Assembly: GCA_026225235.1 (NCBI GenBank) | Contig: JAMFSK010000025.1 | Span: 1-64,000, forward strand | Direction: 5' to 3' | DNA: 64,000 nucleotides | Origin: Burkholderiales bacterium | GTDB taxonomy: Bacteria; Pseudomonadota; Gammaproteobacteria; Burkholderiales; Burkholderiaceae | Shown here: positions 1 through 64,000 of the stretch, piece by piece | Numbering within the stretch: position 1 is the first letter of the stretch | How the letters are laid out: every line of letters starts with the position of its first letter | Position numbers and translations under genes: made by a program | Notes under the pieces: model-generated | The model's input: the letters and a program-made list of their open reading frames with translations, nothing else | The model's database searches: none | What the model was told of the DNA's origin: nothing

Positions 1-131
1 AATGATAAGTCCATTCGAGCGACAGCTTCTCGCAGCGACGCCACCGTGTGTGCAGGCAAGGGTCGCGCCGCGTTCAGTTCGATCTTGTCATGTTCGACCT
101 TGGCGAGCAGTGCCTGCAGTGAGCTGTCCAT
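1..131 (-). pseudogene. N-terminal fragment of a Fic-family-like protein, apparently frameshifted, truncated by window edge
   Basis: Minus strand from ATG at 131 reads MDSSLQALLAKVEHDKIELNAARPLPAHTVASLRE; a one-base frame change then gives EKLSLEWTYH, which resembles the conserved start of Fic proteins (LEWTYxSNAIEGN). Confidence 0.4.
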
Positions 132-137
132 GATCGT

Positions 138-1334
138 CTAGGAGGTGGATGGCAGATGGGCGAGCAAGCTTTGCTCGATATCGGCGTGCAGATCGCGTTC
201 GTCTTCAAGGCCGACGAAGAAGCGCACGAGCACGCCGTCGTGCGGCCAGTGCGTCGCGGTACGCATCGGGCGGATGTCATAGGGCAGCGCCAGACTCAGC
301 GCACCGCCCCAGCTATAACCCAGCTTGAACAGCCGCAAACCTTCGACGAAAGCATCGACCTGGGCGCTCGTATAGGCCGGTTTGAAGACCACTGAGAACA
401 AGCCCCCCGCACCCGTAAAGTCCCGCTTGAACGAGGCATGACCCGGGCAGTCGGGCAAGGCTGGGTGAAGCACGACATCGACTTCAGGACGTGTTTTGAG
501 CCAATGCGCAAGCGCGAGCGCGCTACGATCGTGAGCGTCATAGCGGACTTGCATGGACGGCAGGCTGCGCAGCACGAGCGAACAGTCGTCGGACGAGACG
601 CCGATACCAAAGCGCATCCGCGCGCGCTTGAGTTCACAATGGATATCTTCGTTCGAGGTGATCGTCGCTCCCATCATTACGTCACTGCCCCCCGACTGGT
701 ACTTGGTCAGCGCTTGCACGACGATATCGACGCCGTGTTCGAGCGGACGAAACGACAGGCCAGCTGCGTACGTGCTATCGATTGCGCTCAGCACACCCCG
801 CGCACGGGCTACACGGGCGATGGCGCCCACATCCGGCACTTCCATCGTCACCGAGCCGGGCGCCTCGATCCAGATCAGGCGGGTATTGTCCTGCAGCAGG
901 TCGTCGATCTTCTCGCCGATCATAGGATCGTAGTAGCGCACCGAAACACCAAAGTCCGTCGCGTACCAGTCAGCAAGTTCGCGGTTCGGCCCATACGCAT
1001 TGTCGGGCACGAGGATGTCGTCACCGGGGCGGACAAAGGCGAGATAGACGTTGGTGATCGACGACAGCCCGGACGGGTGCAACAGCGCATGCTTGCCGCC
1101 CTCGAGTGCGGCGAGGCGCTGCATGAGCGCCATCGATGTCGGCGTGGCGTGCAGGCCGTAGCGCCATTTCGTGTCGTCGCGCCAGTTCATCGCGCGAATC
1201 GAAGCGAGGTCCGGGAACAGCACCGTCGACGCACGCGCTACCGGCACCGGCACGGCCGTCCAGCCGGGCGTGATGCGGTCTTCAGGATGAATGGAAAGCG
1301 TTTGCGGATGGAGCTTCGGACCGGCGTCGGACAT
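138..1334 (-). CDS. metC: cystathionine beta-lyase (Cys/Met metabolism PLP-dependent enzyme)
   Basis: 398 aa ORF; PLP-Lys region QALTKYQSGGSDVMMG, family-wide features such as HPSGLSS and YAAGLSFRPLEHG. Confidence 0.9.
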   Translation of the reverse strand: MSDAGPKLHPQTLSIHPEDRITPGWTAVPVPVARASTVLFPDLASIRAMNWRDDTKWRYGLHATPTSMALMQRLAALEGGKHALLHPSGLSSITNVYLAFVRPGDDILVPDNAYGPNRELADWYATDFGVSVRYYDPMIGEKIDDLLQDNTRLIWIEAPGSVTMEVPDVGAIARVARARGVLSAIDSTYAAGLSFRPLEHGVDIVVQALTKYQSGGSDVMMGATITSNEDIHCELKRARMRFGIGVSSDDCSLVLRSLPSMQVRYDAHDRSALALAHWLKTRPEVDVVLHPALPDCPGHASFKRDFTGAGGLFSVVFKPAYTSAQVDAFVEGLRLFKLGYSWGGALSLALPYDIRPMRTATHWPHDGVLVRFFVGLEDERDLHADIEQSLLAHLPSTS

Positions 1335-1580
1335 GGCTGCGTGGGGGAAATAGAGGCGGGAATAAGGCCGTCGAGGATAGCATAGGCCGCCCAGCCGCTC
1401 AGGCTTGCGCGACCTGTGTTTTCAGGGAGATTTCTCGAAGTACTGCCAGTGCATTGACCCGCGTATGTCGGCCGTGCGGTCTGAGGTTCGGTTCGCCCGC
1501 ATCCACCCTCGGCTTTGCCGCTCAATGCCGTGGCGCCTGTTTGCCGGCTTGAGTTTCGCCACCGCTGCGGTGTCTGAGGG

Positions 1581-2240
1581 CTACTGCCCTACGCCCGGCG
1601 CTCCGCCCGAAATGCGATGAAGATCGATCGATTCGGTCACGGACTCATCGACATTGCTCCATACGCCCTTGAAGACGCCATCTGCCCCGAGCTTACCGAC
1701 CCACTGGCCCGAGATCCGAATGCCGTCATCGGACTCGTCAAGCTCAATGACGCCGCCCTCGCCGCTATCTCCCGCCACGAGCCGGATCTCGCCGGTGTCG
1801 ACAAACTGATACTCGCCATGCAGACCGCCCGCATCTTCGGGGTCGGTCTTCGCGCCGAAATGAAGCACGATCATCCGTTTGCCGAGCGTCCCTTCGTAAC
1901 GCGGCAGGTTGGCATAGACCGGGTTCGGATGGAGCGGGACCGCAGGTTTGGACATCGCGGAACCGCTGCCCGGCGACTGCGTCGCGCAGCCTGCCAAGCT
2001 TGTCAAACCGCCGGCCATACCGCCTATCAGAGCCACGCCGACGATGGCTCGCAGACTCGCGCGCAGGTTCGCTTGCCACTTCGCACGAAGCCGTGCTTTC
2101 GGATGAGTCCACGCGAAAGCACGGAAGCCCTCGTGAGAAGCCTTACCTGAGGACGTCCCGTAAACGATCCTTCTCAACCTGTTCGACATCCGTTCAGCCC
2201 GTTCAAATCCACCCGAAATCGCCGATTGCGGTGCGCGCAC
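1581..2240 (-). CDS. putative lipoprotein of unknown function
   Basis: Lipobox-like LTSLAGC; compact C-terminal beta-rich domain (GTLGKRMIVLHFGAKTDPEDAGGLHGEYQF). Start codon uncertain. Confidence 0.6.
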   Translation of the reverse strand: MRAPQSAISGGFERAERMSNRLRRIVYGTSSGKASHEGFRAFAWTHPKARLRAKWQANLRASLRAIVGVALIGGMAGGLTSLAGCATQSPGSGSAMSKPAVPLHPNPVYANLPRYEGTLGKRMIVLHFGAKTDPEDAGGLHGEYQFVDTGEIRLVAGDSGEGGVIELDESDDGIRISGQWVGKLGADGVFKGVWSNVDESVTESIDLHRISGGAPGVGQ

Positions 2241-2386
2241 CCCTGAGCTCTACGACTTCGCGCATCATCGGCCTCCGCTCTATTCCTTACGCCGTAACGT
2301 GCCCCCATTTGTTCAGGTCGGGCACCGGGCAATGCCGCACGGTATCATCGCGGTTCCGCTTTTTGAAGTACGGCAGGAGAAATCAG

Positions 2387-2989
2387 ATGCAGATGTCGTT
2401 GCGCGCGCCCTGGCGCGTGGTTGCCGCAGTTCCGCTGGTGCTGGCCCTGAGTGCATGCAGCATGATGCCGTGGTCGAAGTCATCGTCCCCTTCGTCGTCC
2501 TCGTCGGCACCGGCGGCGCAAACCGCGCCGGCTGACGCCGCTCAGTCCCGCACGGTCTTCAGCGAGGAGAAAACCGCCCTGACCCCGGCAAGCAGTACCG
2601 CAGACAATATGGTCCGGCTCGATGCGACCACGCGCTCGGGCTGCACGACGGTCACCAATATCGACCGCTCCGCCGAACCGGTTGGCGACACGCCTCAGCT
2701 CTGGACGGCCCATACCTGTCATGGCGACCTCGTCTACGAGGTGCGCGCCACGAAAGGACCGGATGGCCCGGTCGTGACGGTGCTTCCTGCGGGCGGTTCG
2801 ATCGATAAACCGGCCAACCCGCATTTCACGCCGGCCAAGGGAGAGGACACCGTGGACACGACCGCCGAACCGGCTGCTGCCTCCTCAGAAGCCTCCCAAG
2901 CCTCCGACGCCTCGGCTGCGGCGCCTGCGCCTGCACCACTTACGATTCAGCTGCCACCCAGCGACGATTCGAGCAAGCCCAAGCAATAG
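2387..2989 (+). CDS. putative lipoprotein of unknown function
   Basis: In-frame ATG at 2387 preceded by GGAGA; signal peptide with lipobox VLALSACS; low-complexity S/A/P segments. Confidence 0.75.
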   Translation: MQMSLRAPWRVVAAVPLVLALSACSMMPWSKSSSPSSSSSAPAAQTAPADAAQSRTVFSEEKTALTPASSTADNMVRLDATTRSGCTTVTNIDRSAEPVGDTPQLWTAHTCHGDLVYEVRATKGPDGPVVTVLPAGGSIDKPANPHFTPAKGEDTVDTTAEPAAASSEASQASDASAAAPAPAPLTIQLPPSDDSSKPKQ

Positions 2990-3042
2990 CCGCCTGAAGC
3001 CCGAACTCGCGGAAAATCGCCGAAATTCGGGCTAAAGCACAC

Positions 3043-3086
3043 AAAAAAAACGCCGGATCCCATGAAAACAGGATCCGGCGTTTTTG
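3043..3086. terminator. bidirectional intrinsic terminator between convergent lipoprotein gene and rimO
   Basis: AACGCCGGATCC-N10-GGATCCGGCGTT flanked by A-tract and T-tract. Confidence 0.85.
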
Positions 3087-3108
3087 CATCTGCCTGCCGA
3101 CTACTAAC

Positions 3109-4473
3109 TCAGACCGTACCCCACAAATCGTGGCCATCCGCGCCGGTGATTTTCACCGAGACGAACTCGCCCGCTTTGTAGCGCTTGGACGGCTTGGAGG
3201 CCGGATCGATATAGACAACGCCATCGATCTCAGGCGCATCCGCTGCCGAACGGCCCACACCGCCTTCAGCATTGACTTCGTCGACCAGCACCTTGAGCGT
3301 TCGGCCGACCTTGCGCTTGAGCCGGGCGGCCGAAACGGTTTCAGCCACTTCCATGAATCTTGCGCGGCGCTCTTCGCGAACTTCGTCAGGCAATGCGCCT
3401 TCCAGTTCGTTCGCCGTGGCGCCTTCGACCGGAGAATACGCAAAGCAGCCGACGCGATCGAGTTCAGCTTCGCGAACGAAGTCGAGAAGCGTCTCGAACT
3501 GCGCTTCGGTCTCGCCCGGGAAACCGGCGATAAAGGTGCTGCGGATCGTCAGGTCCGGGCAGATCTCGCGCCAGGCCTTGACTCGCTCCATGACCTTCTC
3601 GGCATTCGCAGGCCGCTTCATCCGCTTGAGCACATCGGGATGAGCGTGCTGGAACGGCACGTCGAGATACGGCAGCACATGGCCTTCGTTCATCATCGGG
3701 ATGATCTCGTCGACATGCGGATACGGATAGACGTAGTGCAGACGGACCCAGGCGCCATATTCCTTAGCAAGCTCGCCGAGCGCGCCGACCAGTTCGGTCA
3801 TGCGCGTCTTGACCGGGCGGCCATTCCAGAAACCCATCCGATATTTGACGTCCACGCCATAGGCGCTCGTGTCTTGCGAGATGACGAGCAGTTCCTTGAC
3901 ACCTGACTTGAACAGATTCTCGGCCTCGAGCATCACGTCCGCGATCGGGCGCGACACAAGGTCGCCGCGCATCGACGGGATGATGCAGAAGGTGCAGCGA
4001 TGGTTGCAGCCTTCGGAAATCTTGAGATACGCGTAATGGCGCGGGGTGAGCTTGACGCCGGCCGCCGGCACGAGGTCGGTGAACGGGTCATGCGGCTTGG
4101 GCAGATGGGCGTGCACAGCATGCATGACTTCGCCGAGCGCGTGCGGGCCGGTGACGGCGAGCACCTTCGGGTGGACTTCCTGAATCAGGCCACCACCGCT
4201 GGCGCTCTTTTTGACGCCGAGACAGCCGGTCACGATCACCTTGCCGTTCTCTGAAAGCGCTTCGCCGATGGCGTCGAGGCTTTCCTGGACCGCTTCGTCG
4301 ATGAAACCGCAGGTATTGACGACGACGAGGTCGGCGCCCTCATAGCTGCCGTGGATCGAATAACCTTCGGCGCGCAGCTGGGTGATGATTTGTTCAGAAT
4401 CGACGAGTGCCTTTGGGCAGCCGAGCGAAACGAAGCCGACCTTCGGCGCGGCAATCGGGGGGGTGGCAGACAT
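3109..4473 (-). CDS. rimO: ribosomal protein S12 methylthiotransferase RimO
   Basis: [28 protein letters not shown], radical SAM motif CNHRCTFC; start trimmed from the 494 aa ORF. Confidence 0.95.
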
Positions 4474-4502
4474 GGGGGGACCGCTTGAAGACGTTAAACC
4501 GC

Positions 4503-4592
4503 GAATTGTAGCGGTTCGGCACTGCCGCCGCTCGTAAGTCTTTGAATTCTCGCCTTCAACCGGTCGCGACACCTGCCGGATCGAGCCGGCCA
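4503..4592. repeat. copy A of a diverged direct repeat (partner 5630-5715)
   Basis: Shares cgctcgtaagtctttgaat and ctgccggatcgagccggcc exactly, plus intervening similarity. Confidence 0.8.
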
Positions 4593-5578
4593 AGGGGTGA
4601 CCCCGGGAGCGCCGGGGTGAAGTCTTTGAACGGCAAAGCGCGCTCGATCACTTCGAGAATCTCGCGCGAATCATGCAGACGACGGATCGCCGCATGGAGT
4701 TCGGCGGCCTGCGGCCAGGTCCGTTTCAAATAACTGAGCCACATTTTGACGCGGCCGTGCTCATGCCGTGAGGCGATCCGGGTCTGCAGTTTCTTCAGGT
4801 ACTCGGCAATATGCCCGAGCACGGATGGCCATTCTTCGCCGGATGGCAACCGGTCCATCAGCCCCCGGATGCGCAGAGCCAGGTAAGGATCGGACACAGC
4901 GCCCCGGCCGATCATCACGTCCGCGCAGCCGCTGACCGACCGGCATCGCTCCCAGTCGGCCACGGTCCAGACTTCTCCGTTGGCGATCACAGGCACGTCC
5001 ACCGCCGCATCGATATGCGCGATCCATTCCCAGTGGGCCGGCGGCCGGTAGCCGTGATCACGCGTTCTGGCATGCACGACGAGCGAGGCGGCGCCGCCTT
5101 CAACGAGCGCCGTGGCACAGTCGATCGCCAGCGATGTATCGGACACGCCGAGTCGCATTTTTGCGGTGACGGCGATATGGGGGGGCACGGCAGCGCGAAC
5201 GGCCGACACGATCCGGTTTAGCTGCTCGGGGTCGGCCAGCAGCATGGCGCCGCCGCCGTGCCGGTTGACCACCTTGGCGGGACATCCGAAGTTCAGATCA
5301 AGTCCATGCGGCGACAGGGTCGCCGCATAGGCTGCATTCCGCGCGAGCCACTCCGGGTCGCTCCCGAGCAGTTGGATCACCATCGGCGTGCCGCCAGGGG
5401 TATGACCTCCCTCGAGGACCTCGGGGGTGTCGCGCTCGTAGACCCGTTCGGGAAGCAGAGAGCCTGTCACCCGGACAAATTCGGACACGCATCCGTCGAA
5501 GCCGCCCGTGCAGGTGAGCACGTCGCGCAACACGTAGTCAGCAAGCCCTTCCATGGGGGCAAGAAACAGCCGGCTCAT
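4556..5578 (-). CDS. dusC: tRNA-dihydrouridine synthase, DusC type
   Basis: [42 protein letters not shown]. Confidence 0.9.
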
Positions 5579-5629
5579 ACGAAAGCGGGCGCCCCCGAAT
5601 GGCGGCGCTTATCCTGGCAATGAAAGACG

Positions 5630-5715
5630 GGATTCTAGCGGTTTGGCCGTGGCACCGCTCGTAAGTCTTTGAATGCTAGTCGACTTGCCTCGACATCTGC
5701 CGGATCGAGCCGGCC
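5630..5715. repeat. copy B of a diverged direct repeat (partner 4503-4592)
   Basis: Spans the 3' end of the GNAT gene and its downstream intergenic segment; see copy A. Confidence 0.8.
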
Positions 5716-6176
5716 GACGTGCGCACATTGATGTGCCGGTAGCCCAGCCGCTCATAGAGCCGGGCAGCCGGGTTGTCGACAAAGACCCGCAGCACGAGTG
5801 TGCGGCGTTCCCGCCGCCGGGCAATCGCCTGGGCCGACTCGAGCGCGAAGGTCCCGGCACCCCGATTTCGATGGGTGGAGATCACATGGATATCGTGCAC
5901 ATACAGTGCGTCGACATCTTGGTCGATCCGCAGCACGCCGATGACCATGTCCGCCCATTCGATCATGTAGTTTTCCGAACCGTTCCAGCTTGCCAGAAAC
6001 AGGTCGCTGCGCCAGACAAGCCCATGCCGGCGGTAGTAGCCGATCATATTGCTGCGAGTAAGCGTGTGGGCGAAGTCGTAGTCCGCGGGTGTGGCGCGGC
6101 GTAGGGAAAAGTCCTCGTCAAACGGGATGGGCGCGAACATGGACGATGGGTCGTGGCGGGGCGCGATGCCCGACAT
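5676..6176 (-). CDS. GNAT family N-acetyltransferase
   Basis: ALYVHDIHVISTHRNRGAGTFALESAQAIARRRERRTLVLRVFVDNPAARLYERLGY typical acetyl-CoA binding fold. Confidence 0.85.
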   Translation of the reverse strand: MSGIAPRHDPSSMFAPIPFDEDFSLRRATPADYDFAHTLTRSNMIGYYRRHGLVWRSDLFLASWNGSENYMIEWADMVIGVLRIDQDVDALYVHDIHVISTHRNRGAGTFALESAQAIARRRERRTLVLRVFVDNPAARLYERLGYRHINVRTSAGSIRQMSRQVD

Positions 6177-6234
6177 TACCGCGAGCGCCCCCGCGATGCA
6201 ATGCGGACGACCGGGCTCGGCCCGGCGCTACGCG

Positions 6235-6270
6235 CAAAAAAAAGCCGCCAGCCCTTACGGGCGGCGGCTC
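6235..6270 (-). terminator. intrinsic terminator downstream of clpB
   Basis: On minus strand AGCCGCCGCCC-N-GGCTGGCGGCT followed by a T-run. Confidence 0.75.
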
Positions 6271-6311
6271 CATGCGAGTTTATCCGGCGTGTCCGGCGAA
6301 CCCTTGCAGGC

Positions 6312-8906
<2,595 letters not shown>

Positions 8907-8934
8907 GAACCCCTCCGATTCATCACTGCAACCA

Positions 8935-8962
8935 AAGTAGGGCTTTTTGCGCGCTTTTCAAG
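8935..8962 (-). promoter_or_regulatory. sigma32-like heat-shock promoter for clpB
   Basis: Minus strand CTTGAAA-N13-CCCTACTT, close to the CTTGAAA/CCCCATNT consensus, about 30 nt upstream of the clpB ATG. Confidence 0.7.
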
Positions 8963-9027
8963 CGGGCATCACAAGAAAAAAGGGCACGAACGACGCATAC
9001 GCTGTCTGGTGTACCGACAAAGCAGCG

Positions 9028-9534
9028 TCAACTCATCGCTTCGGCCAGTTCCGGGTCCGCGTGAATCACCTTGATCGGAATCATGCCGAGCAAGGTCGAC
9101 AGCGCACCGGCTGGCTCGGCGATTTGCTCGAGCGTCTGGCTGTCAAGTTCACGGAGGAAGGCGTCGCGAGCACGGGCAAACACACCCTTGAGCTGGCAGG
9201 AAGGCTCGATCACGCAGGGCGTACCGCCGGCGCGGCCTTCGTGGTGGGGGAAGCAGGCCATCAGGGCGAAGTCGGTCTCGGTTTCCCGGACGATCTCGCC
9301 GATCGTCAGTCCGCGCGACTGAGGCGCGAGCCTCAGGCCGCCTTTGCGGCCTCGCACGGTATCGATCCAACCCAGTTCGCCGAGGCGTTGGGCGATCTTC
9401 ATCAGATGGTTCTTGGAAACGCCATACGCGTCGGCGATTTCCTGAATCGTTGCCAGTCTGTCTCGTCGTACCGTGAGGTAGAGCAAAACACGCAACGAGT
9501 AATCGGTATAGTCGGTCAGTCGCATCGGGATCAC
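9028..9534 (-). CDS. Rrf2 family transcriptional regulator (NsrR-like)
   Basis: MRLTDYTDYSLRVLLYL...GRKGGLRLA; cysteine set MACF...CVIEPSCQLKGVF. Confidence 0.88.
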   Translation of the reverse strand: MIPMRLTDYTDYSLRVLLYLTVRRDRLATIQEIADAYGVSKNHLMKIAQRLGELGWIDTVRGRKGGLRLAPQSRGLTIGEIVRETETDFALMACFPHHEGRAGGTPCVIEPSCQLKGVFARARDAFLRELDSQTLEQIAEPAGALSTLLGMIPIKVIHADPELAEAMS

Positions 9535-9830
9535 CGTGGTTCTGACATTGGGCGGCCCTGCCCATGCAGGACAGCCGCTCCGCGTGGTGCGCCGCCGCTG
9601 GTAGCGTCGACGCGTGCTCCGGGCCGCGGGATGGGCGGCACGGGGGGCAAAACTGCGCGGTATGTCAAAGTTCTAGGGCGCGATTATCACGCTTTGCCGC
9701 TGTTTGTGCTGGCTGAACAAAAAAAAGCGAGTGAAATGCCTAATTCATGGCGGCTAAGAGCGTCAGGGTTTCTCTCAATCGTTTGCGCGCCACCTTGATC
9801 CGGCGCGGCCTGCGCAGGAGTAAAGCCGTT

Positions 9831-10313
9831 TTAGTCGGTCGGCGGATTGGCGTTGCGTGATTGCACACCCCAACGCGCGAGTGCGGCATCGTCGGCTTCG
9901 CGTGCGTCGACCCAGCGCTCGCCGGCGGGGGTGCTTTCCTTTTTCCAGAACGGCGCGGCCGTTTTCAGGAAGTCCATCACGAATTCGCAGGCGGCAAAGG
10001 CGTCGCCACGGTGCGACGAGGTCACCGCCACCAGCACGATCTGGTCGGTCGGCGCGAGCGCGCCAACGCGGTGGATGACGAGCACGTCGATGAGCTTCCA
10101 GCGCGCCCTCGCCTGCTCGATGATCTCCTCGATCGATTTCTCGGTCATGCCCGGGTAATGTTCGAGGACCATGCCGGACACGGCACTGCCGTCATTGATA
10201 TCGCGCACTGTCCCGACGAAACAGGCGAGCGCGCCAACTGCGCGATTCGCCGCGCGCAGCGCGAGCGTCTCGGCGCCGAGGTCGAAGTCTTCGGTCTGGA
10301 TGCGTACGGTCAT
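9831..10313 (-). CDS. moaE: molybdopterin synthase catalytic subunit
   Basis: GALACFVGTVRD, LEHYPGMTEK, IHRVGAL, SSHRGDAFAACEFVMDFLKTAAPFWKKE. Confidence 0.95.
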   Translation of the reverse strand: MTVRIQTEDFDLGAETLALRAANRAVGALACFVGTVRDINDGSAVSGMVLEHYPGMTEKSIEEIIEQARARWKLIDVLVIHRVGALAPTDQIVLVAVTSSHRGDAFAACEFVMDFLKTAAPFWKKESTPAGERWVDAREADDAALARWGVQSRNANPPTD

Positions 10314-10326
10314 GGAGTGGGCCGGC

Positions 10327-10599
10327 TCAGCCGCCCGTGACGGGCGGAAAAAATGCGACTTCGCACTGTTCGGTCAGTCGCGTCGTCGCATCGGTCATCA
10401 CCTGGTTACAGGCCATACGCAACGCGCGCCCCTCGGCCAGCGTCTCGCTCCAGGGTTCGCCGCGCAGACGCAGCCAGCCGCGCACGTCGCCGACGGTCGC
10501 GATGCCGTCCGGTACCTCGACGTTCTCGTCACTGACGCCAAGCGCTTCACGCACGCTCGCAAAGAATTTCAATTGAATCCGCATGCTCATGCCTGACAC
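10327..10599 (-). CDS. moaD: molybdopterin synthase sulfur carrier subunit
   Basis: Ubiquitin-like sequence IQLKFFASVREALG and C-terminal EVAFFPPVTGG. Confidence 0.93.
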   Translation of the reverse strand: MSGMSMRIQLKFFASVREALGVSDENVEVPDGIATVGDVRGWLRLRGEPWSETLAEGRALRMACNQVMTDATTRLTEQCEVAFFPPVTGG

Positions 10600-10615
10600 C
10601 GAGTCCAGCGACTCA

Positions 10616-11905
10616 TCAATAAAGCAGTTCGGAAAATGGCAGGAAGCGGACCCGCTCGCCCGCCTCGATCCGGTGATTCGGCGGGTTGTCGATCAGGCCG
10701 TCGGCCCAGACCGTCGAGGTCAGCACGGCCGAGCTCTGGTTCGCGAACAATTCCAGCCCACCGTCCGGCCCGATGCGCGCGCGCAGGTACTCATGGCGGC
10801 GATCGGCTTTTTTAAGCGAGAAGTTTGCGTTGAGCATCCAGCCGCGCGGTTCGAGCTCGGTGGCACCCTGGAGTTTGAGCACGAAGGGGCGCACGAACAA
10901 CAGGAAACCGACAAAACTCGAGACGGGGTTGCCCGGCAGACCGATGAAATAGGCGGTGCGGCCCCGCGCGCCGGTGGTGCCGCCGATCGTGTCGCTTGCG
11001 GCAGCACTGCCGGGCACCGCCGCGGCGCTGCGATCGTGGATTTCACCGAACGCCAGCGGTTTGCCGGGTTTCATCGCAATGCGCCACATGTCGATACGAC
11101 CTTCGGCCTCGACGGCGGCCTTCACATGGTCTTCCTCGCCGACCGAGACACCACCCGAGGTCAACACCAGGTCGTGGCCTTGCGCCGCCCGGCGCAACAC
11201 CTCGCGGGTCGCGTCGAGCTTGTCCGGCACGATGCCGAAGTCAGTGACTTCACAGCCGAGGTTCTCGAGCAGGGTCGTCAGCGTAAAACGGCTCGAGTTG
11301 TAAATCGACCCGTCACGCAACGGCATCCCGGGCATGGTCAGCTCGTCGCCGGTGAAGAAGATCGCGACCTTGGGCCGGCGCGCGACCGACAGCGAGGCGC
11401 GCCCGACCGAGGCGGCCAGGCCGAGCGCCTGCGCATCGAGACGATGGCCGGCCTGAAGCACCGCCGCACCCGCACGGATATCCGCGCCTTGCCGATTGAT
11501 ATTGGCTGCCGGCGCGGCCGTGACGTTCAACGTGACATGGTCGCCGTCGGCCGTCGTATCTTCCTGGATCACCACCGTGTCGGCGCCCGGCGGAATCTGC
11601 GCACCGGTGAATATGCGGGCCACCGTGCCCGGTTCGAGCGGCTGCGGCGGATGGCCGGCCGGCACGCGCTGCGAGATACGAAAGCGGCTGCCGGCGCTCG
11701 TGGCATCGGCCGCGCAGAGCGCGTAGCCGTCCATCGCACTGATGTCCGCGGGCGGCACGTTCAACGGCGACACCACGTCGACCGCAAGCACCCGCCGGTT
11801 GGCGGCGAGCGTATCGACCGTCTCCGTCACGGCAAAGGGTCGCGCCGCGGCGAGCACGCACTCGCGCGCCTCGGCGGGGGTCAACATGGGCATCTCTGCG
11901 CTCAT
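10616..11905 (-). CDS. moeA: molybdopterin molybdenumtransferase MoeA
   Basis: PLNVPPADISAMDGYA, GARIFTGAQIPPGADTVV-type motif, TSGGVSVGEEDHVK. Confidence 0.95.
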   Translation of the reverse strand: MSAEMPMLTPAEARECVLAAARPFAVTETVDTLAANRRVLAVDVVSPLNVPPADISAMDGYALCAADATSAGSRFRISQRVPAGHPPQPLEPGTVARIFTGAQIPPGADTVVIQEDTTADGDHVTLNVTAAPAANINRQGADIRAGAAVLQAGHRLDAQALGLAASVGRASLSVARRPKVAIFFTGDELTMPGMPLRDGSIYNSSRFTLTTLLENLGCEVTDFGIVPDKLDATREVLRRAAQGHDLVLTSGGVSVGEEDHVKAAVEAEGRIDMWRIAMKPGKPLAFGEIHDRSAAAVPGSAAASDTIGGTTGARGRTAYFIGLPGNPVSSFVGFLLFVRPFVLKLQGATELEPRGWMLNANFSLKKADRRHEYLRARIGPDGGLELFANQSSAVLTSTVWADGLIDNPPNHRIEAGERVRFLPFSELLY

Positions 11906-11910
11906 CGCCT

Positions 11911-13461
11911 TCAGGCTCCGGTGTGCGAGGCCACGTATGCCTTCACGCTGCCAGCATCGGCGGGCAGCACGTCAAAGCGCTGCGGCAGTGCCTCAAGCCC
12001 CTCAAACGCTGCCGGACGATCGGCTTCGCGCTCGAGCGCCTCACGAATGGTCTCGCCGAATTTGATCGGCTGCGCGGTTTCCAGCACGACCATCGGCACG
12101 CCGGGCTCGAGATACTCACGCGCGACAGCCAGGCCATCGGCCGTATGCGTGTCAATCATGGTTTGGTAACGCCGGTAGACATCGCGAATCGTCTCGACAC
12201 GCCCCTCGTGGGTGCTGCGGCCCGAAACAAAACCGAACTGCGCCACGCGCGCGAAATCGCCGCTTTTCGCGAGATCGAAACCGCCCTGCGTCTCGACGTC
12301 ATGAAACAACTGGCGCACCCGCGCCGGCTCGCGGCCGAGTAAGTCGAACACGAAGCGCTCGAAGTTCGAAGCCTTCGATATGTCCATGCTCGGACTGGTC
12401 GTGTGATACGTCTCGGCGGCCTTGCGTACGCGGTAGACACCGGTGCGGAAGAACTCGTCGAGCACATCGTTCTCGTTGGTCGCGACGACCAGCCGATGAA
12501 TCGGCAGGCCCATCATGCGCGCGATATGGCCGGCGCAGACGTTGCCGAAATTCCCCGACGGCACGGTGAAGGAGACTTTGGGCCAGTCGGCGAGTGGCGT
12601 GGTCGCAGCGACCGCAGCGCGTTGTTCGGCCGAGGCGCCTTCAGGCACCGAACCCACCGGCTGCCCTTCGATCGCCGCAAAGTAGCCGCGGAAGTAATAC
12701 ACGACCTGCGCAACCACGCGTGCCCAGTTAATCGAGTTGACCGTGCCGATCGCGTGCCGCGCCTTGAAGGCGTGATCGTTCGAGACGGCCTTGACGATAT
12801 CCTGCGCATCGTCGAACACGCCTTCGACCGCGACATTGAAGATATTCGCGTCCTGCAGGCTGTACATCTGCGCCGTCTGGAACGCGCTCATCTTGCCGCG
12901 TGGCGAGAGCATGAACACGCGCACACCGGCCTTGCCCCGCATCGCGTACTCGGCCGCGCTGCCGGTATCGCCGGACGTAGCACCGAGGATATTCAAATGC
13001 TGGCCGGTCTTCGCGAGCGTGTACTCGAACAGGTTGCCGAGCAACTGCATCGCCATATCCTTGAAGGCGAGCGTCGGGCCGTTCGAGAGCTCGAGCAGCG
13101 ACAGCGGCGCACCGTTCTCGACACCGAGCGAATGCAGCGGGGTGATCTGGGCCGCGCGCTCGGCTGCCGTATGGCCATGCTGGGGATCGGGCCGTACGTT
13201 CGCATACACCTCGGCCCGATAGGTCTTGTGCGTCAGGGCGCGCAGGTCCTCGGCGGGGATGTCGTCGCAGAACTTGCTCAGCACCTCGAAGGCCAGTTCC
13301 GCATACGAGAGACCCCGCCAGCGCGCCAGTTCCGCTGCACTGACCTGCGGATACTCGCTGGGGAGATAGAGGCCGCCATCTTTCGCGAGGCCGCCCAGCA
13401 GAATGTCGGAGAAGGTGTGGCGCTCGCCGGCGCCCGCCCCCCGGGTCGAAATGTAGTTCAT
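11911..13461 (-). CDS. thrC: threonine synthase
   Basis: MNYISTRG, LSNGPTLAFKDMAMQLLG, NILGATSGDTGSAAEYA. Confidence 0.96.
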   Translation of the reverse strand: MNYISTRGAGAGERHTFSDILLGGLAKDGGLYLPSEYPQVSAAELARWRGLSYAELAFEVLSKFCDDIPAEDLRALTHKTYRAEVYANVRPDPQHGHTAAERAAQITPLHSLGVENGAPLSLLELSNGPTLAFKDMAMQLLGNLFEYTLAKTGQHLNILGATSGDTGSAAEYAMRGKAGVRVFMLSPRGKMSAFQTAQMYSLQDANIFNVAVEGVFDDAQDIVKAVSNDHAFKARHAIGTVNSINWARVVAQVVYYFRGYFAAIEGQPVGSVPEGASAEQRAAVAATTPLADWPKVSFTVPSGNFGNVCAGHIARMMGLPIHRLVVATNENDVLDEFFRTGVYRVRKAAETYHTTSPSMDISKASNFERFVFDLLGREPARVRQLFHDVETQGGFDLAKSGDFARVAQFGFVSGRSTHEGRVETIRDVYRRYQTMIDTHTADGLAVAREYLEPGVPMVVLETAQPIKFGETIREALEREADRPAAFEGLEALPQRFDVLPADAGSVKAYVASHTGA

Positions 13462-13463
13462 GA

Positions 13464-14795
13464 TCAGTTCAGCGACTCCATGCGCAGCTTCGTCACGGCG
13501 CCCTTAACCGTATCGAGGGCCTCGATCAGCGCGATGGCCACGTTCACGTTCTTTTCGATCGTCTCGTGCGTGACGAGCACGATGTCCGTTTCCGAGCGGC
13601 CGTCGACGCTGACCTCTTCCGATTCCTTCTGCAACAACGCGTCGATCGAGATGTCCCGATCGGCGAGGATGCGCGTGATGTTCGCCAACACGCCGGTCAC
13701 GTCGGCCACCCGCAGGCGCAGGTAGTAGCTACTCGTGATCTCGTCGATCGGCAGGATCGGCGTATCGGAAAGCCGGTCGGGCTGAAACGCCAGATGCGGC
13801 ACGCGGTTATGCGGGTCGGCCGTGTGCAGGCGCGTCACGTCGACCAGATCGGCGACCACAGCCGAGGCCGTCGGCTCAGCGCCGGCGCCCTTCCCGTAAT
13901 AGAGCGTGGCACCCACTGCATCACCCTGCACCACAATCGCGTTCATCGCCCCTTCCACATTGGCGAGCAGCCGCTTGGATGGTATCAGTGTCGGATGCAC
14001 GCGCAGTTCGATCCCGGTCGCAGCACGGCGAGCAATGCCGAGCAACTTGATCCGGTAGCCGAGCTCTTCCGCGTAACGAATATCGATCGAGTCGAGCTTG
14101 CTGATGCCTTCGATATGCGCGCGCTCGAACTGCACGGGCACGCCGAACGCAATGGCGCTCATGATCGTGACCTTGTGCGCGGCGTCCACGCCTTCGATAT
14201 CGAAGGTCGGATCGGTTTCCGCATAGCCGAGGCGCTGGGCGTCGGCAAGTGCAGTCGCAAAGTCGACGCCGCGTTCGCGCATCGACGATAGGATGAAATT
14301 GGTCGTGCCGTTGATGATCCCCGCGATCCATTCGATCCGGTTCGCTGTCAGCCCTTCGCGCAGGGCCTTGATGATCGGCACCCCGCCGGCCACCGCTGCC
14401 TCGAACGCGACCATCACACCGCGCTGGCTCGCTGCCTCGAAAATTTCGCTGCCATGCACCGCGAGCAAGGCCTTGTTGGCCGTGACTACATGCTTGCCGT
14501 TGCGAATCGCACGCAGCACGAGATCGCGTGCGATGCCCGTGCCGCCGATCGTCTCGACGACAATATCGACCTTCGGGTCGTCGACAAGCGCTGCACCGTC
14601 GGTATCCACCGGTATCGATGCACCTGCCTCGCCGAGGCCGCTGCGGGCCTTGGCAATATCGCGCACGGCAATGCGTGTGACTTCGATGCCGCGCCCAGCG
14701 CGGCGCTTGATCTCTTCCTGGTTACGTTTGAGCACGTCGTACGTGCCCTTGCCAACCGTGCCGAAACCCAGCAGGCCGATTTTGATTGATTCCAT
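13464..14795 (-). CDS. hom: homoserine dehydrogenase
   Basis: MESIKIGLLGFGTVGKGTY; GIINGTTNFILSSM; C-terminal ACT domain. Confidence 0.96.
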   Translation of the reverse strand: MESIKIGLLGFGTVGKGTYDVLKRNQEEIKRRAGRGIEVTRIAVRDIAKARSGLGEAGASIPVDTDGAALVDDPKVDIVVETIGGTGIARDLVLRAIRNGKHVVTANKALLAVHGSEIFEAASQRGVMVAFEAAVAGGVPIIKALREGLTANRIEWIAGIINGTTNFILSSMRERGVDFATALADAQRLGYAETDPTFDIEGVDAAHKVTIMSAIAFGVPVQFERAHIEGISKLDSIDIRYAEELGYRIKLLGIARRAATGIELRVHPTLIPSKRLLANVEGAMNAIVVQGDAVGATLYYGKGAGAEPTASAVVADLVDVTRLHTADPHNRVPHLAFQPDRLSDTPILPIDEITSSYYLRLRVADVTGVLANITRILADRDISIDALLQKESEEVSVDGRSETDIVLVTHETIEKNVNVAIALIEALDTVKGAVTKLRMESLN

Positions 14796-14806
14796 CTGAC
14801 GTTGGT

Positions 14807-16075
14807 CTATTGATGTGAGGCCGCGCCAGCCACGGCCAGCGCGCGTAGCGGCTTGGCGTGTCGTTTCCGGTAGCCATCGAGGAAGCGGGCAATCCGTCCG
14901 ATCGCTTCGGTGAGATCGTCGATGTTCGGCAGGAACACCACCCGGAAATGATCCGGCTGAGCCCAGTTGAAGCCACTGCCTTGCACGATCAGCACACGCT
15001 CTTCGAGCAACAGTTCGAGGATGAACTGCTGATCGTCTTCGATCGGGTACATGACCGGATCGAGCTTCGGAAACATATACAGCGCGGCTTTCGGTTTTAC
15101 GCAGGTGACGCCCGGAATGGCCGTCAGGAGTTCATAGGCAAGCTCACGCTGCCGGTACAGGCGTCCACCGGGGAGTATCAGGTCGTTGATGCTCTGGTAG
15201 CCGCCGAGTGCAGTCTGTATTGCGTACTGGCCAGGTACGTTTGGACAGAGCCGCATGGACGAGAGGATGTTGAGCCCCTCGATATAGTCACGTGCGCCGC
15301 GCTTGTCGCCCGACACCGTCATCCAGCCCGCGCGGTAGCCGCAGGACCGGTAAGCCTTGGAAAGACCATTGAAGGTCACCGTCAATACATCTTCTGAAAG
15401 CGCGGCGATCGAGGTATGCGTCTCGCCGTCGTACACGATCTTGTCGTAGATCTCGTCCGCATAGAGCACGAGCTGATTCTTGCGCGCAATTTCGACGATT
15501 TCCTGGAGCAGCGCGTCCGGGTAGAGCGCACCGGTCGGGTTGTTCGGGTTGATGACGACGATCGCGCGCGTGTTCGGCGTGATCTTCGCGCGGATATCGT
15601 CGAGATCCGGCAGCCAGCCGTTCGACTCGTCGCAGATGTAGTGCACCGGGCGCCCGCTCGAGAGCGAAACCGCGGCCGTCCACAGCGGATAGTCGGGCGC
15701 GGGGATCAGCACTTCGTCGCCGTCGTTGAGTAGCGCCTGCATCGCCATCACGATGAGCTCGGACGCGCCGTTGCCGATATAGATATCGTCGAGGTCGATA
15801 CCGGCAATGCGCTTTTCCTGCGTGTAATGCATGATCGCCTTGCGTGCGGCAAACACGCCCTTCGAATCGGAATAGCCCGATGAAGCCGGCAGATTGCGGA
15901 TCATGTCCTGGACGATTTCGTCCGGCGCTTCGAAGCCGAACGGCGCAAGATTGCCGATGTTCAACTTGATGATGCGGTGCCCTTCTTCCTCGAGACGCTT
16001 GGCGTGATCGAGCACGGGACCGCGGATGTCATAGCAGACGTTAAGCAGTTTGTTGGACTTGAGAATGGGCTTCAC
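14807..16075 (-). CDS. pyridoxal-phosphate aminotransferase (AlaA/AlaC-like)
   Basis: Class I aminotransferase: NPNNPTGALYP, FNGLSKAYRSCGYRAGW. Confidence 0.92.
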   Translation of the reverse strand: MKPILKSNKLLNVCYDIRGPVLDHAKRLEEEGHRIIKLNIGNLAPFGFEAPDEIVQDMIRNLPASSGYSDSKGVFAARKAIMHYTQEKRIAGIDLDDIYIGNGASELIVMAMQALLNDGDEVLIPAPDYPLWTAAVSLSSGRPVHYICDESNGWLPDLDDIRAKITPNTRAIVVINPNNPTGALYPDALLQEIVEIARKNQLVLYADEIYDKIVYDGETHTSIAALSEDVLTVTFNGLSKAYRSCGYRAGWMTVSGDKRGARDYIEGLNILSSMRLCPNVPGQYAIQTALGGYQSINDLILPGGRLYRQRELAYELLTAIPGVTCVKPKAALYMFPKLDPVMYPIEDDQQFILELLLEERVLIVQGSGFNWAQPDHFRVVFLPNIDDLTEAIGRIARFLDGYRKRHAKPLRALAVAGAASHQ

Positions 16076-16176
16076 GGGCGCGCACCGGTTAAAATCCTGG
16101 TCTGACCGATTATGACACGCTTCGATGCGCGTTCTGCCCGCTGTAGCGGGATTGCCGCCTCTTCCGGAAATTTGCC

Positions 16177-16554
16177 TTGAAACTGAGCCAGGAATCGTCT
16201 CCGACGACGAACACCATTACCGCGCATGGCGACGGATACGTCGATGTCAACCTGCGTCGCCACACCACGAGCGTGGTCATCGAGCCCGAAGGTCCGGTGC
16301 GCGAATGGCCCGTGACGCACTTCGACCAGCTGACCCCCGAGAACTTTGCCGAGCTCGGCGCGAACGCGCCCGAAGTCGTCGTGTTTGGCACCGGCGCCAA
16401 GCTGCGCTTTCCGCACCCACGCCTGACTGCGCCGCTGATGGCGCGCGGCATCGGTGTCGAGGCGATGGACAGCGGCGCCGCGTGCCGGACCTACAACATC
16501 CTCATGCAGGAAGACCGCCGGGTTGTCGCGGTGATTCTGATCGAGGCGCCCTGA
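16177..16554 (+). CDS. Mth938-like domain protein
   Basis: FGTGAKLRFPHPRL, MDSGAACRTYNILMQEDRRVVAVIL characteristic of the family. Confidence 0.85.
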   Translation: MKLSQESSPTTNTITAHGDGYVDVNLRRHTTSVVIEPEGPVREWPVTHFDQLTPENFAELGANAPEVVVFGTGAKLRFPHPRLTAPLMARGIGVEAMDSGAACRTYNILMQEDRRVVAVILIEAP

Positions 16555-16558
16555 GTCC

Positions 16559-18244
16559 ATGTTCGACACGACGGAACGGCATTTCCTCCCGCGCGGCCTG
16601 TTACTGCTCCTGCTTCTGGCCTTTGTGGTGCTCTGGTTCATCGGGCTCGACTACCGGCACCTCGTGCCGAGCGATGAAGGCCGCTACGCGGAGATGGCGC
16701 GCGAGATGTTCGTGACCCATGACTGGATCACGCCGCGCTACAACGGCTATAAGTACTTCGAGAAGCCGCCCCTGCAAACGTGGGCCAATGCGCTGACCTA
16801 TGCAGGGTTCGGTATCGGCGCCTGGCAGGCCCGGCTCTATACCGCGCTGACCGGTCTGGCGGGCATCCTCGTGCTCGCCTACACCGGCACGCGCGTGTTC
16901 AACCGCTCGACCGGCTTCTTCGCTGCGCTGGTGCTCGCGAGCGCGCCCTACTGGTTCCTGATGGGCCACTTCGACACGCTCGACATGGGCCTGTCGTTCT
17001 GGATGGAGGCCTGCCTCTGCGCGCTGCTGCTCGCGCAACGCGCCCAGTTACCCGGCTGGCGTGCCCGCCTGTGGATGTGGGTGTGCTGGGGCTCGATGGC
17101 GCTCGCGGTGCTCTCGAAGGGCCTGGTCGGCATCGTGCTGCCGGGCGCCGTGCTCGTGCTCTATACCCTGGTCGCGCGCGACTGGGCGTTATGGCGCCGG
17201 CTCTATCTGGGCAGCGGACTCGTGATCTTCTTCGCGATCTGCGTGCCGTGGTTCGTGCTCGTCGAACAGCGCAACCCGGGCTTCCTGAACTTCTTCTTTA
17301 TCGTCCAGCAGTTCGAGCGCTATCTGACGCCCGCGCAGAACCGCCCCGGGCCACCCTATTACTTCATCCCCGTGCTGCTGGTCGGCTTCCTGCCCTGGCT
17401 TTCGATGAGCTGGCAAAGCGTGCGATACGGCTGGCGCCTGCAGCGGCAGAACAATGGCTTCTCGCCGGTGCTGCTGTTGATCGTCTGGATTGTTTTCATC
17501 TTCATCTTTTTCAGTGTTTCGCATTCGAAGCTGCTCTCGTACGTGCTGCCGGTCGCGCCTGCGATCGCCCTGCTGATCGGGCTTTACCTGCCGCATGTCG
17601 AACGCGCCCAGCTCGGGCGTCACCTGGTCGGTTATGCCGTGCTGCTGGTGCTCGGCTGTTTCGGCGCGCTCGCCCTGCTGCGTGCCGGCGATCCGCGAAC
17701 CCCCAATGCCCTGTACCGCGACTACCTGGTCTGGGTATATGCCGCGCTGGTGGTGGGACTGGCGGGGATCGGGCTGGCGATGCTCAAGCTGCGCGCCTCG
17801 CGCACTGGCGCTACCGGCCCTGCGCTGGTAATCTTCGCGGCCGCATGGTGCTTGCTGCTCAGCATTGCTGGCAACGGTTATGAAGTATTTGCTGTACAGC
17901 GTTCGGGCGCCCCGCTCGCGCCGGCCATTAAGGCCGCGCTCGCGAAGTTGCCCGCTGATGCGCCTTTCTATTCAGTGAGAATGCTCGATCACACCATTCC
18001 CTTCTACGCGGAACACACGACCATCATGGTCGAGACCCCCGATGAGCTCGCCTATGGCGTGTCTGTCGAACCGCAAAAGTGGATCCCGAGCGTCTCGCAG
18101 TGGATCGAACGCTGGCGTGCCGATCCGGCCGCGCTCGCGCTGATGTCGCCCGAAACCTACCAGCAGCTCGCCAAAGAAGGCGTGCCGATGAGGCTGGTGG
18201 CGCGCGACCCGCGCCGCGTTATCGTCGAGAAACCCGCCTCATGA
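16559..18244 (+). CDS. arnT: ArnT-like glycosyltransferase (lipid A Ara4N transferase)
   Basis: PMT/GT-83-like: PSDEGRYAEMAREMFVTHDWITPRYNGYKYFEKPPLQTWA; multi-TM; first gene of arn cluster. Confidence 0.9.
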   Translation: MFDTTERHFLPRGLLLLLLLAFVVLWFIGLDYRHLVPSDEGRYAEMAREMFVTHDWITPRYNGYKYFEKPPLQTWANALTYAGFGIGAWQARLYTALTGLAGILVLAYTGTRVFNRSTGFFAALVLASAPYWFLMGHFDTLDMGLSFWMEACLCALLLAQRAQLPGWRARLWMWVCWGSMALAVLSKGLVGIVLPGAVLVLYTLVARDWALWRRLYLGSGLVIFFAICVPWFVLVEQRNPGFLNFFFIVQQFERYLTPAQNRPGPPYYFIPVLLVGFLPWLSMSWQSVRYGWRLQRQNNGFSPVLLLIVWIVFIFIFFSVSHSKLLSYVLPVAPAIALLIGLYLPHVERAQLGRHLVGYAVLLVLGCFGALALLRAGDPRTPNALYRDYLVWVYAALVVGLAGIGLAMLKLRASRTGATGPALVIFAAAWCLLLSIAGNGYEVFAVQRSGAPLAPAIKAALAKLPADAPFYSVRMLDHTIPFYAEHTTIMVETPDELAYGVSVEPQKWIPSVSQWIERWRADPAALALMSPETYQQLAKEGVPMRLVARDPRRVIVEKPAS

Positions 18245-18612
18245 ACCCGATTTCCCTGACCTGCATCCTGATCGGCGTGGCGCTCAATGCCGGCGCCCAG
18301 TTACTGCTCAAGGCCGGTGTGCGCGCCGTCGGACAGTTCGACTTCACGGTGGGCAATATCGTGCCGATTGGCCTGAAAGTCGCCACGCAATGGCCGATCA
18401 TCGGCGGTCTGGCATGCTATGTGATCAGTGTGGTTGTGTGGATCGTTGGGCTGTCGCGGGTCGATGTATCGATCGCCTATCCGATGCTCTCGCTCGGCTA
18501 CGTCGTCAACGCCTTTCTCGCCTGGTATCTGTTCGGCGAGGTGCTGACGATGCAGCGCCTGCTCGGCATCGCGATCATCCTGATCGGCGTCGTCGTGCTG
18601 ACGCGCCACTGA
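18241..18612 (+). CDS. small DMT-family flippase subunit (ArnE/ArnF-like)
   Basis: Four-TM SMR/EamA-like protein; ATGA overlap with arnT. Confidence 0.82.
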   Translation: MNPISLTCILIGVALNAGAQLLLKAGVRAVGQFDFTVGNIVPIGLKVATQWPIIGGLACYVISVVVWIVGLSRVDVSIAYPMLSLGYVVNAFLAWYLFGEVLTMQRLLGIAIILIGVVVLTRH

Positions 18613-18777
18613 AGGCCGCTGTCAGGCGGCAGGCGCGCGCCATACCACGGGGGGCCCGGGCCGCCCGCGCCGCATCGACGCCAGCGCCCCGCCACACCGG
18701 CCGTTTCCCGAATCATGAAGACCGCACACACGCAGATCGAAGCGCAAGCAAGCGGACCCAAGCAGACTAAGGTAGAC

Positions 18778-19932
18778 ATGAGCGAGCCATCCAATTCCTC
18801 TTTTATTCCTTTCGTAAAGCCGGAAATCGATGAGGAAACCATCGCTGGCGTGGCCGAGGTGCTTCGATCCGGATGGATTACCACCGGCCCACAGAACCAG
18901 AAATTCGAAGCCGCCCTGTCGGCGTTCGTCGGCGGCCGCGAGGTGCGCACCTTCAACTCAGGCACCGCCACGCTCGAGATTGGCCTGCGCATAGCCGGCG
19001 TCGGCCCGGGCGATGAGGTCATCACGACGCCGCTGTCGTGGGTTGCGACCAGCAACGTGGTCTATGAAGTCGGCGCGACGCCAGTCTTTGCCGATATCGA
19101 TCCGCGCACCCGCAACCTGGACCTTGACCGGCTCGAAGCCAGTATCACGGCGCGCACCAAGGCCATGATCCCCGTCTATCTGTCGGGTCTTCCCGTCGAC
19201 ATGGACCGCCTCTACGCGATCGCCGCCAAGTACCGGTTGCGCGTGATCGAAGACGCCGCGCAAGCATTCGGTTCGACCTGGAAGGGCAAGCGCATCGGCG
19301 CCTTCGGCGATCTGGTGTCGTTCAGCTTCCACGCCAACAAGAACCTCACCTCGATCGAGGGCGGCGCGCTCGTGCTCAACAATGCCGAGGAAGCTCGGCT
19401 CGCCGAGAAATACCGTCTGCAGGGCGTGACGCGCAGCGGATTCGACGGCATGGAAGTCGACGTACTCGGCGGCAAGTACAATTTGACCGATGTCGCCGCA
19501 CGTGTCGGCCTGGGCCAGATGCCGCATCTCGAGCGCTTTACCGAGCGCCGCCGCGCGCTCGCCCAGCGTTATTTCGACGCATTCCGCGAGGGAGCCGCGG
19601 TGCGCGTCGGAGTCGAACTGCCGGTGGCCGACTTCGAGAACAGCAACTGGCATATGTTCCAGATCGTGCTGCCGCTTGATAGGCTCACCATCACCCGCGC
19701 CGAATTCATGGCAGAACTCAAGGAACGCGGCGTCGGCAGTGGTGTCCACTATCCACCGATCCACCTGTTCAAGTTGTACCGGGAACGCGGCTTCGGGCCG
19801 GGCATGTTCCCGCACGCCGAGCGGATCGGCGCGTCGATCGTGACGCTGCCGCTCTTTACGCAGCTCGCCGACGCGGATGTTGATCGTGTCGTCGCCGCCG
19901 TCAACGCCATCTGCGAGCATCGCGCCAAATGA
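18778..19932 (+). CDS. arnB: UDP-4-amino-4-deoxy-L-arabinose aminotransferase
   Basis: DegT/DnrJ fold: FIPFVKPEIDEETIAGVAEVLRSGWITTGP; SFHANKNLTSIEGGALV. Confidence 0.93.
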   Translation: MSEPSNSSFIPFVKPEIDEETIAGVAEVLRSGWITTGPQNQKFEAALSAFVGGREVRTFNSGTATLEIGLRIAGVGPGDEVITTPLSWVATSNVVYEVGATPVFADIDPRTRNLDLDRLEASITARTKAMIPVYLSGLPVDMDRLYAIAAKYRLRVIEDAAQAFGSTWKGKRIGAFGDLVSFSFHANKNLTSIEGGALVLNNAEEARLAEKYRLQGVTRSGFDGMEVDVLGGKYNLTDVAARVGLGQMPHLERFTERRRALAQRYFDAFREGAAVRVGVELPVADFENSNWHMFQIVLPLDRLTITRAEFMAELKERGVGSGVHYPPIHLFKLYRERGFGPGMFPHAERIGASIVTLPLFTQLADADVDRVVAAVNAICEHRAK

Positions 19933-21047
19933 CCGCCACCCTGCAACCCGACCTGTCGGTCGTGATCCCGATCTACAACGAGGAAGCCGGCCTGTCCGCC
20001 CTCTTCGGGCGTCTCTACCCGGCGCTCGATGCGCTGTCGTGCAGCTACGAGGTCATCTTCGTGAACGACGGCAGCCGCGACCGCTCGGCGTCCCTGCTTG
20101 CCGACCAGTGCCATGTGCGCGCCGACGTCACGCGCGTCGTACTGCTCAACGGCAATTACGGCCAGCACATGGCGATTCTCGCTGGCTTCGAGCAGGCCGT
20201 CGGCGAGATGATTGTCACACTCGACGCGGACTTGCAGAACCCGCCTGAGGAAATCGGCAAACTCGTCGACAAGATGCAGGAAGGCTACGACTACGTCGGC
20301 ACCATCCGCAAGCAGCGCCAGGACACGTATTTCCGCCGCAAGGCCTCGCGCGCGATGAACCGGCTGCGCGAGCGCATCACGCGCATCAAGATGACCGACC
20401 AGGGCTGCATGCTGCGCGCCTATAGCCGACGCATCGTCGAAACGATCAATCGCTGCGGCGAGGTCAACACCTTCATCCCGGCGCTCGCCTACACCTTCGC
20501 GCAGAACCCGGTTGAAATCGAGGTGGCGCACGAAGAACGCTTTGCGGGCGAATCGAAGTATTCGCTCTATAGCCTGATCCGGCTCAATTTCGACCTCGTC
20601 ACCGGCTTTTCGGTGGTTCCGCTGCAGTGGCTGTCGTTTATCGGCGTGGTGCTGTCGGTGCTCTCGGCGGGCCTGTTCCTGCTGCTGGTCATACGGCGCT
20701 TCATCCTGGGCTCGGAAGTTCAGGGTGTGTTCACCCTGTTCGCCATCACGTTCTTCCTGCTGGGCGTGATCCTGTTCGCACTCGGCCTGCTCGGCGAATA
20801 TATCGGGCGCATTTATCAGCAAGTGCGCGCACGGCCGCGCTACCTGATTGCGACGGTGCTCGACGAGCGCGCGACCGCGCTCGCCCAGCACCGCGGCAGC
20901 GAACACCTCGGGGCAAGCGGGCTGACGGGCGGCGCGTCTGAAGACTTCAGCCTCGACGCCGGCCGGCACCCGGGCGAAGCGATCAACGAAAACGTCGACG
21001 GCCTGCCAGAAGACCGCAGCATCCAGGCGCGGCAGGGCGGCCAATGA
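19929..21047 (+). CDS. arnC: undecaprenyl-phosphate Ara4FN transferase
   Basis: GT2: LSVVIPIYNEEAGLSALFGRL, TLDADLQNPPEEI, C-terminal TM helices; ATGA overlap with arnB. Confidence 0.93.
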   Translation: MTATLQPDLSVVIPIYNEEAGLSALFGRLYPALDALSCSYEVIFVNDGSRDRSASLLADQCHVRADVTRVVLLNGNYGQHMAILAGFEQAVGEMIVTLDADLQNPPEEIGKLVDKMQEGYDYVGTIRKQRQDTYFRRKASRAMNRLRERITRIKMTDQGCMLRAYSRRIVETINRCGEVNTFIPALAYTFAQNPVEIEVAHEERFAGESKYSLYSLIRLNFDLVTGFSVVPLQWLSFIGVVLSVLSAGLFLLLVIRRFILGSEVQGVFTLFAITFFLLGVILFALGLLGEYIGRIYQQVRARPRYLIATVLDERATALAQHRGSEHLGASGLTGGASEDFSLDAGRHPGEAINENVDGLPEDRSIQARQGGQ

Positions 21048-21961
21048 GCGAACGCGCAGTCGTATTCGCCTACCACAACGTCGGCGTACGATGCCTGCAA
21101 GTGCTGCTCGCTCGCGGCGTGGACGTCGCGCTGGTGGTCACCCACGAAGACAACCCCGCCGAGAACATCTGGTTCGGCAGCGTGCGCGCCTTGGCCGCCG
21201 AGCACGGCATCGCCACGATCACGCCCGACGATCCGCGCTCGCCCGAGTTGTTCGAGGCAGTGCGCGCAGCGCGCCCTGACTTCATTTTTTCCGCCTACTA
21301 CCGGCATATGCTGCCGGTCAAACTACTGGCGCTCGCGCCGCGCGGCGCGTTCAATATGCATGGCTCGCTGCTGCCGAAATATCGGGGCCGCGTGCCGGTC
21401 AACTGGGCCGTGCTCAATGGCGAGACCGAGACCGGCGCAACGCTGCACGAGATGACCGCCAAGCCTGATGCGGGCGCGCTGATCGACCAGACGGCGGTGC
21501 CGATCCTGCCCGACGACACGGCCGGCCAGGTATTCGACAAAGTCACGGTCGCCGCCGAGCAAACGCTGTGGCGCGTGCTGCCCGCATTGCTCGCAGGCAA
21601 CGCGCCGCGCCTGCCCAACGAGCGCGCACAAGGCAGTTACTACGGTGGCCGCAAGCCCGAAGATGGCCGCATCGACTGGAGCCAACCGGCCCAGCAGGTC
21701 TACAACCTCGTGCGTGCAGTCGCACCGCCCTATCCGGGCGCTTTCACCGATCTGGCAGAGCAGCGTTTCGTGATCGCGCGCGCACGCCCTGCACCAGGCC
21801 GGTTCGCGAATTTGCCGACGGGCTTGCAGGTAGAGGATAATGCGCTCCTTGGCGTCTGCGGCGACGGCCGCGCCCTCGTGATCCACGAACTCTGGCACGA
21901 CGGCCGCGCGATCGAACCGGCTGCTTTTGCCCGCCTCATCCACTCTTCTCGTCATTCATGA
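21044..21961 (+). CDS. ArnA formyltransferase domain as a stand-alone protein
   Basis: AFNMHGSLLPKYRGRVPVNWAVLNGETETGATLHEM; methionyl-tRNA formyltransferase-like; ends before the dehydrogenase ORF. Confidence 0.92.
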   Translation: MSERAVVFAYHNVGVRCLQVLLARGVDVALVVTHEDNPAENIWFGSVRALAAEHGIATITPDDPRSPELFEAVRAARPDFIFSAYYRHMLPVKLLALAPRGAFNMHGSLLPKYRGRVPVNWAVLNGETETGATLHEMTAKPDAGALIDQTAVPILPDDTAGQVFDKVTVAAEQTLWRVLPALLAGNAPRLPNERAQGSYYGGRKPEDGRIDWSQPAQQVYNLVRAVAPPYPGAFTDLAEQRFVIARARPAPGRFANLPTGLQVEDNALLGVCGDGRALVIHELWHDGRAIEPAAFARLIHSSRHS

Positions 21962-22998
21962 AAAAAGTCCTGATCCTCGGCGTCAACGGTTTCATTGGCC
22001 ATCATCTTTCCAAGCGGATTCTCGAAACGACCGACTGGGAAGTGTATGGGATGGACATGCAGACCGACCGCCTCGGCGACCTCGTCAAGCACGAGCGGAT
22101 GCATTTCTTCGAAGGCGATATCACGATCAACAAGGAATGGGTCGAATACCACGTGCGCAAATGCGACGTGATCCTGCCCCTCGTCGCGATCGCGACACCG
22201 GCGACCTATGTCAAGCAGCCCCTGCGCGTGTTCGAACTCGATTTCGAGGCGAACCTGCCGATCGTGCGTTCGGCCGTCAAGTACGGCAAGCATCTGGTCT
22301 TCCCGTCGACCTCCGAGGTCTACGGCATGAGCCCCGACGCGGAATTCGACCCGGAGGCGTCGCCGCTGACCTATGGCCCGATCAACAAACCGCGCTGGAT
22401 CTACGCGTGCTCGAAGCAGCTAATGGACCGTGTGATCTGGGGCTATGGGATGGAAGGCCTGAATTTCACCCTGTTCCGCCCGTTCAACTGGATCGGCCCG
22501 GGTCTCGACTCGATCTACACGCCCAAGGAAGGTAGCTCGCGCGTGGTCACGCAGTTCCTCGGCAATATCGTGCGCGGCAAGAACATCAGCCTGGTGGACG
22601 GCGGCCAGCAAAAGCGGGCCTTCACCGATATCGACGACGGCATCAGCGCGCTGATGAAGATCATCGCGAACAAGGATGGCATCGCGACGGGCAAGATCTA
22701 CAACATCGGCAACCCGACCAATAACTTCTCAGTGCGCGAACTCGCCAACATGATGCTGAAGCTGGCTCGCGAGATCACCGAGTACGCCGAGACGGCTGGT
22801 CAGGTCGAGCTCGTCGAGACCTCGTCGAACGCTTACTACGGCGAGGGCTATCAGGACGTGCAGAATCGCGTGCCGAAGATCACCAATACGATGGAAGAGC
22901 TCGACTGGAAGCCCGTGTCGACGATGGACACCGCACTGCGCAAAATCTTCGAGGCCTATCGCGAGCAGGTTGCCGAAGCCCGCGCGCTCGTGGAATAA
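21958..22998 (+). CDS. ArnA UDP-glucuronate decarboxylase/dehydrogenase domain as a stand-alone protein
   Basis: KKVLILGVNGFIGHHLSKRIL, STSEVYGM, YACSKQLMDRVIWGYG; extended SDR. Confidence 0.93.
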   Translation: MKKVLILGVNGFIGHHLSKRILETTDWEVYGMDMQTDRLGDLVKHERMHFFEGDITINKEWVEYHVRKCDVILPLVAIATPATYVKQPLRVFELDFEANLPIVRSAVKYGKHLVFPSTSEVYGMSPDAEFDPEASPLTYGPINKPRWIYACSKQLMDRVIWGYGMEGLNFTLFRPFNWIGPGLDSIYTPKEGSSRVVTQFLGNIVRGKNISLVDGGQQKRAFTDIDDGISALMKIIANKDGIATGKIYNIGNPTNNFSVRELANMMLKLAREITEYAETAGQVELVETSSNAYYGEGYQDVQNRVPKITNTMEELDWKPVSTMDTALRKIFEAYREQVAEARALVE

Positions 22999-23005
22999 CC
23001 CAGGC

Positions 23006-23902
23006 ATGGGCCGGATTGCGCTGAAAATCGACGTCGACACCCTGCGTGGAACGCGCGAAGGCGTGCCGAACCTGGCACGCATTCTCGATCGTGCCCGCGC
23101 ACGGGCCACCTTTCTGTTCAGCCTGGGGCCGGACCACACAGGCTGGGCCTTGCGCCGGGTGTTTCGCCCGGGCTTCCTCAAGAAAGTGTCACGGACTTCG
23201 GTGGTCGAGCACTATGGGGTGAAGACGCTGATGTATGGCGTGCTGTTGCCGGGTCCGGATATCGGCCGGCGCGCGGCCGCGCAGATGCGGGCGATCCGCG
23301 ATGCGGGCTTCGAGTGCGGGATCCATACCTGGGATCACGTCCTCTGGCACGACAACGTGCGAGAACGCGACCGCGAGTGGACCATCGAGCAGATGACCAA
23401 CAGCTACAGGCGTTATGCCGAAGTGTTCGGTGCCCCGCCCGCGACCCACGGCGCTGCGGGATGGCAGATGAACGAACACGCGTTCCAGCAGATCGACACC
23501 TGGGGCATGCGCTACGCATCGGATGGCCGCGGCCATGGTCCCTACCGACCCTGCGTGGACGGTGAGCCGCTGCGTCACGTGCAGATGCCGACCACGCTGC
23601 CCACCTTCGACGAAGTGCTGGGGATCGACGGCGTCGACGAGACGAGCATCGCCGCCAAGATGCTATCGCTGACGGCAGCCAACGATCGCGACCATGTCTT
23701 CACGTTGCACGCCGAGCTCGAGGGCCAGAAACTGGCACCCGCGTTCGAACAGCTGTTGGAAGGCTGGCGCGCCCAGGGTCATCAGCTGGTTGCGATGGCC
23801 GACTATTATGCGGCGCTGGACCTCTCGCAGGTTCCGAGCGCCGATATCGCGTGGGGCGAAGTGCCGGGTCGTTCGGGCGAGTTGATCGTCCAGTCCCTCT
23901 GA
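23006..23902 (+). CDS. arnD: 4-deoxy-4-formamido-Ara4N-phosphoundecaprenol deformylase
   Basis: Polysaccharide deacetylase fold: IALKIDVDTLRGTREGVPNL, GIHTWDHVLWHDNV. Confidence 0.93.
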   Translation: MGRIALKIDVDTLRGTREGVPNLARILDRARARATFLFSLGPDHTGWALRRVFRPGFLKKVSRTSVVEHYGVKTLMYGVLLPGPDIGRRAAAQMRAIRDAGFECGIHTWDHVLWHDNVRERDREWTIEQMTNSYRRYAEVFGAPPATHGAAGWQMNEHAFQQIDTWGMRYASDGRGHGPYRPCVDGEPLRHVQMPTTLPTFDEVLGIDGVDETSIAAKMLSLTAANDRDHVFTLHAELEGQKLAPAFEQLLEGWRAQGHQLVAMADYYAALDLSQVPSADIAWGEVPGRSGELIVQSL

Positions 23903-24022
23903 CACGGGTCGTCACGCACCGAGATCGAATCCGCCCGTTCCCGGTCGACAGGCAGGCACGTGGAGTGCACTGCGCCGGAGCGGGCCTTGAACCTGCGTTG
24001 TTTTTCAATTCTGGAGAACCTT

Positions 24023-24484
24023 GTGCCTGTCGCACTCGATCAAGCCGTCCCCGATTTCACCGCAGCAGCGACCGGCAGCCCGTTTACGCTGTCCGCCCAG
24101 CGCGGCAAGAAACTCGTGCTGTATTTCTATCCGAAGGACAACACCCCCGGCTGCACGACCGAGGGCATGAATTTTCGCGACATGTATCCGCAATTCGAAG
24201 CCGCGGGTGCGGACATCGTCGGCATCTCGCGCGACAGCGTGAAATCGCATGAAAACTTCAAGTCGAAGCTCGAGCTGCCGTTTACATTGATATCGGACGG
24301 CGACGAAGCAGTGTGTGCGCTGTTCGGCGTCATCAAGATGAAAAAGATGTACGGCAAGGAGGTGCGGGGCATCGAACGCTCGACCTTTCTGATCGACGGC
24401 GACGGTGTGCTGCGGCGCGAATGGCGTGGCGTGAAGGTCGCCGGCCATATCGACGACGTGCTCGCCAACGTCAAGAGTGTGTAG
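24023..24484 (+). CDS. bcp: thiol peroxidase / peroxiredoxin Bcp
   Basis: LYFYPKDNTPGCTTEGMNFRD; GTG start at 24023 preceded by GGAG. Confidence 0.93.
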   Translation: MPVALDQAVPDFTAAATGSPFTLSAQRGKKLVLYFYPKDNTPGCTTEGMNFRDMYPQFEAAGADIVGISRDSVKSHENFKSKLELPFTLISDGDEAVCALFGVIKMKKMYGKEVRGIERSTFLIDGDGVLRREWRGVKVAGHIDDVLANVKSV

Positions 24485-24637
24485 ATTTTGCGGTGATGCA
24501 ACGACGGCCTTGCAGCCGTCTCTGTACATCGTCTAAGTGGAGCGTTATAGTCGTTCGCAATGATGGACTGTAAAGCCGACTCTCTCTGGATGGACTGCGG
24601 TGCAGGTAAAACTGGCGCCGCCTTGACTGTCATCCCG

Positions 24638-24680
24638 AACGCCGCTGTCCCCTTGACGGGACCGCGGCGTTTTTGTTTTT
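24638..24680 (+). terminator. intrinsic terminator
   Basis: AACGCCGC-tg-TCCC-cttgac-GGGA-cc-GCGGCGTT followed by TTTGTTTTT. Confidence 0.8.
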
Positions 24681-24872
24681 GATTCGCGTGTTTTTGTGGT
24701 GTTTTTTGCTGTGTCTTTCATTGAGTTTTGACCTGAGCATTCGAGGAGCCGATGACACGATAGGCGACAGGCGCATAGCCCAAGAGCGGCGCCGTTAAAC
24801 ACTGCTCCCCGCGCACCACGCGGTGAGTCATGCTGCGGCGCACAAGCTGACCGACATTGCTGAGAGGATTCC

Positions 24873-26801
24873 ATGCCTTTGCCTACCCTGCCGAGCAAAC
24901 TCGGCGACATGTTGTCTGCGGATGAATACTCCGCCAAGGCCAAGCCGTCGGCGCGTGGCCCCAGGAAACAGCCGAGCGAAGCGGATGCCGCCGCGTCCCG
25001 ACGTCCCAACCTAGTCGCGGTGCCGTCGTCCGTTCCGGTCGCCCAGACCGCCGCTGCGCCCGAAGCGCCCTTGCCCCGCAGTCGCAGAAGCACGCAGACC
25101 GCCGCGCTGCTTAAGCCCGCGGTGCCCGCTGTAGCGCCAGCCGTTGCGGCCGACGACAGTGTCGAGACGACTGCCGTGACCGCCAATACGGTCGCTGAAG
25201 CGACGCAAGCCGCCCCGAGCACCGGCAAGTCACGCGGGGCGCGGCGTGCTGAAGTGGCCGCTGCATTCGAACCCGCTGTCGAAACCGTCGAAGCACCGCA
25301 GGCGCGTGGCGACTCGGCGCCGGCCGCCACCCCGCCGGGTGCCGCACGCGGCGCTGCTGCCGGGACCGGCAAAAAAGGCGGCCGCGGCAAGCAGACTACG
25401 CCAATGCCGGGCAAGCTTTTCGTGCTCGACACCAACGTCCTGATGCATGATCCGTCGAGCCTGTTCCGCTTCGAGGAACACGACGTGTATCTGCCGATGA
25501 TGACGCTCGAAGAGCTCGACAACCACAAGAAAGGAATGTCGGAAGTCGCGCGAAACGCGCGTCAGGTCAGTCGTACCCTCGATGCGCTGGTCGCCGATAC
25601 GGGGAACCTGCTCACGGCGGGTATTCCGCTGTCGCGCCTGGGCAATCGCGAAGCGGCCGGGAATCTGTTTTTCCAGACCACGCTCAACGAGATCGCCCCG
25701 GTTGAAGGCTTGCCCGAAGGCAAGGCGGACAACCAGATCCTCGGTGTCGTGCGTGCCTTGCAGGCACAACAGCCCGACCGTCAGGTCGTATTGGTGTCGA
25801 AAGACATCAATATGCGAATCAAGGCCCATGCACTCGGCCTGCCGGCGGAAGACTACTTCAACGACCAAGTTCTGGAAGACAAGGACCTGCTCTACCCCGG
25901 CGTCCTGTCGCTGCCGCTCGATTTCTGGAGCAAGCACGGCAAGGGCATGGAGAGCTGGCAAGACACCAAGACCGGCACCACCTATTACCGTGTGACCGGC
26001 CCCTTGTGCGGATCGATGCTGGTCAACGAGTTTGTCTATCTCGAACCGCGTAACGGCGAACCTGCTTTCCACGCACAGGTTCGCGAGATCAACGGCAAGA
26101 CGGCCCTGCTGCAGACGCTGCGCGACTATGGTCATCACAAGAACAACGTGTGGGGCATCACCGCTCGCAATCGCGAACAGAACTTCGCGCTGAACTTGTT
26201 GATGAATCCGGAAGTCGACTTTGTCACCCTGCTCGGCCAGGCTGGCACCGGCAAGACCTTGATGGCGCTCGCGGCGGGTCTGGCACAAGTGCTTGACGAC
26301 AAACGCTACAACGAGATCATCGTCACGCGCGCGACCGTGCCGGTCGGCGAAGACATCGGTTTCCTGCCGGGTACCGAGGAAGAGAAGATGCAGCCATGGA
26401 TGGGTGCATTCGACGACAACCTCGAAGTCCTTCAGAAGACCGACGATGCAGCGGGCGAATGGGGCCGCGCGGCGACGCAGGAACTGATCCGCTCACGGCT
26501 CAAGGTCAAGAGCATGAACTTCATGCGCGGACGCACCTTCGTCGACAAGTACGTGATCATCGATGAAGCGCAAAACCTGACGCCCAAGCAAATGAAAACG
26601 CTGGTCACGCGCGCGGGTCCGGGTACCAAGATCATCTGCCTCGGCAATATCGCGCAGATCGATACGCCGTACCTGACCGAAGGCAGTTCGGGCCTGACCT
26701 ACGTGGTGGATCGTTTCAAGGGCTGGCGGCATAGCGGCCATGTCACGCTCGCTCGCGGTGAACGTTCGCGGCTGGCCGATTATGCGTCGGAGATTCTGTA
26801 G
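24873..26801 (+). CDS. PIN domain-PhoH family ATPase/RNase-like protein with long low-complexity N-terminal region
   Basis: PIN: KLFVLDTNVLMHDPSSLFRFEEHDVYLPMMTLEELDNHKKG; PhoH: LLGQAGTGKTLMALAAG, YVIIDEAQNLTPKQMKTLVTRAG. Confidence 0.93.
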   Translation: MPLPTLPSKLGDMLSADEYSAKAKPSARGPRKQPSEADAAASRRPNLVAVPSSVPVAQTAAAPEAPLPRSRRSTQTAALLKPAVPAVAPAVAADDSVETTAVTANTVAEATQAAPSTGKSRGARRAEVAAAFEPAVETVEAPQARGDSAPAATPPGAARGAAAGTGKKGGRGKQTTPMPGKLFVLDTNVLMHDPSSLFRFEEHDVYLPMMTLEELDNHKKGMSEVARNARQVSRTLDALVADTGNLLTAGIPLSRLGNREAAGNLFFQTTLNEIAPVEGLPEGKADNQILGVVRALQAQQPDRQVVLVSKDINMRIKAHALGLPAEDYFNDQVLEDKDLLYPGVLSLPLDFWSKHGKGMESWQDTKTGTTYYRVTGPLCGSMLVNEFVYLEPRNGEPAFHAQVREINGKTALLQTLRDYGHHKNNVWGITARNREQNFALNLLMNPEVDFVTLLGQAGTGKTLMALAAGLAQVLDDKRYNEIIVTRATVPVGEDIGFLPGTEEEKMQPWMGAFDDNLEVLQKTDDAAGEWGRAATQELIRSRLKVKSMNFMRGRTFVDKYVIIDEAQNLTPKQMKTLVTRAGPGTKIICLGNIAQIDTPYLTEGSSGLTYVVDRFKGWRHSGHVTLARGERSRLADYASEIL

Positions 26802-26916
26802 TCGGCGCTTCTCGGGTCAGGTTTGACCCGAGAGGTCCGGGCCGGTGCAGCGACGCGTCGAAGCCGTTGCTGACCTGGGTTGCCTCGGACGCCGGCATCA
26901 ACGCCTTGTTTCAAAG

Positions 26917-26954
26917 AACGGGCCGATCTCATGAATGGGATCGGCCCGTTTTCT
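26917..26954 (+). terminator. intrinsic terminator downstream of PhoH gene
   Basis: AACGGGCCGATC-N10-GATCGGCCCGTT followed by TTC TT. Confidence 0.8.
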
Positions 26955-27401
26955 TATGGTCTTTTATCTTTTATCTTTTCTCTTTTGCCTATCGCATGCC
27001 TTAGACGTGCCAGACGCGGTCGAGCAAAAAATGCGTTTGACCCCGTGCTTGGGGAAAGCCTTCTGTGAGCGGAATCTTGATCTGAAGCTGGAGGGCCTTG
27101 CTGATGGCTGCGCCTGCTTCGCGAATCGCATCCGCGTCCCCTTCAAGTCCCATCTGACTTAGCATGGCTGGGAGCTCGTTTTTTTGCAGATGACACCTGT
27201 TCAGATTTTCACGTTTCGCTCGAGCCGGGCCAATTAAATACCTCGGCGCGCCCGGCTATCGAATCAGCAAGAAAGCCACGCCCCGCCAGCGCTTGAACTT
27301 AAAGTGCTTTCTCAACTATGTGATTCAAGCCTATGATGTGCGCTGGTCTGCTCCGAGGCCATGCTGGCTGAACTTGCGCCGTGCGGCCTCCTCGTCTTCC
27401 G

Positions 27402-28556
27402 ATGCTGCGAGTCTTTTTACTGATGATCGTGCTCGCGCTGGCCGCGTGCTCCAGCGTGCCGACGCGCCAGAGCTCGGCAGGCATGCCGACTGGCGCTGCG
27501 CCGCGTGCGTGGAAGCCGCCGGCGGACCTGCCCGTCTTTGTCGACCACAGCGTGGGCGAAGAAGAAGTCTCGATTCAGGCCATGAGCCTCGTCGGTGTGC
27601 CCTATCGCTGGGGCGGCAATACACCCGATGCGGGTTTCGATTGCAGCGGGCTGGTGCGGTATGTCGTCGCACGCGCCGCACGGGTCGACTTGCCCCGGAC
27701 GACATCTGAAATGAGCCTCGTGGGCAATTCGATCGAGCCTGGCGAGGTCGCGCCTGGCGACCTTATTTTCTTCAATACCACCGGACGTCCTCATTCTCAT
27801 GTTGGGATCTACGTCGGCGGCTATCGCTTCGTGAACGCTCCGTCGACCGGTGGTACCGTTCGTATCGACTACATCTCCAATCCGTATTGGGCCAAGCGCT
27901 TCGACGGCATTCGGCGGGTCGCCGCAACGAACAAGTCGGCTACCCCATTCGATGCACCTCGGCTTGTGACTTCTGTGGCGCCGGAACCGTCGGCCACGAG
28001 ACCGGTGACCCGAGTGACCGAAAACATGCCAGAACGAGCGGTGCCTGTGACTGCGGTCGCGGCCTATGAAGTGCCAGCCCAGCAAGATGGGCGTCTGGTG
28101 CCCGCAGCGACCACTGTCTCACCTGCTGCCACTGTGCCAACTATGGCTGCGGCGCCTGTCTCTCGTGTCGCACCCGTTACCGCTCTTGCGCCCGTTGCGG
28201 CTGTTGCACAGCCCGATCCATACGAGCCGCCAATACCCCATCTCGCCCCTGCGGCGCAAGCGTCGATCTCGCCATCTGGCCAGGCAAATACCGCAGCCGC
28301 CGATGCGTTTGAGCCACCTCCGCCGTCACGCGTCGCTGCCGAATCCCAGGCGGCAGCAGAGCATGCCGCTGCCATCGACCCGATTGCTGCGTTTGCAGGT
28401 TCGAACAACGGCGCTTCCCGCACAGAAAGCACGCGTGAAGAAGTTCCGGTTCGCGCCGCGACGGGTGAGACCCGCCCTGAAGGCCGCGCGACGCATTGGT
28501 CAGGCTCGCCGGCAGCGACCGACGACCCCATCGCCCGGTTTGCGAACGGAGGCTAG
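27402..28556 (+). CDS. NlpC/P60 family (C40) peptidase lipoprotein with A/P/V-rich C-terminal tail
   Basis: LVLALAACS lipobox-like; YRWGGNTPDAGFDCSGLVRYV; RPHSHVGIYVG. Start at 27402 or 27381. Confidence 0.88.
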   Translation: MLRVFLLMIVLALAACSSVPTRQSSAGMPTGAAPRAWKPPADLPVFVDHSVGEEEVSIQAMSLVGVPYRWGGNTPDAGFDCSGLVRYVVARAARVDLPRTTSEMSLVGNSIEPGEVAPGDLIFFNTTGRPHSHVGIYVGGYRFVNAPSTGGTVRIDYISNPYWAKRFDGIRRVAATNKSATPFDAPRLVTSVAPEPSATRPVTRVTENMPERAVPVTAVAAYEVPAQQDGRLVPAATTVSPAATVPTMAAAPVSRVAPVTALAPVAAVAQPDPYEPPIPHLAPAAQASISPSGQANTAAADAFEPPPPSRVAAESQAAAEHAAAIDPIAAFAGSNNGASRTESTREEVPVRAATGETRPEGRATHWSGSPAATDDPIARFANGG

Positions 28557-28604
28557 GCGCCCAACGGCGGCCGATCAAGCGTAGCGAATATTGAGCACGC
28601 AAAA

Positions 28605-28643
28605 GAAAGGCGTTTGGCCGCAAAGCCAACCGCCTTTCGTTTT
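28605..28643. terminator. bidirectional intrinsic terminator between NlpC/P60 gene and pit
   Basis: GAAAGGCG-TTTGGC...GCCAAC-CGCCTTTC with flanking A/T runs. Confidence 0.8.
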
Positions 28644-28691
28644 CTGCGCACGCGGATTCTTTCACACGTCACGCGAGGGGACCCGCCGGGT

Positions 28692-29702
28692 CTACAGGAA
28701 GTGGTGCCCGATCCACCATGCCACGGCTGCCATTGCGGCCGAGGCGGGAATCGTCAGAATCCACGCCCAGACGATGTTACCCGCCACGCCCCAGCGAACC
28801 GCACTGAGCTTGCGGGTCGCGCCGACGCCGACGATCGCGCCCGTGATCGTGTGCGTGGTCGATACCGGAATCCCAAGCCACGAAGCCGTGAACAGCGTGA
28901 CCGCTCCGCCGAATTCGGCACAGAAGCCCCCGACCGGCTTGAGCTTCGTGATCTTTTGGCCCATGGTCCGCACGATCCGCCAACCGCCGAACAGCGTGCC
29001 CATGCCGATGGCCATATAGCAGCCGCCGATGACCCAGATCGGAGGCGCCTCAGCCGCCGCGGACACGTAGCCCGTGGCGATCAGCAACATCCAGATGATG
29101 CCGATGGTCTTCTGCGCATCGTTACCGCCATGCCCGAGGCTATAAAGCCCGGCCGATACAAGCTGGTAGCGCCTGAAACGCCGGTCGACTTGGCTCGGGG
29201 GCGTTCGGAAGTAGAACCACGAAACGCCGAGCATGAACGCCGAACCCAGCACGAAACCCAGCAAGGGCGAGATGAAGATAAACGAGATCGTCTTGATCAG
29301 GCCATCGACGTTAAGCGATGACGGCCCGGTTTTCGCGAGGGCTGCGCCCACGAGGCCACCGATCAGCGCATGCGAAGAACTCGACGGAATCCCGTAGATC
29401 CAGGTGATCACGTTCCAGCCGATCGCCCCAACCAGCGCGCCGAATACCACGTACTGATCGACAATCGCCGGGTCGATCGTGCCGCGTCCGACCGTTTGCG
29501 CGACCTTCAGATGGAAGATGAAATACGCGATGACGTTGAACACGGCCGCAAACGCGACCGCCTGATGCGGCTTGAGCACCCCCGTGGACACCACGGTCGC
29601 AATCGAGTTCGCCGCATCATGAAAACCGTTCATGAAGTCGAAGATTAGCGCGACGGCGATCAGAAACGCGACGGCCCACAGGCCGATTTGAATCGAAGAC
29701 AT
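28692..29702 (-). CDS. pit: inorganic phosphate transporter (PiT family)
   Basis: FDFMNGFHDAANSIATVVSTGVL; SWLGIPVSTTHTITGAIVGVG. Confidence 0.93.
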   Translation of the reverse strand: MSSIQIGLWAVAFLIAVALIFDFMNGFHDAANSIATVVSTGVLKPHQAVAFAAVFNVIAYFIFHLKVAQTVGRGTIDPAIVDQYVVFGALVGAIGWNVITWIYGIPSSSSHALIGGLVGAALAKTGPSSLNVDGLIKTISFIFISPLLGFVLGSAFMLGVSWFYFRTPPSQVDRRFRRYQLVSAGLYSLGHGGNDAQKTIGIIWMLLIATGYVSAAAEAPPIWVIGGCYMAIGMGTLFGGWRIVRTMGQKITKLKPVGGFCAEFGGAVTLFTASWLGIPVSTTHTITGAIVGVGATRKLSAVRWGVAGNIVWAWILTIPASAAMAAVAWWIGHHFL

Positions 29703-29717
29703 TCGTGGGCGCCTTGC

Positions 29718-30344
29718 TTACGCGTTTTCCAGCACGATGCCTTCGATGATGTTCGCCACATCCTCGCATTTGTCGGTCACGCTTTCGAGCAGCTCATACA
29801 CCGCCTTGAGCTTGATCAGCGTCTTGACGTCGTTTTCCTCGCGGAACAGTTTCGACATCGCCGAACGCAGCACACGGTCCGCATCGGACTCGAGCCGGTC
29901 GATTTCCTCGCAGATCTTGAGAATCGCGCCGGCGCGCTTCATGTCGTCGAGCATCGCCACAGCTTGCTCGACGCGTTCGCAGCAGGCCGTGCAGATATGC
30001 GAAAGTTGCGAGGCTTCGACGGGCAGGTGATTGATGTCGTACAGCCAGATGGCGGTCGCCACGTCTTCCATCAGGTCGAGGATGTCGTCCATCGTCGTGA
30101 TGAGTTTGTGGATCTCGTCGCGGTCCAGCGGTGTGATAAAAGTCTTGTGAAGCAGGTCGATGGTTTCGTGCGTGAGCTTGTCGGCACGTTTTTCATTCGA
30201 CTGCACATTCTGTTTGTGCACCTCGGCGTCGTCGAGGTTGTCGATCATCAGTTCGAGCTCGCGGCTGGCCGCGACGCTGCACTTGGCGTGCGCGTTAAAG
30301 ATCTCGAAGAATTTGCCTTCGGTAGGCATGAAACGACCAAACAT
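29718..30344 (-). CDS. DUF47/PhoU-like phosphate transport regulator
   Basis: MFGRFMPTEGKFFEIFNAHA; adjacent to pit. Confidence 0.9.
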   Translation of the reverse strand: MFGRFMPTEGKFFEIFNAHAKCSVAASRELELMIDNLDDAEVHKQNVQSNEKRADKLTHETIDLLHKTFITPLDRDEIHKLITTMDDILDLMEDVATAIWLYDINHLPVEASQLSHICTACCERVEQAVAMLDDMKRAGAILKICEEIDRLESDADRVLRSAMSKLFREENDVKTLIKLKAVYELLESVTDKCEDVANIIEGIVLENA

Positions 30345-30486
30345 GAGGTCTCCAGCAGGAATAGACAGCGTGGCAACGGCCGTGTAGCCCGATCCGAAAC
30401 GCCCTCTTTCGGGCAAATGGATCGCGGACTTTCACAAAAGTGCCACATTGTAGCCGCACTCGGCGCGAGGAGCGCCGTTTGTAAGC

Positions 30487-31869
30487 CTATTCCGCGCTGA
30501 AGAAAGCGTTCGCACCCGCGAAATTATCGAACTTGGTGTATTGACCGAGGAAGGTCATGCGCACTGTGCCGATCGGGCCGTTACGTTGCTTGCCGATAAT
30601 GATTTCGGCGGTGCCCTTGTCCTGGCTGTCGGGGTTGTAGACCTCGTCCCGATAGATGAACAGGATCACGTCCGCATCCTGCTCGATGGCGCCCGATTCC
30701 CGCAGGTCGGACATCACGGGCCGTTTGTTGGGGCGTTGCTCGAGACTCCGGTTCAACTGCGAGAGCGCGACGACCGGAACGTTGAGTTCCTTGGCCAGGC
30801 TCTTGAGCGAACGCGAGATCTCGGAAATTTCCGTCGCGCGATTTTCGCCCGTCGACGAGCCGCTCATCAACTGAAGATAGTCGATCACGATCAGACCGAG
30901 CTGGCCGCATTGACGCGACAGACGCCGCGCCCGCGAACGCAATTCCATCGGATTCAAGCCGCCCTGCTCGTCGATAAAGATCTGCGCCTCGCTCATCTTC
31001 TGCATGGCGTGGGTCAGCTTTGGCCAGTCCTCGTCGATCAGCTTGCCAGTGCGCAGCCGGTGCGCGTCGAGACGGCCGACCGAGCCCATCATCCGCATTG
31101 CGAGCTGGGTGCCCGGCATTTCCATCGAAAACACCGCAACCGGGAGGCCGTACTCGACGGCCACGTATTCGGCCATGTTCATCGCAAGCGACGTCTTGCC
31201 CATCGAGGGCCGGCCCGCCACGATGATCAGTTCGCCGCCATGCATGCCCGAGGTCATCTTGTCGAGATCGACGAAGCCGGTTGGCGTGCCGGTCACATCG
31301 CTCGGGTTGTCCTGGTGGTAAAGCGTGTCGATACGCTCCACCACCTGCGAGAGCAGCGGCTTGATTTCGAGGAAACCTTGCGTGCCGCGCGAACCCGCTT
31401 CGGCGATCGCAAAAACCTTGGCCTCGGCCTCGTCCAGGATTTGGCGGACTTCCTTGCCCTGCGGATTGAAAGCGTCACCCGAAATCTCGTCGGCAACCGT
31501 CACAAGCTTGCGCAGCACCGCGCGGTCGTGAACGATTTCCGCATAGCGGCGGATGTTCGCCGCACTCGGCGTGTTCTGCGCGAGCGCGTTCAGATAAGCG
31601 AGGCCGCCGACGTCGTCCGACTTGCCCGCCGAGGTCAGCGATTCGAATACCGTGATCACGTCAGCCGGCCGCGTCGCGGAGATCAGACGGCCGATATGCT
31701 GAAAAATGAGGCGGTGGTCGAAGCGGTAGAAATCGCTTTCGTGGATGAAATCGGCGACCCGATCCCATGCGCCGTTATCGAGCAGCAGCCCACCGAGCAC
31801 CGATTGTTCGGCCTCGACCGAATGCGGGGGGACTTTGAGCGAATCGACTTGAGGATCTTTGGCGTTCAT
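30487..31869 (-). CDS. dnaB: replicative DNA helicase
   Basis: VPPHSVEAEQSVLGGLLLDN; IVAGRPSMGKTSLAMN; IVIDYLQLM. Confidence 0.97.
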   Translation of the reverse strand: MNAKDPQVDSLKVPPHSVEAEQSVLGGLLLDNGAWDRVADFIHESDFYRFDHRLIFQHIGRLISATRPADVITVFESLTSAGKSDDVGGLAYLNALAQNTPSAANIRRYAEIVHDRAVLRKLVTVADEISGDAFNPQGKEVRQILDEAEAKVFAIAEAGSRGTQGFLEIKPLLSQVVERIDTLYHQDNPSDVTGTPTGFVDLDKMTSGMHGGELIIVAGRPSMGKTSLAMNMAEYVAVEYGLPVAVFSMEMPGTQLAMRMMGSVGRLDAHRLRTGKLIDEDWPKLTHAMQKMSEAQIFIDEQGGLNPMELRSRARRLSRQCGQLGLIVIDYLQLMSGSSTGENRATEISEISRSLKSLAKELNVPVVALSQLNRSLEQRPNKRPVMSDLRESGAIEQDADVILFIYRDEVYNPDSQDKGTAEIIIGKQRNGPIGTVRMTFLGQYTKFDNFAGANAFFSAE

Positions 31870-31975
31870 AGGGAGGGATTATATCGGGTATGACCGACCG
31901 TTCCGCTGCGACGATTTGGCATTGTCCCCGTGCAAAACAGAACTGCAAAGGGATGCACTTTATGTGCCGACAGGC

Positions 31976-32010
31976 GAAAAAAAACGGAAACCACAAGGGT
32001 TTCCGTTTTC
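31976..32010 (-). terminator. intrinsic terminator downstream of rplI
   Basis: AAAACGGAAACC-N5-GGTTTCCGTTTT. Confidence 0.85.
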
Positions 32011-32070
32011 TGGGCCTTCAGGCAAGCCGGCGCTCAACGCACCTGCCTGCACCTCCGTGCGACAAATCGC

Positions 32071-32523
32071 TTACGCGTGCTCGCCGACCACTGCAACCGT
32101 CACGTCGACGACGACGTCCGTGTGCAGGGCGATCTGGACAGCGTGTTCGCCAACCAGCTTCAGCGGGCCATTCGGCAGACGCACTTGCATCTTTTCGACG
32201 GCGAAACCAGCAGCCTTCAACGCTTCAGCGATGTCGAAGTTTGTGACCGAACCGAACAGACGGCCATCGACGCCGGCCTTCTGGCTGATCGAGATGGTCG
32301 AACCCGACAGCTTTTCGCCTTGCGCTTGCGCGGCGCTGAGCTTGTCAGCGGCTGCCTTCATACGCTCGGCGCGTTCAGCTTCGAACGTGGCGAGGTTTTC
32401 CTTGGTCGCGCGCTTGGCGAGACGTTGCGGAATCAGGAAGTTACGTGCGTAACCGTCCTTCACTTTGGCGACTTCGCCGAGATCGCCAACGTTCGCGACC
32501 TTCTCCAACAAAATGACTTGCAT
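32071..32523 (-). CDS. rplI: 50S ribosomal protein L9
   Basis: [32 protein letters not shown]. Confidence 0.97.
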
Positions 32524-32547
32524 TCGAATTCTCCGAAAGGTCGACGC

Positions 32548-32829
32548 TTAGGACTTGTGCAGGTCCGTGTACGGCAGCAGGGCCAGGAAACGGGCGCGCT
32601 TGATGGCGCTGTCCAGTTGGCGCTGATAGTGCGCCTTGGTGCCCGTCAGGCGTGCCGGCGTGATCTTGCCGTTTTCGCCGATGAAGTCCTTCAGCGTTTC
32701 GAGGTCTTTGTAGTCGATCTGGTCGACATTGGCAGCGGTGAAGCGGCAGAACTTCTTACGCTTGAACAGCGGGTTCTGCTGCTGGCGGCGGCGGTCAAAC
32801 TTCTTACCTTTACCAGTGGGACGCGGCAT
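32548..32829 (-). CDS. rpsR: 30S ribosomal protein S18
   Basis: [46 protein letters not shown]. Confidence 0.97.
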
Positions 32830-32831
32830 GA

Positions 32832-33131
32832 TCAGTCCTTTTCAATCTCTAGCAATTCTGTGATGTGAAAAACCAAGCTCTTGGCGTTGCGATGGCGCGG
32901 TGCCAGAAATCCGGCGAAGCGGGCCGACTGGCCGAGTTCGAGATTCGCAATACTGCCGCTGATCTCGCCGGCGGCCATCGCCGCTAACGTCAGTTCAATC
33001 TGGCGCTCACTGCCTGCTTCCTGCGTGCTGCCCCGGTGGGCCAATAGACAATTGACGATCGGCACCCCGGCCGGGGTATAACGCAGGGGCTCGCGCTCGA
33101 CGACTTGTGCGTCCAGTTGGAGCCGGTTCAA
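32832..33131 (-). CDS. priB: primosomal replication protein N
   Basis: Single-domain OB fold; conserved position between rpsF and rpsR. Confidence 0.93.
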
Positions 33132-33152
33132 CGCCTTCTCTCGGGTCCGGGC

Positions 33153-33527
33153 TTACGCCTGGGCTTCGCTCGGTTGTGCGGCAGCGGCCTTCTTGGCCTC
33201 TTCCCGTGCAACTTCCTTCATCATCGGCGACGGAGCCGTTTCAGCTTTCTTCGTCGAGACGATCAGGTGGCGCAGCACAGCGTCGTTAAACTTGAACGCG
33301 TGTTCGAGTTCGTCCAGAGTCGTCTGGTCGCATTCGATGTTCAGGCAAACGTAGTGGGCCTTGGCGAGCTTGTCGATCATGTAGGCCAACTGGCGGCGAC
33401 CCCAGTCTTCAACACGGTGGATTTGACCGCCGTGGGACGTGATGGTGGTCTTGTAGCGCTCGATCATCGCGCCAACCTGTTCGCTTTGGTCGGGGTGCAC
33501 GATGAATACGATTTCGTAGTGACGCAT
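33153..33527 (-). CDS. rpsF: 30S ribosomal protein S6
   Basis: [26 protein letters not shown]. Confidence 0.97.
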
Positions 33528-33647
33528 GTACTCTCCTTGTGGATATAGCCACCCGAGCGTCGAATTCGGTGTGGCAAGGGGGAAACGCGGGATTCTAGCC
33601 CGATGTGGAGGGCTTGACAAGGACGATCTGGCTTTACCGCCAGGGGA

Positions 33648-34562
33648 TCAGGCCGGTGGCAGGCCGATCGCGGGTCTGGGGGTGAGTTCGGGAGCGGCCG
33701 GCGGCGCGGCGCCCGCCTGGCCATGGTCCCCGGTTTGCGCAACCGATTGCACGGCAAGCGGTTCAGTGAGGGCGCCGGGCCACGCCGCGCGCGGCGGCAA
33801 GGCAGAGGCCGATCCCCCGGCTACCGGCAAGGCGTCGATCGGGGCCCATTCCGGGTCCGGAATCTCGCCGAATACCTGGCGCAGGCGTGCGCCCCAGGTC
33901 GAATGGATCATCTGGAAATACTGATTGTCGTGATCCATCGAGACGAAACGCGTGACCTTCAGCGAATCTTTCTCATACACGAGCAAATCGAGCGGCAGGC
34001 CGACCGACAGGTTCGACCGCAAGGTCGAGTCCATCGATATCAGGGCGCATTTGGCCGCTTCGTCGAGCGGGGTGTCCGGCGTGAGCACCCGGTCGATAAT
34101 CGGCTTGCCGTACTTGGCCTCGCCGATCTGCAGATAGGGATTCACCGACGACGCTTCAATATAGTTGCCGGCTGCGTAGACCTGGAACACGCGCATGCGC
34201 TGCTGGCCGATCTGGCCGCCGATCACGAAGCTGCAATTGAATTCGACGCCGAATTGCTGGAGCGACTCGGCATCGCGCCGATGCACGGCCCGCACCGCAT
34301 CGCCGACCACGCGCGCGGCGTCATGCAGCGTCTCGGCAGTCCACACCGTCGTACCGGGCTCGGTCGGCTCGTTGAGTTCCTGGCAGACCGCCTGAGAAAT
34401 GGCGAGATTGCCGGCTGACATCAGCACCAGCACCCGTTCGCCGGGTTTCTCGAACACCGACATTTTGCGAAACGTGCTGATCTGGTCGACGCCGGCATTG
34501 GTGCGGGTGTCCGACAAAAAGACCAGGCCGTCGTTCACACGCATCGCGACACAGTAAGTCAT
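33648..34562 (-). CDS. Anbu-type proteasome-like peptidase with Pro/Ala-rich C-terminal tail
   Basis: MTYCVAMRVNDGLVFLSDTRTNAGVDQISTFRKM: Thr after initiator Met, Asp17 and Lys32 as proteasome-type catalytic residues. Confidence 0.88.
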   Translation of the reverse strand: MTYCVAMRVNDGLVFLSDTRTNAGVDQISTFRKMSVFEKPGERVLVLMSAGNLAISQAVCQELNEPTEPGTTVWTAETLHDAARVVGDAVRAVHRRDAESLQQFGVEFNCSFVIGGQIGQQRMRVFQVYAAGNYIEASSVNPYLQIGEAKYGKPIIDRVLTPDTPLDEAAKCALISMDSTLRSNLSVGLPLDLLVYEKDSLKVTRFVSMDHDNQYFQMIHSTWGARLRQVFGEIPDPEWAPIDALPVAGGSASALPPRAAWPGALTEPLAVQSVAQTGDHGQAGAAPPAAPELTPRPAIGLPPA

Positions 34563-34711
34563 GTCCTTCGCCTTCTGATTGCTTGACCAAACCCGGCATT
34601 GTAGCCGGGCCGCCCTGTTCTTTATTAAACCGACCTTACGGCGAAAGCAAGGTATGGGTCAACGGGCGCTGAACCCTCCGCCGCGCCGTTCATTGTTGAA
34701 CGGCGTGCGCG

Positions 34712-35512
34712 CTATTGAAGGCCATCCGCATTTACCCTCACGGAGACCTGCAGCTTCTCCTCGCGTCCGCCGATACGTGTGCCGCGCACAGGTGCGGCGG
34801 CCTCGTAGTCGCGGCCGACAGCGACCCGGCAATATTTCTCGCTCGCGAAGTCGCTGCGCGTCACGTCGACGCTGACCCAGCCCAGATCATGCAGCCAGAC
34901 ATCGACCCACGCGTGACTCGCCGTCTGCGGCACTTCACCCGGATCGAGATAGCCGCTCACATAACGCGCCGGTACACCTTGGTTCCGGCAGCAGGCGAGC
35001 ATCAGATGCGCATGATCCTGGCATACGCCCTTGCCCGCTTCGAGCGCATCGCCTGCTGAACTGGTGACATCCGTTGCACCGGGTTGATAGGCGACGCGTT
35101 CGCAGATCGCCTCCGCAAGCGCGATCAAGGCCGCCGGTTTGTCGAGTGGCCCCGCCACCACGGCCAGCTCAACGATCGCCGGGTTGACATCGGTGAGCCG
35201 CGTCGCGCACGTGAAATGTTCGAGCGGAATCGCCCCGACGACCTCGCCAAGCTGGCCGTCGTGCAGCGGCACCGTATCGACCTCCCCGCTGACCCGCAGG
35301 CGGATCTCACCGTGGGGCCGGGTCAGCACCAGAGTGTGCAGCGTATTGCCATAGGCATCGACTGCTGCATCGAGCTTGGCCGGCGCATCGATCTGCCATT
35401 GGCGAACGAACTGGGCCGACGCATTGGAGGGCGTCAGCCTCAGCTGCTGAATCGAGTACTGCACCGGGGATTCGTACCGGTACGTCGTGTCGTGATGGAT
35501 CGCCAGGCGCAT
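34712..35512 (-). CDS. transglutaminase-like cysteine protease-fold protein
   Basis: MRLAIHHDTTYRYESPVQYSIQQLRLTP; GVCQDHAHLMLACCRNQGVPARYVSGYL; ASHAWVDVWL. Confidence 0.92.
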   Translation of the reverse strand: MRLAIHHDTTYRYESPVQYSIQQLRLTPSNASAQFVRQWQIDAPAKLDAAVDAYGNTLHTLVLTRPHGEIRLRVSGEVDTVPLHDGQLGEVVGAIPLEHFTCATRLTDVNPAIVELAVVAGPLDKPAALIALAEAICERVAYQPGATDVTSSAGDALEAGKGVCQDHAHLMLACCRNQGVPARYVSGYLDPGEVPQTASHAWVDVWLHDLGWVSVDVTRSDFASEKYCRVAVGRDYEAAAPVRGTRIGGREEKLQVSVRVNADGLQ

Positions 35513-35524
35513 GGCTCGCCTCCG

Positions 35525-36574
35525 TCAATAAACAGGCAGCATCAGGAAGGTCCGCGAGATGGCATTGCCCAACTCGTAGACCCGTGCAAGGAACTGCGTC
35601 AGATAGGCATGCAGGCCTGTTTCAAGAATCTCGTCGATCTCGGCGTAAAGCAGGTCAGAACGCAATTTGCCGGCCGTGCGTTCGCAGGCCCGTGAACCAT
35701 CGGTGCTCAGGAGCGCGAGGTTCCGGCAGACCGCATCCAGCGAGGCGATCAGAGAGCGCGGCATATTCGGGTTCAGCATCAGCAGCTCAATCACGCGTTC
35801 AGGCGTGACGACATCGCGATAGACCTTGCGGTAGATCTCGAGCGCCGACACCGAGCTGAGCACCGATGTCCAGTAATAGAAGTCCTCGAGCTGACCCTCC
35901 TTCGGATCGATCTGGGACTGACTCTGCGACTGGCCACCCTGCGACTGGGACTGCGACTGCGATTGGGATTGCGACTGCAACTGATTCTGGACCGCGGCCT
36001 CGGCGTTTTCAGCGTCGAGAAAACGCACATCCAGAATTCGCGCCGTGTTGTCGGCCCGCTCGAGCACCGTGCCGAGCTGAGTGAAGACGAACGCATCGTC
36101 CTGCAGCGCCGTGCCGAGCGTGACGCCACGCGACAGATGCGAGCGAAACTTGACCCATTCGAACAGCGAATTGGCGTCGTGGGTCAGCTCGCCGGCCTCG
36201 AGTCGTTCGACATAGTCGAGCCACGTGAAGTTGATCGTCTCCCAGGCTTCGGTCGTCAGCACGCCACGGACAGCGCGTGCGTTCTCCCGCGCCGCCTGCA
36301 GGCAGGCATAGATGCTCGACGGGTTGTCGGGCGCGGCAGCCAGGAAGTCGAGCACGTTCTCGCGTGTCGGGCCGCCCTTGTCCGCGTAACGCGCATCGAA
36401 AGCCGGCTCGAGCTCCGAGATCCGCAACACGGCCCGCTGCGCGCGCTCCTCATGCTTGGCGCTCTGCGGCAACAGCAGGGTCTTGAGGTTGATGTCGAGC
36501 ATCCGCGCGGTGTTTTCCGCTCGTTCCATATAGCGCGCCATCCAGAACAGATGGTCGGCGGTGCGGCTTAGCAT
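35525..36574 (-). CDS. alpha-E domain-containing protein with internal Ser-Gln repeat
   Basis: MLSRTADHLFWMARYMERAENTARMLDIN typical of alpha-E (DUF403); SQSQSQSQSQSQ insert. Confidence 0.92.
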   Translation of the reverse strand: MLSRTADHLFWMARYMERAENTARMLDINLKTLLLPQSAKHEERAQRAVLRISELEPAFDARYADKGGPTRENVLDFLAAAPDNPSSIYACLQAARENARAVRGVLTTEAWETINFTWLDYVERLEAGELTHDANSLFEWVKFRSHLSRGVTLGTALQDDAFVFTQLGTVLERADNTARILDVRFLDAENAEAAVQNQLQSQSQSQSQSQSQGGQSQSQSQIDPKEGQLEDFYYWTSVLSSVSALEIYRKVYRDVVTPERVIELLMLNPNMPRSLIASLDAVCRNLALLSTDGSRACERTAGKLRSDLLYAEIDEILETGLHAYLTQFLARVYELGNAISRTFLMLPVY

Positions 36575-36589
36575 GGTGCTCCTTCGTCG

Positions 36590-38005
36590 TTAATCGACCA
36601 TCCAGGTATCTTTGGTCCCGCCGCCCTGCGAGGAATTCACCACCAGTGACCCTTCTTGCAACGCCACACGCGTCAGACCGCCGGCCGCCATCGTCACCGT
36701 CTTGCCCGAGAGCACGAACGGGCGCAAGTCGATGTGGCGCGGCGCGATGCCCGCTTCCACGAAGGTCGGACAGGCAGACAGCGCCAGCGTCGGTTGTGCG
36801 ATGTAGCCCGCGGGGCGTGCCAGCAGCCGCTGCCGGAACGCCTCGATCTCGGCCTTGGTCGAGGCCGGGCCGACCAGCATCCCGTAGCCGCCGGCGCCAT
36901 GGACTTCCTTGACCACCAGGTCGGGCAGATGATCGAGCACGTAGGCCAGATCGTCGCGCTTGCGGCACTGATAGGTCGGCACGTTGTTGAGGATCGGCTT
37001 CTCGCCGAGATAGAACTCGATCATGTCGGGCACGTACGGATAGATCGACTTGTCGTCGGCTACCCCCGTCCCCACCGCGTTGGCCAGTGCAACGCGACCC
37101 GCGCGATAGACCGATAACAACCCCGGTATGCCGAGCGCCGAGTCGCCGCGGAATGCGAGCGGATCGAGAAAATCGTCGTCGAGGCGCCGGTAGATCACAT
37201 CGACCCGCTTCGGCCCCTGCGTGGTCCGCATGAACACCGCATTGTCGTCGACAAAGAGATCCTTGCCTTCAACGAGTTCCACGCCCATCTGCTGGGCCAG
37301 GAAGGTATGTTCGAAGTAAGCAGAGTTGTACATGCCCGGCGTGAGCACGACCACGGTCGGGTCGTCGACGCCCGAGGGCGAGACCGAGCGCAGCGTGTCG
37401 AGCAGCAAGTCCGGGTAGTGGGCGACCGGCGCGATCTTGTTCTGCACGAACAGATCGGGAAAGAGCCGCATCATCATCTTGCGGTTCTCGAGCATGTACG
37501 AGACACCCGAGGGCACCCGCAGGTTGTCCTCGAGCACGTAGAACTCGCCATTGTCGCCGGCCCGCACCACATCGACGCCGGCAATGTGCGCATAGATGTT
37601 GAGCGGCACGTCGACGCCCTGCATCTCGGCCCGATACTGTGCGTTCGTATAAACCTGTTCGGCCGGAATCACGTTGGCCCGCACGATGTTGCGGTCGTGA
37701 TAGACGTCGTGGATGAACATGTTGAGCGCCTTGACGCGCTGCCGCAGCCCTTCCTCGAGCACCGTCCACTCATGCCGCGGGATGATCCGCGGAATCAGGT
37801 CGAACGGAATGAGCCGCTCGGTCCCGGAGTCCGCCCCGTAGACGGCGAACGTGATGCCGACCCGGCGGAACACGAGGTCCGCTTCGGCCCGCTTGCGCGC
37901 CATCGTGGCGTCTGACTGACGTCCGAGCCAGTCATTAAAGCGCTGGTAATGCGGCCTGATCAAGCGAGCCGCGTCGTTCTCATGCATTTCGTCGTAGAAC
38001 CGCAT
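36590..38005 (-). CDS. circularly permuted type 2 ATP-grasp protein
   Basis: MRFYDEMHEND; RVDVIYRRLDDDFLDPLAFR; VVKEVHGAGGYGMLVGP; start trimmed to 38005 with AGGAAGGG upstream. Confidence 0.92.
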   Translation of the reverse strand: MRFYDEMHENDAARLIRPHYQRFNDWLGRQSDATMARKRAEADLVFRRVGITFAVYGADSGTERLIPFDLIPRIIPRHEWTVLEEGLRQRVKALNMFIHDVYHDRNIVRANVIPAEQVYTNAQYRAEMQGVDVPLNIYAHIAGVDVVRAGDNGEFYVLEDNLRVPSGVSYMLENRKMMMRLFPDLFVQNKIAPVAHYPDLLLDTLRSVSPSGVDDPTVVVLTPGMYNSAYFEHTFLAQQMGVELVEGKDLFVDDNAVFMRTTQGPKRVDVIYRRLDDDFLDPLAFRGDSALGIPGLLSVYRAGRVALANAVGTGVADDKSIYPYVPDMIEFYLGEKPILNNVPTYQCRKRDDLAYVLDHLPDLVVKEVHGAGGYGMLVGPASTKAEIEAFRQRLLARPAGYIAQPTLALSACPTFVEAGIAPRHIDLRPFVLSGKTVTMAAGGLTRVALQEGSLVVNSSQGGGTKDTWMVD

Positions 38006-38040
38006 GGATCCCTTCCTGCGCCGTTGCGTACAAGAGAAAA

Positions 38041-38057
38041 AGCAAACCGCGTGCCAA
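38041..38057 (-). promoter_or_regulatory. putative sigma54 (RpoN) promoter for the ATP-grasp/alpha-E/transglutaminase/Anbu operon
   Basis: Minus strand TTGGCACGCGGTTTGCT: GG and GC dinucleotides separated by 10 nt, matching TGGCAC-N5-TTGC[AT]; predicted start about 25 nt before the ATG. Confidence 0.75.
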
Positions 38058-38192
38058 TGGACCAAGCGATGTTTCGGTGCAGCCTATTGTCATGCAACGC
38101 ACCGGAAACGAACAGCCCCTTGCTTATCCAGCACGCGGCGGTGCGCGAAGACTCCTTCAGGTGCGCGAGAGGGCTCGCGCCTTGCTCATGCA

Positions 38193-39248
38193 CTAGAACG
38201 TGTCGAATGCTGCCTGTAACACATCGAACTCCCGCATCCCGGCAGCGAGAGCCAGCATCAGGAGCACGCGCGCCTTGTAAGGCGAGAGTGTCCCGGCGCT
38301 GATAAAACCCAGTCGATCGTCGGCCGCCGAACCGTTGCGCAGGATATGACCCGAGCCCACGCGCGAGGCACGCACCACGATGACGCCTCGCTCGACGGCT
38401 TCTGCGAGCGCGAGTTGCAGATCATGGTGCAGCGAGCCGCTGCCGGTCCCCGCGACGATAATGCCAGCCGCCCCGGCCGCGACGAAGGCATCGACCGGAA
38501 CCCGGGACGCGCCCGCGTAGCTGGTCACGAGGCCGATCATCGGCAAGGGCTCGAGCGCGTCGTGCAGCACCGCGTCTGTCACGGGCGCTGCCGCGCTGCG
38601 AGCGAGGCGGAACGGCGTCGCCACCGTATGGCGGTGCTCGACGCGCCGGCCATATTCAACCCTGCCGTCATGCACCCAGCCGAGCGGCCCTGCCTCCGGC
38701 GAGTCGAACGCATCGATCGAGAACGTGCTGGTCTTGGTGACGTCGCGCGCCGAATGGATCCGGTTGGCGAACGCCACGAGTACGCCCCGCCCGTGCGAGA
38801 CCGGCGCCGCGGCAACGCTCACTGCGTTGAGCAGGTTCATGGGTCCGTCGGCTGACAGCGCGGTCGCCGGGCGCATCGCGGCCGTCAGCACGACCGGTTT
38901 GGCGGACTTCAAAGTCAGATGCAGGAAGTAGGCGGTTTCTTCGAGGGTGTCGGTGCCGTGCGTAATAACCGCCCCGTCGATTTCATCGCTCGCCAGCAGG
39001 CTGTCGAGACGTTTTGAAAGCTGGAGCCAGAGCGCGAGGCTCATATCCTTGCTGTCGATCGAAGCCAGTTGTTCGCCGGCGATGCGGGCAACCGTGCCTA
39101 GGGCGGGCACGGCATCGAGCAATTGCGAGACGGACAAGGCGCCGGCCTGATAGCCGGTCGTCTGCGCGGCAGTCGGGGCCGAGCCGGCGATGGTGCCTCC
39201 CGTGCCGACCACGACCACTCGAGGCAAAGAGGAGGTCTCTGATGTCAT
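38193..39248 (-). CDS. L-asparaginase
   Basis: VVVGTGGTIAGSA; VITHGTDTLEETAYFLHLTLKSAKPVVLTAAMRP. Confidence 0.93.
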   Translation of the reverse strand: MTSETSSLPRVVVVGTGGTIAGSAPTAAQTTGYQAGALSVSQLLDAVPALGTVARIAGEQLASIDSKDMSLALWLQLSKRLDSLLASDEIDGAVITHGTDTLEETAYFLHLTLKSAKPVVLTAAMRPATALSADGPMNLLNAVSVAAAPVSHGRGVLVAFANRIHSARDVTKTSTFSIDAFDSPEAGPLGWVHDGRVEYGRRVEHRHTVATPFRLARSAAAPVTDAVLHDALEPLPMIGLVTSYAGASRVPVDAFVAAGAAGIIVAGTGSGSLHHDLQLALAEAVERGVIVVRASRVGSGHILRNGSAADDRLGFISAGTLSPYKARVLLMLALAAGMREFDVLQAAFDTF

Positions 39249-39309
39249 GCGGCGATTGTAGCGAACCTTTTGGGGTTCTTCGCCGCAAATCCGCCGCGTG
39301 CAGGCGAAC

Positions 39310-40236
39310 TTACGCGGTCTGACGAAGCAGCGCCGAGATATCCGCTTCCTTGAGCTGGGGGGCGAACATTTCGATCAGCTTGTAGGCATAGGCACGCAGA
39401 AAGGCACCTTTGCGCAGGCCGACGCGCGTCGTGTTGGCCTCGAACATCTCACCGGTATCGATGCGCACGAGCTCGGTATCTTTCTTTTCGTCGACGGCCA
39501 TCGCTGCGACGATCCCGATCCCCATGCCGATCTCGACATAGGTCTTGATCACGTCGGCATCGATCGCCGTCAGCACGACGTCCGGCACCAGACCGGCCGC
39601 GGCGAACGCGGCATCGATGTGCGAACGGCCCGTAAAGTCCTGGTCATAGGTGATGATCGGGAACTCGGCGAGATGCTCGATCGTCAGTGTCCCGACCGAC
39701 GCGAGCTTGTGCCCCTTCGGGACCACGACCTCATGGCGCCACGAGTAGCACGGGAAGGTCACGATATCCGGATAACGGTCGAGCGCCTCGGTCGAAATGC
39801 CGATATCGGCTTCGCCGTCGATGATCATCTGGGCGATCTGCTGCGGATTGCCCTGGCGCAGAGCCAGGTGCACCTTGGGAAACACCGACTTGAACTGCTG
39901 GATGACCTTGGGCAGCGCATAACGCGCCTGCGTATGGGTCGTGGCAACGACCAGGTGCCCGGCATCGTGTTCGGAAAACTGGCGCGCGACACGGCGCAGG
40001 TTCTCGGCATCGAGAAGCATCCGCTCGATGGTCTGATGCACGGCCTTGCCTGGCTCGGTGAGGCCGGTCAGCCGCTTGCCGCGGCGCACGAAAATATCGA
40101 CGCCAAGTTCGTCTTCGAGATCCTTGATCTGCTTCGACACGCCCGACTGCGACGTGTAAAGCACATTGGCGACCTCGGTCAGATTCATATTCTGGCGTAC
40201 CGCCTCTCGGACGAAACGCAATTGCTGGAAGTTCAC
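39310..40236 (-). CDS. cysB: LysR family regulator CysB
   Basis: MNFQQLRFVREAVRQNMNLTEVANVLYTSQSGVSKQIKDLEDELG; adjacent to sulfate transport genes. Confidence 0.92.
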   Translation of the reverse strand: MNFQQLRFVREAVRQNMNLTEVANVLYTSQSGVSKQIKDLEDELGVDIFVRRGKRLTGLTEPGKAVHQTIERMLLDAENLRRVARQFSEHDAGHLVVATTHTQARYALPKVIQQFKSVFPKVHLALRQGNPQQIAQMIIDGEADIGISTEALDRYPDIVTFPCYSWRHEVVVPKGHKLASVGTLTIEHLAEFPIITYDQDFTGRSHIDAAFAAAGLVPDVVLTAIDADVIKTYVEIGMGIGIVAAMAVDEKKDTELVRIDTGEMFEANTTRVGLRKGAFLRAYAYKLIEMFAPQLKEADISALLRQTA

Positions 40237-40290
40237 GTGGACCTCGTCTCTATTTTTTTGTACGACTGCGCCAGACCCTGTGCGCTCAGT

Positions 40291-41367
40291 TCACCGGCGC
40301 GCCGATGCGGGAAACACGCGCAACTCACGCGGTACGGCGGTGACGCCGTCGCCGACGCTGAGCTTGAGGCCACGCCAGGTTTCGCGATCGAGTTCAGCTT
40401 CGAGCACGCCGCCCGTCGGCACCTTCAATTCGACCCGAACCTGGCCGCCTAGCGGGACGATGCGCTGAACGTCGACCACGATGCCGTCGGCATGCGTCGA
40501 CTCGGCCTCCACACGCGGGAACAGCAGCAAGTCGTGGGGGCGGACGTAGGCATAGGCCGGCCCCTCGAACGGAGCCTTCGCGGTGATCGGGCGATGCGCG
40601 CCGTCGACCAGAAAGCCGTTCGTATCGATGCGTCCCTTCAGCTGGTTGGCCGCGCCGAGGAATTCATAGACGAAAGGCGTTTGCGGGTGGTCATAGACAT
40701 CCTGCGGGCTACCGACCTGCTCCACTGCGCCTCGATTGAGTACGACGATACGGTCGGCCACTTCGAGCGCTTCTTCCTGATCGTGTGTGACGAACAGTGT
40801 CGAGATATGAAGTTCGTCGTGGAGCCGACGCAGCCAGCTGCGCAGTTCCTTGCGGACTTTCGCATCGAGCGCGCCGAACGGTTCGTCGAGCAGCAGCACC
40901 TTCGGTTCAACCGCAAGTGCACGCGCCAGGGCAATGCGCTGGCGCTGACCGCCCGAGAGTTCCGACGGATACCGGTCCGACAGCCAGTCGAGCTGAACCA
41001 ACTCCAGCAACTCATGCACCTTGCTGCGAATCGTCGCTTCGGTGGGTCGCTCGCTACGCGGCTTGACGCGCAAGCCGAACGCTACGTTTTCGAACACCGT
41101 CATATGACGGAACAAGGCGTAGTGCTGGAACACAAACCCGACCTGCCGCTCGCGTGCTCCGACATCGACCACGTCGCTTCCATGCAGCACCACTTGCCCG
41201 CGGTCGGCATATTCGAGCCCGGCGATTACGCGCAACAAGGTGGTCTTGCCACAGCCCGACGGACCGAGCAAGGCAACGAGTTCCCCCGAGGGGAAATCGA
41301 GCGAGACATCGTCGAGCGCGACGAAGTCACCGAACTGCTTGTGGAGATTGCGAACCTTGATACTCAT
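40291..41367 (-). CDS. cysA: sulfate/thiosulfate ABC transporter ATPase
   Basis: [40 protein letters not shown]-terminal TOBE. Confidence 0.95.
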
Positions 41368-42329
41368 AGTGACTCCGATACCGCTGTTGTGCTGCTCTCA
41401 CGCACGTCTTCACCGGGCCCCCGCACCTGCTGGGCGATCTTGCGCTCGGCCATCAACTTGAGGCCCAGCGTGACGAGCGCCAGCAGAGCGAGTAGTGAGG
41501 CCACCGCGAACGCCGCCGCAAAGTTGTATTCGTTGTAGAGAATTTCGACATGGAGGGGCATCGTATTGGTCGAGCCGCGGATATGACCCGAGACCACCGA
41601 TACCGCACCGAACTCGCCCATCGCGCGCGCATTGCAGAGGATCACCCCATACAGCAGGCCCCATTTGACATTGGGCAGCGTGACACGGCGGAAGATCTGC
41701 CAGCCCGAGGCGCCGAGCACGCGCGCGGCCTCTTCTTCGTCGGTGCCCTGCGCTTGCATCAGCGGGATCAGCTCGCGCGCGACAAACGGGAAAGTCACGA
41801 AGATCGTCGCGAGCACGATGCCGGGCACCGCGAAGATGATCTGGACGTTGTGGTCTTCCAGCCAGGGGCCAAGCCAGCCCTGCGCACCGAACATCAGCAC
41901 ATAGACCAGGCCGGCGATCACGGGCGAGACCGAGAATGGCAGATCGATCAAGGTGGTCAGAAAACTCTTGCCACGAAACTCGAATTTGGCGATGGCCCAC
42001 GAAGCCGCAAGGCCGAACACCACGTTCAGCGGCACGGCGATCGCGGCCGTCAGCAGCGTGAGTTTGATCGCCGACCAGGCATCCGGATCGGCAAGCGCGG
42101 CCAGGTAGTATTCGATGCCCTTCGAAAAGGCCTGGACGAAGACGGAGACCAGCGGGACGACGAGAAAGCAGGCGAGAAACAACAAGGCGATCGTGATCAA
42201 CGTGACGCGGACCCACGCCCGTTCAGTCGTCGGCCGCAACCGTTCTGCGCGCGCACGGACTTCGGCGATTTCGGCCGCGCGTTGTTCATTCACGCGCTTC
42301 TTTTCCTGGGTGGCGAAATCCGCGCTCAT
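41364..42329 (-). CDS. cysW: sulfate ABC transporter permease CysW
   Basis: [56 protein letters not shown]; start at MSADF overlapping cysT stop. Confidence 0.93.
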
Positions 42330-43201
42330 GCTTGCAGGGCCTCGATCGGGCGGCGTGACCCTGCTGCTTTGCTCACGCGATGCTGAAGCCACCATTGCAG
42401 CGTGTTGATCGCGAGCAGCAGGAAGAATGAGACGAGCAGCATCACCACGGCCAATGCCGTCGCCCCTGCATAGTCGTATTGTTCGAGTTTGGTAATGATC
42501 AGCAGCGACGTGATTTCCGATTTCATCGGCACATTGCCCGCGATGAAAATGACCGAGCCGTATTCACCCAGCGCACGCGCGAAGGCAAGCGCGAAACCCG
42601 TCAGCAGCGCGGGGGTTAGTGCCGGCAGGACCACGCGCCGGAATGTTTGCCAGCGCGTTGCGCCAAGGCATGCGGCCGCCTCTTCCTGTTCGCGCTCGAA
42701 ATCTTCGAGGATCGGTTGCACGGTCCGCACGACGAACGGCAGGCCGATAAAGGTCAAGGCAATCAACACCCCGACCCGCGTGAACGCGATCTTGATGCCG
42801 AACGGCACGAACAGCTGACCGATCCAGCCATTCTGCGCATAGACCGCCGCGAGCGCGATGCCGGCTACCGCAGTCGGCAGCGCGAACGGCAAATCGACGA
42901 TCGCATCGACCACGCGCTTGAACGGAAACTCATAGCGCACCAGCACCCATGCGACCAGGAAGCCGAACACCGCATTGACCAACGCGGCGCCAAGCGCCGC
43001 GCCGAACGTCAACTTGTACGAGGCGATGACCCGCGGCGACCATACCGCGCTGAGAAACGCATGCCATTCGAGCGTGGCCGCCTTCGCAAACAGCGCGACC
43101 AGCGGGATCAGCACGACCAGGCTCAGATAGGCAATCGTGATCCCAAGGGTGAGCCCGAAGCCGGGAAGCGCGCTGGGTTTGCGGAACGTCAAGCTCGCCA
43201 T
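42326..43201 (-). CDS. cysT: sulfate ABC transporter permease CysT
   Basis: [61 protein letters not shown]. Confidence 0.94.
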
Positions 43202-43210
43202 GAAATCGCC

Positions 43211-44317
43211 CTACTTCGTCTGATAGATCGAATCGAACACACCGCCATCGGCAAAGTGCGTCTTCTGCGCATTGGCCCAGCCGCCGAAGGTGTCATCGAT
43301 GGTGTAAAGCTTGAGCTTCGGAAACTGCTTCGTGAGCTCGGCCGGCACCTTGTCTGAACGCGGGCGATAGAAATTGCGCGCCGCGATGGCCTGGCCCTCA
43401 TCGCTATAAAGATACTGGAGGTAGGCTTCTGCCACCTTGCGTGTGCCGTGCCGGTCGACCACCTTGTCGACCACCGCGACCGGGGGTTCCGCGAGGATGC
43501 TCACAGACGGCACCACGATCTCGAACTTGTCCGGGCCAAATTCCTTGAGCGACAGGAAGGCCTCGTTTTCCCAGGCGATCAGCACATCGCCGATATCGCG
43601 CTGAACAAAACTCGTTGTCGCGCCGCGCGCGCCCGAATCGAGCACGCCTGCATTCTTATAGAGGGCCCCGACGAATTGCTTGGCCGTATCGGCATTGCCG
43701 CCCGGCTGATGAAGCGCATATGCCCAGGCCGCCAGGTAGTTCCAACGCGCCCCGCCCGAGGTCTTCGGGTTCGGCGTGACAATCGACACGCCCGGCTTCA
43801 CGAGGTCGTTCCAATCCTTGATGTGCTTGGGGTTGCCCTTGCGGACCAGGAACACGATCGTCGACGTATAGGGCGACGCGTTATCCGGCAGCTTCTTTTG
43901 CCAGCCCGGGTCAATCGAGCCCTTCGACGCGATCGCGTCGATGTCGTAGGCCAGCGCGAGCGTCACAACGTCGGCCTGCAGGCCGTCGATCACCGAACGC
44001 GCCTGCGCACCCGAGCCGCCATGCGACTGTTTAAAGGTGACGGTCTCGCCAGTGGTCTGCTTCCAGTGTTTCGCGAAGGCCTGGTCGAACTCCTGGTAGA
44101 GCTCGCGGGTCGGGTCGTAGGAGACGTTGAGCAAGGTCGTGTCTGCATGTGCTGCGACGGCGCCGAACATCCCGGCCGAGGCAAGCAACAGCGCCGCCAC
44201 CGATTTCGGCGCTGACTGCGAGAACCATGTCTTCGTGTTCGTCCAGGTTGTCCTGCCACGTTCTATGACCGTGACGGCCCGGTTGACCCTGCCTGCGTGC
44301 GTCGTTTGAAGCGCCAT
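43211..44317 (-). CDS. sbp: sulfate ABC transporter substrate-binding protein
   Basis: [61 protein letters not shown]. Confidence 0.95.
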
Positions 44318-44482
44318 CTACTGCCTCTTTTTGTTTGATGATCTGCCGATGAGATCGAGGGCCGAGTGTAGCGATTTGGCTTCAGACACAAAACGACTCG
44401 TTACTTATTCTTTTATATCGTTTCCTGTCTAAAAGAAAAAGATCGAGCTTTTTTGCAGAGAGTGCTTGAAAGATTCCCAGTA

Positions 44483-44498
44483 CTGTATAAAACTACAG
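44483..44498. promoter_or_regulatory. LexA/SOS box 1
   Basis: CTGTATAAAACTACAG (CTG-N10-CAG). Confidence 0.88.
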
Positions 44499-44502
44499 CA
44501 AG

Positions 44503-44518
44503 CTGTTCATCCATACAG
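44503..44518. promoter_or_regulatory. LexA/SOS box 2
   Basis: CTGTTCATCCATACAG (CTG-N10-CAG), 4 nt after box 1. Confidence 0.85.
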
Positions 44519-44545
44519 TGCTAAGAGAGTGCTTTCATTGACACC

Positions 44546-45205
44546 ATGGTCAAACTAACCGCACGGCAGCAGCAGGTATTCGATCTGATCCGGCGCGCGA
44601 TCGAGCGCTCGGGCTTTCCCCCGACGCGCGCGGAGATCGCCGCCGAGTTGGGATTCAGCTCGGCGAACTCGGCCGAGGAGCATTTGCGGGCACTTGCACG
44701 CAAGGGTGTGCTCGAGCTTGCTGCGGGGGCGTCGCGCGGGATCCGGCTCAAACCGGAAGCGCTTGAGGAGTTCGACAGCTCCCACCAGTTCACGCTTCCG
44801 CATCCGGCCTTGCAGCAGTTGTCGCTGCCGCTGATTGGGCGAGTCGCGGCAGGTAGCCCGATCCTCGCGCAGGAGCATGTTCAACAGCATTACACCGTCG
44901 ACCCCGCCTTGTTCACGACAACCCCCGACTACCTACTGAAGGTCCGTGGGATGTCGATGCGTGATGCCGGGATTCTCGATGGCGACTTGCTTGCCGTGCA
45001 GCGGCGTAGCGAGGCACGTGACGGCCAAGTGGTCGTGGCGCGGCTCGGTGACGATGTCACAGTCAAGCGGTTCCGCCGCCATGCGAGCGGCATCGAACTG
45101 ATCGCCGAGAACCCTGAGTTCCCGTCGATCATGGTCGCCGCCGGCCGCGAGGATTTCGAGCTCGAAGGCATCGCGGTCGGGCTGATCCGGTCGGGCGACT
45201 TTTGA
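44546..45205 (+). CDS. lexA: transcriptional repressor LexA
   Basis: [78 protein letters not shown]. Confidence 0.97.
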
Positions 45206-45292
45206 TTTAACGACCTGTGAGGGCATCGGGGTCACTGGCTTAGGCCACGACCCGGGGCCTCGTATTCACTAAAAAACCAGCGAAGGACCGAT

Positions 45293-45853
45293 ATGTTCAA
45301 GATCGCAATGGAAGTCGATGCCGCCCTCAGCGCTGCGTGGCCCGCCTGGCGTATGCCGCGAGGCAATCTCGTTCATTCTCTGGTCCGCTCATTCGTCGGC
45401 ACTTGTATTAGAACGACGGGGCAGTCGCAGCGCGTCGCGGCCGCCCGTGCCGCCGCACGGGCGGTGGCTGCGCGCAGCGCGGTGCAACCGAAGAGTTGTT
45501 CCGCGGCCTCGTCCGTGCCCGTTAAGTCTGCTGCGTCTGTTAAGTCCACCGGACTTATTAGGTCCGCCGGGCTTGATCAGTCCTCTGGGAAGGTCGCAAG
45601 GCCTGTCAAAGCCCCCCGGCCTGTGAATGCCCCCGTGCTCCCCCGCGGTCTGCCGGTTTCCGAACCCGCCTTCGCGCGCGTGTCGTCGCGCCGTGGCGCT
45701 CAACCCGCCACTGCGAATCCCGTTCGCATCTACTCGACGCCTTCGCGGACCGTGATGGTTGGCAACCTCAGCGAAGTCGCCCGGCTGCTCGACAAATCGA
45801 TCGAACGCGAACGTACGCGCTTGACCTCACGCACCGAAGCAGTGATCTGCTGA
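45293..45853 (+). CDS. hypothetical protein downstream of lexA
   Basis: 186 aa ORF with RBS-like GAAGGA; low-complexity centre; ordered C-terminus RTVMVGNLSEVARLLDKSIERERTRL. Confidence 0.55.
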   Translation: MFKIAMEVDAALSAAWPAWRMPRGNLVHSLVRSFVGTCIRTTGQSQRVAAARAAARAVAARSAVQPKSCSAASSVPVKSAASVKSTGLIRSAGLDQSSGKVARPVKAPRPVNAPVLPRGLPVSEPAFARVSSRRGAQPATANPVRIYSTPSRTVMVGNLSEVARLLDKSIERERTRLTSRTEAVIC

Positions 45854-46086
45854 CTCGCGGGCGATCCCTATCGGCGTGCGCCCGGCACCAAGCCGGCCGC
45901 GTCCTGGCACCAACATCACACCTTGAAAGGCTGACGCCCCCCGTCTGCCCGCCGCGATTTCCTGGCCGTTCGGTCGAGGATCGGTCTTAGCCGTTCCGAG
46001 CTTCATCGCTGAGCGCCCCGCTGCGCCTGCGTTTACGCCCCCTCCTTTCCTGGCCCGCCCTTTCTGACTTTGCGTCGCCCCGTCCG

Positions 46087-46103
46087 TTGGCACACGCTTT
46101 GCA
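46087..46103 (+). promoter_or_regulatory. putative sigma54 (RpoN) promoter upstream of BMP ABC/hydrolase cluster
   Basis: TTGGCACACGCTTTGCA: GG-N10-GC, matching TGGCAC-N5-TTGC[AT]. Confidence 0.75.
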
Positions 46104-46120
46104 TAAAGATGCGCGCAATC

Positions 46121-46130
46121 TTGTACACAA
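46121..46130. promoter_or_regulatory. palindrome TTGTACACAA, possible operator for the cluster GntR regulator
   Basis: TTGT-AC-ACAA located just downstream of the predicted sigma54 start site. Confidence 0.4.
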
Positions 46131-46222
46131 CATTCCATCTGGCAGGCGTCCCCGGCTGGCCTATGTTGGCGCGCTAGCCGTACTTATGCGCCCTATCCCC
46201 GCAACGCCCATAGGAGAACCTC

Positions 46223-47338
46223 GTGATTGATGATTCGTACTCCGCGAGTCGGCGCCGCTTCCTCGCCTCGTCTGCCGCACTCGCTGTCGCCAATGCCTTC
46301 CCCTTCGGTTCTGCGTTTGCTGCGGGCAAACCGCTGACTGTCGGTTTCCTCTACGTCGGACCGCGCGACGACTTCGGCTACAACCAGTCGCATGCGACCG
46401 CCGCAGCAGCCATAAAGCAACTCCCCGGCCTGAAGGTGGTGGAACAGGAGAACGTGCCGGAAACCGTCGCTGTCCAGAAAGCCATGGAAGCGATGATCAA
46501 CGAAGACGGCGCAACTGTCCTGTTCCCAACCTCCTACGGCTACTTCGATCCGCATGTGATCAAGATGGCCGAGAAGTATCCCGACATTCGTTTCGTCCAT
46601 TGCGGCGGACTCTGGAAGGAGGGCAAGGATCCGAAGAACGCAGCGAGCTTCTTTGGTTATATCGACGAGTGCGAATATCTCTCGGGTGTCGCAGCCGGCC
46701 ATGCGACCAAGTCGAAGAAACTGGGCTTCGTCGCTGCAAAGCCGATCCCCCAGGTGCTTCGCAACATCAATGCTTTCACGCTAGGCGCCCAATCGGTATC
46801 ACCGGATATCACGACGCATGTCGTGTTCACTGGCGACTGGTCGATGCCGGTCAAGGAAGCCGAGGCCACCAACAGCCTGATCGACCAGGGCGTCGATGTG
46901 ATCACCTGTCACGTCGACAGCCCGAAGGTCGTGATCGAGACCGCCGAGAAACGCGGCATCTTCAGCTGCGGCTATCACGTCAATCAGGCCGCGCTCGCAC
47001 CGAAAGGGTATCTGACCGGTGCCGAGTGGCATTGGGAAACCGTCTATAAGCAATATGTTGCCGATGCGCAGGCGGGCAAGCCACTTGTCAACTTCATGCG
47101 CGGCGGGCTCAAGGAAGGGTTTGTTAGACCGTCCGCTTATGGCCCGAATGATCCGATGGCGGCTCAACAGAGTGCCGACAAGATTAAGGCTTCGATGATC
47201 GCCGACCAGTTCACGATCTTCAAGGGACCGCTCAAGGACAACAAGGGCAACGTCGTGATCCCCGCTGGCTCGGCACAGCAGCAGACCAACGTCACCCTCG
47301 AAAGCATGAGCTACCTGATCTCCGGCGTGCAGGCCTGA
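46223..47338 (+). CDS. BMP family ABC transporter substrate-binding protein
   Basis: Tat-like N-terminus SRRRFLASSAALAVANAF; VGFLYVGPRDDFGYNQSHATAAAAIKQLPG. Confidence 0.92.
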   Translation: MIDDSYSASRRRFLASSAALAVANAFPFGSAFAAGKPLTVGFLYVGPRDDFGYNQSHATAAAAIKQLPGLKVVEQENVPETVAVQKAMEAMINEDGATVLFPTSYGYFDPHVIKMAEKYPDIRFVHCGGLWKEGKDPKNAASFFGYIDECEYLSGVAAGHATKSKKLGFVAAKPIPQVLRNINAFTLGAQSVSPDITTHVVFTGDWSMPVKEAEATNSLIDQGVDVITCHVDSPKVVIETAEKRGIFSCGYHVNQAALAPKGYLTGAEWHWETVYKQYVADAQAGKPLVNFMRGGLKEGFVRPSAYGPNDPMAAQQSADKIKASMIADQFTIFKGPLKDNKGNVVIPAGSAQQQTNVTLESMSYLISGVQA

Positions 47339-47420
47339 TGCGAGCGGCACCGATGGCCTGCGAGCCATCGGTGCCGTGACATCGTTCCCCGTGACACTGT
47401 TCCTTTAGAAGGCCTCCACG

Positions 47421-48797
47421 ATGACGTCCGCGCTGACATCGAGTCCTGTCCCTTCTTCCATGACGCTTGCCGACGGTGCGCCCGCGACCACGGGTGAGAT
47501 GCCGGCCGCGCAGTCCATGGCAACTGCAAGTGCTGGTGTATCGGGCGGCGGAATCGCGGACGGTATCGCTGAGTCTGTTGCTGCCGCGTCTGCCGACTTC
47601 GCGGGCGACACGCTGCCGACTCCCGTTTCGACAGGCGACGTTGGCCTGCCACCGATATCGCCCGTCATCGCGGTGCCCACGCTGATCGAACCGCCATGGT
47701 CGCGGCGAGCGCTGGCGGGCATCCCGCTCGACGCGCTTCCGACGATCTGTGCACTCATCAGCGCGATTGCGATGTTTTCAGTGTTGCTCGCGGTTCAGGG
47801 TGTCGATGTCGCGGACGCGCTTGGATTGATCGTCAAGGGCGCTTTCGGCAGCGCATTTGCGTTTCAGAACACCTTGCAACGTGCTGCCCCGCTGATGCTC
47901 ACCGCGCTCTGTGTCGCCTTGCCCGCGCGTGCGGGGCTCATCATCATCGGGGGCGAAGGTGCACTCGCCCTCGGTGGTTTGGCTGCTGCGATTGTGCCGA
48001 TGGTGTTGCCGGGTATCCCCGGCTCAGTCGGCATCGTGCTGATGGGGATTGCCTCGATCATCGCGGGCGGCATCTGGATTGCGATCTCCGGCGCGCTGCG
48101 TCAATGGCGCGGTATCAACGAGGTGATCTCGAGCCTGCTGATGTCGTATATCGCCATTGCGCTGTTCAAGTTTTTTGTCGAGGGCCCGCTGCGCGATCCG
48201 GCGAGTCTCAACAAACCGTCGACGCCGCCGCTCGCGGATGCCTGGATGATCGGTTCGATGCCCGGCCTCGACGTTCACTGGGGACTGGCGGGTGGTCTCG
48301 TGGCCTGCCTGCTCGCCTGGTTTGTCGTACGGCAGACGAGTTCGGGCTTCGCTTTGTCGGTGGTCGGTGGCAACGTCCGCGCGGCGCGCCTGGTTGGTCT
48401 TCCCGTCAACAAGATCATGCTGGCCGCCTGCGGTCTGGGCGGCGGTGCAGCCGGGCTCGCAGGCATGTTCGAAGTTGCCGCCGTGCAGGGCAGCGCGAAT
48501 GCCTCTCTGCTGTCGGGCTACGGATATGGCGGCATTCTCGTCGCTTTCGCCGCGCGTCAGAACCCGTTTGCCTGCATCGTCTGCGCGATCCTGGTCGGCG
48601 GCATCGGCGCGAGTGGCAGCCTCTTGCAACGGCGGCTCGGTCTACCCGATGCAACCGTCCTCGTGCTCCAGGGCATGATCTTCGCGCACCTGCTTGGCTG
48701 GGAAACCCTCGGCGGCAAGATTGAACAGTGGCGCGTGAAATTGCTCAAGCCCACGATCGTCCCCGCAGCCAACGTCACCGGAGCCACGCATGCCTGA
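47421..48797 (+). CDS. ABC transporter permease (nucleoside/BMP-type), long N-terminal extension
   Basis: FAFQNTLQRAAPLMLTALCVALPARAGLIIIGGEGALALGGL; multi-TM. Confidence 0.9.
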   Translation: MTSALTSSPVPSSMTLADGAPATTGEMPAAQSMATASAGVSGGGIADGIAESVAAASADFAGDTLPTPVSTGDVGLPPISPVIAVPTLIEPPWSRRALAGIPLDALPTICALISAIAMFSVLLAVQGVDVADALGLIVKGAFGSAFAFQNTLQRAAPLMLTALCVALPARAGLIIIGGEGALALGGLAAAIVPMVLPGIPGSVGIVLMGIASIIAGGIWIAISGALRQWRGINEVISSLLMSYIAIALFKFFVEGPLRDPASLNKPSTPPLADAWMIGSMPGLDVHWGLAGGLVACLLAWFVVRQTSSGFALSVVGGNVRAARLVGLPVNKIMLAACGLGGGAAGLAGMFEVAAVQGSANASLLSGYGYGGILVAFAARQNPFACIVCAILVGGIGASGSLLQRRLGLPDATVLVLQGMIFAHLLGWETLGGKIEQWRVKLLKPTIVPAANVTGATHA

Positions 48798-49713
48798 TGC
48801 TTCCCAGTTTTCCACGCTGGCCATCGCGCTGTGTGCAGGCGCGATTCGGGTCGGGACACCGTTTCTGTTCGTGAGTCTGGGCGAGTGCATCACCGAGAAA
48901 GGGGGGCGCGTGAACCTCGGCCTCGAGGGCACCCTGGTGCTCGGCGCGGTCAGCGGTTATGCTGCCTCTTACCTGAGCGGCTCGGCCTGGCTCGGCGTGC
49001 TGTGTGCTGGTGTGACGGGCATGCTGTTCGGGCTGCTGCACGGCCTCGTGTGCTCGCTCAAACGTGTCAACGATATCGCGTTCGGCATTGCCATGATGCT
49101 GATCGGAACCGGGCTCGCGTTCTATATCGGCAAACCGTTTATTCAGCCTCAGGCGCCGCAGTTGCCCTCGCTGGCGCTCGGCGACTGGCTCGACAATCCG
49201 GTGCTGCGCAGTGCGCTGCGCATCAATGCGCTGTTCATTGTCGGTGTGCTTGCGGCCTTCGCCTTGCAATGGGGCATGCGCTCGACGCGTTGGGGCCTCG
49301 CCCTGCGCATCGTCGGCGACCATGCCGACAGTGCACGCGCGCTCGGCATCCGCGTGACTCCGGTACGCATCGCGGCGACCTCGGCCGGCGGCTTTTTCGC
49401 CGGCATCGGCGGCGCGTATCTGTCGCTCTACTACCCGGGCAGCTGGAGCGAAGGCCTCTCGAGCGGCCAGGGCCTGATGGCCGTGGCACTCGTGATCTTT
49501 GCCGGCTGGCAACCGGTGCGCTGTCTCTATGCCGCCCTGCTGTTCGGCGCGGCCGGTGCGCTCGGCCCGGCACTGCAATCGATCGGCGTGACGTCAGGCT
49601 ATTACTTGTATAACGCCGCGCCTTACGCTTTGACGCTTGCCCTGATGATCGCCACCTGCCGTCCGAACCGCACCATGAGTGGTGCGCCCGGGGAACTGTC
49701 ACTTAATCGATAA
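48790..49713 (+). CDS. ABC transporter permease (nucleoside/BMP-type)
   Basis: RVGTPFLFVSLGECITEKGGRVNLGLEGTLVLGAVSGY; overlaps preceding gene. Confidence 0.92.
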   Translation: MPDASQFSTLAIALCAGAIRVGTPFLFVSLGECITEKGGRVNLGLEGTLVLGAVSGYAASYLSGSAWLGVLCAGVTGMLFGLLHGLVCSLKRVNDIAFGIAMMLIGTGLAFYIGKPFIQPQAPQLPSLALGDWLDNPVLRSALRINALFIVGVLAAFALQWGMRSTRWGLALRIVGDHADSARALGIRVTPVRIAATSAGGFFAGIGGAYLSLYYPGSWSEGLSSGQGLMAVALVIFAGWQPVRCLYAALLFGAAGALGPALQSIGVTSGYYLYNAAPYALTLALMIATCRPNRTMSGAPGELSLNR

Positions 49714-49773
49714 CACTTGGCTCGTGCCCCACTGGGGTCATGACCGATCAACTTGCCAACAGGAGCTTTGCCG

Positions 49774-50457
49774 ATGCCTTTGACCCCCGTCGATGCCGAC
49801 CCCTATGCGTGGCCCTACGACGGCGAATTTGCGCCGGAGGACACGGCGCTGATCGTGATCGACATGCAGACCGACTTTTGCGGCGTCGGTGGCTATGTCG
49901 ATTCGATGGGCTATGACATCGCGCTCACGCGCGCACCGATCGAGCCGATTCGCTCGGTGCTCTCGCGCATGCGCACGCTGGGCTTCACGATCATCCACAC
50001 ACGTGAAGGGCACCGGCCTGACTTGTCGGACCTGCCCGCGAACAAACGCTGGCGTTCGCGCCAGATTGGCGCGGGCATCGGCGACCCGGGTCCGTGCGGC
50101 AAGATCCTGGTGCGCGGCGAACCCGGCTGGGAAATCATCCCCGAGCTCGCGCCGATCGAAGGCGAGATCGTGCTCGACAAACCCGGCAAGGGCTCGTTCT
50201 GTGCGACCGACCTTGAGTTGATCCTGCGCACCCAAGGCATTCGCAACCTGATCCTGAGCGGCATCACCACCGATGTATGCGTGCATACGACGATGCGCGA
50301 AGCCAATGATCGGGGGTTCGAATGTCTGTTGCTGGCCGACTGTTGTGCCGCGACGGACCCGGCCAACCATCTCGCGGCGCTGCATATGGTCAAGATGCAG
50401 GGCGGCGTCTTTGGCACGGTGTCGGATTCCGCGGCACTCTTGAAGTCCCTCGGCTAA
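49774..50457 (+). CDS. isochorismatase-like cysteine hydrolase (biuret amidohydrolase-like)
   Basis: [46 protein letters not shown]. Confidence 0.88.
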
Positions 50458-50467
50458 GGAGAACGGC

Positions 50468-52045
50468 ATGCGCGCGCTGAAGGTGGAAGTGATCGGTGCC
50501 GGCAAATCGTTTGGCGCATTCCGTGCGCTCGACGAGGTGTCGCTGACGGTGCGTCCCGGCACGGTTCACGCCCTCCTGGGCGAGAACGGTGCGGGCAAGA
50601 GCACCCTGCTCAAGGGACTGATCGGCTATGCGCCGCTCGACCAGGGGCAGATCGCCGTCGACGATCGCGAAGTCTCGATCCACAATCCGCGCGCTGCCCA
50701 TGCGCTGGGCTTCGGCATGGTCTACCAGCATTTCACGGTGGCGCCAGGGCTTAGTGTGGCCGAGAACCTCCTGCTAGCAAAGGGTGGCCTGCCCTTTGCG
50801 ATCGACTGGAAAGCGTCGCGCGCGGGCCTCGAAGCGTTCATGGCGCAGGCACCTTTCAAGGTGCCGCTCGATGCCCTTGTCGGCACCCTCGCGGCCGGAG
50901 AAAAACAAAAGCTTGAGATTCTCAAGCAACTTTATCTACAAAGCCGTCTGCTGATTCTCGACGAACCGACCTCCGTGCTCACCGTGCAGGAAGCCTTCGA
51001 AGTGCTGGGCCTGGTGCGCAAGCTGGCACAGAGTGGTGAGCTCAGCGTGCTGATGATCACCCACAAGTTCGCCGAGGTGCTTGAGTTCGCCGATGATGTC
51101 ACGGTGCTTCGGCGCGGCCGTCTGGTCGGTGCGACCAAAGTGGCCGACACGAGTGCCGACGCACTCGCTCGATGGATGATGGGCGAAGAGGTCAAACGCG
51201 CGCTGGAAACGGGCACTCATGCCGCACGCGTTCCAACCGGTGAAGTGCGGCTGAAGGTTGACGGCCTGACGGTCGAAGACGATCATGGAATGGCACGCGC
51301 AAAGGGCGTCACACTTGATGTGCGACGTGGCGAAATCGTGGGCCTCGCGGGTATCGCGGGCAACGGCCAGAAAGAACTGATCGAAGCCCTGCTCGGTCAG
51401 CGGCCGCATGCCGCAGGCAGCATCGCGATGAACGGCGCGCCCTACCGCGCGACCCGCGAAGAGATGCGGCGTCACCGGGTCGGCACGCTCCCTGAGGAGC
51501 CCTTGGCCAATGGCTGTGTGGGCAAGATGAGCGTGGCCGAAAACCTTGCGCTGCGCGACTTCGATCAGCCCCCGATTCGTCGTCGTACCGGCTTGATCGA
51601 TCGAAACAAAATGCGTGAAGCGGCGCTCGTGCGGATCGCCGCGTTCAATGTGAAGCCGCCCGATCCACAGCGACCGATCGGCACGCTCTCGGGAGGTAAC
51701 GTGCAGCGAGCCATTCTCGCGCGCGAACTCGCAAGCGATGTCGACGTGCTAATCGTCGCCAACCCCGTGTTCGGTCTCGACTTTGCAGCGGTGGCCGATA
51801 TTCACGACAAATTGCGCCGCGCGCGCGACCGCGGCGCTGCCGTGCTGGTCGCGAGCGACGACCTCGATGAACTGCTGGAACTGGCCGACCGCCTGCTGAT
51901 CATCAGCGATGGTGAGATCGTCCACGAAACAACCGCGGCGCAGGCGTCGCGGGCCGAGATCGGTGCGTTCATGGCCGGCCGAGGCCATTCCGTCCAGGTG
52001 GGGCAGCCTGCTAGCCCGGCCGATGTCACAGGAGCCGCAAGATGA
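50468..52045 (+). CDS. ABC transporter ATPase with two nucleotide-binding domains (BMP-type)
   Basis: [56 protein letters not shown]. Confidence 0.94.
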
Positions 52046-52722
52046 TTACAGTCGATGCCCTACCCTATGACTTTCGTTTCGAGCCCGAGTCGACCGCGAT
52101 CGTATCGATCGACATGCAGCGCGATTTCATCGAACCCGGCGGCTTCGGCGATACCCTCGGCAACGACATCAGTCGTCTTGCGGCCATCGTGCCGACCGTC
52201 GCCGCCTTGCTCGCCTGGGGCCGTGCGCTCGGACTGACCATCGTCCATACGCGCGAAGCCCATCTGCCTGACTTGTCGGACTGCCCGCCGGCCAAACGCT
52301 TGCGCGGCAACCCCAAAATCCGCATCGGCGACCCCGGTCCGATGGGTCGTCTGCTGGTGCGAGGCGAGCCCGGAAACCAGATCATTCCGCAGGTCGCGCC
52401 ATTGCCCGGCGAACTTGTGGTCGACAAGCCCGGCAAGGGGGCGTTCTATGCCACCACGCTCGGCGCCATGCTCGAAGCCCATGGTATCCGGCGGCTCATC
52501 GTCTGCGGCGTCACCACCGAAGTCTGCGTGCAGACCACCCTGCGCGAAGCCAACGACCGTGGCTATGAATGCCTGCTCGTCGAAGACGCGGCGGCCAGCT
52601 ACTTTCCGGCTTACCATGCACAGACCCTCGAGATGCTGCGCTCGCAGGGCGGCATCGTCTGCTGGACCGCGCCACTCGCTTCCCTTCTGCAGGTAACGGC
52701 TGAACTGGAAACCCGAACATGA
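52042..52722 (+). CDS. second isochorismatase-like cysteine hydrolase, paralogue of 49774-50457
   Basis: [53 protein letters not shown]. Confidence 0.88.
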
Positions 52723-53165
52723 GCCAAGAGATTGCAAACCCGGAATTATCTGATCGCGCTGCCAGTGCCGGCACCGTCGACCTCGGCAAAATCGCAGCCG
52801 AAGTCCGTGCCATCTTCGACGAATACGAAGCTGCCCTCGTGCGTCACGACAACGAAGTCCTGAGTAACTTCTTCTGGGACTCCCCGCACACGATTCGTTA
52901 CGGCGTGCGCGAGCATTCGCACGGCATCGATTCGATCCGCGCGTTTCGGGCCGATACGACACCCGTGCATCCGCAACGGCGCCTGCGCGAGACGGTGGTC
53001 GTCGCATTCAGCGCCGACAGTGCAAGCGCCTGCACACAATTCCTCGCCCCTGACACCACCTTGATCGGGCGGCAAACGCAAACCTGGATACGGTTTCCCG
53101 AGGGCTGGAAGATCGTCGCGGCTCACGTCAGCACTGTGAATCCGGACAAGCTCATCGTGTATTGA
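52719..53165 (+). CDS. AtzH/HpxZ-like (DUF3225) protein
   Basis: [49 protein letters not shown]2-like fold. Confidence 0.85.
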
Positions 53166-53169
53166 AGCT

Positions 53170-53856
53170 ATGCCTCGAAATCCGAGCAATCCGCTGGCCG
53201 AAGAGATCTATGCGCGCGTCAAGGAAGATATCTTCGACTTCCGGTTGTTGCCGGGCGAACGCTTTACCGAAACCGAAGTCGCCGGGCGTTACGGCGTGTC
53301 GCGCACGCCCGTGCGTGACGCGCTCTATCGTTTAAAGCGAGAGGGGTTTCTCGAGGTCGCATTTCGTAGCGGCTGGTCGGTGAAGCCGCTCGATTTTGAC
53401 GTGTTCGACGATCTTTACGATCTGCGCATTGTGCTCGAGACCGCAGCGATCGAACGCATCTGCCATCTCGAAGATTTGTCGGCACTCGAAACGTTGTCGA
53501 GCACCTGGTTGGTCGAGCCGGATGCCCGTTGCCGCGAAGCGCGCGAGATGTCGAGTCTCGATGAAGCCTTTCATGTCAAGCTTGTCGAAGTCGCCGGCAA
53601 CCATGAAATGGCCCGCGTACATCACGAGCTGACCGAGAAAATCCGGATCATGCGCCGGCTTGATTTTCTCAAGCCCTTGCGCATCGATGCGACCTATGAA
53701 GAGCATGCCGTGATCCTTCGCCTGATCATCCGACGTTCGGCGAACGAGGCGTCAATGCTGATTCGCTCGCATATTCTCGAGAGCAAATCCGAAGTCAAGA
53801 AGATCACCTTGCACATGCTGCATCAGGCCCGCGAAGCGATGGTTATCGAGGGGTGA
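53170..53856 (+). CDS. GntR family transcriptional regulator (FadR/FCD subfamily)
   Basis: LAEEIYARVKEDIFDFRLLPGERFTETEVAGRYGVSRTPVRDALYRLKREGFLEV. Confidence 0.92.
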   Translation: MPRNPSNPLAEEIYARVKEDIFDFRLLPGERFTETEVAGRYGVSRTPVRDALYRLKREGFLEVAFRSGWSVKPLDFDVFDDLYDLRIVLETAAIERICHLEDLSALETLSSTWLVEPDARCREAREMSSLDEAFHVKLVEVAGNHEMARVHHELTEKIRIMRRLDFLKPLRIDATYEEHAVILRLIIRRSANEASMLIRSHILESKSEVKKITLHMLHQAREAMVIEG

Positions 53857-53949
53857 ACCCGAAGCACCGTTTGTTTCGCAATTTCGCCTTCGATCCTTGC
53901 TATTCTGTGGACTCGGCCGACCCGGCGTGAGGACAAAGGATCCGCAGAC

Positions 53950-54645
53950 ATGAGCTATATCCACTTCATTGGTGGCGAAAAGGGCGGCGTCGGCAAATCG
54001 CTGGTCGCCCGCGTGCTGGCCCAATACTTCATCGACAAGAGCCTGCCGTTCGTCGGCTTCGACACCGACAAGTCTCATGGCGCCCTGCTGCGTTTCTACT
54101 CGAACTATGCGGCACCCGTCGTGCTCGACCAGCATGACAGCCTCGATCCGGTAATCGAATACGCGATTGAGGACCCGCACCGACGTATCGTGATCGACCT
54201 CGCGGCACAAACCCAGCATGCCCTGGCGAAATGGATCGACGACTCGGACGTGCTGAACGTGGCCTCCGAGAACGGGCTGACATTGACCTGGTGGCATGTG
54301 ATGGATGCAGGCCGCGACTCGGTCGATCTGTTGCGTCAATGGCTCGACCAGTTCGGCGGACGGATCAAGCTGGTGATTGTGCTCAATCAGATCCGCGGCG
54401 ATCGCTTTGATATCCTCGAGGCCTCGGGCCAGCGCGAACGTGCCGAAGCCCTGGGTGCGAGCGTGATTTCCTTGCATCGACTGCCCGATACCACCATGCA
54501 GAAGATCGATCAGCAAAGCACCAGCTTCTGGGCTGCGGTCAACCATCCCGACCGCGCAAGCCTCGGCCTCGGATTGCTTGAACGGCAACGGATCAAGGTC
54601 TGGTTGCAGCGCGCGTACGCGGAACTGGATCGGTTGGGATTGTAG
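53950..54645 (+). CDS. orphan ParA/MinD-like ATPase
   Basis: Deviant Walker A GGEKGGVGKSLVAR; IVIDLAAQTQHAL; no ParB-like neighbour. Confidence 0.85.
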   Translation: MSYIHFIGGEKGGVGKSLVARVLAQYFIDKSLPFVGFDTDKSHGALLRFYSNYAAPVVLDQHDSLDPVIEYAIEDPHRRIVIDLAAQTQHALAKWIDDSDVLNVASENGLTLTWWHVMDAGRDSVDLLRQWLDQFGGRIKLVIVLNQIRGDRFDILEASGQRERAEALGASVISLHRLPDTTMQKIDQQSTSFWAAVNHPDRASLGLGLLERQRIKVWLQRAYAELDRLGL

Positions 54646-54702
54646 AGAGACTGGCTCGCGAGCGCCTTGAAATCAGCAAGGCGCTGATCGGCTCGCAGAA
54701 AC

Positions 54703-54732
54703 AAAAAAGCCCTGCAAGAGCAGGGCTTTTTT
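54703..54732. terminator. intrinsic terminator between ParA-like gene and tRNA-His
   Basis: AAAAAA-GCCCTGC-aaga-GCAGGGC-TTTTTT. Confidence 0.85.
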
Positions 54733-54810
54733 ATGAGGTTCGCGCCAAAGATGAAAGATCGCTTTCACGTTCCGACTTCTTCTTTGCTTACCCCGATGAA
54801 ACGTATCTGA

Positions 54811-54887
54811 TGGGGTGACCGATGGGACTCGAACCCACGACGACTGGAATCACAATCCAGGACTCTACCAACTGAGCTACGGCCACC
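54811..54887 (-). tRNA. tRNA-His (anticodon GTG), CCA encoded
   Basis: Minus strand GGTGGCCGTAGCTCAGTTGGTAGAGTCCTGGATTGTGATTCCAGTCGTCGTGGGTTCGAGTCCCATCGGTCACCCCA; cloverleaf and extra 5' G typical of tRNA-His. Confidence 0.95.
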
Positions 54888-54994
54888 ACTGGAAAACTAT
54901 CTTTCGCTTGCCTGTGGGGCTCGCTAAAGAGAAAGCGATTATACAAACTCATCCTGCGTTTTGCTAGTGCTTCTTCTGCATGAGGCTAATTTTT

Positions 54995-55978
54995 TCAGAC
55001 GACCGCTTCAGCCTGCAGAAACTCGCGCGCTTCATCGAAGACCGACAAGTCACCGCGCGCCAGCCGCTTGTTGTCCGACAAAGTCCGGCGCCAGCCACGC
55101 GCACCCGCGGCGCCCTTGTAAAGTCCGAGCATATGGCGCGTGATGGCGCCGAGATAGCCACCCGCCGCCAGTTGCCGCTCGGCGTATTCGGCCATCTGAG
55201 CTTCCACATCGACACGGGTCAGGTTCGAAGCTGCCGCACCGTAAAACTGCTCGTCGATGCCCGCGAGTAGCCACGGATTGTGATACGCCTGGCGTCCGAA
55301 CATCACGCCATCGACATGCTCGAGATGCGTCTGCGCCTCTTCATACGTCTCGACCCCACCATTGATCAGAATTTCGAGCGCCGGAAAGTCCCGCTTGAGC
55401 TGGTAGGCAAACTCATACCGCAACGGCGGAATCTCGCGATTTTCCTTTGGACTCAAACCCTTGAGGATCGCGTTGCGCGCGTGCACGATAAAGACCTCGC
55501 AGCCCGCATCCGCAATGGTGCCCACGAAGTCGCGCACGAAGCCATATTCGCTGACATCGTCGATCCCGATTCGATGCTTGACCGTCACCGGAATCGCAAC
55601 GACATCGCGCATCGCCTTCACACAATCGGCCACCAAGGTCGGCTCCGACATCAGGCAAGCGCCGAATGCACCGCGCTGTACACGCTCCGACGGGCAACCA
55701 CAGTTCAGATTGACCTCGTCGTATCCCCATTGCTCCGCCAGCGTCGCACAGCGGGCCAGATCGCCGGGCTCGCTGCCGCCGAGCTGCAGCGCGACGGGAT
55801 GCTCTTCTTCATTGAACGCAAGATGGCGGGGCACATCGCCGTGCAGCAGCGCCCCGGTCGTCACCATTTCGGTGTACAGCCAGGTGTGCTTCGACATGAG
55901 CCGATGGAAATAGCGGCAATGGCGGTCTGTCCAATCCATCATCGGGGCCACGGAAATGCGCCGGGGGCTTGCGTTCAT
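54995..55978 (-). CDS. dusA: tRNA-dihydrouridine(20/20a) synthase DusA
   Basis: RRISVAPMMDWTDRHCRYFHRLMSKHTWLYTEMVTTGALLHGD; LNCGCPSERVQRGAFGACLM; start trimmed to MNASPRR. Confidence 0.95.
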   Translation of the reverse strand: MNASPRRISVAPMMDWTDRHCRYFHRLMSKHTWLYTEMVTTGALLHGDVPRHLAFNEEEHPVALQLGGSEPGDLARCATLAEQWGYDEVNLNCGCPSERVQRGAFGACLMSEPTLVADCVKAMRDVVAIPVTVKHRIGIDDVSEYGFVRDFVGTIADAGCEVFIVHARNAILKGLSPKENREIPPLRYEFAYQLKRDFPALEILINGGVETYEEAQTHLEHVDGVMFGRQAYHNPWLLAGIDEQFYGAAASNLTRVDVEAQMAEYAERQLAAGGYLGAITRHMLGLYKGAAGARGWRRTLSDNKRLARGDLSVFDEAREFLQAEAVV

Positions 55979-56412
55979 TGATCTTACTGAGTCAGGTTGC
56001 AGGGGTATGGCACCGGTGTCGCTTCGAGGTAGAAGCTTCGCGCAAATTGTCATGAGCGGTGCTCTGTCGCTTATTCCATAAGGGCTTGCGAGGCGCACCA
56101 ACCCACTAGTATAGGCCACGCGGCGGCCCTCTGCTCCCGGGCGCCCTGCCCGAAACGCCGCTCGCAGCACGATCCGGCTGCCGATCTGCACTCTGTGCGG
56201 CAAACTCGCGGCGAGCCAGCAAAAAATACTCAATTCGCGTGCCTTCCTGCCGTTAATACAAACAACAGGAGATTCACCAGGTCGCTGGCCCCCGCGGATC
56301 CAGTGTCAGCAACAGCGTGATGCCCCATCGTGGATACGCGACGGATGTGGGCGGGACAACCGGCCACAGTGGTCATCCCGCCTCTCGAGCGCGATGCCCG
56401 GGCCGGAGTCCA

Positions 56413-57582
56413 ATGACAAACAGCCTTTCTTTTCGTCGTGATTCGTCAATCTCCCTGCCGCCGCGGGGCGCTGCGAATGTGCTTGCGATGAACGATCTCA
56501 GGGAATCGGAACTGGCGGACCAACTGCGCTTCCTCGTGCAGACGGTCCAACGCAACGAAAGTACACTGCGGCGCTTTCAGAAGATCGAGCTCGCGCTGAT
56601 CAGCGCGCAAGGGCTCAGTAATTTCTTCGACACCCTGTTCTCCAGCCTGCCGATCGATTTCAACCTCTCGTGGGTCGGCCTCTGGCTTGACGAAGCCAGC
56701 GCGATGGTTCGCGAGCTGGTCGGCCACGATGCCGTGCGCGAATTGGCCGGTCAACGCGTGAAACTCGGCAGCAGCCAGGAGCCCTTGTTCGGCGAACTGC
56801 TCGAATCCGGGACACCGTGGCTTGGCAAGCCCAATGCCGACAACGTCGGCGATGCTCTGCTGTCCGGTCTCGAAGGCGTCACCGCCAAAAGCATGATCGT
56901 TTTGCCGCTAGTGAGCCAGGATGTCACGCTCGGGGTGCTGTGCCTCGCCAGCGATGATGCGGAACGGTTCGCGAGCGGAATGGCCACGGATCTGCTCGAA
57001 CGGTTCGCCACAGTGGTGGGCGCGAGCATGGACAACGTCTCGCATCGAGAACGTCTCAAGCGAATCGGTCTGACTGACCCCCTCACCGATCTGGCCAATC
57101 GGCGCTACTTTGACGAACGCCTGCGTGAGGAAATCACGCGCACCGCGCGGCACGGTACACCGCTGGCGTGCCTGTTCTTCGACATCGATCATTTCAAGCA
57201 GATCAACGACTTGCATGGACATGCGGCAGGTGACCGCGCACTCGTTGCCGTCGCGCGTTCCGCCCGGCGCCAGATGCGGCTCGCAGATACGCTTGCTCGC
57301 TATGGCGGCGAAGAGTTTGCAGGCCTGCTGCTGCAAGCCGACCAGCGTGGAGCGCTTGCTGTTGCCGAACGGATTCGCCGCGCGGTCAGCGAGCTCCAGG
57401 TGCTCGACGACAACGACCAGAACATGACGCTGACCGTGTCGATCGGTATCGCCTTGTTGCCGACCGCAGACCCCGGCGACACCGTCAGCAGCGCGAACAC
57501 CCTCGTGGCATCGGCCGATCGCGCGATGTACCTCGCCAAGCGCAACGGACGCAACCGGGTCGAACTCGAACTCAGCGCTTGA
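56413..57582 (+). CDS. GAF-GGDEF diguanylate cyclase
   Basis: LTDPLTDLANRRYFDERL; RYGGEEFAGLLLQ; start uncertain (56317 or 56413). Confidence 0.9.
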   Translation: MTNSLSFRRDSSISLPPRGAANVLAMNDLRESELADQLRFLVQTVQRNESTLRRFQKIELALISAQGLSNFFDTLFSSLPIDFNLSWVGLWLDEASAMVRELVGHDAVRELAGQRVKLGSSQEPLFGELLESGTPWLGKPNADNVGDALLSGLEGVTAKSMIVLPLVSQDVTLGVLCLASDDAERFASGMATDLLERFATVVGASMDNVSHRERLKRIGLTDPLTDLANRRYFDERLREEITRTARHGTPLACLFFDIDHFKQINDLHGHAAGDRALVAVARSARRQMRLADTLARYGGEEFAGLLLQADQRGALAVAERIRRAVSELQVLDDNDQNMTLTVSIGIALLPTADPGDTVSSANTLVASADRAMYLAKRNGRNRVELELSA

Positions 57583-57617
57583 GCCCTGTCAATGCAGGGC
57601 GCCTGGGAGCGGCGCGA

Positions 57618-58616
57618 TCAAATCAGCTTCACGACCTGCTTGCCGAAATTGCGTCCCTTGAGCAAACCGATAAACGCTTCGGGCGCGCTCGCGAGCCCTT
57701 CGGCGACTGATTCACGGTACTTAAGCTTGCCCTGTGCAACGAGACCGCCGAGTTCCCTGAGCGCTTGCGGCCAGACCTCCATATGCTCGCTGACGATGAA
57801 GCCTTCGAGCTTCAGACGCGAGACGAGCAAAAGCTGCGGCACCTTGAGCGGGATCGGTTGCCCGTTATAAGCCGCGATCATTCCGCACAGCGCGATCCGC
57901 CCGAATGCATTCATTCGCGGAAGCACCGCGTCGAGCACAGGGCCGCCGACGTTCTCAAAGTAGCCGTCAATGCCTTTGGGAGCTGCCGCTTTCAAATCGT
58001 CATGGAGGTTGTTCTGCTTGTAGTCGACACAGGCGTCGAAGCCTAGCGTCTCGACGACATAACGGCACTTCTCCTCACCGCCTGCGATGCCGACCACACG
58101 ACAGCCATGCGCCTTGGCGAGTTGACCTACCACGCCGCCGACCGCACCCGACGCCGAGCTGACGGCGACCGTTTCGCCGGCTTTCGGCGCGATGATCCGG
58201 TTAAGGCCGTACCACGCGGTGACACCCGGCATGCCGACCGCACCGAGGTACGCAGATAATGGGATATGCGTATCGTCGACCTTCTGGAGCCCGGTTCCAT
58301 CTGAGGTACCGAACTCCTGCCAGCCGAAGAAGCCCACGACCTTGTCTCCGGCCTGATATTTCGGGTGCTTCGACTCCACCACCTGACCGACCGTCCCGCC
58401 GAGCATGACCTCGTTCAACGGCTGGGGCGATGCGTACGATTTCGCTTCGCTCATGCGTCCGCGCATATAGGGGTCGAGCGAGAGGAAGTGATTGCGTACC
58501 CTGACCTGCCCTTCTTGCAAGGGGGCAAGCGGAGTCTCTACAAGCTTGAAATGTTCCGGTTCGACTTCGAGTTCGGGGCGCGCGGCCAATACGATCTGGC
58601 GGTTGATCTCGCTCAT
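57618..58616 (-). CDS. NADP-dependent oxidoreductase (zinc-independent MDR, CurA-like)
   Basis: NHFLSLDPYMRGRM; VSSASGAVGGVVGQLAKAHGCRVVGIAGG. Confidence 0.9.
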   Translation of the reverse strand: MSEINRQIVLAARPELEVEPEHFKLVETPLAPLQEGQVRVRNHFLSLDPYMRGRMSEAKSYASPQPLNEVMLGGTVGQVVESKHPKYQAGDKVVGFFGWQEFGTSDGTGLQKVDDTHIPLSAYLGAVGMPGVTAWYGLNRIIAPKAGETVAVSSASGAVGGVVGQLAKAHGCRVVGIAGGEEKCRYVVETLGFDACVDYKQNNLHDDLKAAAPKGIDGYFENVGGPVLDAVLPRMNAFGRIALCGMIAAYNGQPIPLKVPQLLLVSRLKLEGFIVSEHMEVWPQALRELGGLVAQGKLKYRESVAEGLASAPEAFIGLLKGRNFGKQVVKLI

Positions 58617-58695
58617 GAGTGGTTGTCTCCGTCTGTGCCTGTCGGCTTATATTGGAATGAGGGGTGCCGCTGCGAAGGCAACGGCTGGTGATCGG

Positions 58696-59139
58696 CTAAT
58701 CCGAACCGCTCCCCGGGTGTTGCTGCTCGACGATCGTGCGTCCGACCGCGAGCTTGCGCAAGTACTTGAAAGTACCCAGCGCCTTGGCGACGAACGCGCC
58801 ATTTGCATCGCGCACTTCGCCTTCACAAAAAGCCATCGTGCTTGACTGATGCATCACGCGACCGTGCGCGCGCAATGCGCCGCGACCGGGTTGCATGAAA
58901 CTCGTATTCATCTCGACCGTGACCACGCCGGATTGATCGGCGGCGCTACGCGCGGCGAGCGATAGCGCCACATCAAGCAGTGTCATCGTAAGACCGCCAT
59001 GGGCCACGCCCCAGGTGTTCATATGCTGCGGCTCGAGCGTCAGCTCGATCTCGCTGACACCGTCTTCGGCGCGCACCAGTCGCATCCCCAATGATTCAAT
59101 AAACGGGCTGCGGACGGGAAACTCGGAATAGTCAGACAT
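58696..59139 (-). CDS. PaaI-type hotdog thioesterase
   Basis: MNTWGVAHGGLTMTLLDVALSLAARS. Confidence 0.88.
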   Translation of the reverse strand: MSDYSEFPVRSPFIESLGMRLVRAEDGVSEIELTLEPQHMNTWGVAHGGLTMTLLDVALSLAARSAADQSGVVTVEMNTSFMQPGRGALRAHGRVMHQSSTMAFCEGEVRDANGAFVAKALGTFKYLRKLAVGRTIVEQQHPGSGSD

Positions 59140-59151
59140 CAGCGCCCCACG

Positions 59152-59454
59152 TCAGATGATGTAGTCGACACATTGACGCGTTTCACGGACCTTGCCGATA
59201 AAGGCTTTGGCTTTTTCGTGCTCGGCGTGAACCTGGTAAGCATTGAGTGCGGCGTCATCGTCAAAGGTCGAGACCAGCACGAGGTCGTAGGTCGACTCTT
59301 CGCCGGGTGCGGCGATGCCGACATTGAACTCGCGCGTTCCTGGGGCAACATCGCGGCAGTTCTCGAGCAGCGTGCGCATCTTCTCCGCGTTCTCCGCGCG
59401 AGTGCCACCTTCGGCTTGGTCTTTGAGCTTCCACATCACGATGTGACGAATCAT
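59152..59454 (-). CDS. Dabb (stress-responsive alpha/beta barrel) family protein
   Basis: MIRHIVMWKLKDQAEGGTRAENAEKMRTLLENCRD; DLVLVSTFDDDAALNAYQVHAEHEK. Confidence 0.88.
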   Translation of the reverse strand: MIRHIVMWKLKDQAEGGTRAENAEKMRTLLENCRDVAPGTREFNVGIAAPGEESTYDLVLVSTFDDDAALNAYQVHAEHEKAKAFIGKVRETRQCVDYII

Positions 59455-59614
59455 TCTTTCTTCATCCAGAGTTAGGGGCGTTTCGCGCATCCGACGCGCT
59501 AGTGGTCCACGTCGGGTCTTTGCCTGACATGCTGGCATCGGGGCGAATCATTGTAGCCGGATACGCATTTCCCTCGGAACGCACGCCCCACAGGATCACA
59601 GAGTCGCCGTCACT

Positions 59615-60253
59615 TCACACCATCGCCGCCCCCAACACCTCTTCCACCTCAAGCCGTTCTATACCCATATCAATGAACTGCAGCCACGCAGCCTCAAGCG
59701 AACCATCGAGGTCAATCGGACGACTTGCATCCTCAACCACGAACGACTGAAACCCGCACGCCAGCGCATCGAGTGCGCTCCACGCCACGCAGAAATCAGT
59801 GGCCAGCCCGCACACAAACACGCGCTTCACGCCAGTCTCGCGCAGATACCCCGTCAGCCCGGTCGGCGTCTTGCGATCGGCCTCAACAAACGCGGAATAA
59901 CTGTCGACGTTCGGGTGATGGCCCTTCCGAATCATCATTCGGGCATGGGGAATCGACAGGCCCTCATGCAGTTCAGCCCCACGCGTCCCCTGCACACAAT
60001 GCGCCGGCCACAAAACCTGCTCGCCATACGGCATGTGGGCACGTGAAAATGGGTGCGATCCCGGGTGATTCACAGCAAACGAAGCATGGTTCGCCGGGTG
60101 CCAGTCCTGGGTCAGCACGACGTGCGAAAACCCTTTGGCAAGCCGGTTGATCGGTGCGATGACCTCGTCTCCGTATGGCACGGCGAGCGCGCCTCCCGGC
60201 ATGAAGTCGTATTGCACGTCGACGACCAGCAGCACATCGCTCGACGGTCGCAT
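59615..60253 (-). CDS. pncA: nicotinamidase
   Basis: LLVVDVQYDFMPGGALAVPYGD; VFVCGLATDFCVAWSALDA. Confidence 0.92.
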   Translation of the reverse strand: MRPSSDVLLVVDVQYDFMPGGALAVPYGDEVIAPINRLAKGFSHVVLTQDWHPANHASFAVNHPGSHPFSRAHMPYGEQVLWPAHCVQGTRGAELHEGLSIPHARMMIRKGHHPNVDSYSAFVEADRKTPTGLTGYLRETGVKRVFVCGLATDFCVAWSALDALACGFQSFVVEDASRPIDLDGSLEAAWLQFIDMGIERLEVEEVLGAAMV

Positions 60254-60394
60254 CGAAGCTCCTTTGATCGGTTGATTGACGATACCTGCATCGCGCATCG
60301 CATCGCATTCCCTGCCTGGCAAAACAATGCACAAGGCATCGCGCGCCGGGCAAGTCATACGCCGCAGGCAACCGTCCAGTCGACCGATCCCCGC

Positions 60395-62479
60395 TTAGCG
60401 AGTGAACCCGCGTCCTTCCTTGGCGAGTCGTGTCAGCAACGGGGCAGGTTGTGCCCAGAAGCCGTCGCCCGTGGCTGCAGCATACCGCTCAATGGCGTCT
60501 TGCACACGAAGGAGGCCTACTGTGTCGGCGTACAGCATCGGACCGCCGCGGAAAAGCGGAAACCCATAACCGGTCAGATAAACCATATCGATATCCGACG
60601 CCTTCGATGCAATCCCTTCTTCGAGGATTTTCGCACCTTCGTTGACGAGGGCAAAGACTAGTCGTTCGACGATCTCCTGGTCGTTGATCGCACGACGCGT
60701 GACGCCAGTTTCCTTCGAATAACCGACGATCATTTCGTCGACGCTTGCCGAGGGTAAGGCTGCGCGCTCGCCCGGCTTGTAGTCGTACCAGCCGCCGCCC
60801 GTCTTCTGTCCAAAACGGCCTGACTCGCACAGGCGGTCAGCAATCTTCGAATACACGATTTCCGGGTGCTCCACGCTGCGCCGTTTGCGAATCGCCCAGC
60901 CAATGTCGTTGCCCGCGAGGTCGCTCATCCGGAACGGACCCATCGCAAAACCAAACTGCTCGGCTGCCTGATCGATTTGCGCAGGCAAGCCGCCTTCCTC
61001 GAGGAGGGAGAGTGCCTGGCGCACGTATTGTTCGACCATCCTGTTGCCAATAAAACCATCGCAGACGCCTGAAACCACGGCGGTCTTGCGGATCTTCTTG
61101 GCGAGCGCCATGACAGTGGCGAGCACGTCCTTGGAAGTCTGCGCGCCACGCACGACTTCCAGCAGCTTCATGACGTTCGCGGGACTGAAGAAATGCAGCC
61201 CGACCACGTCTTGCGGCCTGCTGGTGAAAGCGGCGATTTTGTTGAGATCGAGCGTTGAAGTGTTGGAAGCGAGGATCGCGCCAGGCTTGGCGATCGCGTC
61301 GATCTTCTGGAACACCTGCTCCTTGACCGACAACTCCTCAAATACGGCCTCGATGATGAGATCGGCGGACTTGAGATCGTCGTACGACAACGAAGGCTGA
61401 ATCAGCTTCATGCGCGCTTCAAGCTGCTCGGCAGTGAGCTTGCCTTTGCGGACGTTGCTTTCGTAATTCTTGCGGATCGTCGCGAGGCCGCGATCGAGCG
61501 CTTGCTGGGTGGTTTCGATCAGGACGACCGGCAGGCCTGCGTTGATGAAGTTCATCGCGATGCCGCCCCCCATCGTGCCGGCACCAATCACGCCGACTTC
61601 GCGAATCGGACGCACCGGGGTGTCCGACGGGACGTCGGGAATCTTGGACGCGGCGCGCTCGCCGAAGAAGGCATGCCGCAACGCGCGGCTCTCCGGGGTC
61701 TGGACCAGTTCGACAAAGCACTCTCGCTCGCGCACGAGGCCGGCATCGAAGCCTTGACGCAGGCCGTGCTCAACCGATTCGATGCACTTCGCTGGCGCCG
61801 GAAAATGCTTGCTCGCGACGGCGATGCCCTCGCGTGCCTTGGCAAGAATCGCGTCGGCGTCCGCTGCATCGATCTCGCGGTCGCGCACGCGCGGCAACGA
61901 TCCGCCCTTCCCGGCCACGCGGCGCGCGAACGCGACCGCCCCTTCACTCAGATCGCCGGCGATGATTTCATCGAACAAGGTGCCGTCGGCGAGCTCTTCG
62001 GAACGCACGGGCGCGCCTGTAACGATCATCGTCAGCGCGCGCGGCAGGCCGACCGCGCGCGGCAGACGCTGCGTGCCGCCCGCGCCCGGTACCAGGCCGA
62101 TCTTCACCTCGGGCAACGCGATCTGCGCGCCAGGCGTGGCAACGCGATAGTGCGCGCCAAGCGCCAGCTCGAGGCCGCCGCCCATCGCGAGCTTGTTGAT
62201 CGCAACGACGACCGGCTTGCCGCTCGACTCGACCGCGTCAATAAGAGTGTGAAGATTTGGTTCGGCTTGCGCCTTGGGGGTGTTGAATTCGGTGATGTCG
62301 GCGCCGCCGGAAAACACATTGGCGCCCGTCAGGACGATCGCGCTAATTTGCGGATCATCCTGCGCGCGCTTCAGGTTCTCGACGATCCCCGCGCGGGTCG
62401 CGTGATTCAGGCCGTTGACCGGCGGGTTGTCAAAGGTAATGACGGCGATGCCGTCTTGGGTCGAATAGGCCACTGCCAT
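60395..62479 (-). CDS. fused enoyl-CoA hydratase / 3-hydroxyacyl-CoA dehydrogenase
   Basis: [53 protein letters not shown]; start trimmed to [10 protein letters not shown]. Confidence 0.93.
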
Positions 62480-62674
62480 CTGTCTTCCTCCACACCTCGT
62501 TGGCCAAGGGGCACGCCGGACGACGGCCCCGTGGCGGACGACCCGATGCTGCGAAGGATCTGTGTCCTCCTGATGGCACCCGGCCTGCCGCCAGCTTGAA
62601 TGGAGGCCAGGATACCGAAAAAAGCACGATCGTTCAATTGACTCGGCCAAATGAGGAAGATCGCCGTGCCTGAT

Positions 62675-64000
62675 TCACTGCGCAGCAGCCGCGTGTTCGA
62701 CCAGATAGTCCGCAAATCGGTCACGCAGCTTGAGCTTGAGCACCTTGCCGGTGGCGGTGTGAGGGATCTCCTCGACAAACACGACTTCATCGGGAATCCA
62801 CCATTTCGCGACCTTGCCTTCGTAGAAGCGCAAGATTTCGTCGCGCGTGACTTTCCCGCCGGGCTTGCGCACGATCACGAGCAGGGGCCGTTCAGCCCAC
62901 TTGGCGTGGCGCGCGGCGATACATGCGGCTTCGGCGACATCCGGGTGAGCGATCGCGATATTCTCGACATCGATCGAGCTGATCCACTCGCCGCCCGACT
63001 TGACGACGTCCTTGCTGCGATCGGTAATCTGCATATAGCCGTCGGCGTCGATCGTCGCGACGTCGCCGGTCGGGAACCAGCCGTCTTTCAACGGCGATTC
63101 GTCGTGGTTGAAATAGCGGTCGATCACCCAGAGTCCGCGCACATGGAGGTCGCCGAACGCGACCCCATCCCAGGGCAAGGACTCGCCCTTGTCGTCGACG
63201 ATTTTCATATCGACGCCGAACAAGGCATGGCCCTGCTTGCGCAGCGAGTGCTGTTGCTCCTCGAGTGTACGCGCAGCGAGGGTCGCGCTCAGTTTGCAGA
63301 CCGTGCCGAGCGGCGACATCTCGGTCATGCCCCAGGCGTGGATGGCTTGCACACCATACTTGTCCTGGAACATCGTCTGCATCGCAGGGGGCAAGGCGGA
63401 GCCGCCAACCAGCGTGCGCTCGAGTGTCGAGAACCGCGCTCCGGCCTGCTCCACGTGGTTGAGCAAGGCGAGCCAGACGGTCGGCACGCCGGCCGCGAAG
63501 GTCACCTTTTCGGTCTCCATGAGCTCGTACAGTGAGGCACCGTCGAGGGCCCGGCCGGGCAGCACGAGCTTGGCGCCGACCAGCGCGCCCGAATACGGAA
63601 TACCCCAGGCGTTGACGTGGAACATCGGCACCACGGGCATGATCACATTGAGCGCGGACAGTCCAAGCCCGTCGGGCATCGCGGACGCCATCGCATGCAG
63701 CACGTTCGAACGGTGGGTGTAGAGCGCGCCCTTCGGATGGCCGGTGGTACCCGAGGTGTAGCACAGCCCGCATGCGCTGCGTTCGTCGAGTTCGGGCCAT
63801 TCATAGGGCGCATCCTCGAAGCCCAGCAGGTCTTCGTAGCAAAGCACCGGCGTCTTCATCTCGGGCATCGTCGAGCGATCGGTCATCGCGATCCAGTGCC
63901 GGACCTGCGGGCATTGCGGCGCGAGCGTATCGACCAGGCCTGCAAAGGTCACATCGAACATGACGACGCGATCCTCGGCATCGTTGATGATGAAATTCAC
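62675..64000 (-). CDS. AMP-binding long-chain acyl-CoA synthetase, 5' end outside window
   Basis: CYTSGTTGHPKGALYTHRSN; GWFPTGDVATIDADGYMQITDRSKDVVKSGGEWIS. Confidence 0.92.
   Translation of the reverse strand: MNFIINDAEDRVVMFDVTFAGLVDTLAPQCPQVRHWIAMTDRSTMPEMKTPVLCYEDLLGFEDAPYEWPELDERSACGLCYTSGTTGHPKGALYTHRSNVLHAMASAMPDGLGLSALNVIMPVVPMFHVNAWGIPYSGALVGAKLVLPGRALDGASLYELMETEKVTFAAGVPTVWLALLNHVEQAGARFSTLERTLVGGSALPPAMQTMFQDKYGVQAIHAWGMTEMSPLGTVCKLSATLAARTLEEQQHSLRKQGHALFGVDMKIVDDKGESLPWDGVAFGDLHVRGLWVIDRYFNHDESPLKDGWFPTGDVATIDADGYMQITDRSKDVVKSGGEWISSIDVENIAIAHPDVAEAACIAARHAKWAERPLLVIVRKPGGKVTRDEILRFYEGKVAKWWIPDEVVFVEEIPHTATGKVLKLKLRDRFADYLVEHAAAAQ

Follow-up and report, generated by a model that had tools for sequence, protein, structure and literature searches.

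A conserved sigma54 promoter in front of an ATP-grasp/Anbu operon in a Burkholderiales bacterium, probably controlled by NtrC under nitrogen limitation

The window analysed here, a stretch of 64,000 nucleotides from a Burkholderiales bacterium, carries on its minus strand a four-gene operon that ends with the gene for the bacterial proteasome relative Anbu, and in front of this operon lies a sigma54 promoter that is very probably real and functional. NtrC is the likely activator, and the whole statement, that this is an NtrC/sigma54 promoter serving nitrogen limitation, is probable; shortage of nitrogen is the most likely signal for expression of the operon enzymes. A consensus sigma54 promoter had been proposed at this place in a preliminary description, and the proposal was borne out by an exact box and by its conservation. 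The elements of the promoter are the following.

38042-38056, minus strand: sigma54 -24/-12 box TGGCACGCGGTTTGC, exact consensus, kept in the sister genome and in 77/129 relatives
38030, minus strand: predicted transcription start, reckoned from the -12 GC
38010-38017, minus strand: ribosome binding site AGGAAGGG, assigned by its sequence and largely kept in the sister
38005-38116, minus strand: promoter block conserved over about 110 bp, with 70-95% identity in the sister alignment versus 25-60% upstream

Read on the minus strand from 38056 to 38042, the box agrees with TGGCAC-N5-TTGC at 10/10 positions and, within TGGCAY-N5-TTGCW, has 10 nt between its GG and its GC, which is the exact GG-N10-GC spacing described before (the minus-strand DNA here reads CATTGGCACGCGGTTTGCTTTTTC and CATTGGCACGCGGTTTGCTTTTTCTCTTGTACGCAACGGCGCAGGAAGGGATCCATG). 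The -12 GC ends at 38042, and a start reckoned 12 nt after its C would fall at about 38030, the same position as predicted earlier, with a predicted 5′ UTR of about 25 nt. The distance from the box to the ribosome binding site, given as ~25 nt in the preliminary description, was counted as 24 nt, and that to the ATG (38005) as 36 nt.

The possibility that such a box is a chance match, with transcription of the operon coming from a sigma70 promoter or running on from the asparaginase gene upstream, had to be weighed first. The exact TGGCAC-N5-TTGC motif occurs twice in the window (38056-38042 on the minus strand and 46088-46102 on the plus strand), and the 6.1-Mb genome holds 26 exact matches versus 15 for the reversed pattern, an enrichment of ~1.7-fold that speaks for the chance explanation, as does the result that no terminator was found between the asparaginase gene and the operon. 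Many of the 26 matches are intragenic, and some precede plausible targets, for example a urtA-like gene and a second rpoN gene. For a single chosen gene, the chance that its upstream 100 bp contain an exact match is about 1e-4, and ~0.7 genes per genome are expected to have one by chance. The motif count as the sole proof of a promoter was dropped, given its weak enrichment over the reversed control. The second match in the window, at 46088-46102, sits 120 nt before the gene of a BMP-type ABC substrate-binding protein of 371 aa.

A chance match was rejected because the box is conserved, and not because of the motif alone. The sister genome G002 has the same gene order, with an ATP-grasp protein 94% identical to that of the window, and its box, TGGCATACGGTTTGC, stands at the same 36-nt distance. 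The alignment of the two spacers is good over the last 110 bp (70-95% identity) and poor above 38116; beyond the genus no promoter DNA homologous over the full length was found, the sister alone giving such a match. A motif scan upstream of the operons of relatives, which the preliminary description had named as a check, was made on 129 ATP-grasp genes of more than 55% identity, where a box was counted if it had GG and GC, at least 8/10 consensus positions and a place within 130 bp upstream. It gave a box in 77 of the 129, as compared with 6 for the reversed pattern, 3 on the opposite strand and 0 for the complement, although many of these genomes are related to one another and the counts are not independent. 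The peak at N10 was sharp, with spacers of N7, N8, N9, N11, N12 and N13 yielding 5, 3, 6, 9, 4 and 3 matches, respectively. Boxes were seen in Paraburkholderia, Comamonadaceae, Rhodocyclales, Cellvibrionaceae and Steroidobacter relatives, and how far they stand from the start codon differs from case to case. The 64 distinct box sites vary as sigma54 boxes should; the final position of TGGCAY, for instance, is C as often as T. In 52/129 relatives, including most Oxalobacteraceae and Polynucleobacter, no box of 8/10 was present within 130 bp. With the box kept on the correct strand and at the correct spacing in the sister and in these relatives, and with no sigma70-like site found upstream of the operon when one was sought, a chance match is highly improbable.

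The genes that the promoter would serve, and the upstream neighbour, are these.

36590-38005, minus strand: circularly permuted ATP-grasp protein, 471 aa (PF14403, 1.5e-166)
35525-36574, minus strand: Alpha-E protein, 349 aa (PF04168, 1e-89)
34712-35512, minus strand: transglutaminase-like protein, 266 aa (PF01841/PF08379), with the motif GVCQDHAH
33648-34562, minus strand: Anbu proteasome-type protein, 304 aa (PF00227), with Thr1, Asp17 and Lys32, after a gap of 149 nt
38193-39248, minus strand: asparaginase (PF00710), a neighbour in this genus only and outside the conserved system

The order ATP-grasp, Alpha-E, transglutaminase, Anbu is that of an Anbu operon, and the Anbu catalytic residues (Thr1, Asp17, Lys32/33) are present in MTYCVAMRVNDGLVFLSDTRTNAGVDQISTFRK. 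Upstream on the same strand follow the asparaginase and a LysR-type regulator. The preliminary description had read the asparaginase as part of a nitrogen theme, a claim that did not hold: the gene (ASPARAGINASE) adjoins the operon in the window and in G002 only, is absent beside roughly 100 other operons examined, and leaves 136 nt between its end and the box. It thus appears to be a genus-specific neighbour, offering no evidence for the function of the operon. A sigma70-like promoter (TTGTCA-N17-TAGAAT, 33592-33620, minus strand) lies just after Anbu and is probably for rpsF.

Some variation was observed within the operon itself. The Alpha-E protein (35525-36574) carries a QSQSQSQ repeat insert, and the sister has a different Q/A-rich insert in the same place. 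The sister transglutaminase (L159:6005-6820) reads GVSQDHAH versus GVCQDHAH in the window, with Ser for the presumed catalytic Cys, and the same Cys is missing in Caballeronia (L008, L009), in L128-L130 and in the Burkholderia DUF2126-operon copies L140 and L141. Of the translated stretches of relatives, L140 was used and L030 left out. In L008, L009 and L128-L130 the Cys-less transglutaminase goes together with a weak or absent box (e.g., TGGCGCACGTCCCGC), a hint that the sigma54 box and the transglutaminase Cys may decay together. In G001, of the same genus, the operon is seemingly missing (L110), a 27-residue match being the sole find.

NtrC as the likely activator is supported by the relatives. 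Among the 80 box-bearing relatives with enough upstream DNA, 44 have the NtrC palindrome TGCACC-N5-GGTGCA with at least 10/12 matching positions, whereas other palindrome spacers from 0 to 13 were found in 1-8 of the same promoters; exact NtrC half sites in the relatives' promoters numbered 81 versus 1 for a reversed control. In the window promoter no full palindrome was found (strict consensus search, p 0.42), and its best NtrC-like sites, scored with the relatives' profile, reached p values of 0.05-0.15 (per site, for a 166-bp stretch). Two of them are kept in the sister.

38065-38081, minus strand: weak NtrC-like site TGCACCGAAACATCGCT, strong in its left half only (6.2 bits, p 0.146; identical in the sister)
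38098-38114, minus strand: weak NtrC-like site TGTTCGTTTCCGGTGCG, strong in its right half only (7.0 bits, p 0.089; 7.6 bits in the sister)

The conserved pair is unusually close to the sigma54 box, and its members are centred 33 bp apart (38106 and 38073), similar to the 32-bp spacing of the strong NtrC sites at E. coli glnA. When the same profile was applied to the bacterium's own genome, the glnA promoter scored 10.2 bits and the urtA-like promoter gave nothing; the weak scores at the window promoter therefore leave room for NtrC. The genome encodes two RpoN proteins, both above the family cut-off, and a gene beside glnA is NtrC-like (the best match to the NtrC model, with 430 bits over model positions 1-263, against a cut-off of 558.6 bits, the gene being cut by the contig end). 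The second rpoN (L167, L090; contig C62 of the same genome) is itself preceded by an exact sigma54 box, at 42 nt from its start, and this contig is rich in enhancer-binding proteins.

Since the window holds only weak NtrC-like sites, its activator is one that we infer, and the sigma54 promoter could instead be served by another enhancer-binding protein and hence answer to another signal. About 18 proteins of the genome match the NtrC model across its AAA region, a good NtrC palindrome is missing from the window, and a conserved inverted repeat (GTTTCCGGTGC...GCACCGAAAC) could be the site of another regulator. A search for the repeat at further promoters of the genome gave 3 matches versus 2 in the control, which lends no support to a recurrent regulator site; as an RNA hairpin the repeat was no better than shuffled sequences (z 0.33). 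The canonical NtrC palindromes that relatives carry at this promoter, and the NtrC dependence published for a paralogous operon (see below), also argue against a different activator, which is accordingly unlikely.

With NtrC as the activator, the course of events would be that NtrB phosphorylates NtrC under nitrogen limitation, and that NtrC-P binds upstream, most likely at the weak sites centred at 38106 and 38073. From there it would touch sigma54-RNA polymerase bound at the -24/-12 box and open the promoter. The transcript from near 38030 would cover the ATP-grasp, Alpha-E and transglutaminase genes and, at least in part, Anbu. ATP-grasp enzymes make amide bonds, and the one encoded here would form an amide or peptide bond, the product then being processed by the transglutaminase-fold protein and Anbu as part of the nitrogen economy. 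A nitrogen-starvation amide or peptide is the likeliest putative product; the preliminary description had suggested that it may be a nitrogen store, a peptide or a scavenging intermediate.

Two paralogous operon types have to be distinguished, the Anbu operon and an ATP-grasp/Alpha-E/transglutaminase/DUF2126 operon. In a B. cenocepacia record, the ATP-grasp protein of the Anbu operon (L182) is 79% identical to that of the window and no box was found upstream; that of the DUF2126 operon (L183) is 59% identical, and there both a box (AGGCACGTTCCTTGC) and an NtrC site (TGCACCGTTGTGGTGCG) are present. The DUF2126 operon of the window's own genome also has a box-like sequence (CGGCATAAAGCTTGC, 8/10, L181:567-581), which recurs unchanged in the sister. 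In this genus both operons are thus boxed, which makes them candidates for joint study. Moreover, a box precedes 26/40 operons without Anbu and 23/51 with it, and so is no rarer in the former. What is new here is that the box is found both where Anbu is present and where it is absent, and on different paralogs of the operon; regulation thus seems to go with the ATP-grasp/Alpha-E core. We tentatively suggest, as an idea with somewhat less than an even chance, that NtrC/sigma54 control belongs to this core and not to Anbu, that the core makes the nitrogen-starvation amide or peptide, and that Anbu is an optional processing enzyme. The box would then follow the core across Beta- and some Gammaproteobacteria, the partner being Anbu, a DUF2126 amidoligase or neither, and the boxed paralog would vary by lineage.

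Whether Anbu belongs to the regulated unit was considered separately. In the window (34600-34711), the 149-nt gap between the transglutaminase and Anbu genes contains a stable hairpin around CGCCGTTCA-ACAA-TGAACGGCG (RNA fold z -2.1), which could separate Anbu expression. The promoter might then be real and in effect serve the ATP-grasp, Alpha-E and transglutaminase genes only, with Anbu outside the nitrogen response; this is compatible with most of the preferred explanation and differs from it on Anbu. The frequency of the box in operons without Anbu is in its favour, and so are RNA-seq data from P. putida, in which PP_2686-2688 were up 11-15 fold, with the operon assigned to NtrB/NtrC, and PP_2685 (Anbu) was barely induced (PMC7801951). 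Against it stand the conserved gene order and the earlier P. putida work as cited in two structural papers (PMC5666114, PMC6376114), according to which Anbu itself is upregulated under nitrogen limitation or nitrogen starvation. A separately expressed Anbu is less likely than not, and transcription from the sigma54 promoter would at least partly serve its gene.

P. putida PP_2685-PP_2688 comprises the same four families as the window operon and is induced by nitrogen limitation; it differs in that this host belongs to a different order of proteobacteria and that Anbu was not induced in one data set. In the rpoN mutant PP_2686-2688 were still up 14-20 fold (Anbu 1.1 fold), and this is the chief finding in the literature that speaks against a dependence on sigma54; the urtA/urt genes, also assigned to NtrB/NtrC, behaved like PP_2686-2688 in this mutant (PMC7801951), so this data set is weak and was given limited weight. 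In B. cenocepacia, I35_5080-83 (BCAM1233-1236) was assigned to the regulon shared by NtrC and sigma54, its expression in the ntrC mutant changing by -6 to -9.4 log2 units (PMC5491218). Its ATP-grasp, Alpha-E and transglutaminase genes are like those of the window, whereas the fourth gene encodes the DUF2126 amidoligase, a large transglutaminase protein, in place of Anbu. The published dependence therefore concerns the paralog, and the sequence of L183, equated with I35_5080-83 by gene layout and not by locus tag, agrees with it. A 2025 survey listed COG3484 (proteasome-type protease) among sigma54-associated groups in the alpha, beta and gamma classes (PMC12316311), at survey level; its main text does not describe individual sites for this operon or lineage. 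In structural work on Yersinia Anbu, the ATP-grasp protein released phosphate from ATP, peptidase activity of Anbu was not found, and none of the operon proteins proved to be a stable partner (PMC6376114). The conserved NtrC/sigma54 control points to nitrogen limitation as the condition under which to look for the substrates of Anbu and its ATP-grasp partner. The link to nitrogen made in the preliminary description is thus upheld by the conserved boxes, the relatives' NtrC palindromes and both published cases: nitrogen induction has already been reported for such operons in Pseudomonas and for a Burkholderia paralog, and the window promoter fits with them.
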